Part shown: piece by piece, positions 1-64,000 of the stretch | Layout of the letters: the number at the start of each line of letters is the position of its first letter | Position numbering within the stretch: the first letter of the stretch is position 1 | Assembly (NCBI GenBank): GCA_015232575.1 | Contig: JADFZL010000007.1 | Span: 126,277 to 190,276 of the forward strand | Reading direction: 5' to 3' | Source: Candidatus Rifleibacteriota bacterium | Lineage (GTDB): Bacteria; Muiribacteriota; Ozemobacteria; Ozemobacterales; Ozemobacteraceae | Length of the DNA: 64,000 nucleotides | The notes under the pieces: model-generated | Told to the model about the DNA's origin: nothing | What the model saw: the letters and a program-made list of their open reading frames with translations, nothing else | Database searches by the model: none | Program-made: the position numbers and the translations under genes

Positions 1-523
1 GTTCGGGGAATTTTGAAAAATATTTGTGAAATGCTTTAAACAGATCATCAATTTTTGTCATTCCGCGTCCGAGAATTTTGGCACGTGCAATCTTGGCTTT
101 AACAAGCCATTCCCGCGAAGGCTTCCATGAAATGAGTCTGTTTAATTCTCTTTCGGCTTTTTCATAGTCTTTGTTTTTCTCGTGAATTTCGGCGATGAGA
201 AGCTGACCTTCCCAGCGGAATTTTTGATCGATACTTTGTGCATCAACCAGAGTTCTCAGTATTTCCATCGCTTTTTCCGTGTCTTTCATTTCTATGTGAT
301 GTTTCGCGAGGAAAAGATACCCTTCGCCAGCTTTTTTGTTTTGATTATCTCCGAGAAATTTCAGGACTTCTTTTTTGATAAGAATCTCCTGCTCGCCTTC
401 CTTTGCTATTGGTTCAGAAGGTGTAGCAATCATTCCTTTTGCATAAAGAAATGGAATCTGCAGAACAATAAATGCTAAAGTACAAATAAAAAGTGCGTGT
501 GATGAAACATTATTCTTTTTCAT
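1..523 (-). CDS. Secreted TPR-like protein, 3' end outside window
   Basis: An open frame of 174 codons runs from an ATG at 523-521 off the left edge. The N-terminus (MKKNNVSSHALF...) is a signal peptide with a hydrophobic core ending near the A-K at residues 28-29. The rest is helical, charged and repetitive, with TPR-like helices such as AEIHEKNKDYEKAERELNRL, which suggests a periplasmic or outer-membrane scaffold protein. The start lies 2 nt after the stop codon of the hybrid histidine kinase and has no strong Shine-Dalgarno sequence of its own, so translation is probably coupled to the kinase. No family name can be given from this fragment. The reading frame is clear; the function is inferred only from the repeat character. 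Confidence 0.7.
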   Translation of the reverse strand, partial: MKKNNVSSHALFICTLAFIVLQIPFLYAKGMIATPSEPIAKEGEQEILIKKEVLKFLGDNQNKKAGEGYLFLAKHHIEMKDTEKAMEILRTLVDAQSIDQKFRWEGQLLIAEIHEKNKDYEKAERELNRLISWKPSREWLVKAKIARAKILGRGMTKIDDLFKAFHKYFSKFPE

Positions 524-525
524 GG

Positions 526-3123
<2,598 letters not shown>

Positions 3124-3172
3124 TGTCTGATATTCCTTTGGAAGGAGATACTGTAATTGGCAAAGGCTTGAT

Positions 3173-3736
3173 TCATTTTATCTTTTTCAGTATTTCATGT
3201 ACTATTGATTCGAGTGGACAGATGATGTCAATCTTAACATTGCTGACAGCGCTTTGAGGCATTGTTGGAAACTCTGCAGTAGCAGGATCCTGAACAATTG
3301 TATATCCTCCCGATTTTTTAATTGATTTCATTCCGTCAGTGCCGTCATCGTTGGCTCCGGTAAGAATAACTCCGATGAGGTGTTTTCCATAAACACGTGC
3401 TGCACTTTCAAAAAGAACATCAATTGACGGACGGGCATATTTTACTGGATCATCCACAGATAACCCTGTGTAAAGCTCATTTTCAATGAAAGTGTGATAA
3501 CAGGCTGGTGCAAAATATACTGTTCCCTTTTGAATGATACATTTATCTTCTGCCTCTTTGACAGGCAGTTTACAGCTTTTCTGAATTATATTCAGAATCA
3601 GTTCATCATAATCGCATGAAATATGCTGAACAACAAATATCGGAAGATCAAAGCTTTCAGGCAGAGAATTCAAAATTACAGAAATAGCACTGTTCCCGCC
3701 TGCGGAAGTTCCTATTACTACAGCTTTATACGGCAT
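3173..3736 (-). CDS. cheB: Stand-alone CheB-type protein-glutamate methylesterase
   Basis: This is the CheB methylesterase domain alone, without the usual N-terminal receiver. It shows GTSAGG with the nucleophilic Ser near the N-terminus, VVQHI with the catalytic His, and [12 protein letters not shown] with the catalytic Asp. In the family it removes methyl groups from glutamates of chemoreceptors or deamidates glutamines. With no receiver it must be regulated in another way, or act on a non-classical target. I placed the start at the ATG at 3736, which directly precedes the first strand (PYKAVVIG). A GTG seven codons upstream (3757) is possible. It lies 49 nt upstream of the hybrid kinase in the same direction, so the two probably work in one pathway. 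A HEAT-CheR fusion that could be its counterpart lies about 35 kb away at 38570-41662. Confidence 0.9.
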
Positions 3737-3829
3737 TGTCCATTCTCTGCTGGTCACACTTCAATTAATTATCCCAGCGGACATATTACAAAATATATTA
3801 CATTAAGTCAAACGCTTGATATACAATAA

Positions 3830-3992
3830 CTTAGTACAGCAAATCGTAATAAATGGGTCATTAAACTTTGTCATTTCAACGAAGGGAGAAATCTTGCTTT
3901 TATGAAATCTCTCACATTCGTTCGAGCTGGCAGGTTACCTCAAAGTTAACACAGCAATTTGTTCAATTATTATTATGATTTCGCATACTTAG
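3830..3992. repeat. MITE-like palindromic repeat, copy 1
   Basis: This element fills the middle of the gene-free gap 3737-4145. Its outer ends are inverted (CTTAGTAC at 3830, ATACTTAG at 3992). The core at 3870-3933 reads TGTCATTTCAACGAAGGGAG, then AAATCT, and is followed by the roughly inverted CTCACATTCGTTCGAGCTGGCA. Flanks of about 40 bp on both sides are shared with the copy at 12327-12503, so the mobile unit is longer than the palindromic core. No coding potential was seen. Confidence 0.75.
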
Positions 3993-4145
3993 CGCTCTTC
4001 GGGCCGACTTCCAAGAAAAGAATTGCGAAAAGGCGCAGAGGCTCAAAGAGAGAAATTACAGAGAAAAGCATAAATGATTGAAAGATCAATTAATGCGGTG
4101 GGGCTTCATGAAAAATCAGCAGATTAATTCAGCAGATGGGGTTGC

Positions 4146-6353
4146 TCATACCAGTGGAGCTTTTTTTTCATTTGAACGCGCAGCCTGTTTTTTTGCATGA
4201 CCTTGAAGTATGTCGAGTTTTTCCCTGGCATCTTTGTATCCTGGATAAAGCCTCAAAGCCTCCATTAGAGATAACTCTGCTTCATCTTTTTTTCCTATTG
4301 CAAGATACAGATTTGCAAGATTGAAGTGAAGATCAGGGAAGCCGGAATTCGTCTCTATGTTTTTGATATGCATTGAAATGAGCGTTTCAATCTGGTTAAT
4401 ATAATTCTGAAGCTTTGCAAGACGCTCCTGTAGATCAATATAGTCGGGTTTGTGTCTTGCGGCATTGTTAAAAGATTCATAAGCCTCAGGAAAGTTTCCC
4501 AATATGTGCTGGAAGCAACCAATCAGATACCAGACCCGGACTCCCTTACTTCCAATACAGTTCAGTTCGTGTATTGCAGAATCAAACTCATTGTTTTCAG
4601 CAAGAGAAATTGCAAGATTGATACGCGCTTCAACGAATCCCGGGTTGTGCTCAAGCGCTTTCCGAAATGCTTTTATTGATTCCTGATTTTTCTGTTCAAT
4701 CAGGTATAACCGACCGAGATCGTTGTGAAGATCAGGAAAATTGGGGTTTCGTGCAATTTTATCGCTGACAGTGGAAATTGCTTTTCCGATAAGTTTTCTG
4801 TCAAAGGTAATTTGTCCAAGAATGCCCATTGCAAGATGATTTCCGGGGTCAAGCTCAAGAGTTTTCTTCATAACAATTGTCGCTTCAGAGAAATTGCCGC
4901 CGATTGAAAGGGTTTCTCCGAGCAGCTGATACAGCTTGGGAGAGTCGTTGCAGAAATAAAGAAGATTTCTTATTTTTGCCTGTGCCTCTTCTCTGTAACC
5001 TTGTATCATAAGATTTTTCGCATCGTGAAGAAGAACATTGAGGCTTGTGTCTGGAATAGAGAGAGTGGGTGTCTCAAGCATTGTTTCACATCCTGGGACA
5101 CTGAGAAACGTAGCATCTTTTGGAATGACTGAACTTGAAAGATACTGTGAAAGAGTTTTTTTTGAAGTTGGAGCATGAGTGAGGTTTTCTTTCAGAAGTC
5201 TCTGAATTATTTCCCTAACAGCAAAACAATATTTGTCGCAGGGAAATAATTGGTACAAAGTCTTTCCGTAATCAGTTATTTTTTCAGGGATTCCCGGGAG
5301 AATGCCGCTTATTGAGAATTTATTAATTTTAGGAAATGATTCAGGGCGAATTTCTTCAATCATTCTTGTAAGAAATATGGAAATCTTGTCTTCTGAAAAA
5401 TTAAACCTGGAAAGCGCGTGAAAATACCTTACGCTGTTTTTCACACTCAGAAAATCAACTTTGTCGATCAGAAAAACAGTAAGATCTGAAGACTCAATTG
5501 CGCTGAGAATAAGGTCACTGATTCCGCCATCTGTATCCAGGATTATGTAATCAAAGTGCTCTTTGAGAGTGTTAATCAGAAGTGAAAAACTGTCTGGAGT
5601 GATTTCTTCGGTTTCAAGAATGCTTTTGGGAGCAGGCAGTACATATAAATTGTCGCTCAGATTGATCATGTAGCTTGAAAGTTGAGCTAATTTAGCCCCT
5701 CTGTTCAGTTCAGAAATGAAGTTGCATATCGATTTATCTGAATGAATTCCCAGCAGAAAAGTTGCATCTGAGAAAAATATGTCTAAATCGATAAGAAGAG
5801 TTTTTTTCGGAATTTCCCTTGAAAGAATCTGTGCCATTGTAACCGCAAGGGTCGTTTTCCCGGCACCACTGCGTGGTGACGCAATAGTTATTATTTTGGT
5901 GTCAGAGTCTTTTTCAGATTCGATAAGAGTCGCAGCTTTTTTTGTGGTTTCGCGAAGCCTCAAACTAAGAGCTTTCATCATCTTTGCATTAATGCTTTTG
6001 CTTAAATTCGAATCTCCATGCAGAAGGGCATTAAATTTCGTAAATGGTATTAAAAATAATACACATGCTGTAAGTGCTCTTGCGGTAGCAGATCGAAGTG
6101 CTGCGGGGTCAAGGATTGCCATTTCCCCGAAAAACTCCCCTTTTTTGAGAACCGCAATAGTTTTGGGAATCATAAGAACATCACGAACAAGTATTTCGAT
6201 TTGTCCGGATTCAATAATATAAAGGTCTCTTGAGTTTGTACCTTCGTGAAAGACTACTTCTCCAGGGGAATATTCTTTCCTTGAAAGGATTTGCTCAATT
6301 TCTAAAATCTCTGTATCATTCAGATCAGAGAAAAGCGAAATTTTTCTCAACAT
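4146..6353 (-). CDS. cNMP-binding domain / MinD-like ATPase / TPR fusion protein
   Basis: This 735-residue cytoplasmic protein has three parts. Residues 1-130 form a CAP/PKA-type cyclic-nucleotide-binding domain with a good phosphate-binding cassette (FGEMAI at 75-80, R87 and A89 of the RxA motif). Residues about 150-390 form a MinD/CpaE-type ATPase with PRSGAGKTT at 160-168 and a Walker B-like ILDTDGG at 271-277. Residues about 430-720 are TPR repeats. The signature lysine of the deviant Walker A motif (KGGxGKT) is Arg161 here, with Gly replaced by Ser162, while the P-loop Lys166 is kept. MinD/CpaE ATPases position proteins on membranes or poles, so a cyclic-nucleotide-gated positioning or assembly role is plausible but inferred. 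The gene stands alone between two repeat-bearing gaps. The start is ATG at 6353 with GGAA 8 nt upstream. Confidence 0.85.
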   Translation of the reverse strand: MLRKISLFSDLNDTEILEIEQILSRKEYSPGEVVFHEGTNSRDLYIIESGQIEILVRDVLMIPKTIAVLKKGEFFGEMAILDPAALRSATARALTACVLFLIPFTKFNALLHGDSNLSKSINAKMMKALSLRLRETTKKAATLIESEKDSDTKIITIASPRSGAGKTTLAVTMAQILSREIPKKTLLIDLDIFFSDATFLLGIHSDKSICNFISELNRGAKLAQLSSYMINLSDNLYVLPAPKSILETEEITPDSFSLLINTLKEHFDYIILDTDGGISDLILSAIESSDLTVFLIDKVDFLSVKNSVRYFHALSRFNFSEDKISIFLTRMIEEIRPESFPKINKFSISGILPGIPEKITDYGKTLYQLFPCDKYCFAVREIIQRLLKENLTHAPTSKKTLSQYLSSSVIPKDATFLSVPGCETMLETPTLSIPDTSLNVLLHDAKNLMIQGYREEAQAKIRNLLYFCNDSPKLYQLLGETLSIGGNFSEATIVMKKTLELDPGNHLAMGILGQITFDRKLIGKAISTVSDKIARNPNFPDLHNDLGRLYLIEQKNQESIKAFRKALEHNPGFVEARINLAISLAENNEFDSAIHELNCIGSKGVRVWYLIGCFQHILGNFPEAYESFNNAARHKPDYIDLQERLAKLQNYINQIETLISMHIKNIETNSGFPDLHFNLANLYLAIGKKDEAELSLMEALRLYPGYKDAREKLDILQGHAKKQAARSNEKKAPLV

Positions 6354-6692
6354 AAAATATTTCCATACGGGTTTGCAATAAAAGAAAACTCTCTTAATTT
6401 AAACCATTTTTTGAACATAAGTCACTTCCTTTTCCATAATTTCAATTATTTCAATCAGACAAAGTGAAACCGCAATCTCGCTTTTCCTTTTGCTGTGAGC
6501 ATTTTAGCTATTCTATCAGCATGATTGAGACAAAATCACATGGAAAAGAACTCTTACATATATATTATCATACCTTAAAATAAAACGGTAGTATCTTGCA
6601 TAATTATAGGTCCGTGAAAAGATTCACAACCAGAAGGTCAATTTTGAAGATCATAATCGCTGTTAAATTTCAAGAACAAATCATATCTAAAC

Positions 6693-6737
6693 AAGCTCAA
6701 AGATCAGAAAAGAATATACTTTCTGATCTTTGAGCTT
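6693..6737 (-). terminator. Perfect 18-bp stem-loop downstream of 6786-7394
   Basis: Positions 6693-6710 and 6720-6737 are exact inverted repeats around a 9-nt loop. The stem lies about 50 nt after the stop codon of the minus-strand gene above it. The following minus-strand sequence (GTTTAGATATG) has only a short T-rich stretch, so it may be a weak terminator or an mRNA-stabilising hairpin. Nothing else recognisable was seen in the gene-free stretch 6354-6785. Confidence 0.55.
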
Positions 6738-6785
6738 ACTTTTGATTGTTAAAATGAATGTAGTAAATTTACGCAGTATTCCTTA

Positions 6786-7394
6786 TTATTGAACGCAAGC
6801 CGTGGCAAGTTCTGTTGAGATTTCGCCAAGAAGCGAAACTGCTCTGGTAGCAAGTTGTTTGCAGCTTCTGCTCCAATAGTCGATGCTTCCATATCCTTCA
6901 AAAGCTGAAGTTTGAGCGGACTTGATTAAAGATGTCAGTCTGCTTGTAATGGCATTGAGCATCGGACGGTCACAAAGACTTGCGATATTTGAAGTATGAA
7001 TTACCAGCTCTGTAGCAAACTGTTTTGTACGTTTGCTCCAATAATCAAGATCACCATAACCATCAAATGCAAACCTTTCAGCCTGTTTTATCATTATCTT
7101 ATTTAATTCAACAATCTGTTTGAACTTTATGATGCGGGCAGCTCCGTGATCACGATCTTTGTTTATGGAAATTGCCAGTGAAGTTAGATGTACAGCAGAT
7201 CTGAAGGCGAGAAGCTTAGTCTGTTTCGACCAGTAATCTACGTCTCCGTAACCATCATAAGCCAGTCTACGGATTTCACTGAAGTAAACGCTGTTCGCAT
7301 CAGAGATGTCCGAATCTGCTGCAACGATATCAACATGATAAAAAGAGGTAACTAAGCAAAGTAACAGGATTCCAAAAATCTGAAGTTTTTTCAT
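6786..7394 (-). CDS. Secreted protein with three GYG-DYWS repeats, unknown function
   Basis: I do not recognise the family. The protein of 202 residues starts with a signal peptide (MKKLQIFGILLLCLVTSFYH) and then carries three copies, about 60 residues apart, of the motif A-(Y/F)-(D/E)-GYG-x-(I/V/L)-DYWS-(K/R)-x-x-K-x-x-A: AYDGYGDVDYWSKQTK, AFDGYGDLDYWSKRTK and AFEGYGSIDYWSRSCK. Each is followed by an amphipathic helix, so the whole is probably a three-unit helical repeat protein in the periplasm or at the surface. The ATG at 7394 was chosen because the signal peptide begins there and GGAG precedes it; an upstream in-frame start at 7433 would add 13 unsuitable residues. It is monocistronic, with a promoter candidate upstream and a strong stem-loop downstream. 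Confidence 0.75.
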   Translation of the reverse strand: MKKLQIFGILLLCLVTSFYHVDIVAADSDISDANSVYFSEIRRLAYDGYGDVDYWSKQTKLLAFRSAVHLTSLAISINKDRDHGAARIIKFKQIVELNKIMIKQAERFAFDGYGDLDYWSKRTKQFATELVIHTSNIASLCDRPMLNAITSRLTSLIKSAQTSAFEGYGSIDYWSRSCKQLATRAVSLLGEISTELATACVQ

Positions 7395-7441
7395 TTTTTT
7401 CTCCTGGAATTTTTTTGTATGGAAACATACCACATTCTAGA

Positions 7442-7471
7442 ATTCTAACAATTATATGCTCAATGCGTCAA
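7442..7471 (-). promoter_or_regulatory. Sigma-70-like promoter candidate for 6786-7394
   Basis: On the minus strand TTGACG (7471-7466) and TAGAAT (7447-7442) are separated by 18 nt. Transcription would begin about 35-40 nt upstream of the chosen ATG. This is a match by eye only; no start site evidence is available. Confidence 0.4.
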
Positions 7472-7588
7472 GAGAATTCCATATTGAGAATTATTGAATT
7501 AATGGCAATATAATAATTCTCGTCGCAGATTTTTAATAATTTCTGTATAATACTCCCAGATTTCTCAAATCAAATTATGTATTAATTA

Positions 7589-8021
7589 GAGTGCGTCAGT
7601 CGAACTTGTCCGACCGCGGGGAGTGCGTCGGTCGAACTTGTTCGACAGCGGAGGACACAAAGTGTCCGACCGCGGGGAGTGAGGCGGTCGAACTTGTTCG
7701 AAGGCGGAGGACACAAAGTGTCCGACCGCGGGGAGTGCGTCGGTCGAACTTGTTCGACAGCGGAGGACACAAAGTGTCCGACCGCGGGGAGTGCGTCGGT
7801 CGAACTTGTTCGACAGCGGAGGACACAAAGTGTCCGACCGCGGGGAGTGAGGCGGTCGAACTTGTTCGAAGGCGGAGGACACAAAGTGTCCGACCGCGGG
7901 GAGTGCGTCGGTCGAACTTGTTCGAAGGCGGAGGACACAAAGTGTCCGACCGCGGGGAGTGAGGCGGTCGAACTTGTTCGACCGACGAGAGGGGGCGCGT
8001 GCCCCCTCTCTAAAAAGAGGG
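7589..8021 (+). repeat. 56-bp tandem hairpin array ending in a three-hairpin element (copy 1)
   Basis: The sequence GGACAC-AAA-GTGTCC begins at 7653, 7709, 7765, 7821, 7877 and 7933, exactly 56 bp apart. It alternates with the palindrome TCGAAC-TT-GTTCGA and the spacer GACCGCGGGGAGTG. Two unit variants (GTCGG...ACAGCGG and GGCGG...AAGGCGG) are interspersed. The last unit continues into a third hairpin, GAGGGGGC-GCGT-GCCCCCTC at 7989-8008, which ends 16 nt before the carbamoyltransferase start codon. Open frames crossing the array on both strands are only a result of the repeat having no stop codons. It is much more GC-rich than its surroundings. The same terminal unit occurs at 59364-59457 and 63704-63796. 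Confidence 0.9.
8004..8021 (+). promoter_or_regulatory. Alternative hairpin that would cover the ribosome binding site
   Basis: CCCTCT (8004-8009) can pair with AGAGGG (8016-8021) around CTAAAA. AGAGGG is the only Shine-Dalgarno-like sequence before the ATG at 8025. CCCTCT also overlaps the 3' arm of the GAGGGGGC hairpin (7989-8008), so the two structures exclude each other. This is the geometry of a translational switch. Regulation is inferred. Confidence 0.4.
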
Positions 8022-8024
8022 ATT

Positions 8025-9746
8025 ATGCAGCAGCCTGTGATACTTGGACTTGGGGTGTTTAGTCATGATTCTGGAATTGCTATTCTTCAGGGCGGAAAGA
8101 TTTTATTTGCGGCTGAACAGGAGCGTTTTGACAGAGTAAAGCACAGCCGGGCATTTCCGTATGAAGCAATAGATGCCGGAATTGAATTTCTTGGAATGTC
8201 ATTCAGCGATATTGATCATATTGTAATTAATTACGATACGACGCTTCTTTTAACAATGTACATTTCTTATATCTGGCGCTATCTTCCAAAAAGTCTCAAC
8301 ATGCTTTTTGACCGCCGCAGGTATGAAAATGCCTGGAAATCCGGAAACTTGCGCAACAAAATAATTTCGCGCTATAAATGCAATAGAAACCTAAAGTGGC
8401 ACTCAGTTCCACATCACCTTGCTCATGCTGCCTCGGCTTTTTATTGCTCTGGTTTCGAAAGCTCGGCAATTCTTACTTCTGATGCGCTTGGGGAATTCGA
8501 TTCAGTTCTCATGGCAAAGGGCGAAGGTCTCAGAATAAACGCTCCTGATCGAATTATGTTTCCACATTCTATTGGCGCAGTATATTCGGCAGTAACAGAT
8601 CACCTCGGCTTTTCAATTTATGAGGGCGAGGGAAAAGTTATGGGTCTGGCTGCCTATGGAAATGAGAATCCGATTTTTGACATGAGTGATCTGGTAAAGT
8701 ATCTTCCTGATGGCAGATATGAAATTCGTCCGGAATATTTCTCATTCCCTTACCTTCCATGGGTTCATGAAAACTGGGTCAGCAAAAAGTTTCTCAACCG
8801 TTTTGGAAAGAAGAGAGAAAAGAAAGAGCCTCTTTTGCAGAAACATGCTGATATTGCCAGAGGGCTTCAGAATCTTGCTGACAAAGTTTTTGTACATCTT
8901 ACTCATGGAATTGCCAAAAAAACATCTGAGAAAAACCTGTGCTATGCTGGCGGAGTTGCTCTGAATGGATACAGCAATACGAGGGCACTTTCAGACGGAA
9001 TTTTTGAAAAAATGTTTATTCAGCCAGCGGCAAACGATGGTGGTACAGCTCTGGGAGCCGCTCTATACCATGCTCACAATAATCTTGGATGCCCCAGAGA
9101 ACAGGGAGAATTTTCTCCCTATCTCGGTCCTTCATTTTCTGGCAGAGATTGCGAAAAGGCTTTCTCAGGTGCAGGAATATCTTATTCGCAGCCTCAGAAT
9201 CTTTGCAAAGAAGCTGCGGCACGCCTGGCACGCGGAAGAATAATGGGATGGTTTCGTGGAAAAATGGAAGTTGGTCCGAGAGCGCTTGGGAACAGAAGTA
9301 TTCTTACTGACCCGCGCTTTGCTGCAACAAAAGATCATCTGAACAATGCTGTAAAAAAACGCGAATCTTTTCGTCCGTTCGCGCCTGTTGTACCACTTCA
9401 CAGAGCATCAGAATTTTTCGAAATGCCTGCAGATTCATCTCCTTACATGCTTCTTATAATGAAAGTCCGTCCGGAGTGGCAGGAAAAACTCAGGGCGGTG
9501 ACTCACGTCGATGGCACTGCCAGAGTGCAGACGATTGATCGGAATATTGATCCACTTTTCACATCTCTTCTCGAAGAATTTGAAAAGCTATGTGGAATTC
9601 CTGTTCTGTTAAATACTTCATTCAATGGTCCCGGAGAACCGATAGTCTGTTCACCCGAAGAAGCAGTTAAAACGTTCCTCAACACAGGAATGGATGACCT
9701 TGTACTAGAATCACTGATTTCAGAAATTTCGCGTACAAACCGCTGA
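8025..9746 (+). CDS. NodU/CmcH/TobZ-family carbamoyltransferase
   Basis: This 573-residue protein has the two-domain carbamoyltransferase layout. The N-terminal Kae1/YrdC-linked ASKHA-like domain begins ILGLGVFSHDSGIAIL and contains the metal-binding His motif HHLAHAASAF. The C-terminal domain has EVGPRALGNRSIL and LLNTSFNGPGEPIV, both hallmarks of the family. Members transfer a carbamoyl group from carbamoyl phosphate through carbamoyl-adenylate to a hydroxyl of a sugar or natural product. The substrate here is unknown, because no glycosyltransferase or antibiotic genes are adjacent. The start at 8025 fits the family N-terminus. An in-frame extension to 7959 would translate the hairpin repeat and is rejected. 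The gene is monocistronic and directly preceded by the hairpin element, which probably forms its 5' untranslated region. Confidence 0.92.
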   Translation: MQQPVILGLGVFSHDSGIAILQGGKILFAAEQERFDRVKHSRAFPYEAIDAGIEFLGMSFSDIDHIVINYDTTLLLTMYISYIWRYLPKSLNMLFDRRRYENAWKSGNLRNKIISRYKCNRNLKWHSVPHHLAHAASAFYCSGFESSAILTSDALGEFDSVLMAKGEGLRINAPDRIMFPHSIGAVYSAVTDHLGFSIYEGEGKVMGLAAYGNENPIFDMSDLVKYLPDGRYEIRPEYFSFPYLPWVHENWVSKKFLNRFGKKREKKEPLLQKHADIARGLQNLADKVFVHLTHGIAKKTSEKNLCYAGGVALNGYSNTRALSDGIFEKMFIQPAANDGGTALGAALYHAHNNLGCPREQGEFSPYLGPSFSGRDCEKAFSGAGISYSQPQNLCKEAAARLARGRIMGWFRGKMEVGPRALGNRSILTDPRFAATKDHLNNAVKKRESFRPFAPVVPLHRASEFFEMPADSSPYMLLIMKVRPEWQEKLRAVTHVDGTARVQTIDRNIDPLFTSLLEEFEKLCGIPVLLNTSFNGPGEPIVCSPEEAVKTFLNTGMDDLVLESLISEISRTNR

Positions 9747-9787
9747 TCGTCAATCTTCTGAATCATTATAAGATAAAAGAAAAAGCT

Positions 9788-9941
9788 GTCCGCAGATTAC
9801 GCAGATTTTGCAGATTAAGATTTAAAGATAAGAGATCTCTCACATTCGTTCGAGATGACAAGTGAGCAAAATACCCCTAATTATTGAGCAGATACCAAAA
9901 ATCTTTAATCTTTAACTCTTGAAATCTTGAAATCTGCGGAC
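9788..9941. repeat. Composite MITE-like repeat with 11-bp inverted ends
   Basis: GTCCGCAGATT (9788-9798) and AATCTGCGGAC (9931-9941) are exact inverted ends in the gap 9747-9997. Inside, 9831-9860 is half of the dispersed palindromic repeat (AGATCTCTCACATTCGTTCG, then AGATGACA). A low-complexity TTGTCTTGTGTTG stretch follows at 9953-9980. No gene was seen. Confidence 0.6.
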
Positions 9942-9997
9942 AAAAATCTTTTCTTGTCTTGTGTTGTCTTGTATTGTATTGCGCAAATATCAAAAAT

Positions 9998-12304
9998 CTA
10001 TGAATCAGTATTAGTATTTGTTTTAATCAGGTCTTTCTGCCTGATCGTTTTTCCGGAAACAGCCAGAAGGGAGCAAGTCAGAAGCAGGTCATAGAAAAGT
10101 CCGATGAGAAGTGTCATTGCAGAAAAGAGGCCGAAATTCTTTGTCGGTCCGAAGTCTGAAAGACAGAGAATTCCAAGCCCGAGAATTGGAATAATCGAAA
10201 CTGAGACTATTGCCCATGAATAATTTATCATAATTCTGATTCTGCATGTCGCAGGTGAATGATCTTTTGACTCATCCCTGAAAAAAGCGTACAACACGTG
10301 AATGGTGTCGTCAACTATTGTTCCGAGACAGATACATGGACCCATCGCAGTCGCTGGTTCAATGTGAACTCCGAGCCAGCCCATGACTCCCAGAGAGGAT
10401 ATTATCGGCAGGATATTTACCAGAAAGCTTATCCACAATGCACGCCAGCTTTTGAATGCAAGACCGATCAGCAGAAAAATTCCTATTACAGAAGTGCTCA
10501 TGGATGCAATCTGAATTTTCAGAGCTTCATTTTCAACAATTGCTGAAAGATAGAGACGGCCTGTTGCTGAAACATGAATCATATTTCCACCAATTGAAGC
10601 AGCAGCTTTTTGAATACGTCGTACTGTTTCCTCAACGCTTACTGAATCGCCATGTTTGAGATTCACGGTGATTCTTGCCTGATCAAGGTATGGAATATTC
10701 AGAAGGCTTGCGGTTAATACCGGCATTTTAGCGGTTGCAATTCTGAGTGCGCATTCCAGTTCAGCTTGATTTTTCGGAAAAAAAGGATGTGAGCCGGTCA
10801 GTTCGCCACAGATTTCCTCAACAAGTAAAGATGGAGAAGAAAAAGATACAACTTCAGGGTCTGACGCAACAGCAGCATGAAACTTGCTTATTGTAAGGAA
10901 TGAATTTATTGAGGCAAATGATTCATGTTTTGATTCGAGAATAAACGAAACCATCCTGCTTCCAATAAGAAAATTTGATTGTACGAATTTATTGGCAGTG
11001 ACAAGGGAATCATTCTCTGGAAAAGCTTCAAGAGGCTCTTTTCCATATTTCAGAAAAAAACATCCGCTTCCAGTGACGGCGGTAAATATCAATGCCGAGA
11101 CTAATATTATAAAAGGACTGGGCAGCCATCTTAAAAGAAATCTTCCGACTTTCCTTTCCGAATAATTTTCAATAAGATCATCTGTCTTAATTTCCGTTTT
11201 GGGAAGACCGGATAGAATAATTGGCAGAAAGATATAAACCAGAAAGAAAGCCAGTCCGCAGCCTAATGCTGAAAAGATTGAAAATGCCCTGATTCCCTGA
11301 ATCGGTGAAAAAACCTGAGAAATAAATCCTCCTGTGGTTGTAGCAGCGCATAATAATCCTGCCGGAAGATTTTCTTTCAGAGCGGCAAGAGAGATGCTGC
11401 GAAAATCACATCTTTCATGCATAAGCTGAACGTTTCTTATGTATATAAATTTATTGATGAATTGAATTGAAAGCGAAAGAGCGATGAACATTATGATAGG
11501 AGTCAGAAGAGAGGAAAAAATCGATATTTTATAACCCAGAAGCGCGAATATTCCATGTGTCCAGATTGTTGGAAGCATTACGCAGAAAAGAATTGCAAGC
11601 GTTATTCGAACTGATCGGAATAAAAAGAAAGCCAGAATCAATGAACTGCAGAAGCTCAGTAATATGAAACGGGAATTTTCAGTAATCAGCCTGCTGACGT
11701 ATCTTTCCGCAAATACCGGATATCCGGACATGTACCATTTGTTTTCGCCGATTTCAGCATTTAAAAGTTTTCTGAGTGATCTTACAAGATTATGTGATTC
11801 GACCGCTGAAAGCTGTTTCAAATTTATAAACAGTGCCTGAGCTTTTTCATCAGACGATATCAGAAATCCCCGGGAAAATGAACTGGTGCGTAGTCTTTCG
11901 ATCATACGCCGCAAATAACGGGGCCTCATTTCAAGCCATGAAATTTTATTGTCATCTTCAATTCCAATTGCTCTGGCAGAATCGTAAACACTTTGAACGC
12001 CACAAAGCGCTTCAATCTTCCTGCGTATTTTGAAAACAATGCTAAGCGCCTTGATAGAAAGAGATTCAATTGGAATTGCAATCATAATTTGATCATCCGG
12101 ACCAAATGTTCGTATTGATTCGTGGTATTTTTCCAGAAGGTCGGGGCGGTCGCCCATCAGATCTTTCAATTCATATTCGAACTTGTTTGTTACGGCAAGC
12201 CACCCGAGAAAGGCTGTTATCAGAAGAGAAAAAATGTAAAGAATTTTTCTTCTGTTGTACGCAGGCCCAAGAATTATTGAGGAAAAATAATCAGTGATAT
12301 TCAC
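9998..12304 (-). CDS. RND-superfamily exporter, MMPL/HAE3-like
   Basis: This 768-residue inner-membrane protein has the duplicated RND layout. One N-terminal membrane segment (residues about 20-40) is followed by an extracytoplasmic domain, a block of membrane segments, and the same arrangement repeated in the second half. The second half carries VDDTIHVLYAF, typical of the proton-relay segment of HAE3/MMPL proteins. The equivalent segment in the first half (FIALSLSIQFINKF) has no acidic residue, so the two halves are asymmetric. Known relatives export hopanoids, lipids or lipoprotein-linked substrates; the substrate here cannot be told. The gene stands alone between repeat-bearing gaps, and the start at ATG 12304 has only a weak ribosome binding site. 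Confidence 0.9.
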   Translation of the reverse strand: MNITDYFSSIILGPAYNRRKILYIFSLLITAFLGWLAVTNKFEYELKDLMGDRPDLLEKYHESIRTFGPDDQIMIAIPIESLSIKALSIVFKIRRKIEALCGVQSVYDSARAIGIEDDNKISWLEMRPRYLRRMIERLRTSSFSRGFLISSDEKAQALFINLKQLSAVESHNLVRSLRKLLNAEIGENKWYMSGYPVFAERYVSRLITENSRFILLSFCSSLILAFFLFRSVRITLAILFCVMLPTIWTHGIFALLGYKISIFSSLLTPIIMFIALSLSIQFINKFIYIRNVQLMHERCDFRSISLAALKENLPAGLLCAATTTGGFISQVFSPIQGIRAFSIFSALGCGLAFFLVYIFLPIILSGLPKTEIKTDDLIENYSERKVGRFLLRWLPSPFIILVSALIFTAVTGSGCFFLKYGKEPLEAFPENDSLVTANKFVQSNFLIGSRMVSFILESKHESFASINSFLTISKFHAAVASDPEVVSFSSPSLLVEEICGELTGSHPFFPKNQAELECALRIATAKMPVLTASLLNIPYLDQARITVNLKHGDSVSVEETVRRIQKAAASIGGNMIHVSATGRLYLSAIVENEALKIQIASMSTSVIGIFLLIGLAFKSWRALWISFLVNILPIISSLGVMGWLGVHIEPATAMGPCICLGTIVDDTIHVLYAFFRDESKDHSPATCRIRIMINYSWAIVSVSIIPILGLGILCLSDFGPTKNFGLFSAMTLLIGLFYDLLLTCSLLAVSGKTIRQKDLIKTNTNTDS

Positions 12305-12326
12305 TTTTTCATATCACCTCAGAAAT

Positions 12327-12503
12327 CTAAGTACCGCAAATCTTAATAACTGATTCATTTAAGCTCCAGAGTTTCTACTATGTCATTTCGACCGAAGGGA
12401 GAAATCTTGCATTTGTGAGATCTCTTACATTCTTTCGAGATGACATCCCACCACAAAGTTAAAATGCAAGTTTGCCTCCGTATTTAAGAATTTGCGTACT
12501 AAG
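12327..12503. repeat. MITE-like palindromic repeat, copy 2
   Basis: The outer ends are inverted: CTAAGTACCGCAAATCTTAA at 12327 and TTAAGAATTTGCGTACTAAG ending at 12503. The palindromic core at 12381-12445 reads TGTCATTTCGACCGAAGGGA and then GAAATCT, and is mirrored by GAGATCTCTTACATTCTTTC and GAGATGACA. This is the best-preserved full-length copy in the window. The rest of the gap 12305-12621 shows no gene. Confidence 0.8.
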
Positions 12504-12621
12504 GGCCCGCGCAGGAATAACATGAGCATTTTTTAATGCGATAATTGTTTGAAGATAAGTGAATTCAAGCATAAGTTGTAATGATACCGAAAAAATTGCT
12601 TAAGTTATTTATGTGCGAGCC

Positions 12622-14142
12622 CTAAGGATGGGAAGCAGTTGGTTTTTGAATGAGTTTCTGAAGAAGTTCAGGATATCGGCCCTGCCAGGCAGAATAGCCT
12701 CCGAAAAGAACTTTAACATTTCTATGTCCGCTTTTTGCAAGTCTGTATCCGGCGCCGAGTGAAAATATGCCGGTAGAGCACATGAGAACTACTTCTTTAT
12801 CCAGCGGAATACCGGGAATATATTTTTCAAATCCGATATGAGAAAGGTTCTGAGCTCCGGGAATCGATGGAGAAAAGAATCTTTCATGTGGAAGGCGCAG
12901 ATCAATAAGATATGTACTGTTTGATAAGATTCTGCTTTCTGTTAAATGTTCCGGATCAATAAACGAAAATCCTTCTGGATCGCCTTTCAGAACTTGATTC
13001 AGAGCCCACAGAAAAAACAGAACATCAATGATGTCTGTTGAAGGTCCCATGCTGACTCTTATGCTTGAAAGTGCCAATTCTTCAGATATTCCCATGCCAA
13101 GAAGAACATGCGATGGCTCAATTCGATTTGCAGTACAGGCTGAGCCAATGGAAACAGATACCCCGTAACAGTCCAGCCCTGCGAGCAGTCGTATTCCACT
13201 TATTTCGGGAAATGTCAGATTGAGTGTTCCGGGAAGTTGCCAGCGCTCCTGAGACTCATTAATAATAAGTTTGGGGAATAGCAGTCGGCAGCCATATTTA
13301 ATTACTTTTCGAAGTCGGCAAAGCTTTTGAAATGTTTTCTGCCGATTTTTTTCAGCAATGCTTGAAGCGAGTGCGAAACCTGCGATCTGGTGAATTCCTT
13401 CGGTGCCGGCTCTAAGCAGTTGTTCCTGCTCTCCACCGAAAATCAGCGGAGTCCAGGAATATCTGCCACTCGAATAAAGTAACCCACAGCCTTTGGGACC
13501 CTGAATTTTATGGGATGAAACCGTCAGAAAATCGCAACCAAGTTCGTTTACATGTACGGGAATCTTTCCGAAACTTTGTACGGCATCAATATGCAGTGGA
13601 ATGTTTCTACTTCGTGCAATTTCTGAAATTTCACGTACAGGTTGAATTATTCCTGTTTCATTATTAGCATGCATGATTGAAATCAGGCATGTTTCAGCTC
13701 TTATGTTTGCGGCAATCTCTTCGGGATTAACGCGTCCATAGGAAGTGGCGGGAAGATATGTTACACTGTGTCCCATTTCTTCGATCTGCCCGGCGGCGCC
13801 CAGTATTGATTCATGCTCAATTTTACCGGTAATGAGATGTTTGCCTGTTTTTTTGAAGAAAGTGCCTTTAAGTGCGGTGTTGTTGGCTTCTGTTCCACCA
13901 GATGTAAAATAAATATTTTCCGGATTGCATTTGAGAATGCTGGCAATTGTTTTTCTGGATTCTTCGATATGTCCACGCGAAATTCGCCCTTGAGTGTGCA
14001 GCGATGAGGCATTTCCATAGACATTCTGCAGAATATTATTCATTTGTCTTTGAACAAGTTCATGAACAGGAGTTGATGCATTATGGTCAAGATAAGCTCC
14101 TGGATTGAATAGCAGACGAAGCAGCTTAAGCATAATCATCAC
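12622..14142 (-). CDS. Cysteine desulfurase (NifS/IscS class V) fused to a rhodanese domain
   Basis: This 506-residue fusion has a PLP-dependent cysteine desulfurase at residues about 15-385. It shows YLDHNASTP, IEHES with H110, HIDAVQ at 184-189, SSHKIQGPKG with the PLP lysine K212, and SIGSACTANR with the persulfide-forming C336. A C-terminal rhodanese domain at about 405-498 has the active-site loop CSTGIFSLG with C455. A natural reading is that sulfur removed from cysteine by the first domain is passed to C455 of the second and then to an acceptor. No IscU or tRNA-thiolation gene is nearby. The start is uncertain, since GTG, ATG and ATG codons cluster in the first four positions; any of them leaves the domains intact. 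The gene is monocistronic. Confidence 0.93.
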   Translation of the reverse strand: MMIMLKLLRLLFNPGAYLDHNASTPVHELVQRQMNNILQNVYGNASSLHTQGRISRGHIEESRKTIASILKCNPENIYFTSGGTEANNTALKGTFFKKTGKHLITGKIEHESILGAAGQIEEMGHSVTYLPATSYGRVNPEEIAANIRAETCLISIMHANNETGIIQPVREISEIARSRNIPLHIDAVQSFGKIPVHVNELGCDFLTVSSHKIQGPKGCGLLYSSGRYSWTPLIFGGEQEQLLRAGTEGIHQIAGFALASSIAEKNRQKTFQKLCRLRKVIKYGCRLLFPKLIINESQERWQLPGTLNLTFPEISGIRLLAGLDCYGVSVSIGSACTANRIEPSHVLLGMGISEELALSSIRVSMGPSTDIIDVLFFLWALNQVLKGDPEGFSFIDPEHLTESRILSNSTYLIDLRLPHERFFSPSIPGAQNLSHIGFEKYIPGIPLDKEVVLMCSTGIFSLGAGYRLAKSGHRNVKVLFGGYSAWQGRYPELLQKLIQKPTASHP

Positions 14143-14279
14143 GAATTCTTAATTGGAATTTCATATTTTGTACTCTCACATATTGGTAATTAAATAGCAT
14201 GGGAATTCAAACGGCCTTGTAACTATTTCAGATTCATTGTTGCCAGTGGGTGCATTCCGGAAAAGGGGTCATATTTTGC

Positions 14280-14311
14280 TGTCATTTCGATCGAAGGGAG
14301 AAATCTTGCAT
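14280..14311. repeat. Half copy of the palindromic repeat
   Basis: TGTCATTTCGATCGAAGGGA followed by GAAATCTTGCA is the left arm of the dispersed element; no mirrored right arm follows. It lies in the gap 14143-14379, where nothing else was recognised. Confidence 0.65.
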
Positions 14312-14379
14312 TCCCTGATTTATTTAACCTTTCATAAATAGTCCGCCAGGTGGGCGATATTCAATTAATGGCATCCGAC

Positions 14380-15018
14380 TTAGAAAATGCCTGGAATAAA
14401 GCGGTATCTGACACGTTCCATATATTCCTTATATTCAGGGAACTGTGATAGAAAACGCTCTTCAAGGATGGCTCTCCAGACATAAATCAGGGTTGATATT
14501 ATTCCTATTAAAAGATTTAATACTGATGGATGTCGGAAGATGATGCCGAATCTCATAAGAATGTCTGTGCCATACATTGGATGACGAACAATCGAGTAAA
14601 GTCCGTTAGTTTTAACTTCGCGTACTGCAATAAGAATTCCAAAGCTTTTTCCCAGATTAAGAAGCGTGATCATTCCGGCAATAACTGAAATAAAGAGAAT
14701 TATATTTGAAACATACAATTGCCAGTCATGGGAAGCTGCAATTTTCAAGTCAAGAAATGCACCAGAAAAAAAAGCTGCCAGAGCGACCGTTTGATGTAGA
14801 TAATTGCTTTGTACGGAAACGTGTTTTTTGCGTATCAGAATAATAACTGTCAGAATAATATTATGTACAACCCAGATTCCTTCTGTTATTCCAAACTCAT
14901 TGTTTCTGTAGCTCTCAATTGCCTGAATGGCAAAAAAACGTGCAAAAGAAACAAAGAGAATAAGGTTAATGATCATTTGTCCATGTTTTTCAAAAAGCTC
15001 TTTTAATTTTGTTTTCAT
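14380..15018 (-). CDS. ICMT/PEMT-like membrane methyltransferase
   Basis: This 212-residue integral membrane protein has about five hydrophobic segments and the C-terminal signature of isoprenylcysteine carboxyl methyltransferase and phospholipid methyltransferase relatives: YSIVRHPMYGTDI for SAM binding, then LEERFLSQFPEYKEYMERV and a final RYRFIPG. In bacteria such proteins methylate lipids or small isoprenoid or thiol substrates, and the substrate is usually unknown. A long non-conserved N-terminus carries two membrane segments. It starts at ATG 15018 and appears monocistronic. Confidence 0.8.
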   Translation of the reverse strand: MKTKLKELFEKHGQMIINLILFVSFARFFAIQAIESYRNNEFGITEGIWVVHNIILTVIILIRKKHVSVQSNYLHQTVALAAFFSGAFLDLKIAASHDWQLYVSNIILFISVIAGMITLLNLGKSFGILIAVREVKTNGLYSIVRHPMYGTDILMRFGIIFRHPSVLNLLIGIISTLIYVWRAILEERFLSQFPEYKEYMERVRYRFIPGIF

Positions 15019-15077
15019 ATTAAGCTGCTCAGTTCTTTAAATTGTATCTTTCAACTTCAAAAAGTCACAAATTCCTT

Positions 15078-15173
15078 TTACACTTCATCCTTCAAAGGAT
15101 CTTCAATTTTCAAAAAATCGAATTCTTTGAAATCATCAATGTTTTTTGTATACAAACCACCTGTTGCGTACAT
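15078..15173 (-). pseudogene. C-terminal remnant of a PIN-domain (VapC-like) toxin
   Basis: A 31-codon frame starts 1 nt after the stop codon of the antitoxin-like gene and reads MYATGGLYTKNIDDFKEF and so on, ending in KIEDPL-KDEV. The LYTKNIDDF...L.I.DPL pattern is the conserved last strand of PIN-domain toxins. The N-terminal roughly 100 residues with the catalytic acids are missing, so it is a truncated, probably inactive toxin. The start codon is probably a junction artefact. Confidence 0.5.
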
Positions 15174-15174
15174 A

Positions 15175-15363
15175 TTAAAATTCACGCTCCGCATAAATAA
15201 TATCTCTGTCTGGCAAAATATCCTGCCCTAAATCAAAGGTTTCTACAGTAAATTTATCAGATTTGGAGCGGGATTTCTTTTTAAGGTTATTAATATCCTG
15301 CTTAAGCGAGTTCAACAGAATCTCCATTAAGTGTAGCCGCTCTTCAATAGGAATGTTCTTCAA
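15175..15363 (-). CDS. Antitoxin-like small protein
   Basis: This 62-residue frame begins with TTG at 15363 and contains IPIEERLHLMEILLNSL followed by KFTVETFDLGQDILPDRD and YAERE. That layout, with a helical N-terminus and a C-terminal F.LG.D...R..YAER tail, is common in antitoxins encoded next to PIN toxins. A truncated PIN remnant follows directly, which supports the call. The frame stays open upstream, into the winged-helix remnant at 15364-15704, so the true start is unclear and the gene may be a fusion product of decay. Function is probably lost with the toxin. Confidence 0.5.
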   Translation of the reverse strand: MKNIPIEERLHLMEILLNSLKQDINNLKKKSRSKSDKFTVETFDLGQDILPDRDIIYAEREF

Positions 15364-15704
15364 TTGTCCAAGTGTTTCCTGTACAATCTGTTTTCTCCTT
15401 GTTAATTTGCCTAGTTTTAGCGCGTCTTCGCCTTCGGTGGTAATATACTGTTGCCCCTTTTTCTTTAATAAAAACCCAGCTTTAATGCAATCAATAGAGA
15501 AAAAGTGAAGAATTGACTCCCAGCGAATATACCCAGTTTTTCATATTTTTCTTTCGCCTAATCATCCAATTCTACGTTTTTTTGGACTTTTTCTAATACA
15601 TCCTGCGCAGGCAATTGTCCGCCTGATTCTTTGATTGTTTTCAACGCAGCAAAGATTACTTTAGCAGCAAGCGCTCTTGACCTGGATATCTCTTTTTCTA
15701 CCAT
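15364..15704 (-). pseudogene. Broken winged-helix (Mrr_N-like) restriction-type protein
   Basis: Starting at ATG 15704, with GAGGT 6 nt upstream, the frame reads MVEKEISRSRALAAKVIFAA and continues to QKNVELDD, where a TAG stop interrupts it. After the stop it continues AKEKYEKLG and then needs a -1 base correction in a Gly codon to reach YIRWESILHFFSIDCIKAGF and KKKGQQYITTEGEDAL. Joined, this matches the N-terminal winged helix seen in Mrr-type restriction proteins, where a Trp normally stands at the TAG position. One nonsense and one frameshift mutation, and the lack of any nuclease domain, mark it as a decaying gene. It runs in frame into the antitoxin-like sequence. Confidence 0.65.
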
Positions 15705-16125
15705 GATTTTACCTCATTTACTTGCTTGCGCAAGACACAATGAACTAGCTCCTGATTTTATTATACGAATTCAATGATAATGCTTTTTTAAAAATGAAGC
15801 AACCGGAAGCTTATTCTTTCTGATCAAGAAAATAAAAAAAGCTTCGTTATTCATCATCCGCTTCGATTATTGATTACCCATTGCCAAAGTCACTATTCAT
15901 GGTCTAAACAAACCAAAAAAAACTTTGAGCGACCTCTGTTCCATTGAATGCGAAACCCTTCCATCGCAGGATTTCCCATCCTGCGACGCATACAGGCGTT
16001 GTAAACCAGCGGTTGATGATAATCCAATGAGCGCGGAAATTATCCATTGAAGAGTATCCCAACCATTGTCGCTTCCAAGGAGAATATTCCCGTCACGATC
16101 TTACCGTCGGACTTTGAGCGAGTCA
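15705..16125. other. Gene-free stretch with a hairpin and an 11-bp direct repeat
   Basis: No gene was found. There is a hairpin CGCAGGAT-TTCCC-ATCCTGCG at 15965-15985, and a direct repeat ACTTTGAGCGA at 15922-15932 and 16111-16121. The second copy lies just outside the attC-like site. The stretch may be old cassette or transposon debris. Confidence 0.4.
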
Positions 16126-16225
16126 GCTAACGCTGCGGTTGAGCGGAATTGAAAGATGGGTGCGGGGTTTGCCCAAACAAGACCCGTGACTGGCTTTCAA
16201 TTTCCGCTCGAACCGCCTGTTCGAT
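16126..16225 (-). other. Integron attC-like recombination site
   Basis: On the minus strand the site begins near ATCGAACAGGCGGTTCGAGC and ends with ACCGCAGCGTTAGC. The arms GCGGTT-GAGCGGAATTGAAAG (16135-16155) and CTTTCAATTTCCGCTC-G-AACCGC (16194-16216) pair over about 20 bp with one extra unpaired G, as in attC sites. The GTTAGC end resembles the attC insertion point (GTTRRRY), although the third R is C and the opposite simple site is imperfect. The loop can fold further (GTTTG-GG-CAAAC). The reading frame at 16197 stops inside the arm, as is usual for integron cassettes. No integrase gene is visible in the window. Confidence 0.5.
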
Positions 16226-16712
16226 TTTCTTTTATTATCTTTAATAATCTATTGTACGTCTCCACAATTCTTCCTTCAAGGAATTTTAACTCATCATAAC
16301 TTGGTTCCTCTGCTCCTTGTTTCTCATGGTTCGCGTATTTCAAAAAAAGGATTTTTATCAAATAGTTTCTTTTGGCTTCCAATTTCTCAGACTTAAGCTT
16401 TAATTGGAGAAGCAAATGGTAATCATCCAAGATTTTATGGATTTCTCCAAAAATTTCCTTTTTGAAATTATCAATTAAATTTACTCTATCAAAATCAGCA
16501 TTATTGCGAAGGAACTCATTTAGAAAAAATACTTTTTCACCATCATTTGCATTTTCTAATTTGCCATTTAATGAATCAAGCATCCGATGCAAGTTTTTTT
16601 CAATTTTCGCTTGCATTGAATGTTTTTGAAAAGCTGCAAAAACCAAAACAAAAAGAAAGAAGCAGAGGAAAAGAGTAAAACAACCGCAACGGCTTTGAAA
16701 TAGACTCTTCAT
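16197..16712 (-). CDS. Small membrane-anchored protein, possible integron cassette gene
   Basis: I do not recognise this 171-residue protein. It has one N-terminal membrane segment (CFTLFLCFFLFVLVFAAF, residues about 11-28) followed by a charged, helical, coiled-coil-prone domain exposed to the periplasm, with no cysteine or obvious catalytic motif. The last codons (TGGSSGN and stop) are read from the arm of the attC-like site, so the gene and site behave as one cassette. It differs in style from its neighbours, which supports acquisition. An overlapping 67-residue frame upstream (16719-16922) has no family resemblance and is not called. Confidence 0.55.
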   Translation of the reverse strand: MKSLFQSRCGCFTLFLCFFLFVLVFAAFQKHSMQAKIEKNLHRMLDSLNGKLENANDGEKVFFLNEFLRNNADFDRVNLIDNFKKEIFGEIHKILDDYHLLLQLKLKSEKLEAKRNYLIKILFLKYANHEKQGAEEPSYDELKFLEGRIVETYNRLLKIIKENRTGGSSGN

Positions 16713-17025
16713 ACCGCCTCAAAGAAAGTCTAATGGGCAGCAACATAAATCACCTGACGAAGAACCCGTTTTTACCATATTTTTGTTTGAAATTGAATTG
16801 GATCCTCTTCTTCTAATAGAAGGGGAAACTGGAGGCTGGTGTAAAATATTTGAATGCATATTGTTGGTTCCAAGGATACTTCTGTAATTCAAAATGGTCA
16901 AGTAAATTCTGTTACAACACATAGCAAAACATGAATCCGTGGGGAGGCGTGCAGTTTTCCCGAACCGGGCTCCCTACGCAGTCCGCGCTTCTTTCGGCGG
17001 TTTCCCACCTTGAGAAAGGTTCTCC
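16713..17025. other. Gene-free stretch with a GC-rich hairpin
   Basis: No convincing gene was found. At 16942-16974 GGGAG and CTCCC enclose GCGTGCAGTTTTCCCGAACC and GGG. Read on the minus strand this resembles the small conserved hairpin at the 3' end of group II introns, but the stem pairs poorly and no reverse transcriptase is adjacent, so it is noted only as possible debris. Confidence 0.25.
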
Positions 17026-17226
17026 CTAGTCCATAGTCACAGAAGAGTTTTATAATAGTCTTGACATTGTAGGAAAATAGCCGATCGGTAATGAGGAAAA
17101 CGCTTGTTTTATTGTCATCTCGACCGAAGGGAGAGATCTCCGCAAGATTAGAAGATTTCTCCCTTCAGTCGAAATGACATCAGAATAACAAGTTTATCAT
17201 AAAGTTCAATTATGACTAAGGACTAG
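17026..17226. repeat. MITE-like palindromic repeat, copy 3
   Basis: The outer inverted ends are CTAGTCCATAGTCA (17026-17039) and TGACTAAGGACTAG (17213-17226), with 13 of 14 positions matching. The core at 17113-17179 reads TGTCATCTCGACCGAAGGGA at the left and TCTCCCTTCAGTCGAAATGA followed by CA at the right. The ends differ from those of copies 1 and 2, so different outer sequences carry the same core. Confidence 0.75.
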
Positions 17227-17250
17227 TGTACCTTTTTACGGTTTTGTGCA

Positions 17251-17697
17251 TCAGGCATTTTTTTGAATTTCGCTGAAAAGAGTTTTCAGGTCATCTGGGT
17301 CATCGTAATCGGCAAGATTACGAATTTCTGCGCAGGCATTTGATATCGAGGCAATTTCAATTGAATTCTGTGTGACTGCTCCGTTGAAATATAGAAAATC
17401 TTTCTCTCTGTTAAAAACATTAATTTCAATTGAAGCTCTACTGCCGGGTCTTATTGAGTCTGTTATGCATAATTTGTCGAAAGAAGAAAATAATGCACAA
17501 TTTTTGAAGTCGGAAGATAGAACTTCAAGCCAGTATGCAGCCTGAAAGAGGCATTCAGTGAGAAGAACCGGAGGAAATAAAGATGCTTGGCCCAGAGAAC
17601 TTTTCAAGTCATATTCTTCGAAAGAAACCACTTTCAGACCGCGAAAATATTCGTTGGGCCTGAAATCTGAAACTCTGTCAATAAATCTGTATCTCAC
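17251..17697 (-). CDS. FabZ/FabA-like hot-dog protein without the catalytic histidine
   Basis: The 148-residue protein starts like a (3R)-hydroxyacyl-ACP dehydratase (RYRFIDRVSDF...V) and has the long central helix after a PPVLLTECLFQAAYWLE segment, equivalent to PGVLIVEALAQAA of FabZ. The FabZ motif GHFPxxPxxPG is replaced by LGQASLFPPV, so the catalytic His is absent. It may bind an acyl-ACP or form a heterodimer rather than act as a dehydratase. It lies downstream of the acyl carrier protein gene in the same direction, separated by about 290 bp that hold two repeats, so it may belong to the same lipid-related operon (17251-22740). The fold assignment comes from motif resemblance only. Confidence 0.6.
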   Translation of the reverse strand: MRYRFIDRVSDFRPNEYFRGLKVVSFEEYDLKSSLGQASLFPPVLLTECLFQAAYWLEVLSSDFKNCALFSSFDKLCITDSIRPGSRASIEINVFNREKDFLYFNGAVTQNSIEIASISNACAEIRNLADYDDPDDLKTLFSEIQKNA

Positions 17698-17764
17698 AGT
17701 GTTATCTCTTCTAAGGGTGGGTATACCCAGCAGTGTCTATTATCAAAATGAGGTAGTACTTTGC

Positions 17765-17843
17765 TGTCATTTCTACCGAAGGGAGAAATCTAGTTATATT
17801 ACGTCGAGGTAGTGTGAGATCTCTCTCTCCGGTCGAGATGACA
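17765..17843. repeat. Palindromic repeat core, copy 4
   Basis: TGTCATTTCTACCGAAGGGA and GAAATCT at the left are mirrored by AGATCTCTCTCTCCGGTCGA and GATGACA at the right. No clear outer inverted ends were seen. It separates the hot-dog gene from the acyl carrier protein gene. Confidence 0.7.
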
Positions 17844-17923
17844 ACGGATCAAGTATTTTAACATTATCAATCGGTTATTTTCATATCAGTGTCAGAATTT
17901 GCGTACATATCTTCAAGTTTAAA

Positions 17924-17957
17924 TTCCGTGTTAATCCGTGTCCATCCGTGGTTAAAA
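17924..17957 (-). repeat. AACCACGGA-type repeat 3' of the ACP gene
   Basis: Read on the minus strand: GATTTTAACCACGGATGGAC, then ACGGATTAACACGGAA. It begins about 30 nt after the stop codon of the acyl carrier protein gene. Similar copies lie at 47913-47938 and 54047-54083, each directly after a minus-strand stop codon. Confidence 0.6.
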
Positions 17958-17987
17958 TCATTCTTATATCACAACTTTTAGAAGTGC

Positions 17988-18380
17988 TTATTTCGCCTGA
18001 AGTTTTCGCTGAATCAAATGAACGAAAACAGAAACCGTTAGAAGGGAAGGGATTTCTGCTTTTCTGAAGCCGGGAACAAGACGGTTCTGATCAACTTCCG
18101 GAAGAGCTTTTTTAAGTTCTTTCAGAGCATCTTCCGTTAGATATCCATTTTTTTCATATTCGCCGGAAGGTATGACCTTTTTAACTTCCTTTTCAAACTC
18201 ATTTGGCTCAATGATGATTCCAAATGAATCTTCAATCAGAAAACTGAGGTCAAGCAGATCAATTGATTCAGCGCCGAGACCCGTAACAAGTACGCTGTCC
18301 ATTTGAATCTTATCTATCGAAATTCCAAGTACAGTTCTAATAAGTTCCCGAAGTTTTTCAAATATTTCCTGTTCATTCAT
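17988..18380 (-). CDS. Acyl carrier protein
   Basis: This 130-residue protein has the four-helix ACP fold in its first 85 residues and the phosphopantetheine attachment motif GLGAESIDLLDL with Ser39; the usual DSL is ESI. The C-terminal extension of about 45 residues makes it longer than the housekeeping AcpP (about 78 residues), which suggests a specialised carrier. It should hold acyl chains as thioesters for the SDR reductase and radical SAM enzyme encoded just upstream (gap 45 nt). It is the last closely spaced gene of the operon 17988-22740. Confidence 0.88.
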   Translation of the reverse strand: MNEQEIFEKLRELIRTVLGISIDKIQMDSVLVTGLGAESIDLLDLSFLIEDSFGIIIEPNEFEKEVKKVIPSGEYEKNGYLTEDALKELKKALPEVDQNRLVPGFRKAEIPSLLTVSVFVHLIQRKLQAK

Positions 18381-18425
18381 AATAGTACTAGTTCCCTTTC
18401 AAAAAAATTTCATTGGATCTGAAAT

Positions 18426-19841
18426 CTATTTTTCAATCCAGAATCTGGAGTCTTTCATGCGGTAAAACAGGTTATAAGAGCATGCTGAAATTAAACGGCC
18501 ATCGGGGTCTGGAACCTGATCCGGGCAGGTGCAGACTCTTGCAGTATCAAAATTGTCTTCATCCATGTGGGCGTGAAGATAAACTGTAAGAACGTATTTT
18601 TCACCGATTTTCTGCCTTGCTGCTACGTCAGGAACCGGTCCTTTTGAAGGGAACAATTCGCGAATGATTGCTTTGAAGCCCTGAAGAATCGGAGAATCTG
18701 GATCGCGTGCCCATGTTCTGTCGAGAGCAGTTTGAAATACAAACTCAGTGTCTGCTCCAGGACGCATCAGATAACCTCCGGATAATAACAGATCCATTTC
18801 TGAATCTTCAAACAATTCAGAAAAATCATAGAGCTTTCCCTGCCATTTAAAAAGATAGGCGATCTGGTAGCACAACGGATGTGCAGAAGGAAGCGGTCGG
18901 AAAAAAGAAGCTTTCAGCCGCCCTTCAGTTGATGTTTCAACAAGTCTGGCGCACCGGTCAAGAGGAAGTTGCGCGCGTGGCTGAAAAATTCCGCCGCCGC
19001 TGCCAGTGTAAGTCATGGTTTGTACAGTTATGCTTCTGACGTTATCATTTGTCATTGCAATATCAAGAAGTTTTCCAAACTCTGTGTCGTTAACTCCTGG
19101 AATAAGTACATGTAAAAGTGTTGTACCGGTTCCGGCTTTTCTGAGATTTTCTATGGCACAGAGTTTTTCTGACACAATATTGCGTCCGTGTATGAGAACT
19201 GAAGCTTCAGCATTAAACGTGTCAAGGGAGAGAATTGTGTAAACATCAGAATCTGCAAGTCTCTGTGCAAAAGCTGGTTCCCGTGCAATTCTGAGTCCAT
19301 TTGTGTTTACGGTGATCCGCCCGATTCCGGGTCTTTTTGCTTCGGCAATCAGATCAAAAAGGCCCGGATGAAGTGTAGGTTCGCCGCCTGTAATATTTAT
19401 AAGATCAAATGGTCCTGAGCGCTCAAGAAGTTTATCGAGAAGAACAGAGATTTCTTCGCGTGACATGTAGTACATTTTATCATTTCGATTAAATGTGAAA
19501 CATATTGGACACGCAAGATCGCATGCGTTGGTTATAGAAAACACCGGCAGATTACATTTGCCTGAATGAAATGCGCATGGTCCGCAGTCGTGTGGACAGC
19601 CATTTTTTACGGGATTTCCCGGAATATTGAATGGCTGAGATTTTACCGGAACACGAACCATGCGAGAATACCATTCGAAGGATTCTGCAATCATTGCTTC
19701 GCTGTTTCCACAATCGGGACATACATTCATCTGATAAACACTTCCGTCGTGTTCAACAATGCGGGACATCGTGATTTTACGGCACTTGCGGCACATTCCT
19801 CTTGTGGAAGATAAATATGTGTATGGGCGGTCTTCGCGCAT
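18426..19841 (-). CDS. Radical SAM enzyme of the Tes/MJ0619 (tetraether synthase) family
   Basis: This 471-residue protein has a four-cysteine N-terminal metal knot (C17, C20, C41, C44), an auxiliary cluster motif CPHDCGPCAFHSGKC (C82, C86, C89, C96), the radical SAM motif CDLACPIC (C107, C111, C114), and TGGEPTLHPG near 151-160. At the C-terminus it has further cysteines (C437, C439, C454) in CTCPDQ...GRLISACSYNLFYR. This cysteine layout is that of the MJ0619 family. Archaeal Tes in this family couples lipid tails to make tetraethers, and bacterial relatives are linked to membrane-spanning lipids. Here the enzyme sits with an ACP, an SDR reductase and a hot-dog protein, so carbon-carbon coupling or another C-H activation on acyl chains is a reasonable inference, not proven. 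It is encoded 2 nt after the SDR gene. Confidence 0.8.
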   Translation of the reverse strand: MREDRPYTYLSSTRGMCRKCRKITMSRIVEHDGSVYQMNVCPDCGNSEAMIAESFEWYSRMVRVPVKSQPFNIPGNPVKNGCPHDCGPCAFHSGKCNLPVFSITNACDLACPICFTFNRNDKMYYMSREEISVLLDKLLERSGPFDLINITGGEPTLHPGLFDLIAEAKRPGIGRITVNTNGLRIAREPAFAQRLADSDVYTILSLDTFNAEASVLIHGRNIVSEKLCAIENLRKAGTGTTLLHVLIPGVNDTEFGKLLDIAMTNDNVRSITVQTMTYTGSGGGIFQPRAQLPLDRCARLVETSTEGRLKASFFRPLPSAHPLCYQIAYLFKWQGKLYDFSELFEDSEMDLLLSGGYLMRPGADTEFVFQTALDRTWARDPDSPILQGFKAIIRELFPSKGPVPDVAARQKIGEKYVLTVYLHAHMDEDNFDTARVCTCPDQVPDPDGRLISACSYNLFYRMKDSRFWIEK

Positions 19842-19843
19842 TT

Positions 19844-20587
19844 TTAGAAACCACCGTCTACAAAAATACTTTGAGCATTAATATAGGAGGCTCTGTCTGA
19901 GGCAACAAATACCGCCAGTTCAGCAACTTCCTCAAGGGTTCCGGGTCTGTGAGATGCGCAATATTTGCAGAATTCCTCACGCTGTTTTTCCGGAACATGA
20001 GCGCTTACGCCACCTTCAAGTAGTCCTGGTACAACACAATTTACTCTGATTCCAAACTTGCCCATTTCGCGGGCAAGTGAAAGTGTGAAGCCAAGCATAG
20101 CGCTTTTACTTGTTGCATAATGTACCGGAACTTCAAGGAGCCTGTGACCGGCGAGAGATCCGAGATTAACAATACTTCCCTTTTTTCTTCGAATCATGCC
20201 TCTTATAAATGCTTTTGTCACGAGAAAAGGACCTTTGACATTTACTTCCATAATTTTGTCCCAGTCTTCTTCTTCGAGCAGGGCAAAGGGCATGATTTCT
20301 GTTACAGCGGCATTATTAACCAGAACATCCACCAGCCAGCCTTCTTTTTCAAATTTTTCGGCAAGCTCTCTGCATTGCTTCCCTGACCTGACATCCAGAG
20401 GGAACGCTTTTGCCCAGCCACCCGAATCTGAAATCTCTTTTTCAAGCAGTTTTGCTGGTTCTTCCTGAGAATTATAAGAGAAGAGAACTTTTGCGCCTTC
20501 TCTTGCAAATATTTTAACCATTGCCTGGCCAACTCCGCCTGATCCGCCGGTTACGAAGACATAGCGACCTTCATGCATGTTTGACAT
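19844..20587 (-). CDS. Short-chain dehydrogenase/reductase, FabG-like
   Basis: This 247-residue classical SDR has the NAD(P)-binding TGGSGGVGQAM, the structural NNAA motif, the catalytic Ser in VNLGSLAG, and Tyr-Lys in HYATSKSAMLGF. The closing SIFVDGG is typical of FabG-type 3-oxoacyl-ACP reductases. Beside an acyl carrier protein it most likely reduces an ACP-bound ketoacyl group in the lipid pathway of this operon. It lies 2 nt from both neighbours, so expression is almost certainly coupled. The specific substrate is unknown. Confidence 0.88.
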   Translation of the reverse strand: MSNMHEGRYVFVTGGSGGVGQAMVKIFAREGAKVLFSYNSQEEPAKLLEKEISDSGGWAKAFPLDVRSGKQCRELAEKFEKEGWLVDVLVNNAAVTEIMPFALLEEEDWDKIMEVNVKGPFLVTKAFIRGMIRRKKGSIVNLGSLAGHRLLEVPVHYATSKSAMLGFTLSLAREMGKFGIRVNCVVPGLLEGGVSAHVPEKQREEFCKYCASHRPGTLEEVAELAVFVASDRASYINAQSIFVDGGF

Positions 20588-20589
20588 AA

Positions 20590-21741
20590 TCAGTTTTTTG
20601 ATGAACCATTGCGGTCAAGATAAGAAAGCAGCGATCTGTATTGAAAGACCTGCCCGAGAAGGAGCGACAGATGCTGATACTGTGCTTCCGGTGTATCAAG
20701 AAGAAAACTTACCTGTACATCCTGATCTTTCGCAGATACAGTAAGTTTTCCGAGCGATTCTTTTTCAGCTTCCCATGGAGATTTTTCTGAAAGCCGTGTG
20801 ATCTGTTCTGCCAGAAGTCCTTTCAGGACTTCGGCATTTTCAGATGACTTGGTTTTTACAGTATAGATAATGTCGTAAGCTGAAGTATTCTGAGGATCCA
20901 CGTCCCAGTTATACTTGATGCTGATCTGTTCAGAAAGAGCTATCTGACCGCGAATTCGTTCTTCAAGGGGAACTGATTCATCATCAGAATGTGGAATTCC
21001 AAGCTTCTGTGCAAGTGATTTAATACCATTTGCAGCTATTTTCCGAAGTTGTCCGCGTGGACGGTTGAACTTTGCAATTCTCTCAATTTCTCGTTTTGTA
21101 AGAGTAAAAACGGTTTCTGCCTGAACGCTGTCAGGGGTTTTTTCATTGAGTTTCTCTTCACCATTCAATACGCTTAGAGTATTTTCCAGAACGCTGTAGT
21201 CAGATTTCGGAATTGCACCTATAACCAGCAGTTTTTTCTCCGGAATTTGTGCCAGACAGACTTCATAAGGTCTTTCAGAATAAGCATATTTTGAAAACTT
21301 GTGTCCGCCAACTTCATCTTCAGTAATTTCTGGTTTTCCATTGTTTTCAGACATATATTCTTTGTAATCTTTTTCAATGACTGATTTGAGGTCTTTGAAC
21401 GTTAAATCTCCGGCAATTACGAGAATTGCTGACGAGTTATTGCTCTGACCTTTGGATATTACACAACCTCCATGAAGAGTGCTCTTTCTTGGATTAGGAA
21501 TTCCCATCTGTTTCGCCTTGATATCAAGAGCCAGGCGTCTGACAGGTCCGAATGAGCCTTTTTCCTTCAGGTCTGAATAAAGAAAATCAGACATATTCTT
21601 AAAATTTACAAGATTTAAATCTTTCGCGTCAGACACGACCGGAATTCCCCGCCCGCCTGATAAATCGCGGCAGTCAGCCTGATTAACACTCGATAAAAGC
21701 ATGATTGCGATTACAGCTGCAAAACAATAATTTCGGTTCAT
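20590..21741 (-). CDS. Secreted protein of unknown function in the lipid operon
   Basis: I do not recognise this 383-residue protein. It has a signal peptide (MNRNYCFAAVIAIMLLSSVN) and no other membrane segment. It carries no clear catalytic motif; the middle (about 95-210) and C-terminal parts look like mixed alpha/beta domains. The ATG at 21741 was chosen because GAGGAG stands 6 nt before it and the signal peptide begins there. The upstream in-frame start at 21792 would add 17 residues that spoil the signal. It ends 2 nt before the SDR gene and begins 63 nt after the PhnD-like gene. Its position suggests an envelope function linked to the lipid made by the operon. Confidence 0.75.
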   Translation of the reverse strand: MNRNYCFAAVIAIMLLSSVNQADCRDLSGGRGIPVVSDAKDLNLVNFKNMSDFLYSDLKEKGSFGPVRRLALDIKAKQMGIPNPRKSTLHGGCVISKGQSNNSSAILVIAGDLTFKDLKSVIEKDYKEYMSENNGKPEITEDEVGGHKFSKYAYSERPYEVCLAQIPEKKLLVIGAIPKSDYSVLENTLSVLNGEEKLNEKTPDSVQAETVFTLTKREIERIAKFNRPRGQLRKIAANGIKSLAQKLGIPHSDDESVPLEERIRGQIALSEQISIKYNWDVDPQNTSAYDIIYTVKTKSSENAEVLKGLLAEQITRLSEKSPWEAEKESLGKLTVSAKDQDVQVSFLLDTPEAQYQHLSLLLGQVFQYRSLLSYLDRNGSSKN

Positions 21742-21804
21742 AATGTTCTCCTCATTAAATTTTAAAGTAGTTCCAGTTATTATCTGTAACAATTTGGGGT
21801 AAAA

Positions 21805-22740
21805 TTATTTAGCCTCTATGAGGCTTTTCAGGAATACACCCAATTCTGAATAAGCTTTCTGATTATCGGTATTAAAACCCGAATACCAGGCATTTTTTAA
21901 TTTGGAATCTGGTTCTGAGAATTTCCCGGAATATTCCATAAGTGCTTTTTTTAACGAATCAGTTATTTCCTTTTCAAGAGCGACTCTGCATACGAAAGCA
22001 TCTTCCGGTATCTTTTCTGAAAAAGACTTCAAAACATTGAAATCATTTATCGAAACCTGTTTTCCAGTTCCAAAACCATCTTTTGAGTATTCAAAAATTC
22101 TTTCATAGGTTCCAATTGCATCGACTTGTCCCGTCAGCAGTGCTCTGACTGCTTTCTCATGACTTCCAAGAAATACAGGCTTGTACAGGCTCTTTCCATC
22201 TTTAACCAGATTGGATGCTTTTAGATAACTTGCCGGATAAAGGTAACCAGAGGCAGAAAATCGGTCAACAAAACCAACGTTTTTATCGACAAGATCATTT
22301 GTAGACTTGATGTTGCTATCCTTTTTTGTTATGAAAACCGAGTTGTAATTATCTTTTCCATTAACAAGTGTTGTCCCAAGATATAAAAGATCCGGATCTT
22401 CCATGCAGAGCGAATAAACAACCGGTGATAGGAGTGCCAGATCAAGTGCATCATGATCAATATCATTCAGAATGCTGTAATAACTGTCATAAAGCTTAAC
22501 TGTAATTATGGCGCCGGAGTATGATGCAAGGTAATCAGCAACAGGCAGAAGAGATTCGTATTGTGTTTTCGGGTTGGAATATGCAATCATTCCAAGAGTA
22601 AGCTGCTTAATATCAGCTGGGGCTGAAGCGATTTTTTCTGTCTTTACCTGGGAATAAAGACTTTGTGAAAACAGAAATACTGCAAGGAAAAAAACAAATA
22701 CAGAATAATTCCCTTTGAAGAAAGTGTTTTTCCAGGGCAT
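21805..22740 (-). CDS. PhnD-like periplasmic substrate-binding protein
   Basis: This 311-residue protein has a signal peptide (hydrophobic core VFVFFLAVFLFSQSLYS) and a periplasmic binding protein type 2 fold of the phosphate/phosphite/phosphonate group: LTLGMIAYSNP, DLALLSPVVYSL, a GFVDRFSASGYLYP segment, and VRALLTGQVDAIGTY. Many such orphans, with no ABC permease beside them as here, act as sensors or bind other anionic ligands. It is the first gene of the operon that runs to the acyl carrier protein, so it may sense or deliver a phosphorylated compound, which is inference. It is divergent from the L,D-transpeptidase gene across about 170 bp. Confidence 0.8.
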   Translation of the reverse strand: MPWKNTFFKGNYSVFVFFLAVFLFSQSLYSQVKTEKIASAPADIKQLTLGMIAYSNPKTQYESLLPVADYLASYSGAIITVKLYDSYYSILNDIDHDALDLALLSPVVYSLCMEDPDLLYLGTTLVNGKDNYNSVFITKKDSNIKSTNDLVDKNVGFVDRFSASGYLYPASYLKASNLVKDGKSLYKPVFLGSHEKAVRALLTGQVDAIGTYERIFEYSKDGFGTGKQVSINDFNVLKSFSEKIPEDAFVCRVALEKEITDSLKKALMEYSGKFSEPDSKLKNAWYSGFNTDNQKAYSELGVFLKSLIEAK

Positions 22741-22909
22741 TTTTTGGACTCCTCCTGTGATAATTCAATTTTCTGACAAGCATAAAAGTCTAGCATTATT
22801 ATTTTCATTTAACAAGTCTATTCTCTCTGAAATCATTTATTGCATTTGGGAAGTAGTATGTAATAATATTTTGATAAATTCAGCCATACAAAATCCCGCG
22901 GGAGGTGAA

Positions 22910-23671
22910 ATGTGGAAACTTTTTTTTTTGCTGAAGTGTTTTATTAGAAGATCAGCAGTGTGTGTTTTTTTGTGCTTTGGACTCGCATTTCATGTTTATG
23001 CAAGTAGTCCCAATCAAATAACGGATGATAAAATGAAAAGTCAGAAAGATGTTTTAAATGTTACGATTAAAGATTCAATTTTGAGTGAATTGAATAAAAC
23101 TCACGCACGTCAGGCAATGGTAGTTCTTTCAGCGGCTTCTGAAACCTCGCAGGCATATGTCTATTTCCTGGAAAAACGACAAAATAAAGTCTGGCGTTCG
23201 GCACTTTCTCCTGTTCAAGCCTGCGTTGGAAGGAACGGTGTTGCACTTCCCGGCAGAAAAAGGGAAGGCGATGGGAAAACTCCTGCCGGAATATTTCAAA
23301 TTGGAAGTGCTTTCGGATACGCCGCATCAATTGAGACAAAGATGCCTTATCTAGCTGTTACTTCTGAAGATATCTGGGTTGATGATGTAAATTCACCTGA
23401 CTACAATCGTTTTCGCAAAAAGGGAACCACCAGTGCAGGCTCATACGAAGAAATGAGGCGCAAGGATTCTCTTTATCGCTACGGTCTTGTTGTTGAGTAC
23501 AATACCTCTCCGGTTATAAAGGGGGCAGGCAGCGCCATTTTTATTCACGTCTGGAGCGGCCCGGGAACATCGACATCTGGCTGCATAGCTTTTCCCGAAG
23601 AAAAAATGCGCGAAATACTTGCCTGGCTTGATCCTGCAAAGAAGCCTGTTATCACAATTGAAAGGCAATAA
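22910..23671 (+). CDS. L,D-transpeptidase (YkuD-family) protein
   Basis: This 253-residue exported protein has a hydrophobic N-terminal segment (residues about 15-35) and a YkuD-type catalytic domain with FIHVWSGPGTSTSGCIAF, giving H213 and the nucleophilic C225 in SGC. The domain contains the usual DGKTPAGIFQIG motif. Such enzymes form 3-3 cross-links in peptidoglycan or attach proteins to it. The ATG at 22910 was chosen because GGAGG lies just before it; the frame is open further upstream to 22715, but that part does not look like protein. It is monocistronic and divergent from the lipid operon. Confidence 0.88.
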   Translation: MWKLFFLLKCFIRRSAVCVFLCFGLAFHVYASSPNQITDDKMKSQKDVLNVTIKDSILSELNKTHARQAMVVLSAASETSQAYVYFLEKRQNKVWRSALSPVQACVGRNGVALPGRKREGDGKTPAGIFQIGSAFGYAASIETKMPYLAVTSEDIWVDDVNSPDYNRFRKKGTTSAGSYEEMRRKDSLYRYGLVVEYNTSPVIKGAGSAIFIHVWSGPGTSTSGCIAFPEEKMREILAWLDPAKKPVITIERQ

Positions 23672-23782
23672 ATATTCAGCCTGATTTTGCACTTTATTTT
23701 CCTGCAACAAATTATATTCTCATTTCGTAAGGTTGGAAAAGGGAAGAATTAAATTCAAAAAATTGAGAAAAGGGAGAAATTT

Positions 23783-25018
23783 ATGAAAAGCTCATTCTTG
23801 AACAGCATTTTCGTAATAGTAATTCTCTGCCTGTTTTCCAACATCAGTTCTGCTCTGGCAACACATTCATCCAACGAAATCGCAGCAAATCGAACTGCAA
23901 GTTTGCTGGATCCCGAGTTTGCAATTTTGCATAAATCAATAGCCGATGCATTATCTCAGCAGACCAGGAATTTTGTAACTGCATTAAATCAAACTGGAGT
24001 TACCACTTTTGAGATCACCGAATCGGTTTTTGATTCAGCATATCGCCGCTATTTTCTTGGATTGAAGGGCGAAGTCCGCATTTCAAGGGCAATGTCAATT
24101 CTGATACGCAATGTTGGAAGCCACTTTGAAGGAGAAGGTATTTTAACTTATGATCTTAGCATTACTGAAAAGCAGAAAGAAGGCGGATTTGTTAGATATG
24201 TGCTTGAAGGAGAGTTCATTCTCTTCCAGGATCAACTGCTGAACCAGCTTGCAGAATCAATTCCTGGAATGAAACAGGCAAACTCACCAGCCGGCAAAAC
24301 CCTTCTAAAATTCCTAAATCAGATAGACGTCAGACCTCTTGCAATTGCTGCATCAAAGACTCTGATTAATTATTCTCCGGAAAATTTGCAGACTCTTCGG
24401 GGTGAACTGGACAAACGCATTGAATCTACCGGAAATAGCACACTTGAACGGACATTGTTTCTTGTAAAAGGTTTGGGGAATCTCGGTTCATTCTATATGT
24501 GTGAACTTCTGAAGACTAATCCGGAATCGGTTGTTAAACCAGCAAAGGAAGCATCCGAATCTCTCGGGGCAATGATTGGAACATTGATGGTTCCAGTTAT
24601 TGGTGGAGCAATTGGCCGATTTATCGGAGGAGTAATTGTTGATCAGATTGCCAATGCAACTGTATATTGTAAGCCTTTCGATCATGAGCTTGCAAAAATC
24701 CGTCGCTATGGAAAACTTGCATCAATTACTCCGGGAACAGATTTTCTTGATACCCGATTCGAGGCTTCCAGATTAAGATTGCAGCAGTTGATACAACAGG
24801 ATCTGCGTGAAAATTCGTATGTTCTTACTGACAGAATGCTGGAAGTTATTCGCGCATCAAAAAAGAAAAATATTGCAGTTCTTTTGCCAATAGTCAGAGA
24901 TTTTCGTGAGACGCTGCAATTTCGCTTTGTCAGCGAAGAAGATCGTTATGCAGGCAAAAAAATGGCACAACTGGAAGAGATTATGAGTGTTCTATCGCCT
25001 TCCATTACAATAGAATAA
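23783..25018 (+). CDS. Secreted protein with a glycine-rich hydrophobic segment, unknown function
   Basis: This 411-residue protein has a signal peptide (SIFVIVILCLFSNISSALA, cleavage near residue 26). A long, mostly helical mature part follows, and a glycine-zipper-like stretch MIGTLMVPVIGGAIGRFIGG at about residues 263-282 could insert into or associate with a membrane. I recognise no family. GGGAG precedes the ATG by 7 nt. It ends with a good rho-independent terminator and appears to be a single-gene unit. The glycine zipper suggests an outer-membrane or pore-like role, which is only a guess. Confidence 0.75.
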   Translation: MKSSFLNSIFVIVILCLFSNISSALATHSSNEIAANRTASLLDPEFAILHKSIADALSQQTRNFVTALNQTGVTTFEITESVFDSAYRRYFLGLKGEVRISRAMSILIRNVGSHFEGEGILTYDLSITEKQKEGGFVRYVLEGEFILFQDQLLNQLAESIPGMKQANSPAGKTLLKFLNQIDVRPLAIAASKTLINYSPENLQTLRGELDKRIESTGNSTLERTLFLVKGLGNLGSFYMCELLKTNPESVVKPAKEASESLGAMIGTLMVPVIGGAIGRFIGGVIVDQIANATVYCKPFDHELAKIRRYGKLASITPGTDFLDTRFEASRLRLQQLIQQDLRENSYVLTDRMLEVIRASKKKNIAVLLPIVRDFRETLQFRFVSEEDRYAGKKMAQLEEIMSVLSPSITIE

Positions 25019-25051
25019 CACGCTTCTTTATCGTTGGGGGGGAAGCCGTCT

Positions 25052-25081
25052 GCCGGTCGAAGATTTTCGGCCGGCTTTTTT
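25052..25081 (+). terminator. Rho-independent terminator after 23783-25018
   Basis: GCCGGTCGAA-GATT-TTCGGCCGGC is a 10-bp stem with one G-T pair, followed by six T. It overlaps the last codon of the convergent radical SAM gene by 2 nt. Confidence 0.85.
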
Positions 25082-26504
25082 ATTTCGCCTGCTCCAGCAG
25101 CCTCAGATATGCTTTGCACATGTCTTCCCATGTTATTCCGGGTTTGTCTGCTTCTTTTATCAATTCATCATAAAAGGTTTTAATTTTGGGATTCTGAAAT
25201 TTAAAACTGGGAACCGGCCATAAATCTTCCAGAAAACCTTTTTCAAGGTAGTAATTGTAAAGAAATGTTCCTGGAACAGGTCTTACTTTACTTAAAAATA
25301 AAAACCATCTTTGAAGGGATGTGTTGACAAGCATTTTGAAATTGATTTCGAGATCATCAACTGTAACTTCAGGGTCAAAATTAATCATTCCGGGCACAAA
25401 CTTAATATCAAGTTCGCTCAGCTTATTTAAAGTTTCACTGATATTCAGCTCTTTAGGGTAGTATTTATTCAATCTTTTGAGTTGCTTTTCGCTTGCTGAT
25501 TCAAGACCGATGAATACCTGTTTTAATCCTGCTGTTTTAAGGAGCTTTAAAAGAGGCACATCTACAGAATCTATTCTCATGTCGAACATGAAAAACAGAT
25601 CAAGTGATCTTTTTATTAATTTTTCAGCAAAAATTTCAGCTCTTTGTTTTGATTCAATGTCTTTTCCGAAAAACAATTCGTCGTTGAATACGAAATGCCG
25701 GACGTTGTAATCCCTGTAAAGATATTCAATTTCGTTTAATACGTCGTCAATATTTCTCAGTCTGAGGGGTTTTTTAATTCCATCTTTGCCCGACAACTGA
25801 CCAGTTGTACAAAAAGCGCATCTGTTTCGGCAGCCTCTTGAAGTTGAAACCCCGACTCCAAAACCATGATAATTTGCGACTCCAACATCGTCTCTCGAAG
25901 GCCACGGAAGCTCATCAAGGTTTAAATACTCAGGTTTGTTTAGGGAAATTACATTTATTTCAGAACGCCAGGCAAGACCGGGAATGTTTGAAAAGTCGGA
26001 TTTATTGGCTGCAAGAGCGTTGTACAATTCTTTGCTGGTGAGTTCACCATCACCCACGCAAACGAAATCAACTTCCGGATAATCTGTTAAGATTCTTTCA
26101 TAATTCAATGCTGAAAAATCTTGTCCAAGAATGGTTTTTGTTTTCGGCCAGATTTTTTTTACTTCTCTGATAAGAAATATGTTCTCGTGAAAAACAATAT
26201 TTGCGCCGTTAAAACCAATCAGCAGGGGCTGTCCATGGTGTCTTGCTGCTCTTTTTATTGCGTCAAGAGTTTCCTCAAGAGAACCGTGAAAAAGGGCTAT
26301 TCCATTAATAATAAAAGTTGGAATTGAGTGTTTCTGGCAGAATGACTTTATGTAACACAGAGACAGATTTTCAACAGGATAAAAGCGTCCTTCAGAAAGG
26401 TTTCCAAAGTGGCGCAGCATTGAATCAAGATAAGTTCTGCATTCTTTATCTCTGTTTTCAGTCTTCCAGTGAAGTGTTGGCGGACCAACTAAAAAATACG
26501 ACAT
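25080..26504 (-). CDS. B12-binding domain radical SAM protein
   Basis: This 474-residue protein has a cobalamin-binding-like Rossmann domain in the N-terminal 180 residues (it starts SYFLVGPPTLHW). The radical SAM domain has STSRGCRNRCAFC with the CxxxCxxC cluster motif, and later FIGLESASEKQLKRLNK, the pattern of B12-radical SAM methyltransferases and related enzymes. The N-terminal domain lacks a clear DxHxxG, so cobalamin may bind base-off without a lower His ligand, or not at all. Typical members act in lipid, hopanoid or natural-product modification. I chose ATG 26504 because the Rossmann strand begins directly after it; a GTG at 26558 is possible. It converges with 23783-25018. Confidence 0.85.
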   Translation of the reverse strand: MSYFLVGPPTLHWKTENRDKECRTYLDSMLRHFGNLSEGRFYPVENLSLCYIKSFCQKHSIPTFIINGIALFHGSLEETLDAIKRAARHHGQPLLIGFNGANIVFHENIFLIREVKKIWPKTKTILGQDFSALNYERILTDYPEVDFVCVGDGELTSKELYNALAANKSDFSNIPGLAWRSEINVISLNKPEYLNLDELPWPSRDDVGVANYHGFGVGVSTSRGCRNRCAFCTTGQLSGKDGIKKPLRLRNIDDVLNEIEYLYRDYNVRHFVFNDELFFGKDIESKQRAEIFAEKLIKRSLDLFFMFDMRIDSVDVPLLKLLKTAGLKQVFIGLESASEKQLKRLNKYYPKELNISETLNKLSELDIKFVPGMINFDPEVTVDDLEINFKMLVNTSLQRWFLFLSKVRPVPGTFLYNYYLEKGFLEDLWPVPSFKFQNPKIKTFYDELIKEADKPGITWEDMCKAYLRLLEQAK

Positions 26505-26653
26505 GTTTATATGTACTCCCGCATATTGAAATAGCTTCGGAAAAGCTGCCAAACACACGATTTAGACTGGAATTCAAGATATCACAATAAATTTCGAAAG
26601 TCAAATTCCGCGATTGGGAATCAGCAGGAAATAACACTAATGAGCAAAATAAA

Positions 26654-26679
26654 AAAAAGCGGACCAATGTCCGCTTTTT
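26654..26679 (-). terminator. Rho-independent terminator after 26725-27231
   Basis: AAAAAGCGGAC-CAAT-GTCCGCTTTTT forms an 11-bp perfect stem, and on the minus strand the T-run is eight bases long. It lies 45 nt after the stop codon of the basic secreted protein. Confidence 0.85.
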
Positions 26680-26724
26680 CATTTATACCAGATCCCATCC
26701 GCGAAGATGTGAGATCTGACTTAG

Positions 26725-27231
26725 TTAAAATTGACCATCCATTTGTGCTGAAGGAACTGAAGGATCGGCTGGAGCTTCAGGTGCTGGCTCGCCGCCGCCC
26801 TGACCCATATCGCCCTGGCCGGCATCGCCCTGTCCAAAGTCTCCCTGACCTGACATTCCTGCATCCTGTCCGGGGTTTGAACCGCCTTTTTTGGATTTTC
26901 TGGATACTTTTCTGAAGTGACCATTTGTATGCTGTTTGCTACCCTTTTTATAATGCCCCTTTACCCAGGTAGATTTCTTTTTGCCTGTAAGGGCTGCTTT
27001 TGCATTAACTGCTGAATCCATAACTGTATTTGTAACTGAACATCCAGCTTTAACTACTCCACGCTTTACTTTTTTGCAGGTTTTTTTGATAGCCTTACCC
27101 ATGCGTGTGAATATACCGGCTTTTTTCTTCGACTTGGAATACTTTGCTTCTGCAGCAGGTGAGAAACCGGCAATGAAGAGGCCAACCATGAATATAACTG
27201 AAAGAACAAGTGCGCTTTTTCTACTGTTCAT
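26725..27231 (-). CDS. Basic secreted protein with QGD-rich tail, unknown function
   Basis: This 168-residue protein has a signal peptide ending in SPAAEA (cleavage near residue 29), a very Lys-rich middle part (KKAGIFTRMGKAIKKTCKKV) with two cysteines, and a motif KGHYKKGSKQHTNGHFRK. The C-terminal tail is Gly/Gln/Asp/Pro-rich with short repeats GQGDFGQGDAGQGDMGQG. The KGHY...NGHFRK part resembles short basic modules found in secreted or DNA- or polymer-binding proteins. No enzyme motif was seen. The unit is monocistronic with its own terminator. A structural or binding role is inferred. Confidence 0.7.
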   Translation of the reverse strand: MNSRKSALVLSVIFMVGLFIAGFSPAAEAKYSKSKKKAGIFTRMGKAIKKTCKKVKRGVVKAGCSVTNTVMDSAVNAKAALTGKKKSTWVKGHYKKGSKQHTNGHFRKVSRKSKKGGSNPGQDAGMSGQGDFGQGDAGQGDMGQGGGEPAPEAPADPSVPSAQMDGQF

Positions 27232-27333
27232 AATATATAATTTCCTCCTTCAAAAAGCTGAACTATTATTATTATACGAATGAATTTCATTTTCCGGAAG
27301 ACCCTAAATGAAATATAATTGTACAATATTTGT

Positions 27334-30300
27334 CTACTCTACAGAAGGAATAAATTTTTGTATCAGCTTGTCGTTTCTTGTAAGATATATTCTTCCGCCT
27401 GCATCAAGCGAGATTCCGAATATGTCAGAGTCAAGCGATATTGACTGAATGAAGCCAGCTTTTAAAGAAGAAGACTGGTCAGCAGAAAAAACCTGAATTC
27501 TTCCATTAATCGGATCGGCAACGAAAACATTGTTCTCGTAGTCAACTGCTATGCCATACGGCTGATCGAAAGCGCTTTCATCATTTCCCAGCGTTGAAAC
27601 TCTTCCGCTGGAAGGAGCGTGCCAGCCTGCGTATTCCAGGTCGTCTTTACCAAACCAGCCGATTAGAGAACCACTTGAGCTGAATTTCTGAACTCTGTGG
27701 TTGTCTGTATCAACGACATAAACGTTTCCTGATGAGTCAACGGTAATGTCACTTGGATGATTGAATTGCGAATCACCATTTCCAGTGGTTCCGAACTTAA
27801 AGACAAAAGCTCCATCAGATGTAAATTTTTGAACCTGCGAAGAATTTGAATCGACAGAGTAAATATATTCACCGGTCGGATCAGCTGCGACTTGCTGTAG
27901 CAGCGAAAACTGTCCATCGCCTGTGCCGAAGGCGCCCCATTTTTTCAAAAACACACCTTCTGAATTGAACTTCTGTATTCTCGCGTTTTTGGAATCTGCT
28001 ACGTAAACATTTCCATTGCGGTCAACCGTTACACCTCTTGGAAACTTGAACTGACCAGCACCTGAACCAAATGACCCGAGCTTTCTGATGAAATTGCCGG
28101 AAGTATCAAAAACATTTATAGAAGATTCCGGATTCGTATCAGGATCGCCTGTGTCAACAACATATACAAGATTGCGCTCAGAATCAACTTTCAACCTGGT
28201 CGGCAGTGTATTAAGTCCTGAAGTGTCAGGAACAATTGCTTTCAGGAAGGCATTTTGCGGGGTTACAAGCTGTACTCTGGAATTATTCATGTCAGTTACA
28301 TAAATAATTCCATCAGAGTAAAGAACCGATGCCGGATCTTTATATTGTCCCAATCCGCCGCCCACTTCACCAAGCTCTGATACAAACTGACCCTGGGAAT
28401 TTAACAACTGAATTCTGTTGTTTGATGTATCAGCGATATAAATGGTTCCCGTTGCATCAAGATGAACCCAGTTCGGGTTATCAAACATCCCCGTTGAATT
28501 GCCGCGTTTTCCACGTCGGCCACTGTTCGGAAGGTGCACTCCCGTAAGGTTTGTGTCATCCTGTCCAATCCATGATTCAAATACACCCAGTGAATTAAAT
28601 ATCTGAATTCTGTGATTTCCTGTGTCGGCTACAAAGATTCTTCCCAGTGAATCGAGTGCTACTGAGCCAGGATATTTGAATTCCGCATCACCATAACCTT
28701 CTAAAGCACCCGGTTTCCCAATATATTTTACAAATTCACCGGTTGATTTAATTATCTGAATGCGATGATTGCCGGTATCAGCGATATATATATTTCCCTG
28801 CGAGTCTGTTACTGCCGCTGAAGGACTCTTAAATTCTCCCTCCATGCTGCCATAAGATGGAACTGCTGCAGAATCTGCTGCATGCCAGCCGGATACACCC
28901 TTGGTATCACGTCCATACCAACCCAGAAAGTCGCCACCGGCGGAATATTTCTGAATTCTGTCGTTGCCTGAGTCGGCAATGAAAATGTTTCCAGTGGAAT
29001 CGAATGAGATTCCCCACGGACGATAAAATTGAGCGTTGCCGTCACCTTCAGTGCCCATTTTACCAAGATATTTACCTGTTGAATCAAAACGCCATATCCA
29101 GTTATTGTCGTAATCTGAAATAAGAATGTCGCCATTTGGAGCTAACGCAGCGCAGGAAAGAGCCGGATCAGTTTTGTTTCTGGGCCCACTCCAGAGATTT
29201 GCGTCTGCTTCATATACGATCTTTCTTGCTACTTCAAAATCAGATTCAGCAAGCTTTACGGAAAAGCCATTCATATTGAAAAGCAGTGGTCCTGAAGTTG
29301 CATTTTCGGGAACTCGTACGATGATTTCAGTTTCAGTCCATTTTATTACCGGCGCAGATTTTCCACTGAATGTAATGCTGTTGCCATCGGGAGCTGTTCC
29401 GAAATTCTTTCCGGTGACAGTTACTTCCATTCCGGGCCAACCTTTGGTTACATCAACAGAATTATACTCTGCAACAATGAACGAAACGGGGTTTGATGTA
29501 AGCGTCGATCCGTCACCTGGACCCGATCGTGAAACAGTCAGATCAGTTGTTCCTGAAATTCCCTCAGGTACAATAACCTCGATGCTGGCGTCAGACCAGA
29601 CTCTGTAGTCTTTTACCACATTGCCGGCGAAATAAGCTTTGGAAAGAGTATTTCCAAAACCCTGTCCGGAAACAATTACCTTTGTTCCGATAAAACCTCG
29701 AGTCGGAGTTACCGAATTTGTACGAACTATAATGACCGGCAGGCTGTTACTGTAAACACCATTTGAGTAAACGCTCAGATTATCAGAAACCGCATTTGTC
29801 GGAATAGCAACTTTGATAAGTGTATCGGTCCATAATGTTGCAGCTGCTGTCAAATTGCCTATTGATACTGAGCCTGTTCCCTGTGATGTACCAAATCCGG
29901 TGCCGGTTATTTCAATAATATCTCCGGGTTTGCCGCCACCAGGATAAGCTTTTGAAATAGCATTAAAGAAAAAATCGCTGACTTTAAAGTCGATTCCGTG
30001 AATATTTCCAGTTATCTGGCCTGTTGATGCATTTGATGGAACATTTCCGGAGATGCTTCCAGATGACCAGTTTTTAATCTGCAATTGATTTCCATTTGAA
30101 AAAGAAATTTTCTTTGTATCAACTGTCGGACCAAAACCTTCACCAGATATAATAAATTCAGTTCCCGATGTTCCCTTTGTCGTTGAAACTGAGAAAACTC
30201 TGGTTACAATAAAGGTTCCCGCGATATATTCCCGGCCTCTGATTTTCAGTATTACGACGCCGCCGGTCGCCCCGTCAGGGACTTTGCAACCAATCATGCT

Positions 30301-31935
30301 GTCAGACCATGATGTGATTGTAACAGGAGTTCCGTTAAGCATAACAGAGCTGTTTTCCTGATTTGTTCCAAAGTCGGAACCCGCAACTTCAAAAGTAGTC
30401 ATTGGCGGGCCAAAATCTTTTGAAACAGAAAAAGATTTATCAGAAATTACAAAATTAGCCGGGGAAAACTCTTTTCCTCTTATGTTAACCAGTACAAGCC
30501 CGCTGGTTGTTTGGGGTGGAACAGTTGCGAGAAATTCATTGTCGCTCCACGATGTGATCTGCGCGATTTTACCGTTAAAGCTTATGAAACTGCTTTCAGA
30601 AGATATTCCAAATCCAGTCCCGGAAATTTTAACAACCGTGCCGGGTGCTCCGGACGTTGGGTAGAGTGAAGTTACTGACACGTCAGGAATGGTAAAAATT
30701 CCGGCAGTTTTTTCTGTATCAGCATTCGAAATGAGAAGCAGTCCGGTCTTTGCATCGGCTGGAACTTTGGTTTCTATAACATTTTCTGACCATGAAAGTA
30801 CTTCAGCAAGTGCTCCATTGAAGCTGACCAGACTTGAGGCAGTCTTGGTCCCGAATCCTGTTCCAGTGATTTTCACGGGTATTCCGGCTGAGCCGGACGT
30901 CGGATTGACTGAAGAAATTCTAATTACTGGAAGCAGGCTTCCACCTATTGGAAAGCCTGCATGGATAGAGCCTTTTCCGCCTCTTGAATCTGTTACGGAT
31001 ACAGAGACAGTTGCAAGGCCATTCTCGGTCGGAGTTTTCCAGATGATGGAAGCTGGATCTCCTGTTTTGATGATTATTCCATCTGTAACATTCCAGGATG
31101 GTTTGAAAAAAGTTTTGTCCATTTCGTCCGGGTCGTAAATTTCTGCATGGAGTTCAACTTCGGTATTTGCCGGAACGCTTTCCGGAGCGCTTGAAATGAA
31201 AATTATTGGAGGAAAGTTGTTTCCGCCTTCTGTTGGTACAGATAATTCAACAAAAGATGGAGCTGCGCCGGAGAGGAAATACAGCGAAAATTTAATATCC
31301 TCAAGTGTGCCTGATTTTACAGTTACTTCGTCAGATTCAACTGATTCAGGAAGGGGAGGCGTTGTGAATTTTCCTTCTGAATCAGAAGTGAAAGTAATAC
31401 CCCATAGTGACATAGTTGCGTTGGGTAAAGGTTTGCCGTCGGCATCTTTCAATATTCCGCTTACAACTTTTGTTCCCGGCTGAAGTGTTATTTCGCCAAT
31501 TTCTGCAGTTGGCTGGGAAGTTGAAAGCGTTACTGGTTTTGACTGCATTATCATTGTTATTCCAGATTCGCTGGTGATAAAGCGGGCAATTACTCTGAAA
31601 GTCTTATCAACAGGAACACCTGTAATGACAAATTTTCCGCTGCTGTCTGACTGAACTTTGATTTCAGGCAATTCCTGAAGCCATACTTCTGCACTGGCGA
31701 TTGCCTGGCCGGCTGGAACGCTTTCGCTGGCGTTTGTCTGATCACTGTTTTTAAGTGACACAGAAATTCCCGAGGCATAAATTGTCCCGGAAATTACGCC
31801 ACCGGAGACTTTGTCTATTACAGGGGCGGAAACTGTTTCACCACTGCCTCCACCACCACCGCAACCTTTCATGAACGCCAGAAACAGAAAAAGAATACAG
31901 TATGCTTTCCAACCATGTTTTTTAAAAATATTCAT
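27334..31935 (-). CDS. Giant TIG- and NHL-repeat surface lipoprotein
   Basis: This 1533-residue protein begins with a lipoprotein-type signal (FLFLAFMKGC, Cys25; the Lys at -2 is unusual) and a poly-Gly linker. Two carboxypeptidase-regulatory-like domains follow (about 55-225), then a PKD-like segment (about 245-335). About seven TIG/IPT modules follow, each starting like PTSGSAGIPVKITGTGFG. Finally there are about 12 NHL blades (patterns such as GNIYIADTGNHRIQ) that would close into one or two beta-propellers. Three blades carry an extra loop of the form W-(F/Y/I)-G-x-D...G-(W/V)-H...S. The architecture suits adhesion or binding of polysaccharide or protein at the cell surface. It is monocistronic. 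Function is inferred from the domains only. Confidence 0.85.
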   Translation of the reverse strand: MNIFKKHGWKAYCILFLFLAFMKGCGGGGGSGETVSAPVIDKVSGGVISGTIYASGISVSLKNSDQTNASESVPAGQAIASAEVWLQELPEIKVQSDSSGKFVITGVPVDKTFRVIARFITSESGITMIMQSKPVTLSTSQPTAEIGEITLQPGTKVVSGILKDADGKPLPNATMSLWGITFTSDSEGKFTTPPLPESVESDEVTVKSGTLEDIKFSLYFLSGAAPSFVELSVPTEGGNNFPPIIFISSAPESVPANTEVELHAEIYDPDEMDKTFFKPSWNVTDGIIIKTGDPASIIWKTPTENGLATVSVSVTDSRGGKGSIHAGFPIGGSLLPVIRISSVNPTSGSAGIPVKITGTGFGTKTASSLVSFNGALAEVLSWSENVIETKVPADAKTGLLLISNADTEKTAGIFTIPDVSVTSLYPTSGAPGTVVKISGTGFGISSESSFISFNGKIAQITSWSDNEFLATVPPQTTSGLVLVNIRGKEFSPANFVISDKSFSVSKDFGPPMTTFEVAGSDFGTNQENSSVMLNGTPVTITSWSDSMIGCKVPDGATGGVVILKIRGREYIAGTFIVTRVFSVSTTKGTSGTEFIISGEGFGPTVDTKKISFSNGNQLQIKNWSSGSISGNVPSNASTGQITGNIHGIDFKVSDFFFNAISKAYPGGGKPGDIIEITGTGFGTSQGTGSVSIGNLTAAATLWTDTLIKVAIPTNAVSDNLSVYSNGVYSNSLPVIIVRTNSVTPTRGFIGTKVIVSGQGFGNTLSKAYFAGNVVKDYRVWSDASIEVIVPEGISGTTDLTVSRSGPGDGSTLTSNPVSFIVAEYNSVDVTKGWPGMEVTVTGKNFGTAPDGNSITFSGKSAPVIKWTETEIIVRVPENATSGPLLFNMNGFSVKLAESDFEVARKIVYEADANLWSGPRNKTDPALSCAALAPNGDILISDYDNNWIWRFDSTGKYLGKMGTEGDGNAQFYRPWGISFDSTGNIFIADSGNDRIQKYSAGGDFLGWYGRDTKGVSGWHAADSAAVPSYGSMEGEFKSPSAAVTDSQGNIYIADTGNHRIQIIKSTGEFVKYIGKPGALEGYGDAEFKYPGSVALDSLGRIFVADTGNHRIQIFNSLGVFESWIGQDDTNLTGVHLPNSGRRGKRGNSTGMFDNPNWVHLDATGTIYIADTSNNRIQLLNSQGQFVSELGEVGGGLGQYKDPASVLYSDGIIYVTDMNNSRVQLVTPQNAFLKAIVPDTSGLNTLPTRLKVDSERNLVYVVDTGDPDTNPESSINVFDTSGNFIRKLGSFGSGAGQFKFPRGVTVDRNGNVYVADSKNARIQKFNSEGVFLKKWGAFGTGDGQFSLLQQVAADPTGEYIYSVDSNSSQVQKFTSDGAFVFKFGTTGNGDSQFNHPSDITVDSSGNVYVVDTDNHRVQKFSSSGSLIGWFGKDDLEYAGWHAPSSGRVSTLGNDESAFDQPYGIAVDYENNVFVADPINGRIQVFSADQSSSLKAGFIQSISLDSDIFGISLDAGGRIYLTRNDKLIQKFIPSVE

Positions 31936-32138
31936 AACTTTACGATCCTGCCTTTATTCTTGACGAATCTAATAAACTTTGTCATTTAGCTGAGTTATCA
32001 GCAACCACGCTCATTTGTAGGGGCTTGACTTATCAAGCCCAAATTTACACATGAATCAAGTATTTGTGTATTATATCAGATGATATCGGAAAAAGATTAA
32101 CCATTCGCTGCATTTTTTTGCCGCTTGCTGAAATTAGT

Positions 32139-32168
32139 TTGAAAACAATGACAAGTGTTGTTATTGTT
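32139..32168 (+). promoter_or_regulatory. Promoter candidate with overlapping inverted repeat
   Basis: TTGAAA (32139-32144), 17 nt, then TATTGT (32162-32167) fits a sigma-70 promoter about 90 nt upstream of the triplicated secreted-protein genes. AACAATGACAA (32144-32154) and TTGTTATTGTT (32158-32168) form a near-perfect inverted repeat over the spacer and -10 box, where a repressor could bind. The rest of the gap 31936-32265 shows nothing. Confidence 0.35.
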
Positions 32169-32265
32169 AATTTATAAGAACAGAAAGGGGGCGGGAAATT
32201 ACCAAAAAAAATGTAAGCCTGTGTTATTCATCCTGGAAAAAATATTTAAAGCGGAGGTATTGGGA

Positions 32266-34191
32266 ATGTCAAAAAGAACTTCCAGAATTTTTACAAGCAG
32301 TTTGTTATCAGTCCTTTTTATTCTGGCTTTTACATCAGTTGTTTCAGCACAGTATCCGAGTCTCGGTGGCTCAGATCTTTTTGAAGTAACAGTTGACAAC
32401 GAAGGTTCAGAAGAAACTTTTACCGTTATCAGAGATGGTAACATTGAAGACAGATTTTATTATGTTCCGGTTCGTCCACAAATCGCTTGTGAGACAATCA
32501 AGGGAAAAAAGAGTCCTATTTTCCAGCTCGTTTCCTGGCAGACTAAAAATGCCAAGGGCGAAGAAGTTACTGGTGGACTCCTTCAGTTCTCTGCAAAGCT
32601 TGGAATTTCCCAGGCCACACAGAAGAACATTGCTGGTGCCATCCAAAAAGCAGCTTTGGCAAAAAATCCTGTTATTTGCCCCCTTCCTATCAGCTCAGCT
32701 TCTGTAACTCTGTACAGCATGGCTGGTGATCTTGTCGCTAATGCTCCCGAAGCACCTGGCGTAGCACCTTTGTTTGGAACACAGCATATTCCCTTCATGG
32801 TCAACCTTACAGATGTCGGTGCAGACGTAATGGAAACCCTTTGCCGCGGAAAAGGCGGATTGCCGGTTCTTGTTACATTCGCATATCCAGGGCTTACACC
32901 GAAGGGTGGTTTTAAAATTGTAGTCAATTGGGATACAACTTACAAAATGTTTTCAACAGACACCAAGCTGAATGCCGAATTGGCATATCAGGGCATGGGA
33001 GTCAATGCAGGACTTGGATTCGCAACAGTTCGTGATGAACTTATTTCAAAGGGTGCTTTGAAAGTTACATCCATGGCTAATGAAGCAATCAGCAGCGAAG
33101 AACTTGACAAATACATGGATCCAATCATTAAAACCCTTACCGATGAAATGATGGGTGGAATGAAAGCTCCTGAAAAGATTGATCCTGAAAAAGCTAAAGA
33201 TATTGCTGCTCCTAAAGAAGAGAAGGAAGAGGGCATCGTAGACCAGGTTCTCAGCGTTCCCGAAAAAATCGGTGAAAAGGAAAGAGAAGCTCTCCAGCAG
33301 ACAAAAAATTTGTTGAAATTCGCCAGCGTTGGTGTTGGATTTCAGATGAAAGATGTTAAACAGCGCAAAACAGGCACTGTAGAATATGTCTTCGAGAGAC
33401 AAAAAACCATTACACGCGTAACTTCATGCGGTGGTGCAATGGGTATTGGCAGATTTGACAAAGAAATTCAGGACGCCTGCATCACAGTCGTTCCCCCCGG
33501 GCAGTGGGAAAAATGCATGTTCCGTCTGCCATCAGTTGGCGAAGGCGATAATATGGGTCTTACATCAATTGATATGACTATCACAGCTTATGAAGGTTCC
33601 AAAGACATTACTTCTACTATTGGTAAGCAGACTGCAAAATACAAAAAGCTTAATGGAGAGTGGACCTGGACAACGATCAATCCGAAAGACAAAAAAGAAG
33701 CATCGGTTGATGCTCTTGATTTCATCGTAAAGCATCTTTATGCTGATCCGAAGTTTGAATCAAAGCGTGCCTCCTATAAGTTCAAGGTTGAGACACTTGT
33801 TACAATCAAGGGACAGAAATCCCTCAAGTTTGTAAAGGAACAGCCGATTTTCCGTGGAACTGAAGCTTTTGTAACTCCTGAGGATCTCGTGGATACAGTA
33901 AAAGTAGAGGCAAGCTTTGTTGACTATGATAACGATAAAGATCGCGTTAGTGTTCAGCTGAAAATGTCTTCACCAGCTGGCAACGATATACTCAAAGCAA
34001 CACTTAATAGTCAAAATGATTATACTGGAAAGCTATTCGTTCCGACGAATGTTACATCACTGATTGCTGATATCTCTAAGGTAACTAAAGATTCTGGAAA
34101 CCTGAAGTATATTCACAATGGTAAGGATATCAGAACAGCCGCTGAAAAATGGATGGAATTATCATTCAGAAACGAAGATTTCGTCAAATAA
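32266..34191 (+). CDS. Secreted protein of an unrecognised family, paralogue 1 of 3
   Basis: This 641-residue protein has a signal peptide (SSLLSVLFILAFTSVVSA). It shares a common framework with the two following genes: an N-terminal FTVIRDGN...FYYVPVRP segment, GGLLQFSAKL, PGVAPLFGTQHIPFMVNL, FKIVVNWDTTYK, a central RKTGTVEYVFERQKTITR, TSCGGAMGIGRFDKEI, and a PGQWEKCMFRLPSVG block. It has an extra acidic/Lys-rich insert (about 305-345) absent from the others. I do not recognise the family; no catalytic motif or membrane segment is seen beyond the signal, so a beta-rich exported structural or binding protein is likely. The ATG at 32266 was chosen for the signal peptide and GGAGG 10 nt upstream. 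The longer frame to 32155 is not needed. Confidence 0.85.
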   Translation: MSKRTSRIFTSSLLSVLFILAFTSVVSAQYPSLGGSDLFEVTVDNEGSEETFTVIRDGNIEDRFYYVPVRPQIACETIKGKKSPIFQLVSWQTKNAKGEEVTGGLLQFSAKLGISQATQKNIAGAIQKAALAKNPVICPLPISSASVTLYSMAGDLVANAPEAPGVAPLFGTQHIPFMVNLTDVGADVMETLCRGKGGLPVLVTFAYPGLTPKGGFKIVVNWDTTYKMFSTDTKLNAELAYQGMGVNAGLGFATVRDELISKGALKVTSMANEAISSEELDKYMDPIIKTLTDEMMGGMKAPEKIDPEKAKDIAAPKEEKEEGIVDQVLSVPEKIGEKEREALQQTKNLLKFASVGVGFQMKDVKQRKTGTVEYVFERQKTITRVTSCGGAMGIGRFDKEIQDACITVVPPGQWEKCMFRLPSVGEGDNMGLTSIDMTITAYEGSKDITSTIGKQTAKYKKLNGEWTWTTINPKDKKEASVDALDFIVKHLYADPKFESKRASYKFKVETLVTIKGQKSLKFVKEQPIFRGTEAFVTPEDLVDTVKVEASFVDYDNDKDRVSVQLKMSSPAGNDILKATLNSQNDYTGKLFVPTNVTSLIADISKVTKDSGNLKYIHNGKDIRTAAEKWMELSFRNEDFVK

Positions 34192-34201
34192 CATCCTTAT
34201 T

Positions 34202-34229
34202 ACAACCGCATCGCTAGCGGTGCGGTTGT
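34202..34229 (+). terminator. Stem-loop between paralogues 1 and 2
   Basis: ACAACCGCA (34202-34210) pairs with TGCGGTTGT (34221-34229), with CGCTAGCG inside. No T-run follows, so it may only partly terminate or may protect the upstream mRNA. Confidence 0.4.
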
Positions 34230-34274
34230 GTAATACTCACCACGGTTATAAAAAAAATTAATAGGAGAATCAGC

Positions 34275-36137
34275 ATGAAAAAACTTTCTCTGTTGTTCAT
34301 CGTAGCTTTTATGCTTTTGTCTTGTGCCTGGGAAGCACCGGCTCTTGTCAGCCTTGATCCCGAGCACCAGGAAGTCATTCCACTTACCGACAAGTTTGGC
34401 CAGGCAGAAAATTATACTTTCCTTCGTGATGCCACAAACGAACTCACATGGTATTATGTACCAAACAAACCCAGACTCGCAGAAGTCACTACTGCTGACA
34501 AGAAGGCAAAGCCTGTATTTCAGATGATGACTTTCCAGACCGACGATTCAGACGGAATTGGCGGCGGAGCTATCCTTCAGTTTTCTCTTCAGATGGATAT
34601 GGAACCAGCAATGGCTTCACAGGCTAAGAATTTCATGATTAAAGAACTCAAAATCGCCAGTGATCCAAAGGCACTCAAAGTAATTCCTCTTCCGGTTGCT
34701 TCAGCATCAATTCAGCTCTATAAGCCGGATGGAAAATGGGTTTCTGAAGCCCCGCAGATGCCTGGTGTTGCTCCAAGTTTTGCAACACAGCAGATGCCCT
34801 TCCAGCTTTCTCTTACTGAACTTGGCGCAGATGCTTATAAATCCCTTACAACAGAAGGACAGGGCGGACTTGGTGTGCTTTATACCTGCTACTTTGAAGG
34901 CGTAACACCCAGCTCAAACTTTAAAATCACCGTAGACTGGGATCAGACATACAAACACATCAGCTCAAGCGAAAAGAAAAAGACCGAGTGGTCATGTTTG
35001 TTCTGGGGTGGAAGTGACGAGTCAAGCGTAGCTTCAGCAGCTGATGATCTTATCAATAACAGCTGCATCATAATTGATGCTACAATCAAAAATGGCGACA
35101 AGATGGTTGAACAGCAGATGGATGCCATCATTAAGAGAATCAACGATGGAATGGTTGAAAATCTTAAAGCACCTGAAGCCTGCGCACCAGCAGATGCAAA
35201 AGCTATTGAAGGCAGCGCATTCATGGGAATGTTCGGTGGAAGCAAGACCAGCACAGCTTTCAAAAATGTTGAAAAACGCAAAAAAGGTAAAGAAGTTATT
35301 GTTTTCAACAAAAAAGAAATCGTTACACGCCCGACATCATGCGGAACATACATTGGAATTGGCAAATATCCAAAAGAAATTAAGGATGAATGCTTCTTCA
35401 GAATGAAAAAAGGAAACTGGGAAAAAGCTTACTTCACACTTCCAACAGTTACCGAGAGCGATGAATTGAACATTGTATCTGTTATTCTTAACTGCTGTCT
35501 CGTTGACAAAGCTAAGAACCAGATCAAAGGCGTCCCGAACAAATCAGCAAAATGGGAAAGATCCAAAGTCGCTGAAGTCGATCCATACTGGTTTGATCCG
35601 AAAGATTCAAAGAAAACCCCAATTAACGTTATTCCGTTCGCATGTGGTGATATCTTTGAGCCGGCGCAGAAAGCCGGAAAGAATGTTGGCGAGGAATTCT
35701 TCTACAAAACTGATGTACAGATTACTCTGAAAAATGCCACAGTTCTTAATGTCACCAGATACGCTCCTCTTGCAAACGGCGATTTCCCCGTAAATCCGCC
35801 ACTAGACGTTGCCCAGGCGCTTATCTTTGATGCATCAGAACTCACTTTTGGTGATAAGACTGAAAAAGAGTCTTTGAAAGAAGTCGGAATTGCTATAACA
35901 GCTAAAAATCCTTCTAAGAAGCAAACAGCAACACTCAAAGGCGAAAAGAATACAGCAGTAATGATTCTTGAAGCTGAAACTGCAGATATTAAGAATCCTG
36001 TATCTGCACAGGTAACATTTAAACTCCACGGTGGAAAGCAGGTAAAGTGGGCACAGAACGGCCAGAATCTCTGGGATGTTGACGAAACAATGAGATTTTC
36101 CTTTGACGACGAAGATTTCATGCCATCGGGAGATTAA
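34275..36137 (+). CDS. Secreted protein of an unrecognised family, paralogue 2 of 3
   Basis: This 620-residue protein has a signal peptide (LSLLFIVAFMLLSCAWEAPA). The Cys within it could make it a lipoprotein, but the following residues are not a classical lipobox. It aligns by eye with its neighbours: LTWYYVPNKPRLAEV, GGGAILQFSLQM, PGVAPSFATQQMPFQLSL, FKITVDWDQTYK, RKKGKEVIVFNKKEIVTR, TSCGTYIGIGKYPKEIKDEC and a KGNWEKAYFTLPTV block. Cysteines are more frequent than in paralogue 1. It starts at ATG 34275 with AGGAGA upstream. No family or function is recognised; tandem duplication in a single direction suggests a multi-component surface structure. Confidence 0.85.
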   Translation: MKKLSLLFIVAFMLLSCAWEAPALVSLDPEHQEVIPLTDKFGQAENYTFLRDATNELTWYYVPNKPRLAEVTTADKKAKPVFQMMTFQTDDSDGIGGGAILQFSLQMDMEPAMASQAKNFMIKELKIASDPKALKVIPLPVASASIQLYKPDGKWVSEAPQMPGVAPSFATQQMPFQLSLTELGADAYKSLTTEGQGGLGVLYTCYFEGVTPSSNFKITVDWDQTYKHISSSEKKKTEWSCLFWGGSDESSVASAADDLINNSCIIIDATIKNGDKMVEQQMDAIIKRINDGMVENLKAPEACAPADAKAIEGSAFMGMFGGSKTSTAFKNVEKRKKGKEVIVFNKKEIVTRPTSCGTYIGIGKYPKEIKDECFFRMKKGNWEKAYFTLPTVTESDELNIVSVILNCCLVDKAKNQIKGVPNKSAKWERSKVAEVDPYWFDPKDSKKTPINVIPFACGDIFEPAQKAGKNVGEEFFYKTDVQITLKNATVLNVTRYAPLANGDFPVNPPLDVAQALIFDASELTFGDKTEKESLKEVGIAITAKNPSKKQTATLKGEKNTAVMILEAETADIKNPVSAQVTFKLHGGKQVKWAQNGQNLWDVDETMRFSFDDEDFMPSGD

Positions 36138-36167
36138 TTGTTGTCTGATTTAACTTAGTACATAATT

Positions 36168-36204
36168 GCAAGCCTCGCCTCAAGTGGGGCTTGCATTATT
36201 TTTT
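36168..36204 (+). terminator. Terminator between paralogues 2 and 3
   Basis: GCAAGCC (36168-36174) pairs with GGCTTGC (36188-36194), followed by ATTATTTTTT. It ends just before the ribosome binding site of paralogue 3, so it may act as an attenuator for that gene. Confidence 0.6.
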
Positions 36205-36216
36205 CTGGAGGAAATT

Positions 36217-38076
36217 ATGCAAAAAAATATTTTTACATGCTTTGTTTGTCTTTTTATGTTTTTACCGCTTATGACTTATGGTCAGGCAAGTCTTGACCCA
36301 ACGCATAAAATTGATGATATTACCATAACTGATGATAAGGGAAAAACCGAAGAAATAACAGTTATCCGGGATTTTCAGAACCCTATGAAGTGGTACTATG
36401 TACCTAATAAGCCCAGACTTGTTGAATACGTTGAAAATAACAAGCCTTATCCGAAGTTCATTATGATGATGTATCAAACCAAAGATGGCTTTGAGACGAA
36501 TGAAGGCGGAGTACTGCAATTTTCCGTTAATCTTGAAATATCAAATAAATCGATCGAACAGGTAAAATCGCAGCTTGTTGGAAGACGTCTGGCATCAGCC
36601 ACCAAAAATTTATCGGTCGCTCCTCTTCAGATAACTTCTGCAACGGCGAAAGTCTATGGAGATGATGGGAAAATGTTTGCTGAAGGCGCACAGACACCTG
36701 GAATAGCTCCGACTTTTGCAAACAGTGCAATGCCGGTTCAGATCAATCTTAGCAGGCTTGGCGCAGAAGTTTACGAGACTCTTGTTAATCAGGAAAACGG
36801 TGGTGTTGGTATTTTGTATACTTTTTCCTTCGAGGGATGTCTGCCGCCAGCAGGTTTTAAAACTACCATTAACTGGGACAGCTCATTCAAATATGCTGAT
36901 GAAAATAAAGAGATTAAAATTGCTCTTGAGTCATTTGTATGTGGAATAAATGTTGACATTGCAAAAAAGAAGATCAGAAGTGAACTTGTTGACAATAAAA
37001 AAATTAAAATCGAGTCTAAAACCGGCGAAGCGGTTTCTGAAGAAGAAATTAACAAATATCTCGATCCGATAATTAAGAAGTTTACCGATGAAATGTTTGA
37101 AGCTGTTGAACCTCCCGCTGAACTTCAGAACGCTCCGGCTGGCAAAAGTGCCTTAGATGCGATTACCTGCTGGTTTCCCACTTTAAAAACAGAATTTATT
37201 TCCAAAAAGCGTGACATCTCAAAACGTAAAACAGGTGAAGAAACATTTGAATTTAATAAATCAGTTCTTATTACCAGAAAAACTTCATGTGGCGGATTCA
37301 TCGGAATAGGAAATTACAAGGATAAAGAAGTAAAAGACAGTTTAATTACAGTAATGAAGCCAGGATCCTGGGCTAAGGCTTTCGTTGTATTGCCATCAGT
37401 TGGAATTGTTCCCGGACTGAAAATCTCATCAATAAATCTTACGGCTACAATGGTAACATCTTCCGACGTTCCAGTTCCTAATAATCCCCCCAAGACAGCA
37501 ACATGGACAAGCAAGAAACCAAATGTCTGGATAGACAAAGATAATAAGCCCACTTCCTGTCTTTCTTTTCCAATAGCTGAAATATTTGGAAAATGTTCCG
37601 ATGATACAGATGAAGTTAACAAACAATATAAAATACGTATAAAAGTTGATATCTCACAAATGGTTGGAAGTACGAATAACACAATTTCTACAACTTATTT
37701 CACTCCGGTTTTTAATGGTGCCATGCCTTTGTCTACACCTATGGATCTTGTTGAGTGCCTTATAATAGATGGTTCAATGCTTTCGTTTGTTGCCAAAGGA
37801 GAAAAGACCGGTCTGACAAAAGTTACTGTAAAAGTAACTCCCAAATTAAATCCGAAGGTATTCACTACTGATTTGTCTTTGACAAACCAGGTATTTTCAA
37901 TGCTCGTTGAGGCAGAAAGAGAAAAAATTTCAAATCCTGTCACTGCGACAATTAAATTTGTGACTAAAGAAGTACCAGGCGGAATTTTCTGGAAAGGAAG
38001 TAGCACCGGTGTAGATTTTAGAGAAGCATGTCCTGATCTGAGTCTTACATTGTATGATGAAGATTATAAAAATTAA
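36217..38076 (+). CDS. Secreted protein of an unrecognised family, paralogue 3 of 3
   Basis: This 619-residue protein has a signal peptide (IFTCFVCLFMFLPLMTYGQA). It shares with its neighbours ITVIRDFQNPMKWYYVPNKP, GGVLQFSVNLEI, PGIAPTFANSAMPVQINL, FKTTINWDSSFKY, RKTGEETFEFNKSVLITR, TSCGGFIGIGNYKDKEVKD and a PGSWAKAFVVLPSVG block. The ATG at 36217 has GGAGG 8 nt before it. The region upstream to 36166 is open but overlaps the terminator. The three proteins are clearly homologous yet diverged along most of their length, so the duplication is old. Function is unknown. Confidence 0.85.
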   Translation: MQKNIFTCFVCLFMFLPLMTYGQASLDPTHKIDDITITDDKGKTEEITVIRDFQNPMKWYYVPNKPRLVEYVENNKPYPKFIMMMYQTKDGFETNEGGVLQFSVNLEISNKSIEQVKSQLVGRRLASATKNLSVAPLQITSATAKVYGDDGKMFAEGAQTPGIAPTFANSAMPVQINLSRLGAEVYETLVNQENGGVGILYTFSFEGCLPPAGFKTTINWDSSFKYADENKEIKIALESFVCGINVDIAKKKIRSELVDNKKIKIESKTGEAVSEEEINKYLDPIIKKFTDEMFEAVEPPAELQNAPAGKSALDAITCWFPTLKTEFISKKRDISKRKTGEETFEFNKSVLITRKTSCGGFIGIGNYKDKEVKDSLITVMKPGSWAKAFVVLPSVGIVPGLKISSINLTATMVTSSDVPVPNNPPKTATWTSKKPNVWIDKDNKPTSCLSFPIAEIFGKCSDDTDEVNKQYKIRIKVDISQMVGSTNNTISTTYFTPVFNGAMPLSTPMDLVECLIIDGSMLSFVAKGEKTGLTKVTVKVTPKLNPKVFTTDLSLTNQVFSMLVEAEREKISNPVTATIKFVTKEVPGGIFWKGSSTGVDFREACPDLSLTLYDEDYKN

Positions 38077-38171
38077 TTTTCAAGAAAAAATAAATTTATC
38101 TTGAAAAGTAAAAAGGAATAAAGATATAATTCTTTGTTGAATTATCGCACATTTTCATGGAGGGTTACCAC

Positions 38172-38573
38172 ATGCCCAAAACAGTATTAGTGGCCGAAGA
38201 CTCTTTGATGCTTCGCAAAGTTGCCTGTTTTCCACTCGAAAAGGCCGGATACAAGGTCTTTGAAGCGAACAATGGAATTGAGGCTATTGAAGCTATGTCA
38301 AAAAACGAGGTCGATCTTGTTATCACTGACCTGAATATGCCTGGTATGGACGGTTTTGAACTCATTGCACAGATCAAGGAAAATGAGAAGTTCAAACATA
38401 TTCCGATCATAATACTGACCACCGAGGGTAAAAAGGAAATGGTCATGAAAGGTTTGACCCTCGGTGCTAATTCTTTCCTTCAAAAGCCGATCAAACCTGA
38501 TCTTATGCTTCAGGAAGTGGAGCGCTTGCTTAATAAAAAGCCTTCAGTTCCCGGCAAAGGGGAATCAAAATGA
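38172..38573 (+). CDS. Single-domain response regulator (CheY-like)
   Basis: This 133-residue receiver domain starts PKTVLVAEDSLMLRK with the acidic pair, has LVITDLNMPGMDG with the phospho-acceptor Asp, and FLQKPIKP with the conserved Lys. There is no output domain. The ATG at 38172 has GGAGG 8 nt upstream; an in-frame ATG at 38157 lies inside that ribosome binding site region and is less likely. The stop overlaps the start of the HEAT-CheR gene (ATGA), so both proteins are translationally coupled and probably interact. It could receive phosphate from a hybrid kinase like that at 526-3123. Confidence 0.93.
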   Translation: MPKTVLVAEDSLMLRKVACFPLEKAGYKVFEANNGIEAIEAMSKNEVDLVITDLNMPGMDGFELIAQIKENEKFKHIPIIILTTEGKKEMVMKGLTLGANSFLQKPIKPDLMLQEVERLLNKKPSVPGKGESK

Positions 38574-41500
38574 CGAATAACCAGAATTCACTCATTGAGA
38601 AACTTCACGATGCTGATCCGGCAATTCGCCGGAGATCCGTAAGAGATCTTGTTGCTTTTCCGTCACGTGAATCAATTGAGGCAGTTGTAGAATGTCTTGG
38701 AGATCAAAACAAGGGTGTGCAGAACACCGCATTGGATGCATTGTCTGCTTTTCCACATCAGCTTGTTGTTGATGCTCTCCTGCCCGTAATAAGAGGATCT
38801 GACCTTAACACAAGAAACGCCGGAATGACGATTCTTAAAAATCATGGAGCAAGGGCTGTACCCAGACTGCTTGAGGCACTGGACAAGGCTTCTGATATTG
38901 ATGAAATTATTCAGATTCTTGTTGTACTTGGAAATATTGGTTCTCAAACAGCTACAGAGGCTGTTTTATCAAAAATTGAACACGAAGATGACAATGTTAA
39001 AACTACCGCAATCGAAGCTCTTGGCAAAATCCAGGATCCGAGATCGGTAAAACCTCTTATCAATGCCTATCATCAATTTGATATACTCAAGTATTCAATA
39101 CTTGAGGCATTGGGAAATATTGCTGTGGATGACGCCTTTCCGATAATGATGGGAGCAATCGACTCTGAAGACGTTCTGGAGTCATTCTCAGGGATCGGCG
39201 CAATGGGTGCAATGGAAGATCCGCGTTTTATTGAACCTCTTCTGAAAAAACTTCAGAAGGAAGAAGACGGCGGAACACGAAGACTTATTGCCAAGTCAAT
39301 TGCTCAGATTGAGGAAAGTAATCCGGGCGCTTTGCTGAAGCATGACAAAAATGTCTTCAGACCGATAATTCTGCCGCTGCTTGATCAAACCGATGCAGCA
39401 GAATATCCGGCAATTCTTTTTCTTGCATCATCTCTGAAAGACGTACATTATATTCAGAGCTTCGTAAGCGCTCTTGACAACCATGATTCAACAATCGTGG
39501 ACATCGCTTTTGCTGCTCTTGCAGGATTAGGTGCTGATGCAGTAAACTCGCTTCTTGGAAAGCTTTCTTCGTCAGGATTTGCGATTCAGATTAAAATACT
39601 TGAACTTCTTGAAAAGCAGAAACATCCTGATATTCCTGCAGGCGTTGCAAAATTCTCTGATCATGTTGAAGATGCTGTCAGACAGAACGTTGCCAGGGTG
39701 CTGGCTTCAAATCCAGTGCCTGTAAATGTTCCGATACTTCAGAAAATGCTCAAAGATGTTGATGAACAGGTCAGGCGTTTTGCTGTAGTCGGTTTAAAAA
39801 AGCTCATTGATAAAGAAGGAGTAATTCCCTCAATTATTGCGGCATTGAGTGATCAGAATGGACACGTCCGGAGAGAATCCGCTTTTGCCCTCGGAGCAAC
39901 TCAATCCCGTGATGTAATTGAGCCATTGTTTAACAGACTCGTTAATGAACCTTATGGTGATGTAAGAGAGACAATTTCTGCAGTTCTTGCTTCAAGAAAA
40001 GATCCTGATCTGACAAAGCGCATAATTGATTTTCTTGACGGAGATAATTCAAGAATCAGGGAAACACTTGCAAAAACAATCTGGCAGTGCGATCCCGCAC
40101 CGGCAGTTGAAAGCCTTATAAAACGTCTCAGCGACCGTGAATGGCGCGTGGTAGTCAATGCATGTCAGTCTCTGGCTATGATGAAAGACCTGAGAGCCAT
40201 TTTCCCGCTTAGAGAACTTCTTAAAAATGAAGATTGGCAGATAAGACGTGCTGCTTTATCTTCCTTGAGAGTTTTCAAGAGCAAGGAATTGAAGCCCTTT
40301 TTCCTTCCACTGCTCGGCGATTCCAATCAGATTGTTGCAAAAATTGCAGTAGAAGCACTTTCTGAACTTAATGATCAGACGCTTGATTCAACGCTTATCG
40401 ATTTTCTGAATAATAAGAGCTGGGAAGTCAGATATCAGATCGTTAAGGCTCTTGGTAAAATGAAGAGTCAGAGAGCTGTTGACGGCTTGATTTCTGTAGT
40501 TCAGAACGACTCAAATAACGGTGTAAAGGCGAAAGCCCTGATTGCACTTTCAACCATTAGAGCAAAGAAAGCCTTCGAAATTGCAAAATCATTCCTTGAC
40601 AGTGATGATAATGATCTTGTTATTGCTGCAATTAAATTCTTCCTGAAATTTGATGAAAGCGAATGCGGCGGCCTGGAACAGAAGCTTCAGAATCTCTTTT
40701 TGTATTCACCATGGGTAAAGAATTATTTCATGGCAAGTTACAGAGAGAACTTATGTCCGATGCTCGAAAAAATAATGAAGAGCGTCGCAGCACCACGTGA
40801 ATGGCGAAAAATCCAGAACGCAAAAAGTCAGAAGTCAGAAGCTGGCATGACAAATGAGGAATCATTCCTGCTTTCAAATATTATTGCCGAAAGATGCGGA
40901 ATAGATCTTACTGAAAAGAGTCAGCTCGAATCAAGACTTCTGAAAAACCTTGAAAGATTTAATATTTCTAACTGGATAGAGTATTACCATTCGTTGAAAT
41001 ATGGTACAGATGATCATAATCTTCTGATATCGCTTTATGATACCATTACTGATCCGGTTACCAGTTTCTTCGCTGAACCAGACCAGAACAGAGTTCTTAC
41101 AAAGTCTCTGATTTCGGAACTTATTCAGGAGCGAATCAAGGCAGGAGCTACAGAATTCAGAATTCTTTCAGCCGGCTGTTCTTATGGTCCTGAAACTTAT
41201 TCTCTTTCTATGAGTATTCTTGAAGATATTCATATTGATGGTCTCAAAATTTCTCTTGTCGGTGCTGATATCTCTCACATCTGTCTCAATACGGCAAAAC
41301 GTGGAATCTACAAACGTGAGATTCTAAGAAATGTTGACCGGAAGTTTATTGACCTGTATTTTGAAGATGACCGCGGAGATCTCAGAATCAAAGATGAAGT
41401 TAAAAACAAAGTTGAATTCAGATACCTGAACCTCAGTTCTGCAAAAGAAATGGACGAAGCTGGAGAATTTGACGTTGTTGTCTGCCGGAATGTCTTTTCA

Positions 41501-41662
41501 ACACTTGCTCAGAGAGAAAAGGAAAGACTGGCTGAGAACATTTACAATGTAATGACTCCCGGAGCTGTTCTGTTCATAAGTTCAAAGGAATCTCTCTACA
41601 ATGTAACAAAGGCATTCAGACTTCAGACCCACGAAAAGGTCGTTGCCTACCGCAAGCTGTAA
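38570..41662 (+). CDS. HEAT-repeat / CheR methyltransferase fusion
   Basis: In this 1030-residue cytoplasmic protein, residues 1 to about 745 are about 20 PBS-lyase-type HEAT repeats (motifs such as VKTTAIEALGKIQDPRSVKP) forming a long solenoid. Residues about 762-1030 are a CheR-type SAM-dependent methyltransferase with TDPVTSFFAE, LSAGCSYGPETYSLSM for SAM binding, VGADISHICLNTAKRGIY, and FDVVVCRNVFS. CheR methylates glutamates of chemoreceptors; here the HEAT solenoid would select the partner. It overlaps the upstream CheY-like gene by 4 nt and ends with a very strong terminator. It may form a functional pair with the stand-alone CheB at 3173-3736. I know of no standard pathway with this fusion; the role is inferred. 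Confidence 0.9.
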   Translation: MTNNQNSLIEKLHDADPAIRRRSVRDLVAFPSRESIEAVVECLGDQNKGVQNTALDALSAFPHQLVVDALLPVIRGSDLNTRNAGMTILKNHGARAVPRLLEALDKASDIDEIIQILVVLGNIGSQTATEAVLSKIEHEDDNVKTTAIEALGKIQDPRSVKPLINAYHQFDILKYSILEALGNIAVDDAFPIMMGAIDSEDVLESFSGIGAMGAMEDPRFIEPLLKKLQKEEDGGTRRLIAKSIAQIEESNPGALLKHDKNVFRPIILPLLDQTDAAEYPAILFLASSLKDVHYIQSFVSALDNHDSTIVDIAFAALAGLGADAVNSLLGKLSSSGFAIQIKILELLEKQKHPDIPAGVAKFSDHVEDAVRQNVARVLASNPVPVNVPILQKMLKDVDEQVRRFAVVGLKKLIDKEGVIPSIIAALSDQNGHVRRESAFALGATQSRDVIEPLFNRLVNEPYGDVRETISAVLASRKDPDLTKRIIDFLDGDNSRIRETLAKTIWQCDPAPAVESLIKRLSDREWRVVVNACQSLAMMKDLRAIFPLRELLKNEDWQIRRAALSSLRVFKSKELKPFFLPLLGDSNQIVAKIAVEALSELNDQTLDSTLIDFLNNKSWEVRYQIVKALGKMKSQRAVDGLISVVQNDSNNGVKAKALIALSTIRAKKAFEIAKSFLDSDDNDLVIAAIKFFLKFDESECGGLEQKLQNLFLYSPWVKNYFMASYRENLCPMLEKIMKSVAAPREWRKIQNAKSQKSEAGMTNEESFLLSNIIAERCGIDLTEKSQLESRLLKNLERFNISNWIEYYHSLKYGTDDHNLLISLYDTITDPVTSFFAEPDQNRVLTKSLISELIQERIKAGATEFRILSAGCSYGPETYSLSMSILEDIHIDGLKISLVGADISHICLNTAKRGIYKREILRNVDRKFIDLYFEDDRGDLRIKDEVKNKVEFRYLNLSSAKEMDEAGEFDVVVCRNVFSTLAQREKERLAENIYNVMTPGAVLFISSKESLYNVTKAFRLQTHEKVVAYRKL

Positions 41663-41691
41663 TCTATGTAATATAAGTATTATCAACCAGT

Positions 41692-41737
41692 AAAAAGCAG
41701 AAACACCCTGAGATTTATCAGGGTGTTTCTGCTTTTT
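41692..41737 (+). terminator. Strong rho-independent terminator after HEAT-CheR
   Basis: A perfect 20-bp inverted repeat (AAAAAGCAGAAACACCCTGA and its complement) surrounds GATTTA, and the right arm ends in five T. Confidence 0.9.
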
Positions 41738-41808
41738 AGAAATTCTGATTCAATATGTGCGTTATTATGCCGATATGAAGCATGAAGAAGGTGGAAAAGG
41801 CAATTTTT

Positions 41809-44800
41809 ATGAAAAAAACTGTTCATGTTTCAGAAAAAACGGGAAGATTATTTCTTCTCTTCATTGCATTTTTTTTATTTCTGGCACTCTGGGTTATGCC
41901 TGGATGCAAAAGCTCAAATGATGCCTATTATTCGATAACACCTTCTCCGACAACTGTTGGCGAAATTTCGGGTATTATATATGCCGCTGAAAATGTTCTT
42001 TCAAGCCTTGTTTCACGACAATCAGCCGCAGTTACCCCAACTTCAATAACTGTTCCGGCAGCAGCATCATCTACTGCGGGGCTTTCGCCAGTTCCAGACG
42101 CAGAAGTCTGGCTTGAAGATATGCCTTCAATAAGAACAGTAACGGATTCCAGAGGAGTTTATCTTCTGAAAATGGTTCCGCCCGGAGAACACAAGATTGT
42201 CGGAAAGTTTCGACATAAGACACAGGATAAAGTCTATAAAAATATTTCAGAAGAAATAAACCTTACAATTCGAAAACTCGAATCAGGTGGAAATGATCTG
42301 ATTCTTCAACAGGCCCCAAATTTTGTATCAGGCCGCCTGAGAGATGTTTATGGAAGACCTCTTCCGTTTGTAACAATGACTCTCTGGGGCGAGAGCTTTC
42401 AGACAGATCCTGATGGATACTTTACAAGTCCACCGGTGCCGGTTCTGTATTCTGAAAATGAAATCAAAATTACGCCGCCTACCGGCTTTCAGGCACTTAC
42501 GATAACAACACCTTTCCAGTTTGATATTCCACCTTTTCTGGAAGTTACTCTCAACACTCTTAATCCGTCGAATTTCGCTCCAACTGTGGTTCTGTATTCT
42601 GATAAAATTAAGGTTCAGCCGAATGAAACTATTACAATAACAGCCACAGCAAAAGATGATAACCCTGATGATCAGAAAAAATTAACGGCAATCTGGGAAA
42701 CAACGGCAGGAAAAATTGCAACGACTGCAAATCAATTCCTCATAAACTGGACAGCACCAGCAATTGAGGGACTGGCAACTCTTTCAATCACTGTGCGCGA
42801 CCCCTTCGGAGCAACTGCCGGGGTATATCTTCCACTGTTAATTGGTATCAGCGATCTTCCGATTGATACTATTCCTCCAAAAGTCGCCGCATTTTTTCCG
42901 GCATCAGGCTCAACCGAAGTAGCTTCAACAACAGAAATATCACTGACTTTTTCTGAATCTGTTATTGCTTCATCTGTTCAGCGTGCTGTAATTCTTCTGA
43001 ATAAAAAACGTATTGAGACCGTTCTGAATCCGCCAAAAGCAGATTCCCAGCTCCGCACGTTTACTTTTACACCTTTTTCAATTCTTGGAACTGACACAGA
43101 ATACACGGTTGAGGTAAAGTCCGGAAAGGAAGGACCTCTCGATTTTTCTGGAAATGGTCTTCAAAAGGGTATTGTATGGGCATTTACCACCTCTGATAAT
43201 CCCAGACCGGTTGAGTTTAATCCGCCCGACAGAAAGCCTGATGTTCCGATTAATTCCAGTGTTTCAGTCAAATTCAGCAAGGCTGTGGACCCCGATACAG
43301 TAAATGAATACTCGTTCCAGGTTTCCAGCGGATCTGAAATCTTTCCCGGAAAATACACTATCTCAAGTGACAAAAAGACCGCTACATTTGCTCCTTTTGC
43401 AATATTTCCTGTTAATGCCAATATTAAAGCCGAACTTGCTACAAGTATTCGTGACATTAACGGTTTACCACTCATAGGAAACAGAAAATGGACTTTTACA
43501 ACAAGGCAATCTCCATACGTTTCTGACTTCTCACCTGAAAACGATGCGTGGATGATACCTGTAAACACGCCTCTTTCAGTAACTTTTTCTGAACCAATGG
43601 ATATTAAATCTCTTACGGGTGCCATGACTCTGAAAGAAAAGAGTACGGGAATCGATTACCGTCTTAAAGCTCCTGTAATGAACAGTGCTGGTACAATTGC
43701 AACCTGGGATTATTACTTTCCTCTGAATGAAAACGAAATATACACAGCGACTTTAAAAGGTGGAGTAAATGGTGCAAAAAGCTCTCTGGGAATACCTGTT
43801 CCAGAAAATGTTTCATGGTATTTTTTAACAATTGGAGTTGCACCTTCAATTATTTCTAAAACCCCGTCAGAGAACCAGACAGACGTTTTTGTAAAAAGTT
43901 CTGTTGCAGTTACATTCAGCGAGTCTATCGAAAATTCAACTGTCAACGAAGCAACCTTTGTTGTATCAAGTGGTTCAGTTCCGATAATGGGAACGGTTAC
44001 ACTTACAAATGATGATAAAGTTGCATCTTTTACACCCCTATCAGGCACAACTTTGCCGTTTTCTTCGATTCTTACTGCTTCCATCAAACCTGGAATCCGC
44101 GACAAATATGGCAATACACTTGAAAATGAAGTCAGCTGGAACTTTTCAACTGAACACAGACCTCAGGTCGTTGTCACTTCTCCAGCAAATGGTGCGGCAA
44201 GTATTCCAATAGATGTAAAAATTTCTGCTGGTTTTAATAAGCTTGTTGCCGCTTCAACATTGAATGAACAGTCTTTTACTGTTTTCACTGACAGCTATTC
44301 AATTCCGGGTTCTGTTACAGTAGCAGCAAACGGTTTACTTGCCACCTTTACTCCGTCAGAGTTTCTGCCTCACAATACAAGAATTTACTGCAAAATTAAC
44401 AGTGACATTCGCGATGGAAACGGAAACAACTCGGCAGAAAATTACGAATGGAGTTTTGTTGTCGATCCTCATCCGATCGTTCTTTCATACACACCGGCTG
44501 ACGGTTCTCCTGCTGTTGGCTCAGAGACGTATATTGTTGTGAAATTCTCAGATATGATAAGTGAGTCAACAATTACAGATCAGACATTTCCGGTTACATC
44601 AGGTGGCTCAGCAGTTGCGGGGCAAAGATATCTCAGCGATGACAAGAAAACTCTGACATTTAAGCCGTTTGGAAACAGGTGGCCATCAGGTTCTCAGGTT
44701 TATGTTTCCATTACGACAGATGTGAAAAGTGTGTTCGGGGCAACTTTGAAAGAGGCGAAATCCTGGACATTCCTCACTGATACACGCCCGGCTGTTGTAT

Positions 44801-47703
44801 CAGTATTCCCGGAAGATAATTCTGTAAATGTCGCAACAAACTCGGTTGTTACTGTTGTTTTAAGCAAAAATATTAATCCGAATTCTCTTAACAGCAATAC
44901 CTTTACTGTTGAGAGTTCTGGTCAGCTTATTCCCGGAACAATTTCTCAGATTGATGAACGTACAATATCTTTTAAGTCCTCAACTGCACTTCCGCAGGAC
45001 AGTGACGTGTATGTTACTGTCAGTGAAGGAATCAAAGATTTTTCAGGAAACCCATGTGTTGAAAAAACCTGGAAATTTACAACCGATGCAAACCCGAGGG
45101 TTGTTGCTTATTTCCCTGCAAATGGTCTTGTCGGCGTTGCTACCAGTACAGAAATTTCTGCGTTTTTCAATGAAGCTATCGACTTGAGATATCTTAATGC
45201 TTCAGCATTTAAAGTATTTGCAAGCGGAACAATACCAATAACGTCAAAAGAATTCAAAATAGGTGCAGATTACATGTCTGCAACTTTTACTCCGCTTTTG
45301 CTTCCTTATGGCTCTCAGATAACGGTCTCAATTGCCTCAAACATCAGAGATCTGAATGGAAATGGCCTCCTGCAGGCCACAAGCTGGAGTTTTATTACCG
45401 ATTATCAGCCTGTGGTTGAACAGGTATATCCGGTTGAAAATATGGTCAATGCTTCAGTTTCGTCAGTTGTTTCGGCGGTATTTTCAAAGACCATGGCAAC
45501 ATCAACAATAAATTCGACAAATTTCCGTGTTCTTGTTGCTGGATCTCCTGTTTCAGGAGTCTTTTCCTACAGTTTTGACAATAAAGTTGCCACGTTTACA
45601 CCGACACAGGCATTTCCCTTCGGAACAAGAGTTGATGTAATTCTTTCTGAAAATATCAAAGACAGTGGTTCAAATCCAATTGTTGCAAAATCATGGAGTT
45701 TTGAAACTGACTTCAGACCATATATAGTTTCCAAATCTCCTGAGAATGGAACAACCGGTGTTGCAACAATGCCAGGTCTTCTGGCGGTAAATTTCAGCGA
45801 GCCAATGAAATTTTCAACTTTTTCCAATACATCGTTTTATATTTCAAGTGGCTCACAGAAGCTCGACGGCAGTTTCAATTTCACTAACAATGATAAGACG
45901 ATTGAGTTTTCAGTTTCTGGCGAATTTCCAAACAACGCTAATCTTGAAGCACACATGACAACAGGTTTGACTGATTATGCCGGATATTCGATGCTGAATG
46001 ACCAGGTATGGTCGTTTACGACTGACTATAAGCCTTTTGCAACGAATATTACAATTGCTCCTGATTATGGTACAACGTCTGATGTAGCTACTGGTCCGGT
46101 GTTTACAGCCTGGTTTAATGAAAAAATGCGTTCTTCAACGCTCAATGCTTCGAATATTGTGTTGACTCAGTCTGGAACGCCCGTATCACTTGATACGTTT
46201 TCGATTGCTGGAGACGGCAAATCAGTTTCTTTCAAGCCTGCTTCCCCGCTTGCTTATGGAACCAGTTATCTTCTGACTGTAAAAACGTCTGCGAAGGATG
46301 ATGCTGGAAACGACTTGCAGGAAGAGAAAACACTTTCATTTACAACTGATGTTAAGCCCGAAGTAGTTTCTGGAAGTGCTTTGCCGGCAAATGGTACAAT
46401 TGAGGAAAACAAGCAGCCGACAATTATGGCAGCGTTTTCCAAAACCATGAATCAGACTACTTTGAATCAGAGTAATATTGAAATTAAGGATCCGCTTGGA
46501 AACACGATAAGCGGTACTATGACGCCCTCTGCTACTGGTTTTTCCTTTGTTCCTTCAAGCAATCTTCCAAAGGGAAAAGTCATTACAGTGAAAATAAAAA
46601 CTAATGTACTTGACAATCGTGGGAATCCATTGTCTTCAGAATATTCCTGGAACTTTACAACAGTTACGAATGTGGCAATTGCGGCTGGTGCATCACATAC
46701 GGTCGTAATTACAAACAAAGGTACTGTTTACTCATGCGGTGATAATTCAAACAGCCAGCTTGGTTATTCTCTTGCTGCAAGTTATCAAACAACACCGACT
46801 GCTGTTACGTCTCTGTCTTCATCATTTATTTCTGCAATTGCCGGCGGAAGAGCAAATTCTGCCTTTTTGACAAATGCCGGCAGTGTATTTATGTGTGGGC
46901 TTGGAACCAAGGGACAAATTGGAGACGGTGGAACTTTAAACAGAGTTACTCCTGTTCAGAGCCTTCTTGATAGCTATTCTGCAATATCTGTTGGCGGATT
47001 TCACACTCTTGCACTAAAAGGCGGCAAGATTTATTCGTGGGGAGACAATGGATATGGTCAGCTTGGAATGGGAGTTAACGGCGGATTCTTTACTTCACCA
47101 TCGGAGATCACTTCACCGACTGATGTAGTCGCAGTCTCTGCAGGATTATATCATTCAGTGGCGCTTACTTCTTCCGGAGATGTTTATGTGTGGGGTAAAA
47201 ATGTCGGAACAGTTTCCAATTTCAATACTCCGCAGAAAGTGGCAACTTTGAACTCAATAATAGCAATATCTGCGGGTGATGATCACGCTCTTGCATTGAG
47301 AAGCTCTGGCGGCAGCAAAACGTTATATTCGTGGGGCGCTAATGACTACGGAGAGCTTGGTAATGGAACAACCAACTACAGCCTGGTTCCGGCAGCTGTA
47401 AGCCTTTCTTCAACACCGAAATCCATCTGTACTTATGGTAAGCACTCTGTCGTATTATTCGAAAATGGTACCGTTGCGGCATGGGGCCTGAATGACAAAG
47501 GCCAGGTCACCGGTACAGCAGGCGCAAAGGAATTATCTCCGGTCACTGTTAGCGGTTTGTCTGGAATAACTGCCATTTCATCAGGCTACTATTTCACGGC
47601 TGCACTGAAAGACGATGGAAATGTGATGACATGGGGCGATAACTCAAAAGGCCAGCTCGGAAGAACTTCTGGTGGAAGTTCTCCCGCCGCCAGCAATTTC
47701 TGA
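41809..47703 (+). CDS. Giant lipoprotein with 12 Big_5 modules and RCC1 repeats
   Basis: This protein of 1964 residues from ATG 41809 is preceded by AAAGG 8 nt upstream; an upstream ATG at 41782 is possible but has no ribosome binding site. The lipobox WVMPGC places the lipid on Cys33. A carboxypeptidase-regulatory-like domain follows (about 80-200) and a PKD-like region (about 245-340). Then come 12 consecutive Big_5-type Ig modules, each with an FS-x-x-(M/V) start, a TFTP middle and a WxFTT end, for example WSFTTDYKP. The C-terminal roughly 330 residues are RCC1-type propeller repeats (AAGASHTVVITNKGTVYSCG, SWGDNGYGQLG). Such rod-plus-propeller lipoproteins are expected at the outer surface, for binding other cells or polymers. 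It is monocistronic. Confidence 0.88.
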   Translation: MKKTVHVSEKTGRLFLLFIAFFLFLALWVMPGCKSSNDAYYSITPSPTTVGEISGIIYAAENVLSSLVSRQSAAVTPTSITVPAAASSTAGLSPVPDAEVWLEDMPSIRTVTDSRGVYLLKMVPPGEHKIVGKFRHKTQDKVYKNISEEINLTIRKLESGGNDLILQQAPNFVSGRLRDVYGRPLPFVTMTLWGESFQTDPDGYFTSPPVPVLYSENEIKITPPTGFQALTITTPFQFDIPPFLEVTLNTLNPSNFAPTVVLYSDKIKVQPNETITITATAKDDNPDDQKKLTAIWETTAGKIATTANQFLINWTAPAIEGLATLSITVRDPFGATAGVYLPLLIGISDLPIDTIPPKVAAFFPASGSTEVASTTEISLTFSESVIASSVQRAVILLNKKRIETVLNPPKADSQLRTFTFTPFSILGTDTEYTVEVKSGKEGPLDFSGNGLQKGIVWAFTTSDNPRPVEFNPPDRKPDVPINSSVSVKFSKAVDPDTVNEYSFQVSSGSEIFPGKYTISSDKKTATFAPFAIFPVNANIKAELATSIRDINGLPLIGNRKWTFTTRQSPYVSDFSPENDAWMIPVNTPLSVTFSEPMDIKSLTGAMTLKEKSTGIDYRLKAPVMNSAGTIATWDYYFPLNENEIYTATLKGGVNGAKSSLGIPVPENVSWYFLTIGVAPSIISKTPSENQTDVFVKSSVAVTFSESIENSTVNEATFVVSSGSVPIMGTVTLTNDDKVASFTPLSGTTLPFSSILTASIKPGIRDKYGNTLENEVSWNFSTEHRPQVVVTSPANGAASIPIDVKISAGFNKLVAASTLNEQSFTVFTDSYSIPGSVTVAANGLLATFTPSEFLPHNTRIYCKINSDIRDGNGNNSAENYEWSFVVDPHPIVLSYTPADGSPAVGSETYIVVKFSDMISESTITDQTFPVTSGGSAVAGQRYLSDDKKTLTFKPFGNRWPSGSQVYVSITTDVKSVFGATLKEAKSWTFLTDTRPAVVSVFPEDNSVNVATNSVVTVVLSKNINPNSLNSNTFTVESSGQLIPGTISQIDERTISFKSSTALPQDSDVYVTVSEGIKDFSGNPCVEKTWKFTTDANPRVVAYFPANGLVGVATSTEISAFFNEAIDLRYLNASAFKVFASGTIPITSKEFKIGADYMSATFTPLLLPYGSQITVSIASNIRDLNGNGLLQATSWSFITDYQPVVEQVYPVENMVNASVSSVVSAVFSKTMATSTINSTNFRVLVAGSPVSGVFSYSFDNKVATFTPTQAFPFGTRVDVILSENIKDSGSNPIVAKSWSFETDFRPYIVSKSPENGTTGVATMPGLLAVNFSEPMKFSTFSNTSFYISSGSQKLDGSFNFTNNDKTIEFSVSGEFPNNANLEAHMTTGLTDYAGYSMLNDQVWSFTTDYKPFATNITIAPDYGTTSDVATGPVFTAWFNEKMRSSTLNASNIVLTQSGTPVSLDTFSIAGDGKSVSFKPASPLAYGTSYLLTVKTSAKDDAGNDLQEEKTLSFTTDVKPEVVSGSALPANGTIEENKQPTIMAAFSKTMNQTTLNQSNIEIKDPLGNTISGTMTPSATGFSFVPSSNLPKGKVITVKIKTNVLDNRGNPLSSEYSWNFTTVTNVAIAAGASHTVVITNKGTVYSCGDNSNSQLGYSLAASYQTTPTAVTSLSSSFISAIAGGRANSAFLTNAGSVFMCGLGTKGQIGDGGTLNRVTPVQSLLDSYSAISVGGFHTLALKGGKIYSWGDNGYGQLGMGVNGGFFTSPSEITSPTDVVAVSAGLYHSVALTSSGDVYVWGKNVGTVSNFNTPQKVATLNSIIAISAGDDHALALRSSGGSKTLYSWGANDYGELGNGTTNYSLVPAAVSLSSTPKSICTYGKHSVVLFENGTVAAWGLNDKGQVTGTAGAKELSPVTVSGLSGITAISSGYYFTAALKDDGNVMTWGDNSKGQLGRTSGGSSPAASNF

Positions 47704-47758
47704 TCTGATAAAATAAGTTTCCAGTAATCGCTTCGAACAGGGCCACGAATTAATTGGG

Positions 47759-47876
47759 TTTAGTACACAAAAACTTATATAACGGGTCGTAAGCTGTCAT
47801 CTCGAACGAATGTGAGATATCTCATAAATGCGAGATTTCTCCCTTCGGTCGAAATGACAGTGTTTGTTGTACTTAG
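47759..47876. repeat. MITE-like palindromic repeat, copy 5
   Basis: The outer ends TTTAGTACACAAAAAC (47759) and GTTTGTTGTACTTAG (to 47876) are inverted. The core at 47795-47859 starts TGTCATCTCGAACGAATGTG and ends CTCCCTTCGGTCGAAATGAC followed by A. It lies between convergent genes 41809-47703 and 47963-49006. Confidence 0.75.
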
Positions 47877-47912
47877 AAAATTCAAGTCCAATGGTTTGCT
47901 TTATAGTATGAA

Positions 47913-47938
47913 ATTCCGTGTTATTCCGTGGTTAAAAT
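47913..47938 (-). repeat. AACCACGGA-type repeat 3' of 47963-49006
   Basis: On the minus strand it reads AATTTTAACCACGGAATAAC followed by ACGGAA, about 25 nt after the stop codon. It is the shortest of three copies in the window. Confidence 0.55.
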
Positions 47939-47962
47939 TGTTTCCCAATTTTCTGTTGTCTG

Positions 47963-49006
47963 TCACCGTGTGAAAATCAGAGTTCGGGCACCTTTGTCTG
48001 TTCCAATGAAAACTTTTGATGAACCGTTTGAATCTGTCATTGCTGCAATACAGTGAATTCCGTCAGATGGAAGCCCGTTGGAAGAATCGATAACGTCGGG
48101 AAGAAGCTTTCCGTTTTCAAAACACTGCAATCCGCGGTTAGTTCCTATCCATACACGGTCTCCTTCTGATGCCATGCATTTAACTGGTACAGATATGAGC
48201 CCGTCTTTCTTTTTGAAAACCTTCCAGTTCTCACCATCTGGAACAACAAAGCCCAGGTCTGTTCCTGCCGCGACAGAATCTTTGTATGGTGTAAGAGAAA
48301 ACACTGCCTGACCAGGAAATCCATTGGAGATGGTGTAGTGCTTGTGCGAGAAAACGTCTGAATGTGAGGCAAAAGTGTCCATTTTTGCAAGCCCCTGGTT
48401 TGTGCCGACCCAGAGATATCTTCCGCCGTCAGCCATTGAATATACGGTCCCTGAAAGCAGACCATGTTTAGCTTTAATACTGGTAAAAACTTCGGACATT
48501 TGTCTTCCATAAGACCAACCGACATATCTGTTCAGGCCAAATTCCAGGTATGCTATCCATAGACGGTTCATGCGGTCAGCAAGAAGGCAGCTTACCAGTC
48601 CCTGAAGCATTGAATACTTTGCAGGGTCGAAATATGTCCATTCTTTCCCATCATATTTGAATAATCCGCCACCGTCGAAACTGCGGCAGCCAACCCAGAT
48701 TTCAGGACCATAAAACGCGATACTGACGAACTCATTTACTTTGAATGGAGCATTTTTCGGAGTATGCCATTTTGCAAAACCATTCTTAGACTCAATTAAT
48801 ACCCCCAGATTGGTTCCCCATGCAACGTATTTGTCAAATGCGGCAACTGATGTAACTCTGCAGTCAGTTATTGCCGGGTCCTGCGGATAGACAACTTTCA
48901 TTTTTGAGACAAGTGCATTTTGCCCTGAAGATGGTATTGAAATGGCGAATAAAAACAATACAGCAGCCAGTATAAGATGAAGGTTCTTCCGATTATTTGA
49001 TTTCAT
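47963..49006 (-). CDS. Secreted beta-propeller protein (regulator-propeller type)
   Basis: This 347-residue protein has a signal peptide (HLILAAVLFLFAISIPSSGQ) and a chain of propeller blades with the pattern VWIGTNRGLQCFENGKL or LWVGTNQGLAKMD, as in the Reg_prop domains of bacterial two-component sensors, but without a kinase part. It would form a single periplasmic or surface propeller that binds a ligand. The ATG at 49006 was chosen because GGAG stands 6 nt upstream and the basic signal peptide start follows; the upstream in-frame start at 49027 is weak. It is the last gene of the unit 47963-53978, and a hairpin lies just before it. Confidence 0.8.
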   Translation of the reverse strand: MKSNNRKNLHLILAAVLFLFAISIPSSGQNALVSKMKVVYPQDPAITDCRVTSVAAFDKYVAWGTNLGVLIESKNGFAKWHTPKNAPFKVNEFVSIAFYGPEIWVGCRSFDGGGLFKYDGKEWTYFDPAKYSMLQGLVSCLLADRMNRLWIAYLEFGLNRYVGWSYGRQMSEVFTSIKAKHGLLSGTVYSMADGGRYLWVGTNQGLAKMDTFASHSDVFSHKHYTISNGFPGQAVFSLTPYKDSVAAGTDLGFVVPDGENWKVFKKKDGLISVPVKCMASEGDRVWIGTNRGLQCFENGKLLPDVIDSSNGLPSDGIHCIAAMTDSNGSSKVFIGTDKGARTLIFTR

Positions 49007-49024
49007 TTTTTTCTCCAGTATAGA

Positions 49025-49050
49025 CAAAGGCGACCAACAGGTCGCCTTTG
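49025..49050 (-). terminator. Hairpin between 49092-51707 and 47963-49006
   Basis: CAAAGGCGACC-AACA-GGTCGCCTTTG is a perfect 11-bp stem 41 nt after the upstream stop codon. Only a mixed sequence follows on the minus strand, so it may be partial termination or mRNA stabilisation within the operon. Confidence 0.5.
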
Positions 49051-49091
49051 AAAGATTAATGACTCATTATTGTGATAAACACGGTTTCAGA

Positions 49092-51707
49092 TTATTGTCC
49101 TTTTTCCTGTTTGCTTTCGATTGTCTGAACAGACTGAGAAGCATCAAGGACGTTGACGTTGAATTTCATTGTGCGTGGGTTGCCAGTGTTATCTTTGATG
49201 GTATATGTTGCACGATACAGCCCAGGGTTTCTGAAAATGTGATAAATCACGAGATTTGGATTAAAAGCATTCGGATCAGCTGGATTTCTTGTTCTGAGTA
49301 TCTGATCAGTGTTCTGCTGATTTCCAGAATCGTCTGTCCATTGTAGTGTTTCAGCAGGTCCGACTGAACCATCAGCATTTACAGCATTAATTACAAAGGT
49401 CTGTTCCACAACACCTCTGCTGGTGGTGAGGTTGTCAACGTTGTCGCATCCGCCGAGGTTAATCTGAACTCTGACGTCTTCAACAAATTCCTTGTCCGGA
49501 AGCTTTCCAACCGGTTTGGTGTTTCCGCCAGCATCTGTAACCGTGAATGATTTGTCAGTGGTGTCAAAATCATCTTTACACTGATTTGAACCGTATGACT
49601 GGGAATTTCCGTTGGCGTCAGTTGCTGTAAGTCTTTCATCCCAGGCGAGGTCATCGCCTGCTGGAATTGTAACAGTGTGTTCGTTTCCGGTTCTGGAATC
49701 AGATAGAGAAACTTCGGGGAAGGGCTTTACATCATCATTAATGATAAGCTGGTCTCCGGTAGGTGTCACAACGGTGGAGTTGCCGCAGCAGTTGGATTGA
49801 GCTACCTGCATAAGATCGCAACCTACGTCACAGCTTTCCACAGCGCCTGTTGCAAAGTGCATTGGAAGAAGTATGCGTTTTCCTTTGATAATCCAGCGCC
49901 CTGATTTCTGCTTATTTCCGTCTGTATCGTCTTTATTTTCTTCAAAATAAACATCAGGATTATCTTTTTCAAGCTCTGTTGGACCAACAAGATAAGAACC
50001 GAGAGTATTTGCCTTTTTAGAGACGTCAAAATCGCCTGCTGGATCGTCTGCAGCAGCTGCACCGCCGGTGCCGATATCAAGGGTAATATGTGAGAATCTG
50101 TTATATTCTCTGTTTGCAGCAATTCCGTGAGCTGCTGGATTCTTAATTGCGTCTTCGAGAGCATCCAATGCGGCAACTGCCTCTTTTGCAGCGTCACTGG
50201 TCATTGTTTTGAGATCATCACGAATTTCAAAGAAAACAGCACAACTTGCTGTAGTAATAGCACCTTCACGCCATGCAGAGTTAAGTTTTTTCATTCTGTC
50301 ATTGATATTAATTCCAGGATCAGAATGTGTTCCGCCGACATCGCCCAGGCCGTATACAATCATTCCGCGCATCCAAGGCGGAATACTGTTGCATTCCGGT
50401 GCATTAACCCGTCTGTCTTTAAGATATTTTTCGACTTCATCCTTATTTTTCTTTGACCAGTAAGGATGCTTGGCCATGTAAATTTCTGTTTCTCTTCCAA
50501 GGTTTTGAGGCCCAATGTATGGTCCGAATTCATCATTCCCTTTCATGACAAAGGCGTAGAAATATGGATCCATGGCATTTTCGGTTGTAGCATAAGGATT
50601 TTTGATCTTATAAATATCTGACATACCAACACGATATTTGAATGATGCCCGAAGTTGTTTGGAATTCTGTGAGGCATTCACGTTCTGATCTGTAAAATTG
50701 ATTGTAATATCCTGTTCCAGCCATTTACCAACGTTTCCTTTAATTACTTCACCAGGTAAAGAAGATGTTGGAGTTGCTTTTGGTGCAGCATAATCTTCAA
50801 CGTAAACCATCTGATATGCAGAGCATTCGCCGAGAGTCCAGAAATCTTTCCATGCTTCGGGAATGGGAGTTGTGTGTGTGGCGGCTTTAAATGCACCATC
50901 TCCCGGATCACTGTTGAGACTTATGGTTCCCTTAACAAATTCTTCTGCTTTGTCCGGAGTAAGATTTGCAGTTTTCATAGGAGTTTCCGGGTATCCGTCT
51001 CCAACGGGGCTGACCGATGACAAGGTTGCGATTTCATACGACATTACCATTCCAACCTGCTGAAGAACCGTTGAATCGGTGACTGAAAGACCATCCATAA
51101 TTCCTGAATCGTAGGTAATTGTATGTCTGTTGGCATGTGCTTTGGGGTCTGGAAGGGTGTATTCGTTTCCGTCTGCTTTAGCCCATTCTTTCATGAATTG
51201 AGGTGCTGCTTCAGTGAGGCCTATTTCGTCGAAAAACGGTGAATAGGCAGGAATGGTTTTTGTGAAGGTTGCATTTCCGCCTTCGGGATCTTCTTTGTCA
51301 CCATTCTGGTTTTCAAATTTCCATGTGTATGTCAGATTCCTGATTGCGTAAAAATTTCCCGAAGCAGAATCTTTGATAATGAATGGATACTTGTCTTTTG
51401 TTGTACCATTGTTTCTGAAAACCTTTGTTTTATCAGTAATCATGTTGTCGAGAGTGCGGTCAACGGGAAATGGTTCAAGATAGGGGCACCAGATTCCAAT
51501 TGATGCTTTCTTGTTGTCATGATAGTCTTCATTTTTTTCAGATCTGCGAATTTCAGTTGTACGATTAGTATTCGAAATTGCCCATATTTTGCTTTCCTGA
51601 TCAAACTTCTTTTCATTGTCGACTACTTTTACATTTGTAGCAAAAAGACCCGAAACAAAAAAGAGAAACAGCGAAAGCACAAAAAACCTCTTTAGGGATA
51701 GACTCAT
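49092..51707 (-). CDS. Large secreted protein with C-terminal Ig-like domain, unknown function
   Basis: This 871-residue protein has a signal peptide (KRFFVLSLFLFFVSGLFA). Most of the mature part is beta-rich and Asp/Asn-rich with no recognised family. The last about 110 residues look like a PKD- or Ig-like module ending PGLYRATYTIKDNTGNPRTM and NVNVLD. A CDVGCDLMQVAQSNCCG segment near residue 630 is Cys-rich and could hold disulfides. The ATG at 51707 has GGAGGTC just before it; a longer frame to 51773 would overlap the TPR gene. It lies in the operon with two propeller proteins and a TPR protein, so it may be the secreted structural partner of that system. Confidence 0.75.
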   Translation of the reverse strand: MSLSLKRFFVLSLFLFFVSGLFATNVKVVDNEKKFDQESKIWAISNTNRTTEIRRSEKNEDYHDNKKASIGIWCPYLEPFPVDRTLDNMITDKTKVFRNNGTTKDKYPFIIKDSASGNFYAIRNLTYTWKFENQNGDKEDPEGGNATFTKTIPAYSPFFDEIGLTEAAPQFMKEWAKADGNEYTLPDPKAHANRHTITYDSGIMDGLSVTDSTVLQQVGMVMSYEIATLSSVSPVGDGYPETPMKTANLTPDKAEEFVKGTISLNSDPGDGAFKAATHTTPIPEAWKDFWTLGECSAYQMVYVEDYAAPKATPTSSLPGEVIKGNVGKWLEQDITINFTDQNVNASQNSKQLRASFKYRVGMSDIYKIKNPYATTENAMDPYFYAFVMKGNDEFGPYIGPQNLGRETEIYMAKHPYWSKKNKDEVEKYLKDRRVNAPECNSIPPWMRGMIVYGLGDVGGTHSDPGININDRMKKLNSAWREGAITTASCAVFFEIRDDLKTMTSDAAKEAVAALDALEDAIKNPAAHGIAANREYNRFSHITLDIGTGGAAAADDPAGDFDVSKKANTLGSYLVGPTELEKDNPDVYFEENKDDTDGNKQKSGRWIIKGKRILLPMHFATGAVESCDVGCDLMQVAQSNCCGNSTVVTPTGDQLIINDDVKPFPEVSLSDSRTGNEHTVTIPAGDDLAWDERLTATDANGNSQSYGSNQCKDDFDTTDKSFTVTDAGGNTKPVGKLPDKEFVEDVRVQINLGGCDNVDNLTTSRGVVEQTFVINAVNADGSVGPAETLQWTDDSGNQQNTDQILRTRNPADPNAFNPNLVIYHIFRNPGLYRATYTIKDNTGNPRTMKFNVNVLDASQSVQTIESKQEKGQ

Positions 51708-51762
51708 ATTTGACCTCCTGATAAATTTTTCATACACGATACTTGGACCACAAATCCTTAAA

Positions 51763-52935
51763 TCAGTCTTCAAGGCTCTTTAGCAGGGCTTTGATATACG
51801 AAATTTCGGGATGATTTGGAGCTAGTTGAATAACCTCGTTCAACAAAGTTATTGCTTCATTAACATTTGCATACTGTCTGTAGATCGCCTGCCCTTCGGC
51901 AGTTTCATTAGAAAAAATTCCACCTGGAAATGCATGACCAACACCGGCATAGATTTTTGCAAGTCGCAATTTGGCTTCTGCCATATTACCACCAAGTGAT
52001 GCTGCAAGACGGTAATCTTCTATTGCTTCAGTGAGATTCTGGCGCATTTCGTTATAAATGCCTCTGTAAAGGTAAAGCCTGGGATTTTGCGGGTCAAGAT
52101 CAAGAACTTTTCTAAGATGCCATATTGCTGAGGCATCTTCATTGCTGACGAGTTGAATTGCTGCAACCCCAAGATGTCCTTCAACTGAATTCGGGTCAAT
52201 GTTTATTGCAGTCGAAAAGTATGTCTTTGCCATCATCGGTTTTCCAAGGTCAAGCATTGCTTTTCCCATTTTTTCGCAGTTAGTGGCGCTTTTCGGAGTC
52301 AGCGAGTATGCATCAAGGAATGCAAACATGGCTTTTTCCCGATAGCCCATACCGAGGTAGGCATATCCAATGCCCCATGCAATTCTTGGTTCCAAAGGCT
52401 TCTTTGGCTTTGCTTTATTGAAAAGATCAAGTGCATTCTGAAAGCGTGCTTTCATCAGTTCAAGCTCTGCCAATGCAATCTGTGCGGAAATATTTTCCGG
52501 CTCTTTGGTAAGAACTTCATTCAGGAGCTTTTCAGAATCAACAAGTTTCAGTGGTTCAACCATAAAAAGGGACCGTGAGTAAGCTATGACTTCATCGCTT
52601 GTGAGATTCTTTTCATTGACTTTGTACAATTTTTCAAGACATGATCTGGCTGTTTTTAACCAGGAATCGCCACTGTCAATAGCCAGAAGCCCTGTTTTTG
52701 AAAGCAGCTGTGCATTGTCCGGCTCTCTTTTTAATGCTGCATTAAGTGTTGTCAGCGCGTGATAAATTTGTCCATCGTCGAGAAGAGAAATGGCTTTTCT
52801 ATACTCAAGTTTTGCTTCAGCGTCTTTCAGAGACGAAAGAACATACTTCCCGTCGCTATCAGCAAAAAGTGCCGGAGTACAAAAGGAACAAAACAGAAAA
52901 AATAAAACCACTAAAAACCTGGAAAAAGAATTCAT
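51763..52935 (-). CDS. Secreted TPR-repeat protein
   Basis: This 390-residue protein has a signal peptide (FLVVLFFLFCSFCTPALFA) followed by about nine TPR units, for example ALTTLNAALKREPDNAQLLS and AIWHLRKVLDLDPQNPRLYL. It is periplasmic or outer-membrane associated and most likely a scaffold for the neighbouring secreted proteins. It begins 5 nt after the upstream propeller gene and ends about 55 nt before the large secreted protein, so co-expression is likely. There is no lipobox-like Cys at a suitable place: FCTPALFA is followed by Asp. Confidence 0.85.
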   Translation of the reverse strand: MNSFSRFLVVLFFLFCSFCTPALFADSDGKYVLSSLKDAEAKLEYRKAISLLDDGQIYHALTTLNAALKREPDNAQLLSKTGLLAIDSGDSWLKTARSCLEKLYKVNEKNLTSDEVIAYSRSLFMVEPLKLVDSEKLLNEVLTKEPENISAQIALAELELMKARFQNALDLFNKAKPKKPLEPRIAWGIGYAYLGMGYREKAMFAFLDAYSLTPKSATNCEKMGKAMLDLGKPMMAKTYFSTAINIDPNSVEGHLGVAAIQLVSNEDASAIWHLRKVLDLDPQNPRLYLYRGIYNEMRQNLTEAIEDYRLAASLGGNMAEAKLRLAKIYAGVGHAFPGGIFSNETAEGQAIYRQYANVNEAITLLNEVIQLAPNHPEISYIKALLKSLED

Positions 52936-52940
52936 TTACA

Positions 52941-53978
52941 TCAATTCCTCCTTTGGGTCATATAAAAAATGCTATCTCTGAAAGATCCGAATATGCTGAA
53001 ATTGACACAGTCAGAACTTTCGAGAATTTCTCCATTCATAGTGCCTGCGAAGAGCTTACCGCCTGATGAAACTGCAAGTGATTTTACGTGTGGCGTTTTT
53101 CCTGATACAACCAGGTTTAGCTTTTTTACAGAAAATTTGCCATTTTCAGCCATTGAGATTTCGAACAAACCACTTTTTCCACCGATCAGCAGATTATTAT
53201 TAAAAATCTGAAATGCCGAAACAGTACCAGATATTTGTCCGACACTCAGAAAAGAATTATTTTTCTTATCAAGGTAAATCAGTCCATTCAGAGATGTTCC
53301 CAGAAAAAGGGTGTCATTCCACAAAGCCAGAACATTTACTTCGGGGTCAATCCATTCATTTCGCGGAACATAATACTCCGATATTTTTCCGTTCTGGAGT
53401 TTCCAGATTCCATCGCCTCCAGCAAACCACACACCGTCTGATACCTGAAGAAAATCGTTAATCCAGTCGTCTTCAAGGCGCTGTGCTCCAGCAATTTTTT
53501 TCCATGAACCATTTTTGAAAACAGCCGAATATGAGCCCACAGAACCAATTAACAAACCTTCAGAAGTGTCTGCAAGGCCATGAAGAAATTGAAAATCATT
53601 TCCGGGGGAAGGCTGAAACTCTTTCCAAATCTGAGATTCCGGGGAGTATGCTTGTAGACCTTCTCCAGCGGCAGCAACAAGTATTTCTCCTCCTCGTACA
53701 ATTACCTTGCTTACTCTGTTAACTGGCTGCTTCCCGGCTTTATCTAATGCTTTTACCGCTGTTTCACCTTTAACGCACCAGAGACCTGAACCGAATGTTC
53801 CAATCCAGAGTGTATTGTTTGAGTCAAAGAACATTGATCTGATAACCGCCTGATAAGACGGATTAACGATGTTTACTGCAGAAAGATAACATGAGATGAA
53901 AACGAATAAGATTGACAAACAAAGCTTTTTGAAAAAAGAAGCCGTATTCTGCAGCATTATCAATCGTTTTTTCATCAC
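52941..53978 (-). CDS. Secreted beta-propeller protein
   Basis: This protein of about 345 residues has a signal peptide (FKKLCLSILFVFISCYLSAV) and propeller blades with the pattern MFFDSNNTLWIGTFGSGLW, similar in kind to the protein at 47963-49006 but clearly diverged. It is the first gene of a four-gene minus-strand unit (two propellers, TPR protein, large secreted protein). The exact start is uncertain, because GTG at 53978 and ATG at 53975 are adjacent and the purine-rich AGAGGAG lies rather far upstream. Ligand and role are unknown. Confidence 0.8.
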   Translation of the reverse strand: MMKKRLIMLQNTASFFKKLCLSILFVFISCYLSAVNIVNPSYQAVIRSMFFDSNNTLWIGTFGSGLWCVKGETAVKALDKAGKQPVNRVSKVIVRGGEILVAAAGEGLQAYSPESQIWKEFQPSPGNDFQFLHGLADTSEGLLIGSVGSYSAVFKNGSWKKIAGAQRLEDDWINDFLQVSDGVWFAGGDGIWKLQNGKISEYYVPRNEWIDPEVNVLALWNDTLFLGTSLNGLIYLDKKNNSFLSVGQISGTVSAFQIFNNNLLIGGKSGLFEISMAENGKFSVKKLNLVVSGKTPHVKSLAVSSGGKLFAGTMNGEILESSDCVNFSIFGSFRDSIFYMTQRRN

Positions 53979-54046
53979 GTGATAGGAATTCTCCTCTTGG
54001 CATTATTCCTTTTTTTTAACTATCCTTCAAAGTGAAAATCCGCTTT

Positions 54047-54083
54047 TTTCCGTGGTTTTCCGTGTTCTTCCGTGGTTAAAAAT
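54047..54083 (-). repeat. AACCACGGA-type repeat overlapping a stop codon
   Basis: On the minus strand it reads GATTTTTAACCACGGAAGAA, then CACGGAAAACCACGGAA. The TAA stop codon of 54076-54312 lies inside the first repeat unit. It is the third copy of a family that follows minus-strand genes. Confidence 0.6.
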
Positions 54084-54312
54084 CAGTATCTTTTTTTTGT
54101 TCTGACTGCATCTGCAAGTTTAAAAACAGCATTGATTTAATCAACCCGTAAGCTTCATCACGTGTAATGTTTTCAAGGCCGCCGACTGAAAAATTCTTTT
54201 TAAAAGCCTGGAATTGAGACTCTCCCATTTTTTCAAGCCATCGCAATTCTTTTTTGTGTATAGCACACACTTTCTGCAATTGCTCTGGAGTGACTGAAAA
54301 ATCTTTATCCAT
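54076..54312 (-). CDS. Small protein of unknown function, overlaps floA
   Basis: This 78-residue, mostly helical and charged protein with two Cys (QLQKVCAIHKKELRW and others) has no signal or membrane segment. It starts at ATG 54312, overlapping the last 8 nt of the FloA gene, which suggests coupled translation and perhaps a FloA-linked function. I recognise no family. Its stop codon is inside the AACCACGGA repeat, so the original C-terminus may have been altered by repeat insertion. Confidence 0.6.
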   Translation of the reverse strand: MDKDFSVTPEQLQKVCAIHKKELRWLEKMGESQFQAFKKNFSVGGLENITRDEAYGLIKSMLFLNLQMQSEQKKDTDF

Positions 54313-55261
54313 TATCCGAAGCTATGCCAAAGCCCTTAAAAGTGCTTTTTGCTTTGTCGTTTTTCTTTCGAAGTGCAAATATCTTGCCGGCTTTGTAGCT
54401 TTCAGCGAGCGAAATTGGAATCATAATTTCTGATTTTACCACGCCTGCCCTCATTTCCTGTTCCATCGCTCTGTTTTCCTGGAACTGAGCGACTGCTATC
54501 GCTCTTCGCCCTTCAGCTTTAGCTTTAGCTACTTTCTTATCAGCTTCAGCCTGAGCGTTCTGAAGAATGGCTCCAATGTTTCTTGCAACATCAACATCTG
54601 CAATATCTATCGATAAAATTCTAAATGCTGTATTTGAATCCAGGCCCATGGACATGATTTTCTGTGTTATCAGATCAGGCTGTTTGAGAATCATTGTGTG
54701 TGTATCGGCAGATCCTATTGCGGAAACAGCTCCCTGAGCTACCCGGGCAATGATTGTTTCCTGACCTGCGCCTCCGACCATTGTTTCGAGGTTCGCTCTC
54801 ACCGTGACTTTTATGTTTGCAATAATTTCTATGCCGTTTTTTGCCACTCCCGATACTTTTCCCGTAGAAATAACTTTTGGATCAACACTCATTCTGACTG
54901 CCTCAAGAACATCTCTTCCGGCAAGATCAATTGCAGCAGCGCGTTTGAAAGACAGGTTAAGCTTTGCTCTTTCAGCGCTTATGATGGCATCTATTACGCG
55001 GGTAATGTCTCCACCTGATAGATAATGTGCTTCCAGGTCATTTAAAAGAATATCTAAACCTGCTTTGTTGCCTTTAATATATGTATCAACTATAAGATCA
55101 GCCGGAACAGTTCTAAGTCTCATCGCAATTAATGCGATTGGTGTTGCCGGAACTCCGGCTGAAAGACATTTTATATATGTTGCAAAAGGAAAAAGTGAGA
55201 CCATGATAAAAAACATTATAACCAGAACTAAAACCACTATTCCGCCGAGAATTGATGACAT
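54305..55261 (-). CDS. floA: Flotillin-like membrane scaffold protein FloA
   Basis: This 318-residue protein begins with a membrane segment (residues about 4-26) followed by the FloA/UPF0365 signature ATYIKCLSAGVPATPIALIA. It continues with the SPFH-like domain (VRANLETMVGGAGQETIIAR), the segment DLITQKIMSMGLDSNTAFRI, and an Ala/Glu-rich coiled coil (AQAEADKKVAKAKAEGRRAI). It fits the usual length and architecture of the family. FloA proteins form membrane microdomains that hold signalling and secretion proteins. It is followed by an overlapping small gene of unknown role. The upstream spacing of more than 100 bp suggests a separate promoter. Confidence 0.95.
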   Translation of the reverse strand: MSSILGGIVVLVLVIMFFIMVSLFPFATYIKCLSAGVPATPIALIAMRLRTVPADLIVDTYIKGNKAGLDILLNDLEAHYLSGGDITRVIDAIISAERAKLNLSFKRAAAIDLAGRDVLEAVRMSVDPKVISTGKVSGVAKNGIEIIANIKVTVRANLETMVGGAGQETIIARVAQGAVSAIGSADTHTMILKQPDLITQKIMSMGLDSNTAFRILSIDIADVDVARNIGAILQNAQAEADKKVAKAKAEGRRAIAVAQFQENRAMEQEMRAGVVKSEIMIPISLAESYKAGKIFALRKKNDKAKSTFKGFGIASDNG

Positions 55262-55394
55262 TTATACTCCCCTTAGTGTTATTTCAAAACCTATGATAAC
55301 TCAATTTTGTAAGCTTTTGCAAATTTTTGACAATAAAAGTACTTCTCTCAATAATTATACGATATTTTAAATAAAAAGGTTCAAAAAAAGATTC

Positions 55395-55970
55395 TTACTT
55401 TTCTGACATGTATTGCCTGAGTTCTTTGGTTTTATATTTTGCCACCAGATCATCAGGGTTTCGGTAAGACTTTCTGGCTGTGATGTCATATTCATCTCTT
55501 ACATATCTCAGCAGATTTTTAACAACTTCAATGTCTCTCATGAGAAATTTATCAGCATTTGGAAGTGCTGTGGCCTGCATCCATTCAGAGTAGGCTTTTC
55601 TGTATTTGCCAGTCTCAAAGTATATCTGGCCTGACAAACGATATATTGAATAATTCGCCATTGAGAAGGATTTTGCCCGATTGAGGCGTCTCAAAGCTTC
55701 ATCATAATCACATTTGTAATAATCTCGCCACGCAGCTTCGAGATAGTAAAGCGCACTTACTTCTTTCTCTGAAGGAGCGCCCAATGGCTGATAAGTTTCT
55801 TCCTGTACCTCAGATGACTGCGATGGAACCTCGGAATCACCTGAACTAAGTATTGAAAAATCAATCGAAGACCAGCCCGAATATCTTTTCGGATCAAAGA
55901 CGAATAACACGAGAAGCGCCATTAAAAGGAATATTCCGAATAATATTCCTGCAATAGCTTTCTTACTCAA
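55395..55970 (-). CDS. Membrane-anchored TPR-like protein
   Basis: This protein of about 191 residues has a membrane segment right at the start (KKAIAGILFGIFLLMALLVLF), a variable Ser/Glu-rich linker, then a C-terminal helical repeat region with YYLEAAWRDYYKCDYDEALR and SGQIYFETGKYRKAYSEWMQ, typical of TPR units. I chose the TTG at 55970, which overlaps the stop of the upstream gene (TTGAGTAA) and places the membrane segment at the N-terminus. An ATG at 56051 in the same frame would instead add 27 residues overlapping the neighbour by 89 bp. Translation is probably coupled to the upstream TPR gene. The function is not recognisable; a periplasmic scaffold is inferred. Confidence 0.65.
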   Translation of the reverse strand: MSKKAIAGILFGIFLLMALLVLFVFDPKRYSGWSSIDFSILSSGDSEVPSQSSEVQEETYQPLGAPSEKEVSALYYLEAAWRDYYKCDYDEALRRLNRAKSFSMANYSIYRLSGQIYFETGKYRKAYSEWMQATALPNADKFLMRDIEVVKNLLRYVRDEYDITARKSYRNPDDLVAKYKTKELRQYMSEK

Positions 55971-56817
55971 GCGGACACCAGGCGTCAGAGTCGTTCTGCC
56001 CTCTCTGTTTGAGATAGGAAAACCAGAAACGATATTCAGAGCCGTACTCATTGTTTAACAAAGATTCAAGCGAGATGCCGAGAAGAGCTGATTTTCTTTT
56101 TGTAGAATGATCGCCTTTTTCAAATGCTGTTTTGAGATTTGTTCGTAAAGCGGTGTGAATTGGAAACATCTGCATATTTGAAAGCTTTTCAGCAAGCGAT
56201 TTTCGTACAAGTGGAGCAACAAAAATCCGAAAAAGGCATTTAGCTTTCAGAAAAGCTATTTTTGAATCAAGTTTTGGATGGTATTTCAAATCATTCTTAA
56301 TATGCCATTTGTGCAGCCAGTTAAGAAGTTTCCAGGGGTCTTTCGCTGTTGGAGGCACCCAGCCACGGTCAATAAAATGAAGAAGATACGATGGACTGAG
56401 TGAAAGAAAATCCGTGGAAGTGTAGGATGCAAGAGAAGCAGAGGCTATTGATCCGGTTTGAAGATTTAAAAACTCAAGTTCGGCTTGTAGTTCGCTTAAA
56501 TCAGCAGACTCGGGAAGTTTTGTCTTGTAATAATTGAGCCTTTCGGTAAGAGAGGCAATTCTGGTAATTCTTGATTCTGTTTCGTCCGGTTTAAATCTTG
56601 AGAGGGAAAGGTTGCGAAAGTAATCAGCCTCATCAACACGTGCATGGGAAGGCCAGGTTTTGATAAATTGTCCGAAAAACAATTCTGCTTCCCGGAAACG
56701 ACCCATATCAAAAGCTCTCTTGCCGTTGTCAAACATTTCTTTTGAGTTCAGCGCAAAAGAAATACTTGCAGATGTAAAAAATAAAAGAAAGAAACAAACT
56801 ACTTTCGCTGATTTCAT
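55963..56817 (-). CDS. Secreted TPR-like protein
   Basis: This 284-residue protein has a signal peptide (KVVCFFLLFFTSASISFALN) and a first TPR-like unit (FDMGRFREAELFFGQFIKTW), as in YbgF- or BamD-type envelope proteins. The rest is helical with a Trp-rich middle (WVPPTAKDPWKLLNWLHKW). It overlaps the following membrane-anchored TPR gene by 8 nt at the chosen starts and begins 6 nt after the GH57 gene, so it is in one operon with both. Role unknown. Confidence 0.75.
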   Translation of the reverse strand: MKSAKVVCFFLLFFTSASISFALNSKEMFDNGKRAFDMGRFREAELFFGQFIKTWPSHARVDEADYFRNLSLSRFKPDETESRITRIASLTERLNYYKTKLPESADLSELQAELEFLNLQTGSIASASLASYTSTDFLSLSPSYLLHFIDRGWVPPTAKDPWKLLNWLHKWHIKNDLKYHPKLDSKIAFLKAKCLFRIFVAPLVRKSLAEKLSNMQMFPIHTALRTNLKTAFEKGDHSTKRKSALLGISLESLLNNEYGSEYRFWFSYLKQRGQNDSDAWCPLE

Positions 56818-56823
56818 GAAAAA

Positions 56824-57999
56824 TTATTTTCCCGCATTCTTTTGTCTGTCAAAGACTGAATAAACAAGATTATTGTACAAATCTCTTCCGATTCTTATTC
56901 CTTCGCGGTCTTTGAGAAAATTTCCGGCGTGTTCAAGAGTGTCTAGAAGCAGATATGCGCCTCTGAAAACCTGAGATGGATCAAAGTTCCAGCTTGATGC
57001 CCACCAGTACTGGCAGCTGTAAATCGCCTTATCCAGAAGCTTTCTGGTTTCTGTATCTCCCTGTTCGGCTGCTTTCCAGGCGAGAGACATTACATGATTT
57101 GTCAGCAGCCACTGATTATGGTGAATTGGGTTGAATTTACTGTGCCAGAGCGGGTATGGATCATCGACGTCAAGGTCTTTGAGCGAGGCTGACCAGGTTG
57201 ATGGCGGTACATAAGCTTCCCTCATTGGGAATCTTGCAAAAAGTTCACTGATTGTAACCAGTTTAATATCTTTGTCATCTCTCAACGCATAAAGCAGGCT
57301 GCGAAGGAATTTTTCCTCGTAATACTTGTGATGATGTCCGAAGGTTTCTCCGTCCATGCCTATTATCATGTATCCGTCTTTTTCGCCAAACCAGTTGAAA
57401 AGGCGTTCTTTGAGAATTCCGAGGAATTCTTTGCCTTTCCAGCCATGAAAGGAAATATCATTTGACCAGCTGTTGCTGCGAAGAAAAACTCCGGTGCCTC
57501 CCATTCTCGGAATGAAGTCATAAGGCGGAGTACCATTGTGAAATGAGTATGGCAGATCATCTGTAATACACCATTGATAACCCTGATCATGAAACAGTCT
57601 TGCGACATGTCCGGAAAAGCACATTTCCGGCGGGAAGATGCCCTTTGGAGCGTAAGCTGTTCCAAAAACAGATTGATTGCCTTTCCGATTCAGTTCAAGT
57701 TGTCTTTTAACTTCGCTCAGAGGAATCAGAGGAAAAATTGGATGATATGCCCCGGAATCTGCAAATTCGACGTGCCCGTTCAGCGCAGCTTTCTTGAGTC
57801 CGTCGATAATGTCGAAATGTCCTCTGTTAACAAGTATTTCGGTAAGGCTGTAATTAATATTAAGTGTAAAGCGCGGCTCAAGTTCGCTGTTGAAAATGTC
57901 TACAAGAGGTCTGTAACACTCGCGGGCAATATCATCAACGACAAATCCAAGTTGAGTTGGCGGCTGGTATATATGTAGCAATATTGAAAAGTATTTCAT
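56824..57999 (-). CDS. Glycoside hydrolase family 57 protein
   Basis: This 391-residue cytoplasmic enzyme has the GH57 (beta/alpha)7 barrel. It starts SILLHIYQPP with the family HxxQPP-like motif, has the nucleophile region GIFPPEMCFSG with E125, and the acid/base region GMDGETFGHHH with D216. GH57 enzymes act on alpha-1,4 or alpha-1,6 glucans such as glycogen or maltodextrin, as amylase or 4-alpha-glucanotransferase. It starts 13 nt after the FAD-subunit gene, though no functional link is evident. Length and motifs suit the smaller amylopullulanase/amylase branch; the exact substrate is not decidable. Confidence 0.92.
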   Translation of the reverse strand: MKYFSILLHIYQPPTQLGFVVDDIARECYRPLVDIFNSELEPRFTLNINYSLTEILVNRGHFDIIDGLKKAALNGHVEFADSGAYHPIFPLIPLSEVKRQLELNRKGNQSVFGTAYAPKGIFPPEMCFSGHVARLFHDQGYQWCITDDLPYSFHNGTPPYDFIPRMGGTGVFLRSNSWSNDISFHGWKGKEFLGILKERLFNWFGEKDGYMIIGMDGETFGHHHKYYEEKFLRSLLYALRDDKDIKLVTISELFARFPMREAYVPPSTWSASLKDLDVDDPYPLWHSKFNPIHHNQWLLTNHVMSLAWKAAEQGDTETRKLLDKAIYSCQYWWASSWNFDPSQVFRGAYLLLDTLEHAGNFLKDREGIRIGRDLYNNLVYSVFDRQKNAGK

Positions 58000-58011
58000 T
58001 TTCCCTCGCAG

Positions 58012-58866
58012 TTATTTGATTATTTGTCTTAAAGAGCGTGAAACAAGAACTTTTGCCATTTCACGGCGATATTTTGCGGTTGATCTTATATCATCTATGG
58101 GTGTAACGGCTTCGCATGCTTTCTGTGAGGCTGTTTCAATCAATTCTTCTGACGGAGGCTGTTTTGTACCACTTATAACCTTTTCAGCCTCTGAAGCTCT
58201 GATAACTTTGGGGCCAACTGAGCCGAGTGCAATTGAAAAGCTCGTAGTTCCATCAGCGTTCAGCCATGAAGATACTGCTGCAGAAATTTTTGATATTGCA
58301 TGTGCGCGTCTTTCACCCAGTTTAGTGAAATATCCTTGAGTTTTTCTCAGCGGCAGCTCAAAACAGGTAATGAATTCTCCGGGCTTTAATACAGTTTTTC
58401 CGGGCGCTGTGATGAAATCTTTGAGATCAACTTCTCTTGATGCGGAATCTGGTCCGCTGATATGTACTTTGGCGTCCAGTCCGATTAGCGGAGGAATGGT
58501 ATCTCCAGCTGGTGAAGCGTTTGCAACGTTTCCGCCGATTGTTGCAGTTTCGCGTATCTGAGGAGCCCCTACCTGGTTTGCAGCTGAAACAAGCGCTGGA
58601 AAATGAGTTATCAGAAGAGGGTTCTCTGTTAATTCGCGCATTTTACAGAGAGCTCCGATTTTTATTGAATTAGCAGTTTTTTCAATCTTATTCAGACCTA
58701 GATATGAAAGGTCGACAAGGTGTGTCAGATCAGGGAAGAGACCGTTTTTCCATTTAACAATCAAATCACTTCCGCCTGCAATTATTCGGGCAAAAAGATT
58801 TCCGGAAAGAACAGAAGAAGCTTCTGCATGAGTTGCTGGTTTGATATAGGAAATTTCAAGATTCAT
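58012..58866 (-). CDS. FAD-binding subunit of a molybdenum hydroxylase (CoxM-like)
   Basis: This 284-residue protein has the FAD motifs IAGGSDLIVKWK and TIGGNVANASPAGDT of the xanthine dehydrogenase/CO dehydrogenase medium subunit, and a C-terminal CO-dehydrogenase flavoprotein domain. The ATG at 58866 starts 1 nt after the stop of the 2Fe-2S subunit gene with AAAGG before it, so translation is coupled. Only the medium and small subunits are present; the large molybdopterin subunit is not adjacent on either side. The pair would transfer electrons for a catalytic subunit encoded elsewhere, or it may use another partner. Confidence 0.9.
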   Translation of the reverse strand: MNLEISYIKPATHAEASSVLSGNLFARIIAGGSDLIVKWKNGLFPDLTHLVDLSYLGLNKIEKTANSIKIGALCKMRELTENPLLITHFPALVSAANQVGAPQIRETATIGGNVANASPAGDTIPPLIGLDAKVHISGPDSASREVDLKDFITAPGKTVLKPGEFITCFELPLRKTQGYFTKLGERRAHAISKISAAVSSWLNADGTTSFSIALGSVGPKVIRASEAEKVISGTKQPPSEELIETASQKACEAVTPIDDIRSTAKYRREMAKVLVSRSLRQIIK

Positions 58867-58867
58867 T

Positions 58868-59344
58868 TTATGCCTTTCCTGCTTTTTTAACTGCATCAAC
58901 GATTTTTGTGTATCCGGTGCAGCGGCATATGTTTCCAGAGAGAGATTGTCTGATATTTTCAACGTTCGGTTTTTTGTTGTTTTTTAAAAGTGAGTATGAG
59001 GAAATAAGCATTCCCGGAATGCAGAATCCGCACTGTACTGCTCCTTCGCTGACGAAGGATTCCTGAACTTTTTTCATTACAGGATCTTCAAGAAGACCTT
59101 CCAGAGTTTCAACACTGTCTTCCTGTGTGAGCGATGCAGCCAGTTTAATACATGAATTGATCGGTCTGCCGTTCAGCAGAACAGTACATGCTCCGCACTC
59201 TCCCTTGCCGCAGCCCTCTTTGGCCGCGATCAAAGAAAAATCCCTTCTGAGCATTTCAAGCAGCGTTCTTTGCGCTGGTATTGTTTTCTCAACCTTTGTA
59301 CCATTCAAATTAAACTTTACGCTAACAGTTGAATCTGCAGCCAT
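58868..59344 (-). CDS. 2Fe-2S subunit of a molybdenum hydroxylase (CoxS-like)
   Basis: This 158-residue small subunit has both iron-sulfur motifs: the plant-ferredoxin type GCGKGECGACTV with C45, C50, C53 and C65, and the C-terminal type with VQCGFC (C105, C108) and NICRCTGY (C140, C142). It hands electrons from the molybdenum site to FAD. The ATG at 59344 has GGAGGA directly upstream. The frame remains open through the hairpin element to 59464 but that part is not protein-like. The gene is the first of a unit that starts next to the three-hairpin element (59364-59457). No large subunit gene is in the window. Confidence 0.93.
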   Translation of the reverse strand: MAADSTVSVKFNLNGTKVEKTIPAQRTLLEMLRRDFSLIAAKEGCGKGECGACTVLLNGRPINSCIKLAASLTQEDSVETLEGLLEDPVMKKVQESFVSEGAVQCGFCIPGMLISSYSLLKNNKKPNVENIRQSLSGNICRCTGYTKIVDAVKKAGKA

Positions 59345-59363
59345 ACTTCCTCCAGTAATTATG

Positions 59364-59457
59364 CTCTTTTTAGAGAGGGGGCACGCGCCCCCTCTCGCCG
59401 GTCGAACAAGTTCGACCGTCTCACTCCCCGCGGTCACGCACTTTGTGCGTTCCGCAG
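59364..59457 (-). repeat. Three-hairpin element, copy 2
   Basis: Read on the minus strand it contains ACGCAC-AAA-GTGCGT, the spacer GACCGCGGGGAGTG, the palindrome CGGTCGAAC-TT-GTTCGACCG, and the hairpin GAGGGGGC-GCGT-GCCCCCTC (59394-59375). The last hairpin ends 30 nt before the CoxS-like start codon. The first hairpin differs from copy 1 (GGACAC/GTGTCC) by paired changes that keep the stem. It continues upstream into the 68-bp array. Confidence 0.85.
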
Positions 59458-59755
59458 CTTTCAATGCTTTCCAGTTTTATTTATACAATCTGTTTTATAC
59501 TGACCGCACTTTGTGCGTTCCGCAGCTTTCAATGCTTTCCAGTTTTATTTATACAATCTGTTTTATACTGACCGCACTTTGTGCGTTCCGCAGCTTTCAA
59601 TGCTTTCCAGTTTTATTTATACAATCTGTTTTATACTGACTGCACTTTGTGCGTTCCGCAGCTTTCAATGCTTTCCAGTTTAATTTATGCAATCTGCTTT
59701 AAACTGACTGAACTTTGTTCGATTCGCAGTTTTCAACGTTTTTCAATTCTACTAA
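59437..59755 (-). repeat. 68-bp tandem repeat array attached to copy 2
   Basis: Units begin at 59437, 59505, 59573, 59641 and 59709 (68 bp apart). Each contains a CGCAC-AAA-GTGCG-type stem (minus strand) and an AT-rich spacer (TTATACAATCTGTTTTATAC). The last two units are worn, but in the fifth the stem has changed to GAAC-AAA-GTTC, again compensated on both arms. The array fills most of the gap 59345-59896. Confidence 0.85.
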
Positions 59756-59798
59756 TGCAGGGGTGCAATCCCGAAAAAGGAAATCGAAAGCGTTCATT

Positions 59799-59824
59799 GT
59801 TATCTCGACCAAAGGGAGAGATCT
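59799..59824. repeat. Degenerate half copy of the palindromic repeat
   Basis: GTTATCTCGACCAAAGGGAG followed by AGATCT resembles the left arm of the dispersed element at 12381, with no right arm. Confidence 0.5.
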
Positions 59825-59896
59825 CATAATCGTAACTCAAACTTATGCCTTTTAATACCTTATTTTTGGAATGTAGCCCCTTGTGCTTTCATAATC

Positions 59897-61156
59897 TCAC
59901 TGCGGTTTATCGAATTTTTCGGGTTCGGGGGCTTTTTCCCCTCCGCCGGTTACAAGCTCTCCGAAACACTGGTATGGAATTCTCTTTCGATATGATGCAT
60001 CAAGTGCATCGGTGGCTTTATCAAGAAGTCCTTCACCATGTGTTGAGTCGGCAGGATATGTTGCTGTGCCGATGTGAATGCAGCATTCCGGGAAATCATT
60101 TATTTCGCGGGAAACTAGATTCAGGTGTTTTTTAAAAGCTACAATAATTCTTTGTGCGACCATGCGTGCAACATCATTGTTGGTTTCAGTCAAAATTGCG
60201 GCAAAAACACCGGGTGAGTTCCAGAGAAACATGAAATCCAGCTTCCTGAGAGAATCACGAAGGGCAGATGCGATAGAAGATTGAACCCGGTCTTTGACTG
60301 TGGGAATAAAATTTTCGAACCCGGCAATTCGAAGAAGCATCAAAGTCATATTCTGACTGTATCTTTCAGATCTTTCGACCTCTGTTTCAAAGGTTTGTTT
60401 GAAGCTGTCATGTCTGATCAGACCTGTTTTCATGTCAATTGATAATCCGGCTGCAGATCTGATGTGAACGTAAACAAGTGAAATAATTCCTTCGAGATAA
60501 ACGGCAAGCCATTCCCTGTCAAATCTTAATCTTTTCGAGGCCCGTGCAGGCATAATATTAAGCCAGAAACCTCTAAGGTTTGCAACCCCTCTCAGCGGAT
60601 AAATTTTTGCTTTGAAACGTGTAATTGAAGAAATGAAAGTAATTCCTGTGAGAGGGGTATCCCATGAAAACGCCTGCTCTTCTCCAAGTCCGCCGGGGTG
60701 CTTGAATATGACTTTACCGTCAGAGAGAAAGAATCTTGACGCCGCCAGTTGTGATGGAAGAGTTCCAGCACTTGCCATGAGTGCGAAAGCTCCCTTATCT
60801 TCGTAAATATACAAAGCTGAGGCTTCGTCGCCGGTAATTTCAAGGAATTCCGAAAGAATTTCCCTCGGAAGTGTTTCATCAACACTGGCTCTGTCTGATA
60901 AAAACTTTCTCAGCGAAGATAACGAAAACGATTCCCCAGAATATTTGATCTCAGCCGGCGAATGACTTAATGATTTTAAACTTTCACGGAAGATAAGAAA
61001 AGTGTTTATTATTACCAGAAAGGTCAATATTCCTGGAAGCTTAACATTCGCTTCCTGCCAGAAATCACCCTTCCATATTGCGAAAACCAGAAGGACTACT
61101 AAAAAAAGATTACTGAAAAGATACAGGTTAAGGTTATAATTCCTGCTTTTTCTCAC
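59897..61156 (-). CDS. Membrane protein with a degenerate GGDEF domain
   Basis: In this 419-residue protein two N-terminal membrane segments (residues about 10-28 and 40-58) precede a middle region resembling a GAF sensor (SALYIYEDKGAFALMASAGT) and a C-terminal domain with the GGDEF fold pattern (DMKTGLIRHDSFKQTFETEV, then MLLRIAGFE and a final GTATYPADS). The signature GGDEF is replaced by a NSPGVFAAIL stretch, and metal-binding acids are missing, so diguanylate cyclase activity is unlikely. It may bind c-di-GMP, GTP or a partner as a signal receptor. It is preceded by a separate promoter region and appears monocistronic. Confidence 0.75.
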   Translation of the reverse strand: MRKSRNYNLNLYLFSNLFLVVLLVFAIWKGDFWQEANVKLPGILTFLVIINTFLIFRESLKSLSHSPAEIKYSGESFSLSSLRKFLSDRASVDETLPREILSEFLEITGDEASALYIYEDKGAFALMASAGTLPSQLAASRFFLSDGKVIFKHPGGLGEEQAFSWDTPLTGITFISSITRFKAKIYPLRGVANLRGFWLNIMPARASKRLRFDREWLAVYLEGIISLVYVHIRSAAGLSIDMKTGLIRHDSFKQTFETEVERSERYSQNMTLMLLRIAGFENFIPTVKDRVQSSIASALRDSLRKLDFMFLWNSPGVFAAILTETNNDVARMVAQRIIVAFKKHLNLVSREINDFPECCIHIGTATYPADSTHGEGLLDKATDALDASYRKRIPYQCFGELVTGGGEKAPEPEKFDKPQ

Positions 61157-61415
61157 GCCATTTTCCTTCCCGATTAAAAATTCATTTTTGTATTATCTAG
61201 AATATTATCATAATGTTTTTTTATTTTCCACATTAAGAATTTCTATTCATTAAGTTTGTAGTATTTGAAAAAATGAAAAAATCACTGTATATTGATCTGT
61301 GAAATTGAAAACTTTTTTGTTACACCAATTTTACATAATTCGTTCATCCTGTTTTCTGTGCTGACCCGCGAATTAAATTGGGATTGGTATTACATAGCCT
61401 GGAAAGGAAAATCTG

Positions 61416-63641
61416 ATGGCAAAGTGTATAAAATGTGGTCGGGAAATGCCTTTGAGTGGTCGCTGTCCAATGTGCGAAAAACCCCAACAAGGTGGATTTT
61501 CTCTTAATCGTTTTATCGGAAAAAATCCTTCGGATCAGCAGAAGGTTCAACCGCCTCCAACAACATTATTTCCGAAGGCACCTCCGGTTGAACCGGAAAT
61601 TCCTGAACAGACGCCAAATGAAAACGAAGGTGTGAGCGAAACTCAAGCGCCGTTTCCGGCGTCAAATGTGACTCCGTTAAGGCCAAATCAGGGTAGTTCC
61701 ATTCTTTCTGAATTGCGGATGAAAGAGACCGGCAATGTGCCTGTTGTTCAGCCACCTGATAAGCCTGATAAGACCGATTTGCCTTCAGGCCTTGATACTC
61801 CGTCAGCACATACTACCCAGCTCAAATCTGTAACTGCTTTTACTCCTCCGCCAACAGGTAAGATTAGAGAAATCAGGCAGGATACTCAGCCACTCGCACC
61901 GCAACAGTTTGGAGGAGCTTCCGGAGATGCTGGCACAACAACTGGTGAACGAGTTCGTGTTCAGCCGATTCTCGAAAAGCTTCAGACTGGGAAGCAGAAA
62001 ATTATCGAAACAACTGATGATTCACCAGGTAATACATCAGCGCTTTCCCTTTATGCCTCAAAAACAACCGGTTTTGGCGATGAAGAAATGGAAACATCAC
62101 TTCTTTCGGGATTACTGAATGATTCATTTATTCTTGACCAGGCAACCAGCCGCGGATTGATTCCGGATTTGTTTTCTGTGAAGCTTTCAAGACACGCATG
62201 CAAGGCAATCTTTGCATTGCGTGAAGAAAACAAGGAATCTTCAATGATTGATAAAATAGTTCTGAAAAACAAACTGAAAAATCAGGGCATTTTTGATATG
62301 CAGATGCAGAACTATCTTGATCGAATATTTTCCCAGCCCGTTCCGACTCTTGATCAGGTGCTGAATTATATCGAACTCCTCAAAGAACAGGGACTGAAAA
62401 GGAAACTGAAAGAATTAAGCGAAAGTATAACCGATTACATAAATAATCCAGCTAAGACCGGTGATCTTGGCATGGAGCAGTTTACAAATAAAATGATTAC
62501 CGAACTTCGCGAAGTACAGAAAGCTAAAACAACGAAGAAAATCAATCTGATCCGCGAAGAAATGCGTGACATCATGCATGATGTCGAAAGACGTGAAACC
62601 GATGGAGAAATTGAAATAATAGGGTATTCTTTCGAACCGTTTCACTTCCTGAATCTGGCACTTTCCGGCTTCCGGAAAGGTTTTCTCTATGCTATTGCCG
62701 GCGCTCCGAGACGTGGTAAAACAACTTTTACTCTTGATCTGGCAACTTCCGTAGCAACAAATTGTAAAGTGCCGGTATTATTTTTTACTTATGAGCAGAC
62801 TAAAAAGAACCTCACATACCGTTTGCTTGCAAAAGAAAGCCGCTTGAATCCAGATTCCCTTCAGAGAAAAAAAATTCGTTCTGACATGATCATGGATGCC
62901 AAGTTTGTTGGCGGCTGGAAAAAGATGCAGGCTTACATGGATTATTTTTACATTGTCGAAGCCAGTAAAGCTGATACAGTTGATAGAATCAGGTCTTATG
63001 CCTACAACGTAATGCAGGATTTCAACACACAGGAACTGATGATATTTGTGGATTATATTCAGAAGATGCCGCTTTCAAGAAATTACATGGATGAAAAATT
63101 TAAGGTCGAAGAAATTTCTACTGAACTGAAGGGGCTGACAATTGAGTTGAATATTCCAATTATGACTATCAGTTCGCTTTCGAAGGAAGGCTGTATGATT
63201 GACGCAACCGAAAGTGCCGAGCGTCCGACGATGTACCACTGCAAAGGGTCGGGTGATCTCGAATACGATCTTGATTGCGCAATGATACAGGCAAAAGACT
63301 GGTCAGATACGCGCGAACTTCATAATCAGCTCATGCAGAAAGCAGAAGAGCACAAAAAAGATCCTACAAGAGTTCCAAGGGTTGATGTTGTAAATCTTTA
63401 CCTCGACAAGAACCGCGACGCACCAGAAGGAATCTATTCCACGATGCAGTATCTTTTCTTCATCGAAGACAATAAGTTTATTGAGCTGGGACCAAAATTC
63501 GATGACGACCGCTTCAGATACAGTAAGATAGAAAACCTTGTCAGCGATCTGATCGAAAAGAACTATATTGTTTTCTTTGACCGACAAAGTGACCAGAGTA
63601 TCCAAAAGGGAAGAGTAAACATCAAGCTGAAAAACAGCTGA
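61416..63641 (+). CDS. DnaB-like helicase with N-terminal zinc ribbon
   Basis: In this 741-residue protein an N-terminal zinc ribbon (CIKCGREMPLSGRCPMCEKP) is followed by a Pro/Thr-rich unstructured linker (about 30-200). A DnaB N-terminal-like helical domain (about 225-350) comes next, and the RecA-like DnaB C-terminal domain follows with Walker A GAPRRGKTTF at 429-438 and Walker B MIFVDYIQKM. The C-terminal part keeps the DnaB pattern (LKGLTIELNIPIMTISSLSK), but the first two parts are not those of a standard replicative DnaB, which has neither zinc ribbon nor long linker. It could be a second, specialised helicase for a plasmid, phage or repair. ATG 61416 has AAAGGA 8 nt upstream. Monocistronic. 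Confidence 0.85.
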   Translation: MAKCIKCGREMPLSGRCPMCEKPQQGGFSLNRFIGKNPSDQQKVQPPPTTLFPKAPPVEPEIPEQTPNENEGVSETQAPFPASNVTPLRPNQGSSILSELRMKETGNVPVVQPPDKPDKTDLPSGLDTPSAHTTQLKSVTAFTPPPTGKIREIRQDTQPLAPQQFGGASGDAGTTTGERVRVQPILEKLQTGKQKIIETTDDSPGNTSALSLYASKTTGFGDEEMETSLLSGLLNDSFILDQATSRGLIPDLFSVKLSRHACKAIFALREENKESSMIDKIVLKNKLKNQGIFDMQMQNYLDRIFSQPVPTLDQVLNYIELLKEQGLKRKLKELSESITDYINNPAKTGDLGMEQFTNKMITELREVQKAKTTKKINLIREEMRDIMHDVERRETDGEIEIIGYSFEPFHFLNLALSGFRKGFLYAIAGAPRRGKTTFTLDLATSVATNCKVPVLFFTYEQTKKNLTYRLLAKESRLNPDSLQRKKIRSDMIMDAKFVGGWKKMQAYMDYFYIVEASKADTVDRIRSYAYNVMQDFNTQELMIFVDYIQKMPLSRNYMDEKFKVEEISTELKGLTIELNIPIMTISSLSKEGCMIDATESAERPTMYHCKGSGDLEYDLDCAMIQAKDWSDTRELHNQLMQKAEEHKKDPTRVPRVDVVNLYLDKNRDAPEGIYSTMQYLFFIEDNKFIELGPKFDDDRFRYSKIENLVSDLIEKNYIVFFDRQSDQSIQKGRVNIKLKNS

Positions 63642-63703
63642 TAAATCAATCAAATGTTTCTGACAAAGCCTAGCATAACGTGTCAGCATTCAGATGGCGC
63701 GTT

Positions 63704-63796
63704 GCGGAGAGCACAAAGTGCTCGACCGCGGGGAGTGAAGATGGTCGAACTTGTTCGACCGTCGAGAGGGGGCGCGTGCCCCCTCTAAAAAAGGAG
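63704..63796 (+). repeat. Three-hairpin element, copy 3
   Basis: It contains GAGCAC-AAA-GTGCTC (63709-63723), the spacer GACCGCGGGGAGTG, GGTCGAAC-TT-GTTCGACC, and GAGGGGGC-GCGT-GCCCCCTC (63766-63785). It ends in AAAAAAGGAG, which serves as the ribosome binding site of the lipoprotein gene. The first stem again differs from the other copies by paired changes. A single unit; no array here. Confidence 0.88.
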
Positions 63797-63802
63797 TATA
63801 AC

Positions 63803-64000
63803 TTGAAATTCAGATCATTAGTCTTATTTGTTACAGGCGTTATTGCAATGGTAACTCTGTTCAGCGGATGTTCGGCTCCAAAATCGGGGTTGATATCCAT
63901 TACGCCGCAGCAGTACTTTTATTCTGCCAAGGAAAAACTTGAAATCATTGATGAACGCTCTTTTGAAGTGAAAGACCTTGATGAGATAATAAGAGTATTT
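63803..64000 (+). CDS. Lipoprotein, 3' end outside window
   Basis: A TTG at 63803 with AAGGAG 6 nt upstream starts a 66-codon open frame to the window end. The first residues form a lipoprotein signal (RSLVLFVTGVIAMVTLFSGC; lipid on the Cys), followed by SAPKSGLISITPQQYFYSAK and an acidic helical part. The YFYSAKEKLEI segment resembles the first helix of TPR-containing envelope lipoproteins such as BamD, but the fragment is too short to name it. The three-hairpin element (63704-63796) immediately precedes the gene, and its last bases supply the ribosome binding site. Confidence 0.75.
   Translation, partial: MKFRSLVLFVTGVIAMVTLFSGCSAPKSGLISITPQQYFYSAKEKLEIIDERSFEVKDLDEIIRVF

Follow-up and report, generated by a model that had tools for sequence, protein, structure and literature searches.

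Why does the same set of three hairpins stand directly before the start codons of three unrelated genes? The question arose from a 64,000-nt stretch of DNA (hereafter the window) of a Candidatus Rifleibacteriota bacterium. Its first-pass annotation had recognised the hairpins at three places and proposed either a regulatory leader spread by duplication or a mobile palindromic unit with a preferred site upstream of genes. Here, we analysed the element across the window's genome and its relatives and found this interpretation to be partly supported. We consider it probable that the hairpins form a genome-specific, non-autonomous family of palindromic mobile elements of about 85 nt, which acts as single-stranded DNA (ssDNA) at the replication fork.

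Results

Three copies in the window

The three copies were borne out with the proposed order of parts: a first hairpin (H1), a spacer and two further hairpins (H2 and H3; Table 1). The start codons lie 15, 29 and 16 nt past the H3 stem of elements A, B and C, equivalent to the 16, 30 and 17 nt reported before, as the stem is taken here at its longer extent of 22 nt. H3 (GAGGGGGCGCGTGCCCCCTC) occurs exactly at 7989, 59375 (minus strand) and 63766, with no occurrence expected from 100 shuffles. The spacer GACCGCGGGGAGTG has nine exact matches, seven of them within 7612-7961, and position 17122 gave only a 3-mismatch match to the spacer pattern. The interval 7589-8024 is not one element: it comprises 6.7 tandem 56-bp units of H1-spacer-H2 and a single H3 cap. 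Low-scoring covariance-model matches lie inside this array at 7648-7927, its 3' end is capped by intact element A, and H3 is present in the last, gene-proximal unit only. The 68-bp repeat unit of element B contains H1, with H2 and H3 absent. Two of the gene identities suggested at first were confirmed by Pfam; the third, a presumed lipoprotein, is without Pfam match and has a lipobox-like start.

Table 1 Features of the three element copies in the window.
Feature	Position	Strand	Evidence or remark
Intact element A	7928-8009	+	Covariance-model score 106.3 bits; sequence
Parts of element A	H1 7933-7947; spacer 7948-7961; H2 7963-7986; H3 7988-8009	+	
A-rich tail of element A, CTAAAAAG	8010-8017	+	Followed by Shine-Dalgarno (SD) sequence and ATG (8025) of the carbamoyltransferase gene
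Carbamoyltransferase gene abutted by element A	8025-9746	+	PF02543/PF16861
Tandem array, 56-bp unit x 6.7 (H1-spacer-H2 without H3)	7607-7982	+	TRF
Intact element B	59374-59455	-	105.5 bits; sequence
Parts of element B	H1 59436-59450; spacer 59422-59435; H2 59397-59420; H3 59374-59395	-	
A-rich tail of element B, CTAAAAAG on the minus strand	59366-59373	-	Sequence
Locus-specific tandem repeat 5' of element B, 68-bp unit x 4.4	59437-59736	-	TRF
CoxS-like [2Fe-2S] protein gene abutted by element B	58868-59344	-	PF01799/PF00111
Intact element C	63704-63786	+	104.4 bits; DNA fold z = -7.2
Parts of element C	H1 63709-63723; spacer 63724-63737; H2 63740-63763; H3 63765-63786	+	
A-rich tail of element C, AAAAAA	63787-63792	+	Followed by SD GGAG and TTG start at 63803
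Lipoprotein-like gene start abutted by element C	63803-64000, runs off the window	+	No Pfam match; LFSGC by eye

Design, copy number and range

An intact element is about 85 nt long and consists of GGAG, H1 (6 bp, loop AAA), the spacer GACCGCGGGGAGTGAG, H2 (10 bp), H3 AGAGGGGGCGCGTGCCCCCTCT and a tail (CT)AAAAAG. Folded as single-stranded DNA, element C reaches -30.2 kcal/mol (z = -7.2) with a minimum free energy structure of exactly the three hairpins; the RNA fold is also stable. In stem alignments, which were selected for exact H3, 98.5% of the paired cells are standard and 13 pairs changed on both sides, a degree of covariation that none of 500 shuffles equalled and that slid-partner controls failed to reproduce. 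At ten loci, H1 is framed by TGA..GAACGC where other copies have GGA..GACCGC. This sub-class, often found in 76-78-bp arrays with H3 joined to H1, thus shows a double change (G-C to T-A), which spans a possible tandem G.A pair.

The window's genome (7.05 Mb in 54 contigs) matches the spacer exactly at 189 places and the H3 hairpin at 157. A search with a covariance model built on 49 copies, an approach already suggested by the first-pass annotation, yielded at least 150 matches in this genome, 146 in bacterium CG2_30_54_10 (G009) and 27 in NC_groundwater_727 (G007), two MAGs from other genera of the same family. By the same model, the element is absent from 37 of 40 genomes of the phylum, including the congeneric genome G001, and a 262-kb sample of G001 contained no comparable dispersed repeat (no dispersed 16-mer family). 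Rfam 15 gave only weak matches below the cut-off for six element-carrying loci, none of them at the element. Phage or plasmid origin was rejected, as viral contigs, phages and plasmids had no match to the element.

Placement against genes and replication

Placement was evaluated for 119 arrays in the about 990 kb of the genome that surround the copies, a sample centred on strong copies from the exact search, which may under-represent solitary decayed ones; a home-made 3-periodic Markov caller supplied the gene predictions. None of the 119 arrays overlaps a called gene. A start codon is faced by 84 arrays at an H3-to-start distance sharply peaked at 15-18 nt, and several seemingly distant cases have a better start codon close to the element. 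The other 35 (29%) are located at the stop of an opposing gene, with a distance between -2 and 26 nt for 31 of them. Where this distance is -2 to 0 nt, in 14 arrays, the opposing gene takes its stop codon from the element's tail, read in reverse (CTA as TAG or TTA as TAA). At about five loci, a -35/-10 pair begins right after the tail. Hence, the preferred site is not upstream of genes as first thought: the 3' end of the element sits flush against the next gene boundary, start or stop, abutting a Shine-Dalgarno sequence, a -35 box or a stop codon, and a wide gap lies on its 5' side (right/(left+right) of the gaps 0.05 at the median; KS p about 1e-43). The abutted genes are unrelated housekeeping genes such as purA, guaA, ruvX, rpsF, panD and murC, and no tRNA genes were found beside outlier copies.

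Since the A tail is seen in start and stop contexts alike, yet A5G precedes only 2% of element-free starts, the tail belongs to the element. On the same counts, we rejected an A run as insertion target. An intrinsic terminator was rejected as well, because H3 is followed by the A tail in sense and by no T run in antisense.

But, what then determines the orientation of the element? The abutted gene lies on the element's strand in 71% of the cases (84/119) compared to 62% of other nearby genes (534/863; p = 0.06). As this is barely above background, the start-pointing orientation in the window mostly reflects gene strand bias. The locally G-rich strand, on the other hand, carries the element in 104 of 119 arrays versus 66% of genes, and also in 27 of the 35 stop-facing arrays. 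Twelve contigs with three to eight arrays each display a single polarity, which all of their 19 stop-facing arrays match independent of gene direction; six contigs are of mixed polarity, one switches once and one has a single exception. GC skew serves here as a proxy for replication direction. As the G-rich strand is generally the leading strand, the element's sequence would lie on the lagging-strand template. No polarity was seen in G009 and G007 (8:7), though contigs there are short. Three copies that all face starts can thus mislead: genome-wide, it is replication that sets the orientation, not the gene.

Probable selection on the element's own strand

Among 118 gene-proximal copies, an unbiased count gave per-site differences of 0.005 for H3, 0.018 for the spacer and 0.08-0.11 for H1/H2; most of the changes in H1/H2 are compensated. 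The gene-proximal copy stays intact at nearly every locus, whereas copies farther up the same arrays have decayed: unpaired H1 cells amount to 38 of 858 in upstream array copies versus 3 of 708 in gene-proximal ones (p = 2e-7), a comparison confined to H1 because many array units are without H2 and H3. Stem mismatches tolerated on the element strand are biased towards G.T over A.C: the ratio is 29:3 for copies that face a start and 9:2 for those that face a stop. As copies share ancestry, the counts are not independent, and 9:2 is not significant by itself. The bias does not flip in the stop-facing class, which speaks against the neighbour's mRNA as the selected molecule. Most likely, selection acts on the element's own strand, either in ssDNA form or as an independent RNA.

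One-sided tandem repeats

Within 500 nt 5' of the element, tandem repeats occur at 88 of 117 loci and mostly run into the element, compared to 2 of 117 loci on its 3' side and 13 of 204 element-free intergenic regions as control. The repeat unit, mostly 40-140 bp, is locus-specific and combines local upstream sequence with part of the element's 5' side; its breakpoints are variable and in several cases fall at the H2 apex (TCGAAC^). The array at leuB contains an element-free junction, CACTTC-AAAAAA-GATTCGG, beside the element-filled form CACTTC-AAAA-[element]-AAAAAA-GATTCGG. Six loci retain, immediately 3' of the intact copy, a remnant of an older H3 arm with its tail. In front of rpsF, the intact element is preceded on its 5' side by about 22 directly adjoining copies of the 14-bp unit AGAGCACAAAGTGA, which derives from the first half of H1.

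A MITE carries the core in relatives

In G009 and G007, the H1-spacer-H2-H3 core resides within a unit of 135 bp whose ends, GTATCAxCTCAA ... TTGAGxxGATAC, are inverted repeats. Its 8-bp target duplications are perfect in five copies and agree on average at 4.7 of 8 positions versus 2.2 in shuffled controls; hairpin and T run after H3 are found together in this form only. The unit is a classical MITE. Three copies in G009 have GGGGGAAGxATG, an SD-like stretch with ATG, just before the core, from which a short reading frame could run through the element; the stretch is not shared by all copies.

The window's genome presents a different picture, as no transposition event was seen there. The element shows no signal of target-site duplication (TSD; shared flank word 3.64 versus 3.60 shuffled), and none of the seven ends found at its loci that resemble terminal inverted repeats (TIRs) has a core within 200 nt. 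Comparison with G001 and other genera revealed no empty sites at base level, since proteins align and intergenic DNA does not. An insertion is visible at coarse scale: plsY and gpsA nearly abut in G002 and are separated here by about 200 nt and the array. A search for PF01797 (Y1/HUH) found one IS200-like gene in the window's genome, with no element nearby, and none in G009 (67% complete). The first reading as a mobile palindromic unit nevertheless holds in so far as the element has a high copy number, a patchy range and a core that lies inside a mobile MITE of relatives.

Another dispersed family of the window's genome, with ends GTATCxxCTCAATAATTCGGGG, shares its ends with the core-carrying MITE. 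It occurs at window position 54105 (minus strand), at L050:3046, L072:993, L161:7651 and L171:4505 and at the left end of L197, where it is about 100 bp long with both ends inverted.

Discussion

A probable mobile element acting at the replication fork

We propose that the element's sequence, exposed on the lagging-strand template, folds there and would be recognised in folded form by a putative ssDNA enzyme or by repair machinery and then copied. By slippage or template switching, polymerase or nuclease action at the hairpins may duplicate the DNA on the element's 5' side, and spread to new loci could occur via a putative ssDNA-processing activity. DNA between the 3' tail and the adjoining gene would be lost or never retained, up to the point where further encroachment is checked by purifying selection on essential sequence, be it an SD, a -35 box or a stop codon; such a limit would explain why three unrelated kinds of functional sequence abut the tail. 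Effects on the adjoining gene would be incidental. Several points count against this explanation. The window's genome showed no transposition event, empty site or TSD; no cognate enzyme was found there or in G009; six contigs are mixed, and polarity was not seen on the short contigs of G009 and G007. Also, the near-universal intactness of gene-proximal copies exceeds the needs of a purely selfish, decaying element. As gene-proximal fidelity is not fully explained by selfish spread, there is room for a host role.

Alternative explanations

A tentative and rather doubtful reading is that of a polar ssDNA element which has its function in the folded state, as lagging-strand template, and at the same time generates minisatellites on one side. 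It might be, for instance, a chromosomal single-strand priming/restart signal or an ssDNA mobilisation substrate, of which one intact copy would be kept at the gene boundary with locus-specific repeats built behind it.

Phage and plasmid single-strand origins use hairpin sets. We think it unlikely that the element is a polar chromosomal element of benefit to the host, whose folded strand acts in cis in replication or chromosome handling and whose copies are kept by host selection. Its possible roles would include that of a primase or restart signal or, by analogy, of a polar motif like KOPS or Chi. The polarity with GC skew and within contigs, the near-invariant spacer and H3 together with compensated H1/H2 in almost every gene-proximal copy, the fold selected on the element's own strand and well over 100 copies across 7 Mb all fit such a role. 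Yet the element is absent from a genome of the same genus and from 36 further genomes of the phylum and therefore is not a conserved host function, and in relatives its core is carried by a MITE.

A 5'-UTR leader spread by duplication, with transcribed hairpins that control translation or stability of the downstream mRNA, is what the copies in the window suggested, and we now regard it as distinctly improbable. It would account for the 84 of 119 arrays facing a start, mostly at 15-18 nt, which is about the edge of an initiating ribosome, and for the stable RNA fold and the strong covariation. The tabulated distances and orientations largely speak against it, as 35 of 119 arrays are antisense at stop codons and starts are not preferred over the strand background (p = 0.06). 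In stop-facing copies, the G.T excess is on the element strand and the neighbour's mRNA is the other strand; about five copies end before a -35 box and are therefore not transcribed from that promoter. Furthermore, polarity tracks the replication strand, the genes are unrelated housekeeping genes, the congeneric genome has no element and six loci gave no Rfam match.

That the element strand encodes a family of structured non-coding RNAs, acting in trans and dispersed by mobility, is very hard to credit, although a strand-specific fold and a near-invariant unpaired spacer would equally be expected of RNA: the copies in the window's genome have no conserved element-borne promoter or terminator, an A tail follows H3 where a T run is needed, more than 100 copies are near-identical, and Rfam has no match at six loci. 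An ordinary DDE-type MITE that moved as in G009 and G007 and whose ends eroded in the window's genome is highly improbable, since, despite the 135-bp unit with TIRs (GTATCAxCTCAA) and 8-bp TSDs in two sister genera and the presence of the same TIR family in the window's genome, none of the seven TIR-like ends there has a core within 200 nt, TSDs are lacking, and neither replication-strand polarity nor tandem repeats on the 5' side only are expected of such an element.

Relation to known repeat families

The element works like REP, BOX and MIRU repeats but lacks what defines REP/RAYT systems and DDE MITEs, and it is best read as a new family among short interspersed palindromic mobile elements; with BOX, the comparison was one of architecture. 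With REPs and REPINs mobilised by RAYT (TnpA-REP) it shares short extragenic palindromes in high copy number, a GGAG-like motif 5' of H1 and ordered clusters that repeat the element and its flanks. REPINs form ordered clusters with repeated flanks, and in SBW25, REP tandem arrays are oppositely oriented at about 2 and 4 Mb (PMC3116915); IS200/IS605 and REP systems act on ssDNA of the lagging-strand template (PMC6006769). Unlike REPINs, the element has three different hairpins in fixed order and orientation with no inverted pair, a foot GGAG (variant TGAG) before H1 instead of a GT[AG]G guide, a 3' end flush with start or stop codons and tandem repeats on one side only. Membership in REP/RAYT was rejected: neither the window's genome nor G009 (67% complete) yielded a RAYT gene, and the sole Y1 gene found, an IS200-like one, is not linked to the element.

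BOX elements of Streptococcus pneumoniae are intergenic, were judged non-autonomous mobile elements and consist of modular hairpins with constant ends and variable internal tandem modules; they are reported to be enriched between convergent genes and to repeat a shared module, boxB (PMC3049150). Compared by architecture, both are hairpin elements with tandem modules, whereas the tandem unit here differs per locus and grows only 5' of the element. MIRUs of mycobacteria are short, repetitive and apparently mobile units whose insertion at a start codon does the gene little harm (PMC12548453). Membership in this family seems doubtful: a MIRU contains a short internal ORF that is translationally coupled to the downstream gene, whereas the element described here tolerates an internal 1-nt insertion (GAGTGAG versus GAGTGAAG), is antisense at stops in 29% of the loci and has three structured hairpins. 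The MITE of G009 and G007 has the same H1-spacer-H2-H3 core, but the core in the window's genome comes without TIRs or TSD, has an A tail in place of the T run and follows replication polarity.

With more than 100 loci in one genome, the family offers a natural replicated experiment on strand polarity, fold selection on one strand and one-sided repeat growth. It also lends itself well to testing how minisatellites are seeded by lagging-strand-template hairpins and how short palindromic elements spread without a recognisable RAYT.

Further dispersed repeats

Four contigs stop within a copy of the element (C2, C9 and C19 at their end, C22 at its start), and these copies then share the same sequence, AAAAAATTGGAGTAGGTTGTTGCC, which points to a longer element-carrying repeat that breaks the assembly. 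A further short dispersed repeat, TTTCGACCGAAGGGAGAAATC ... TCGAGATGACA, is present at several loci, including the upstream regions of L072 and L197.
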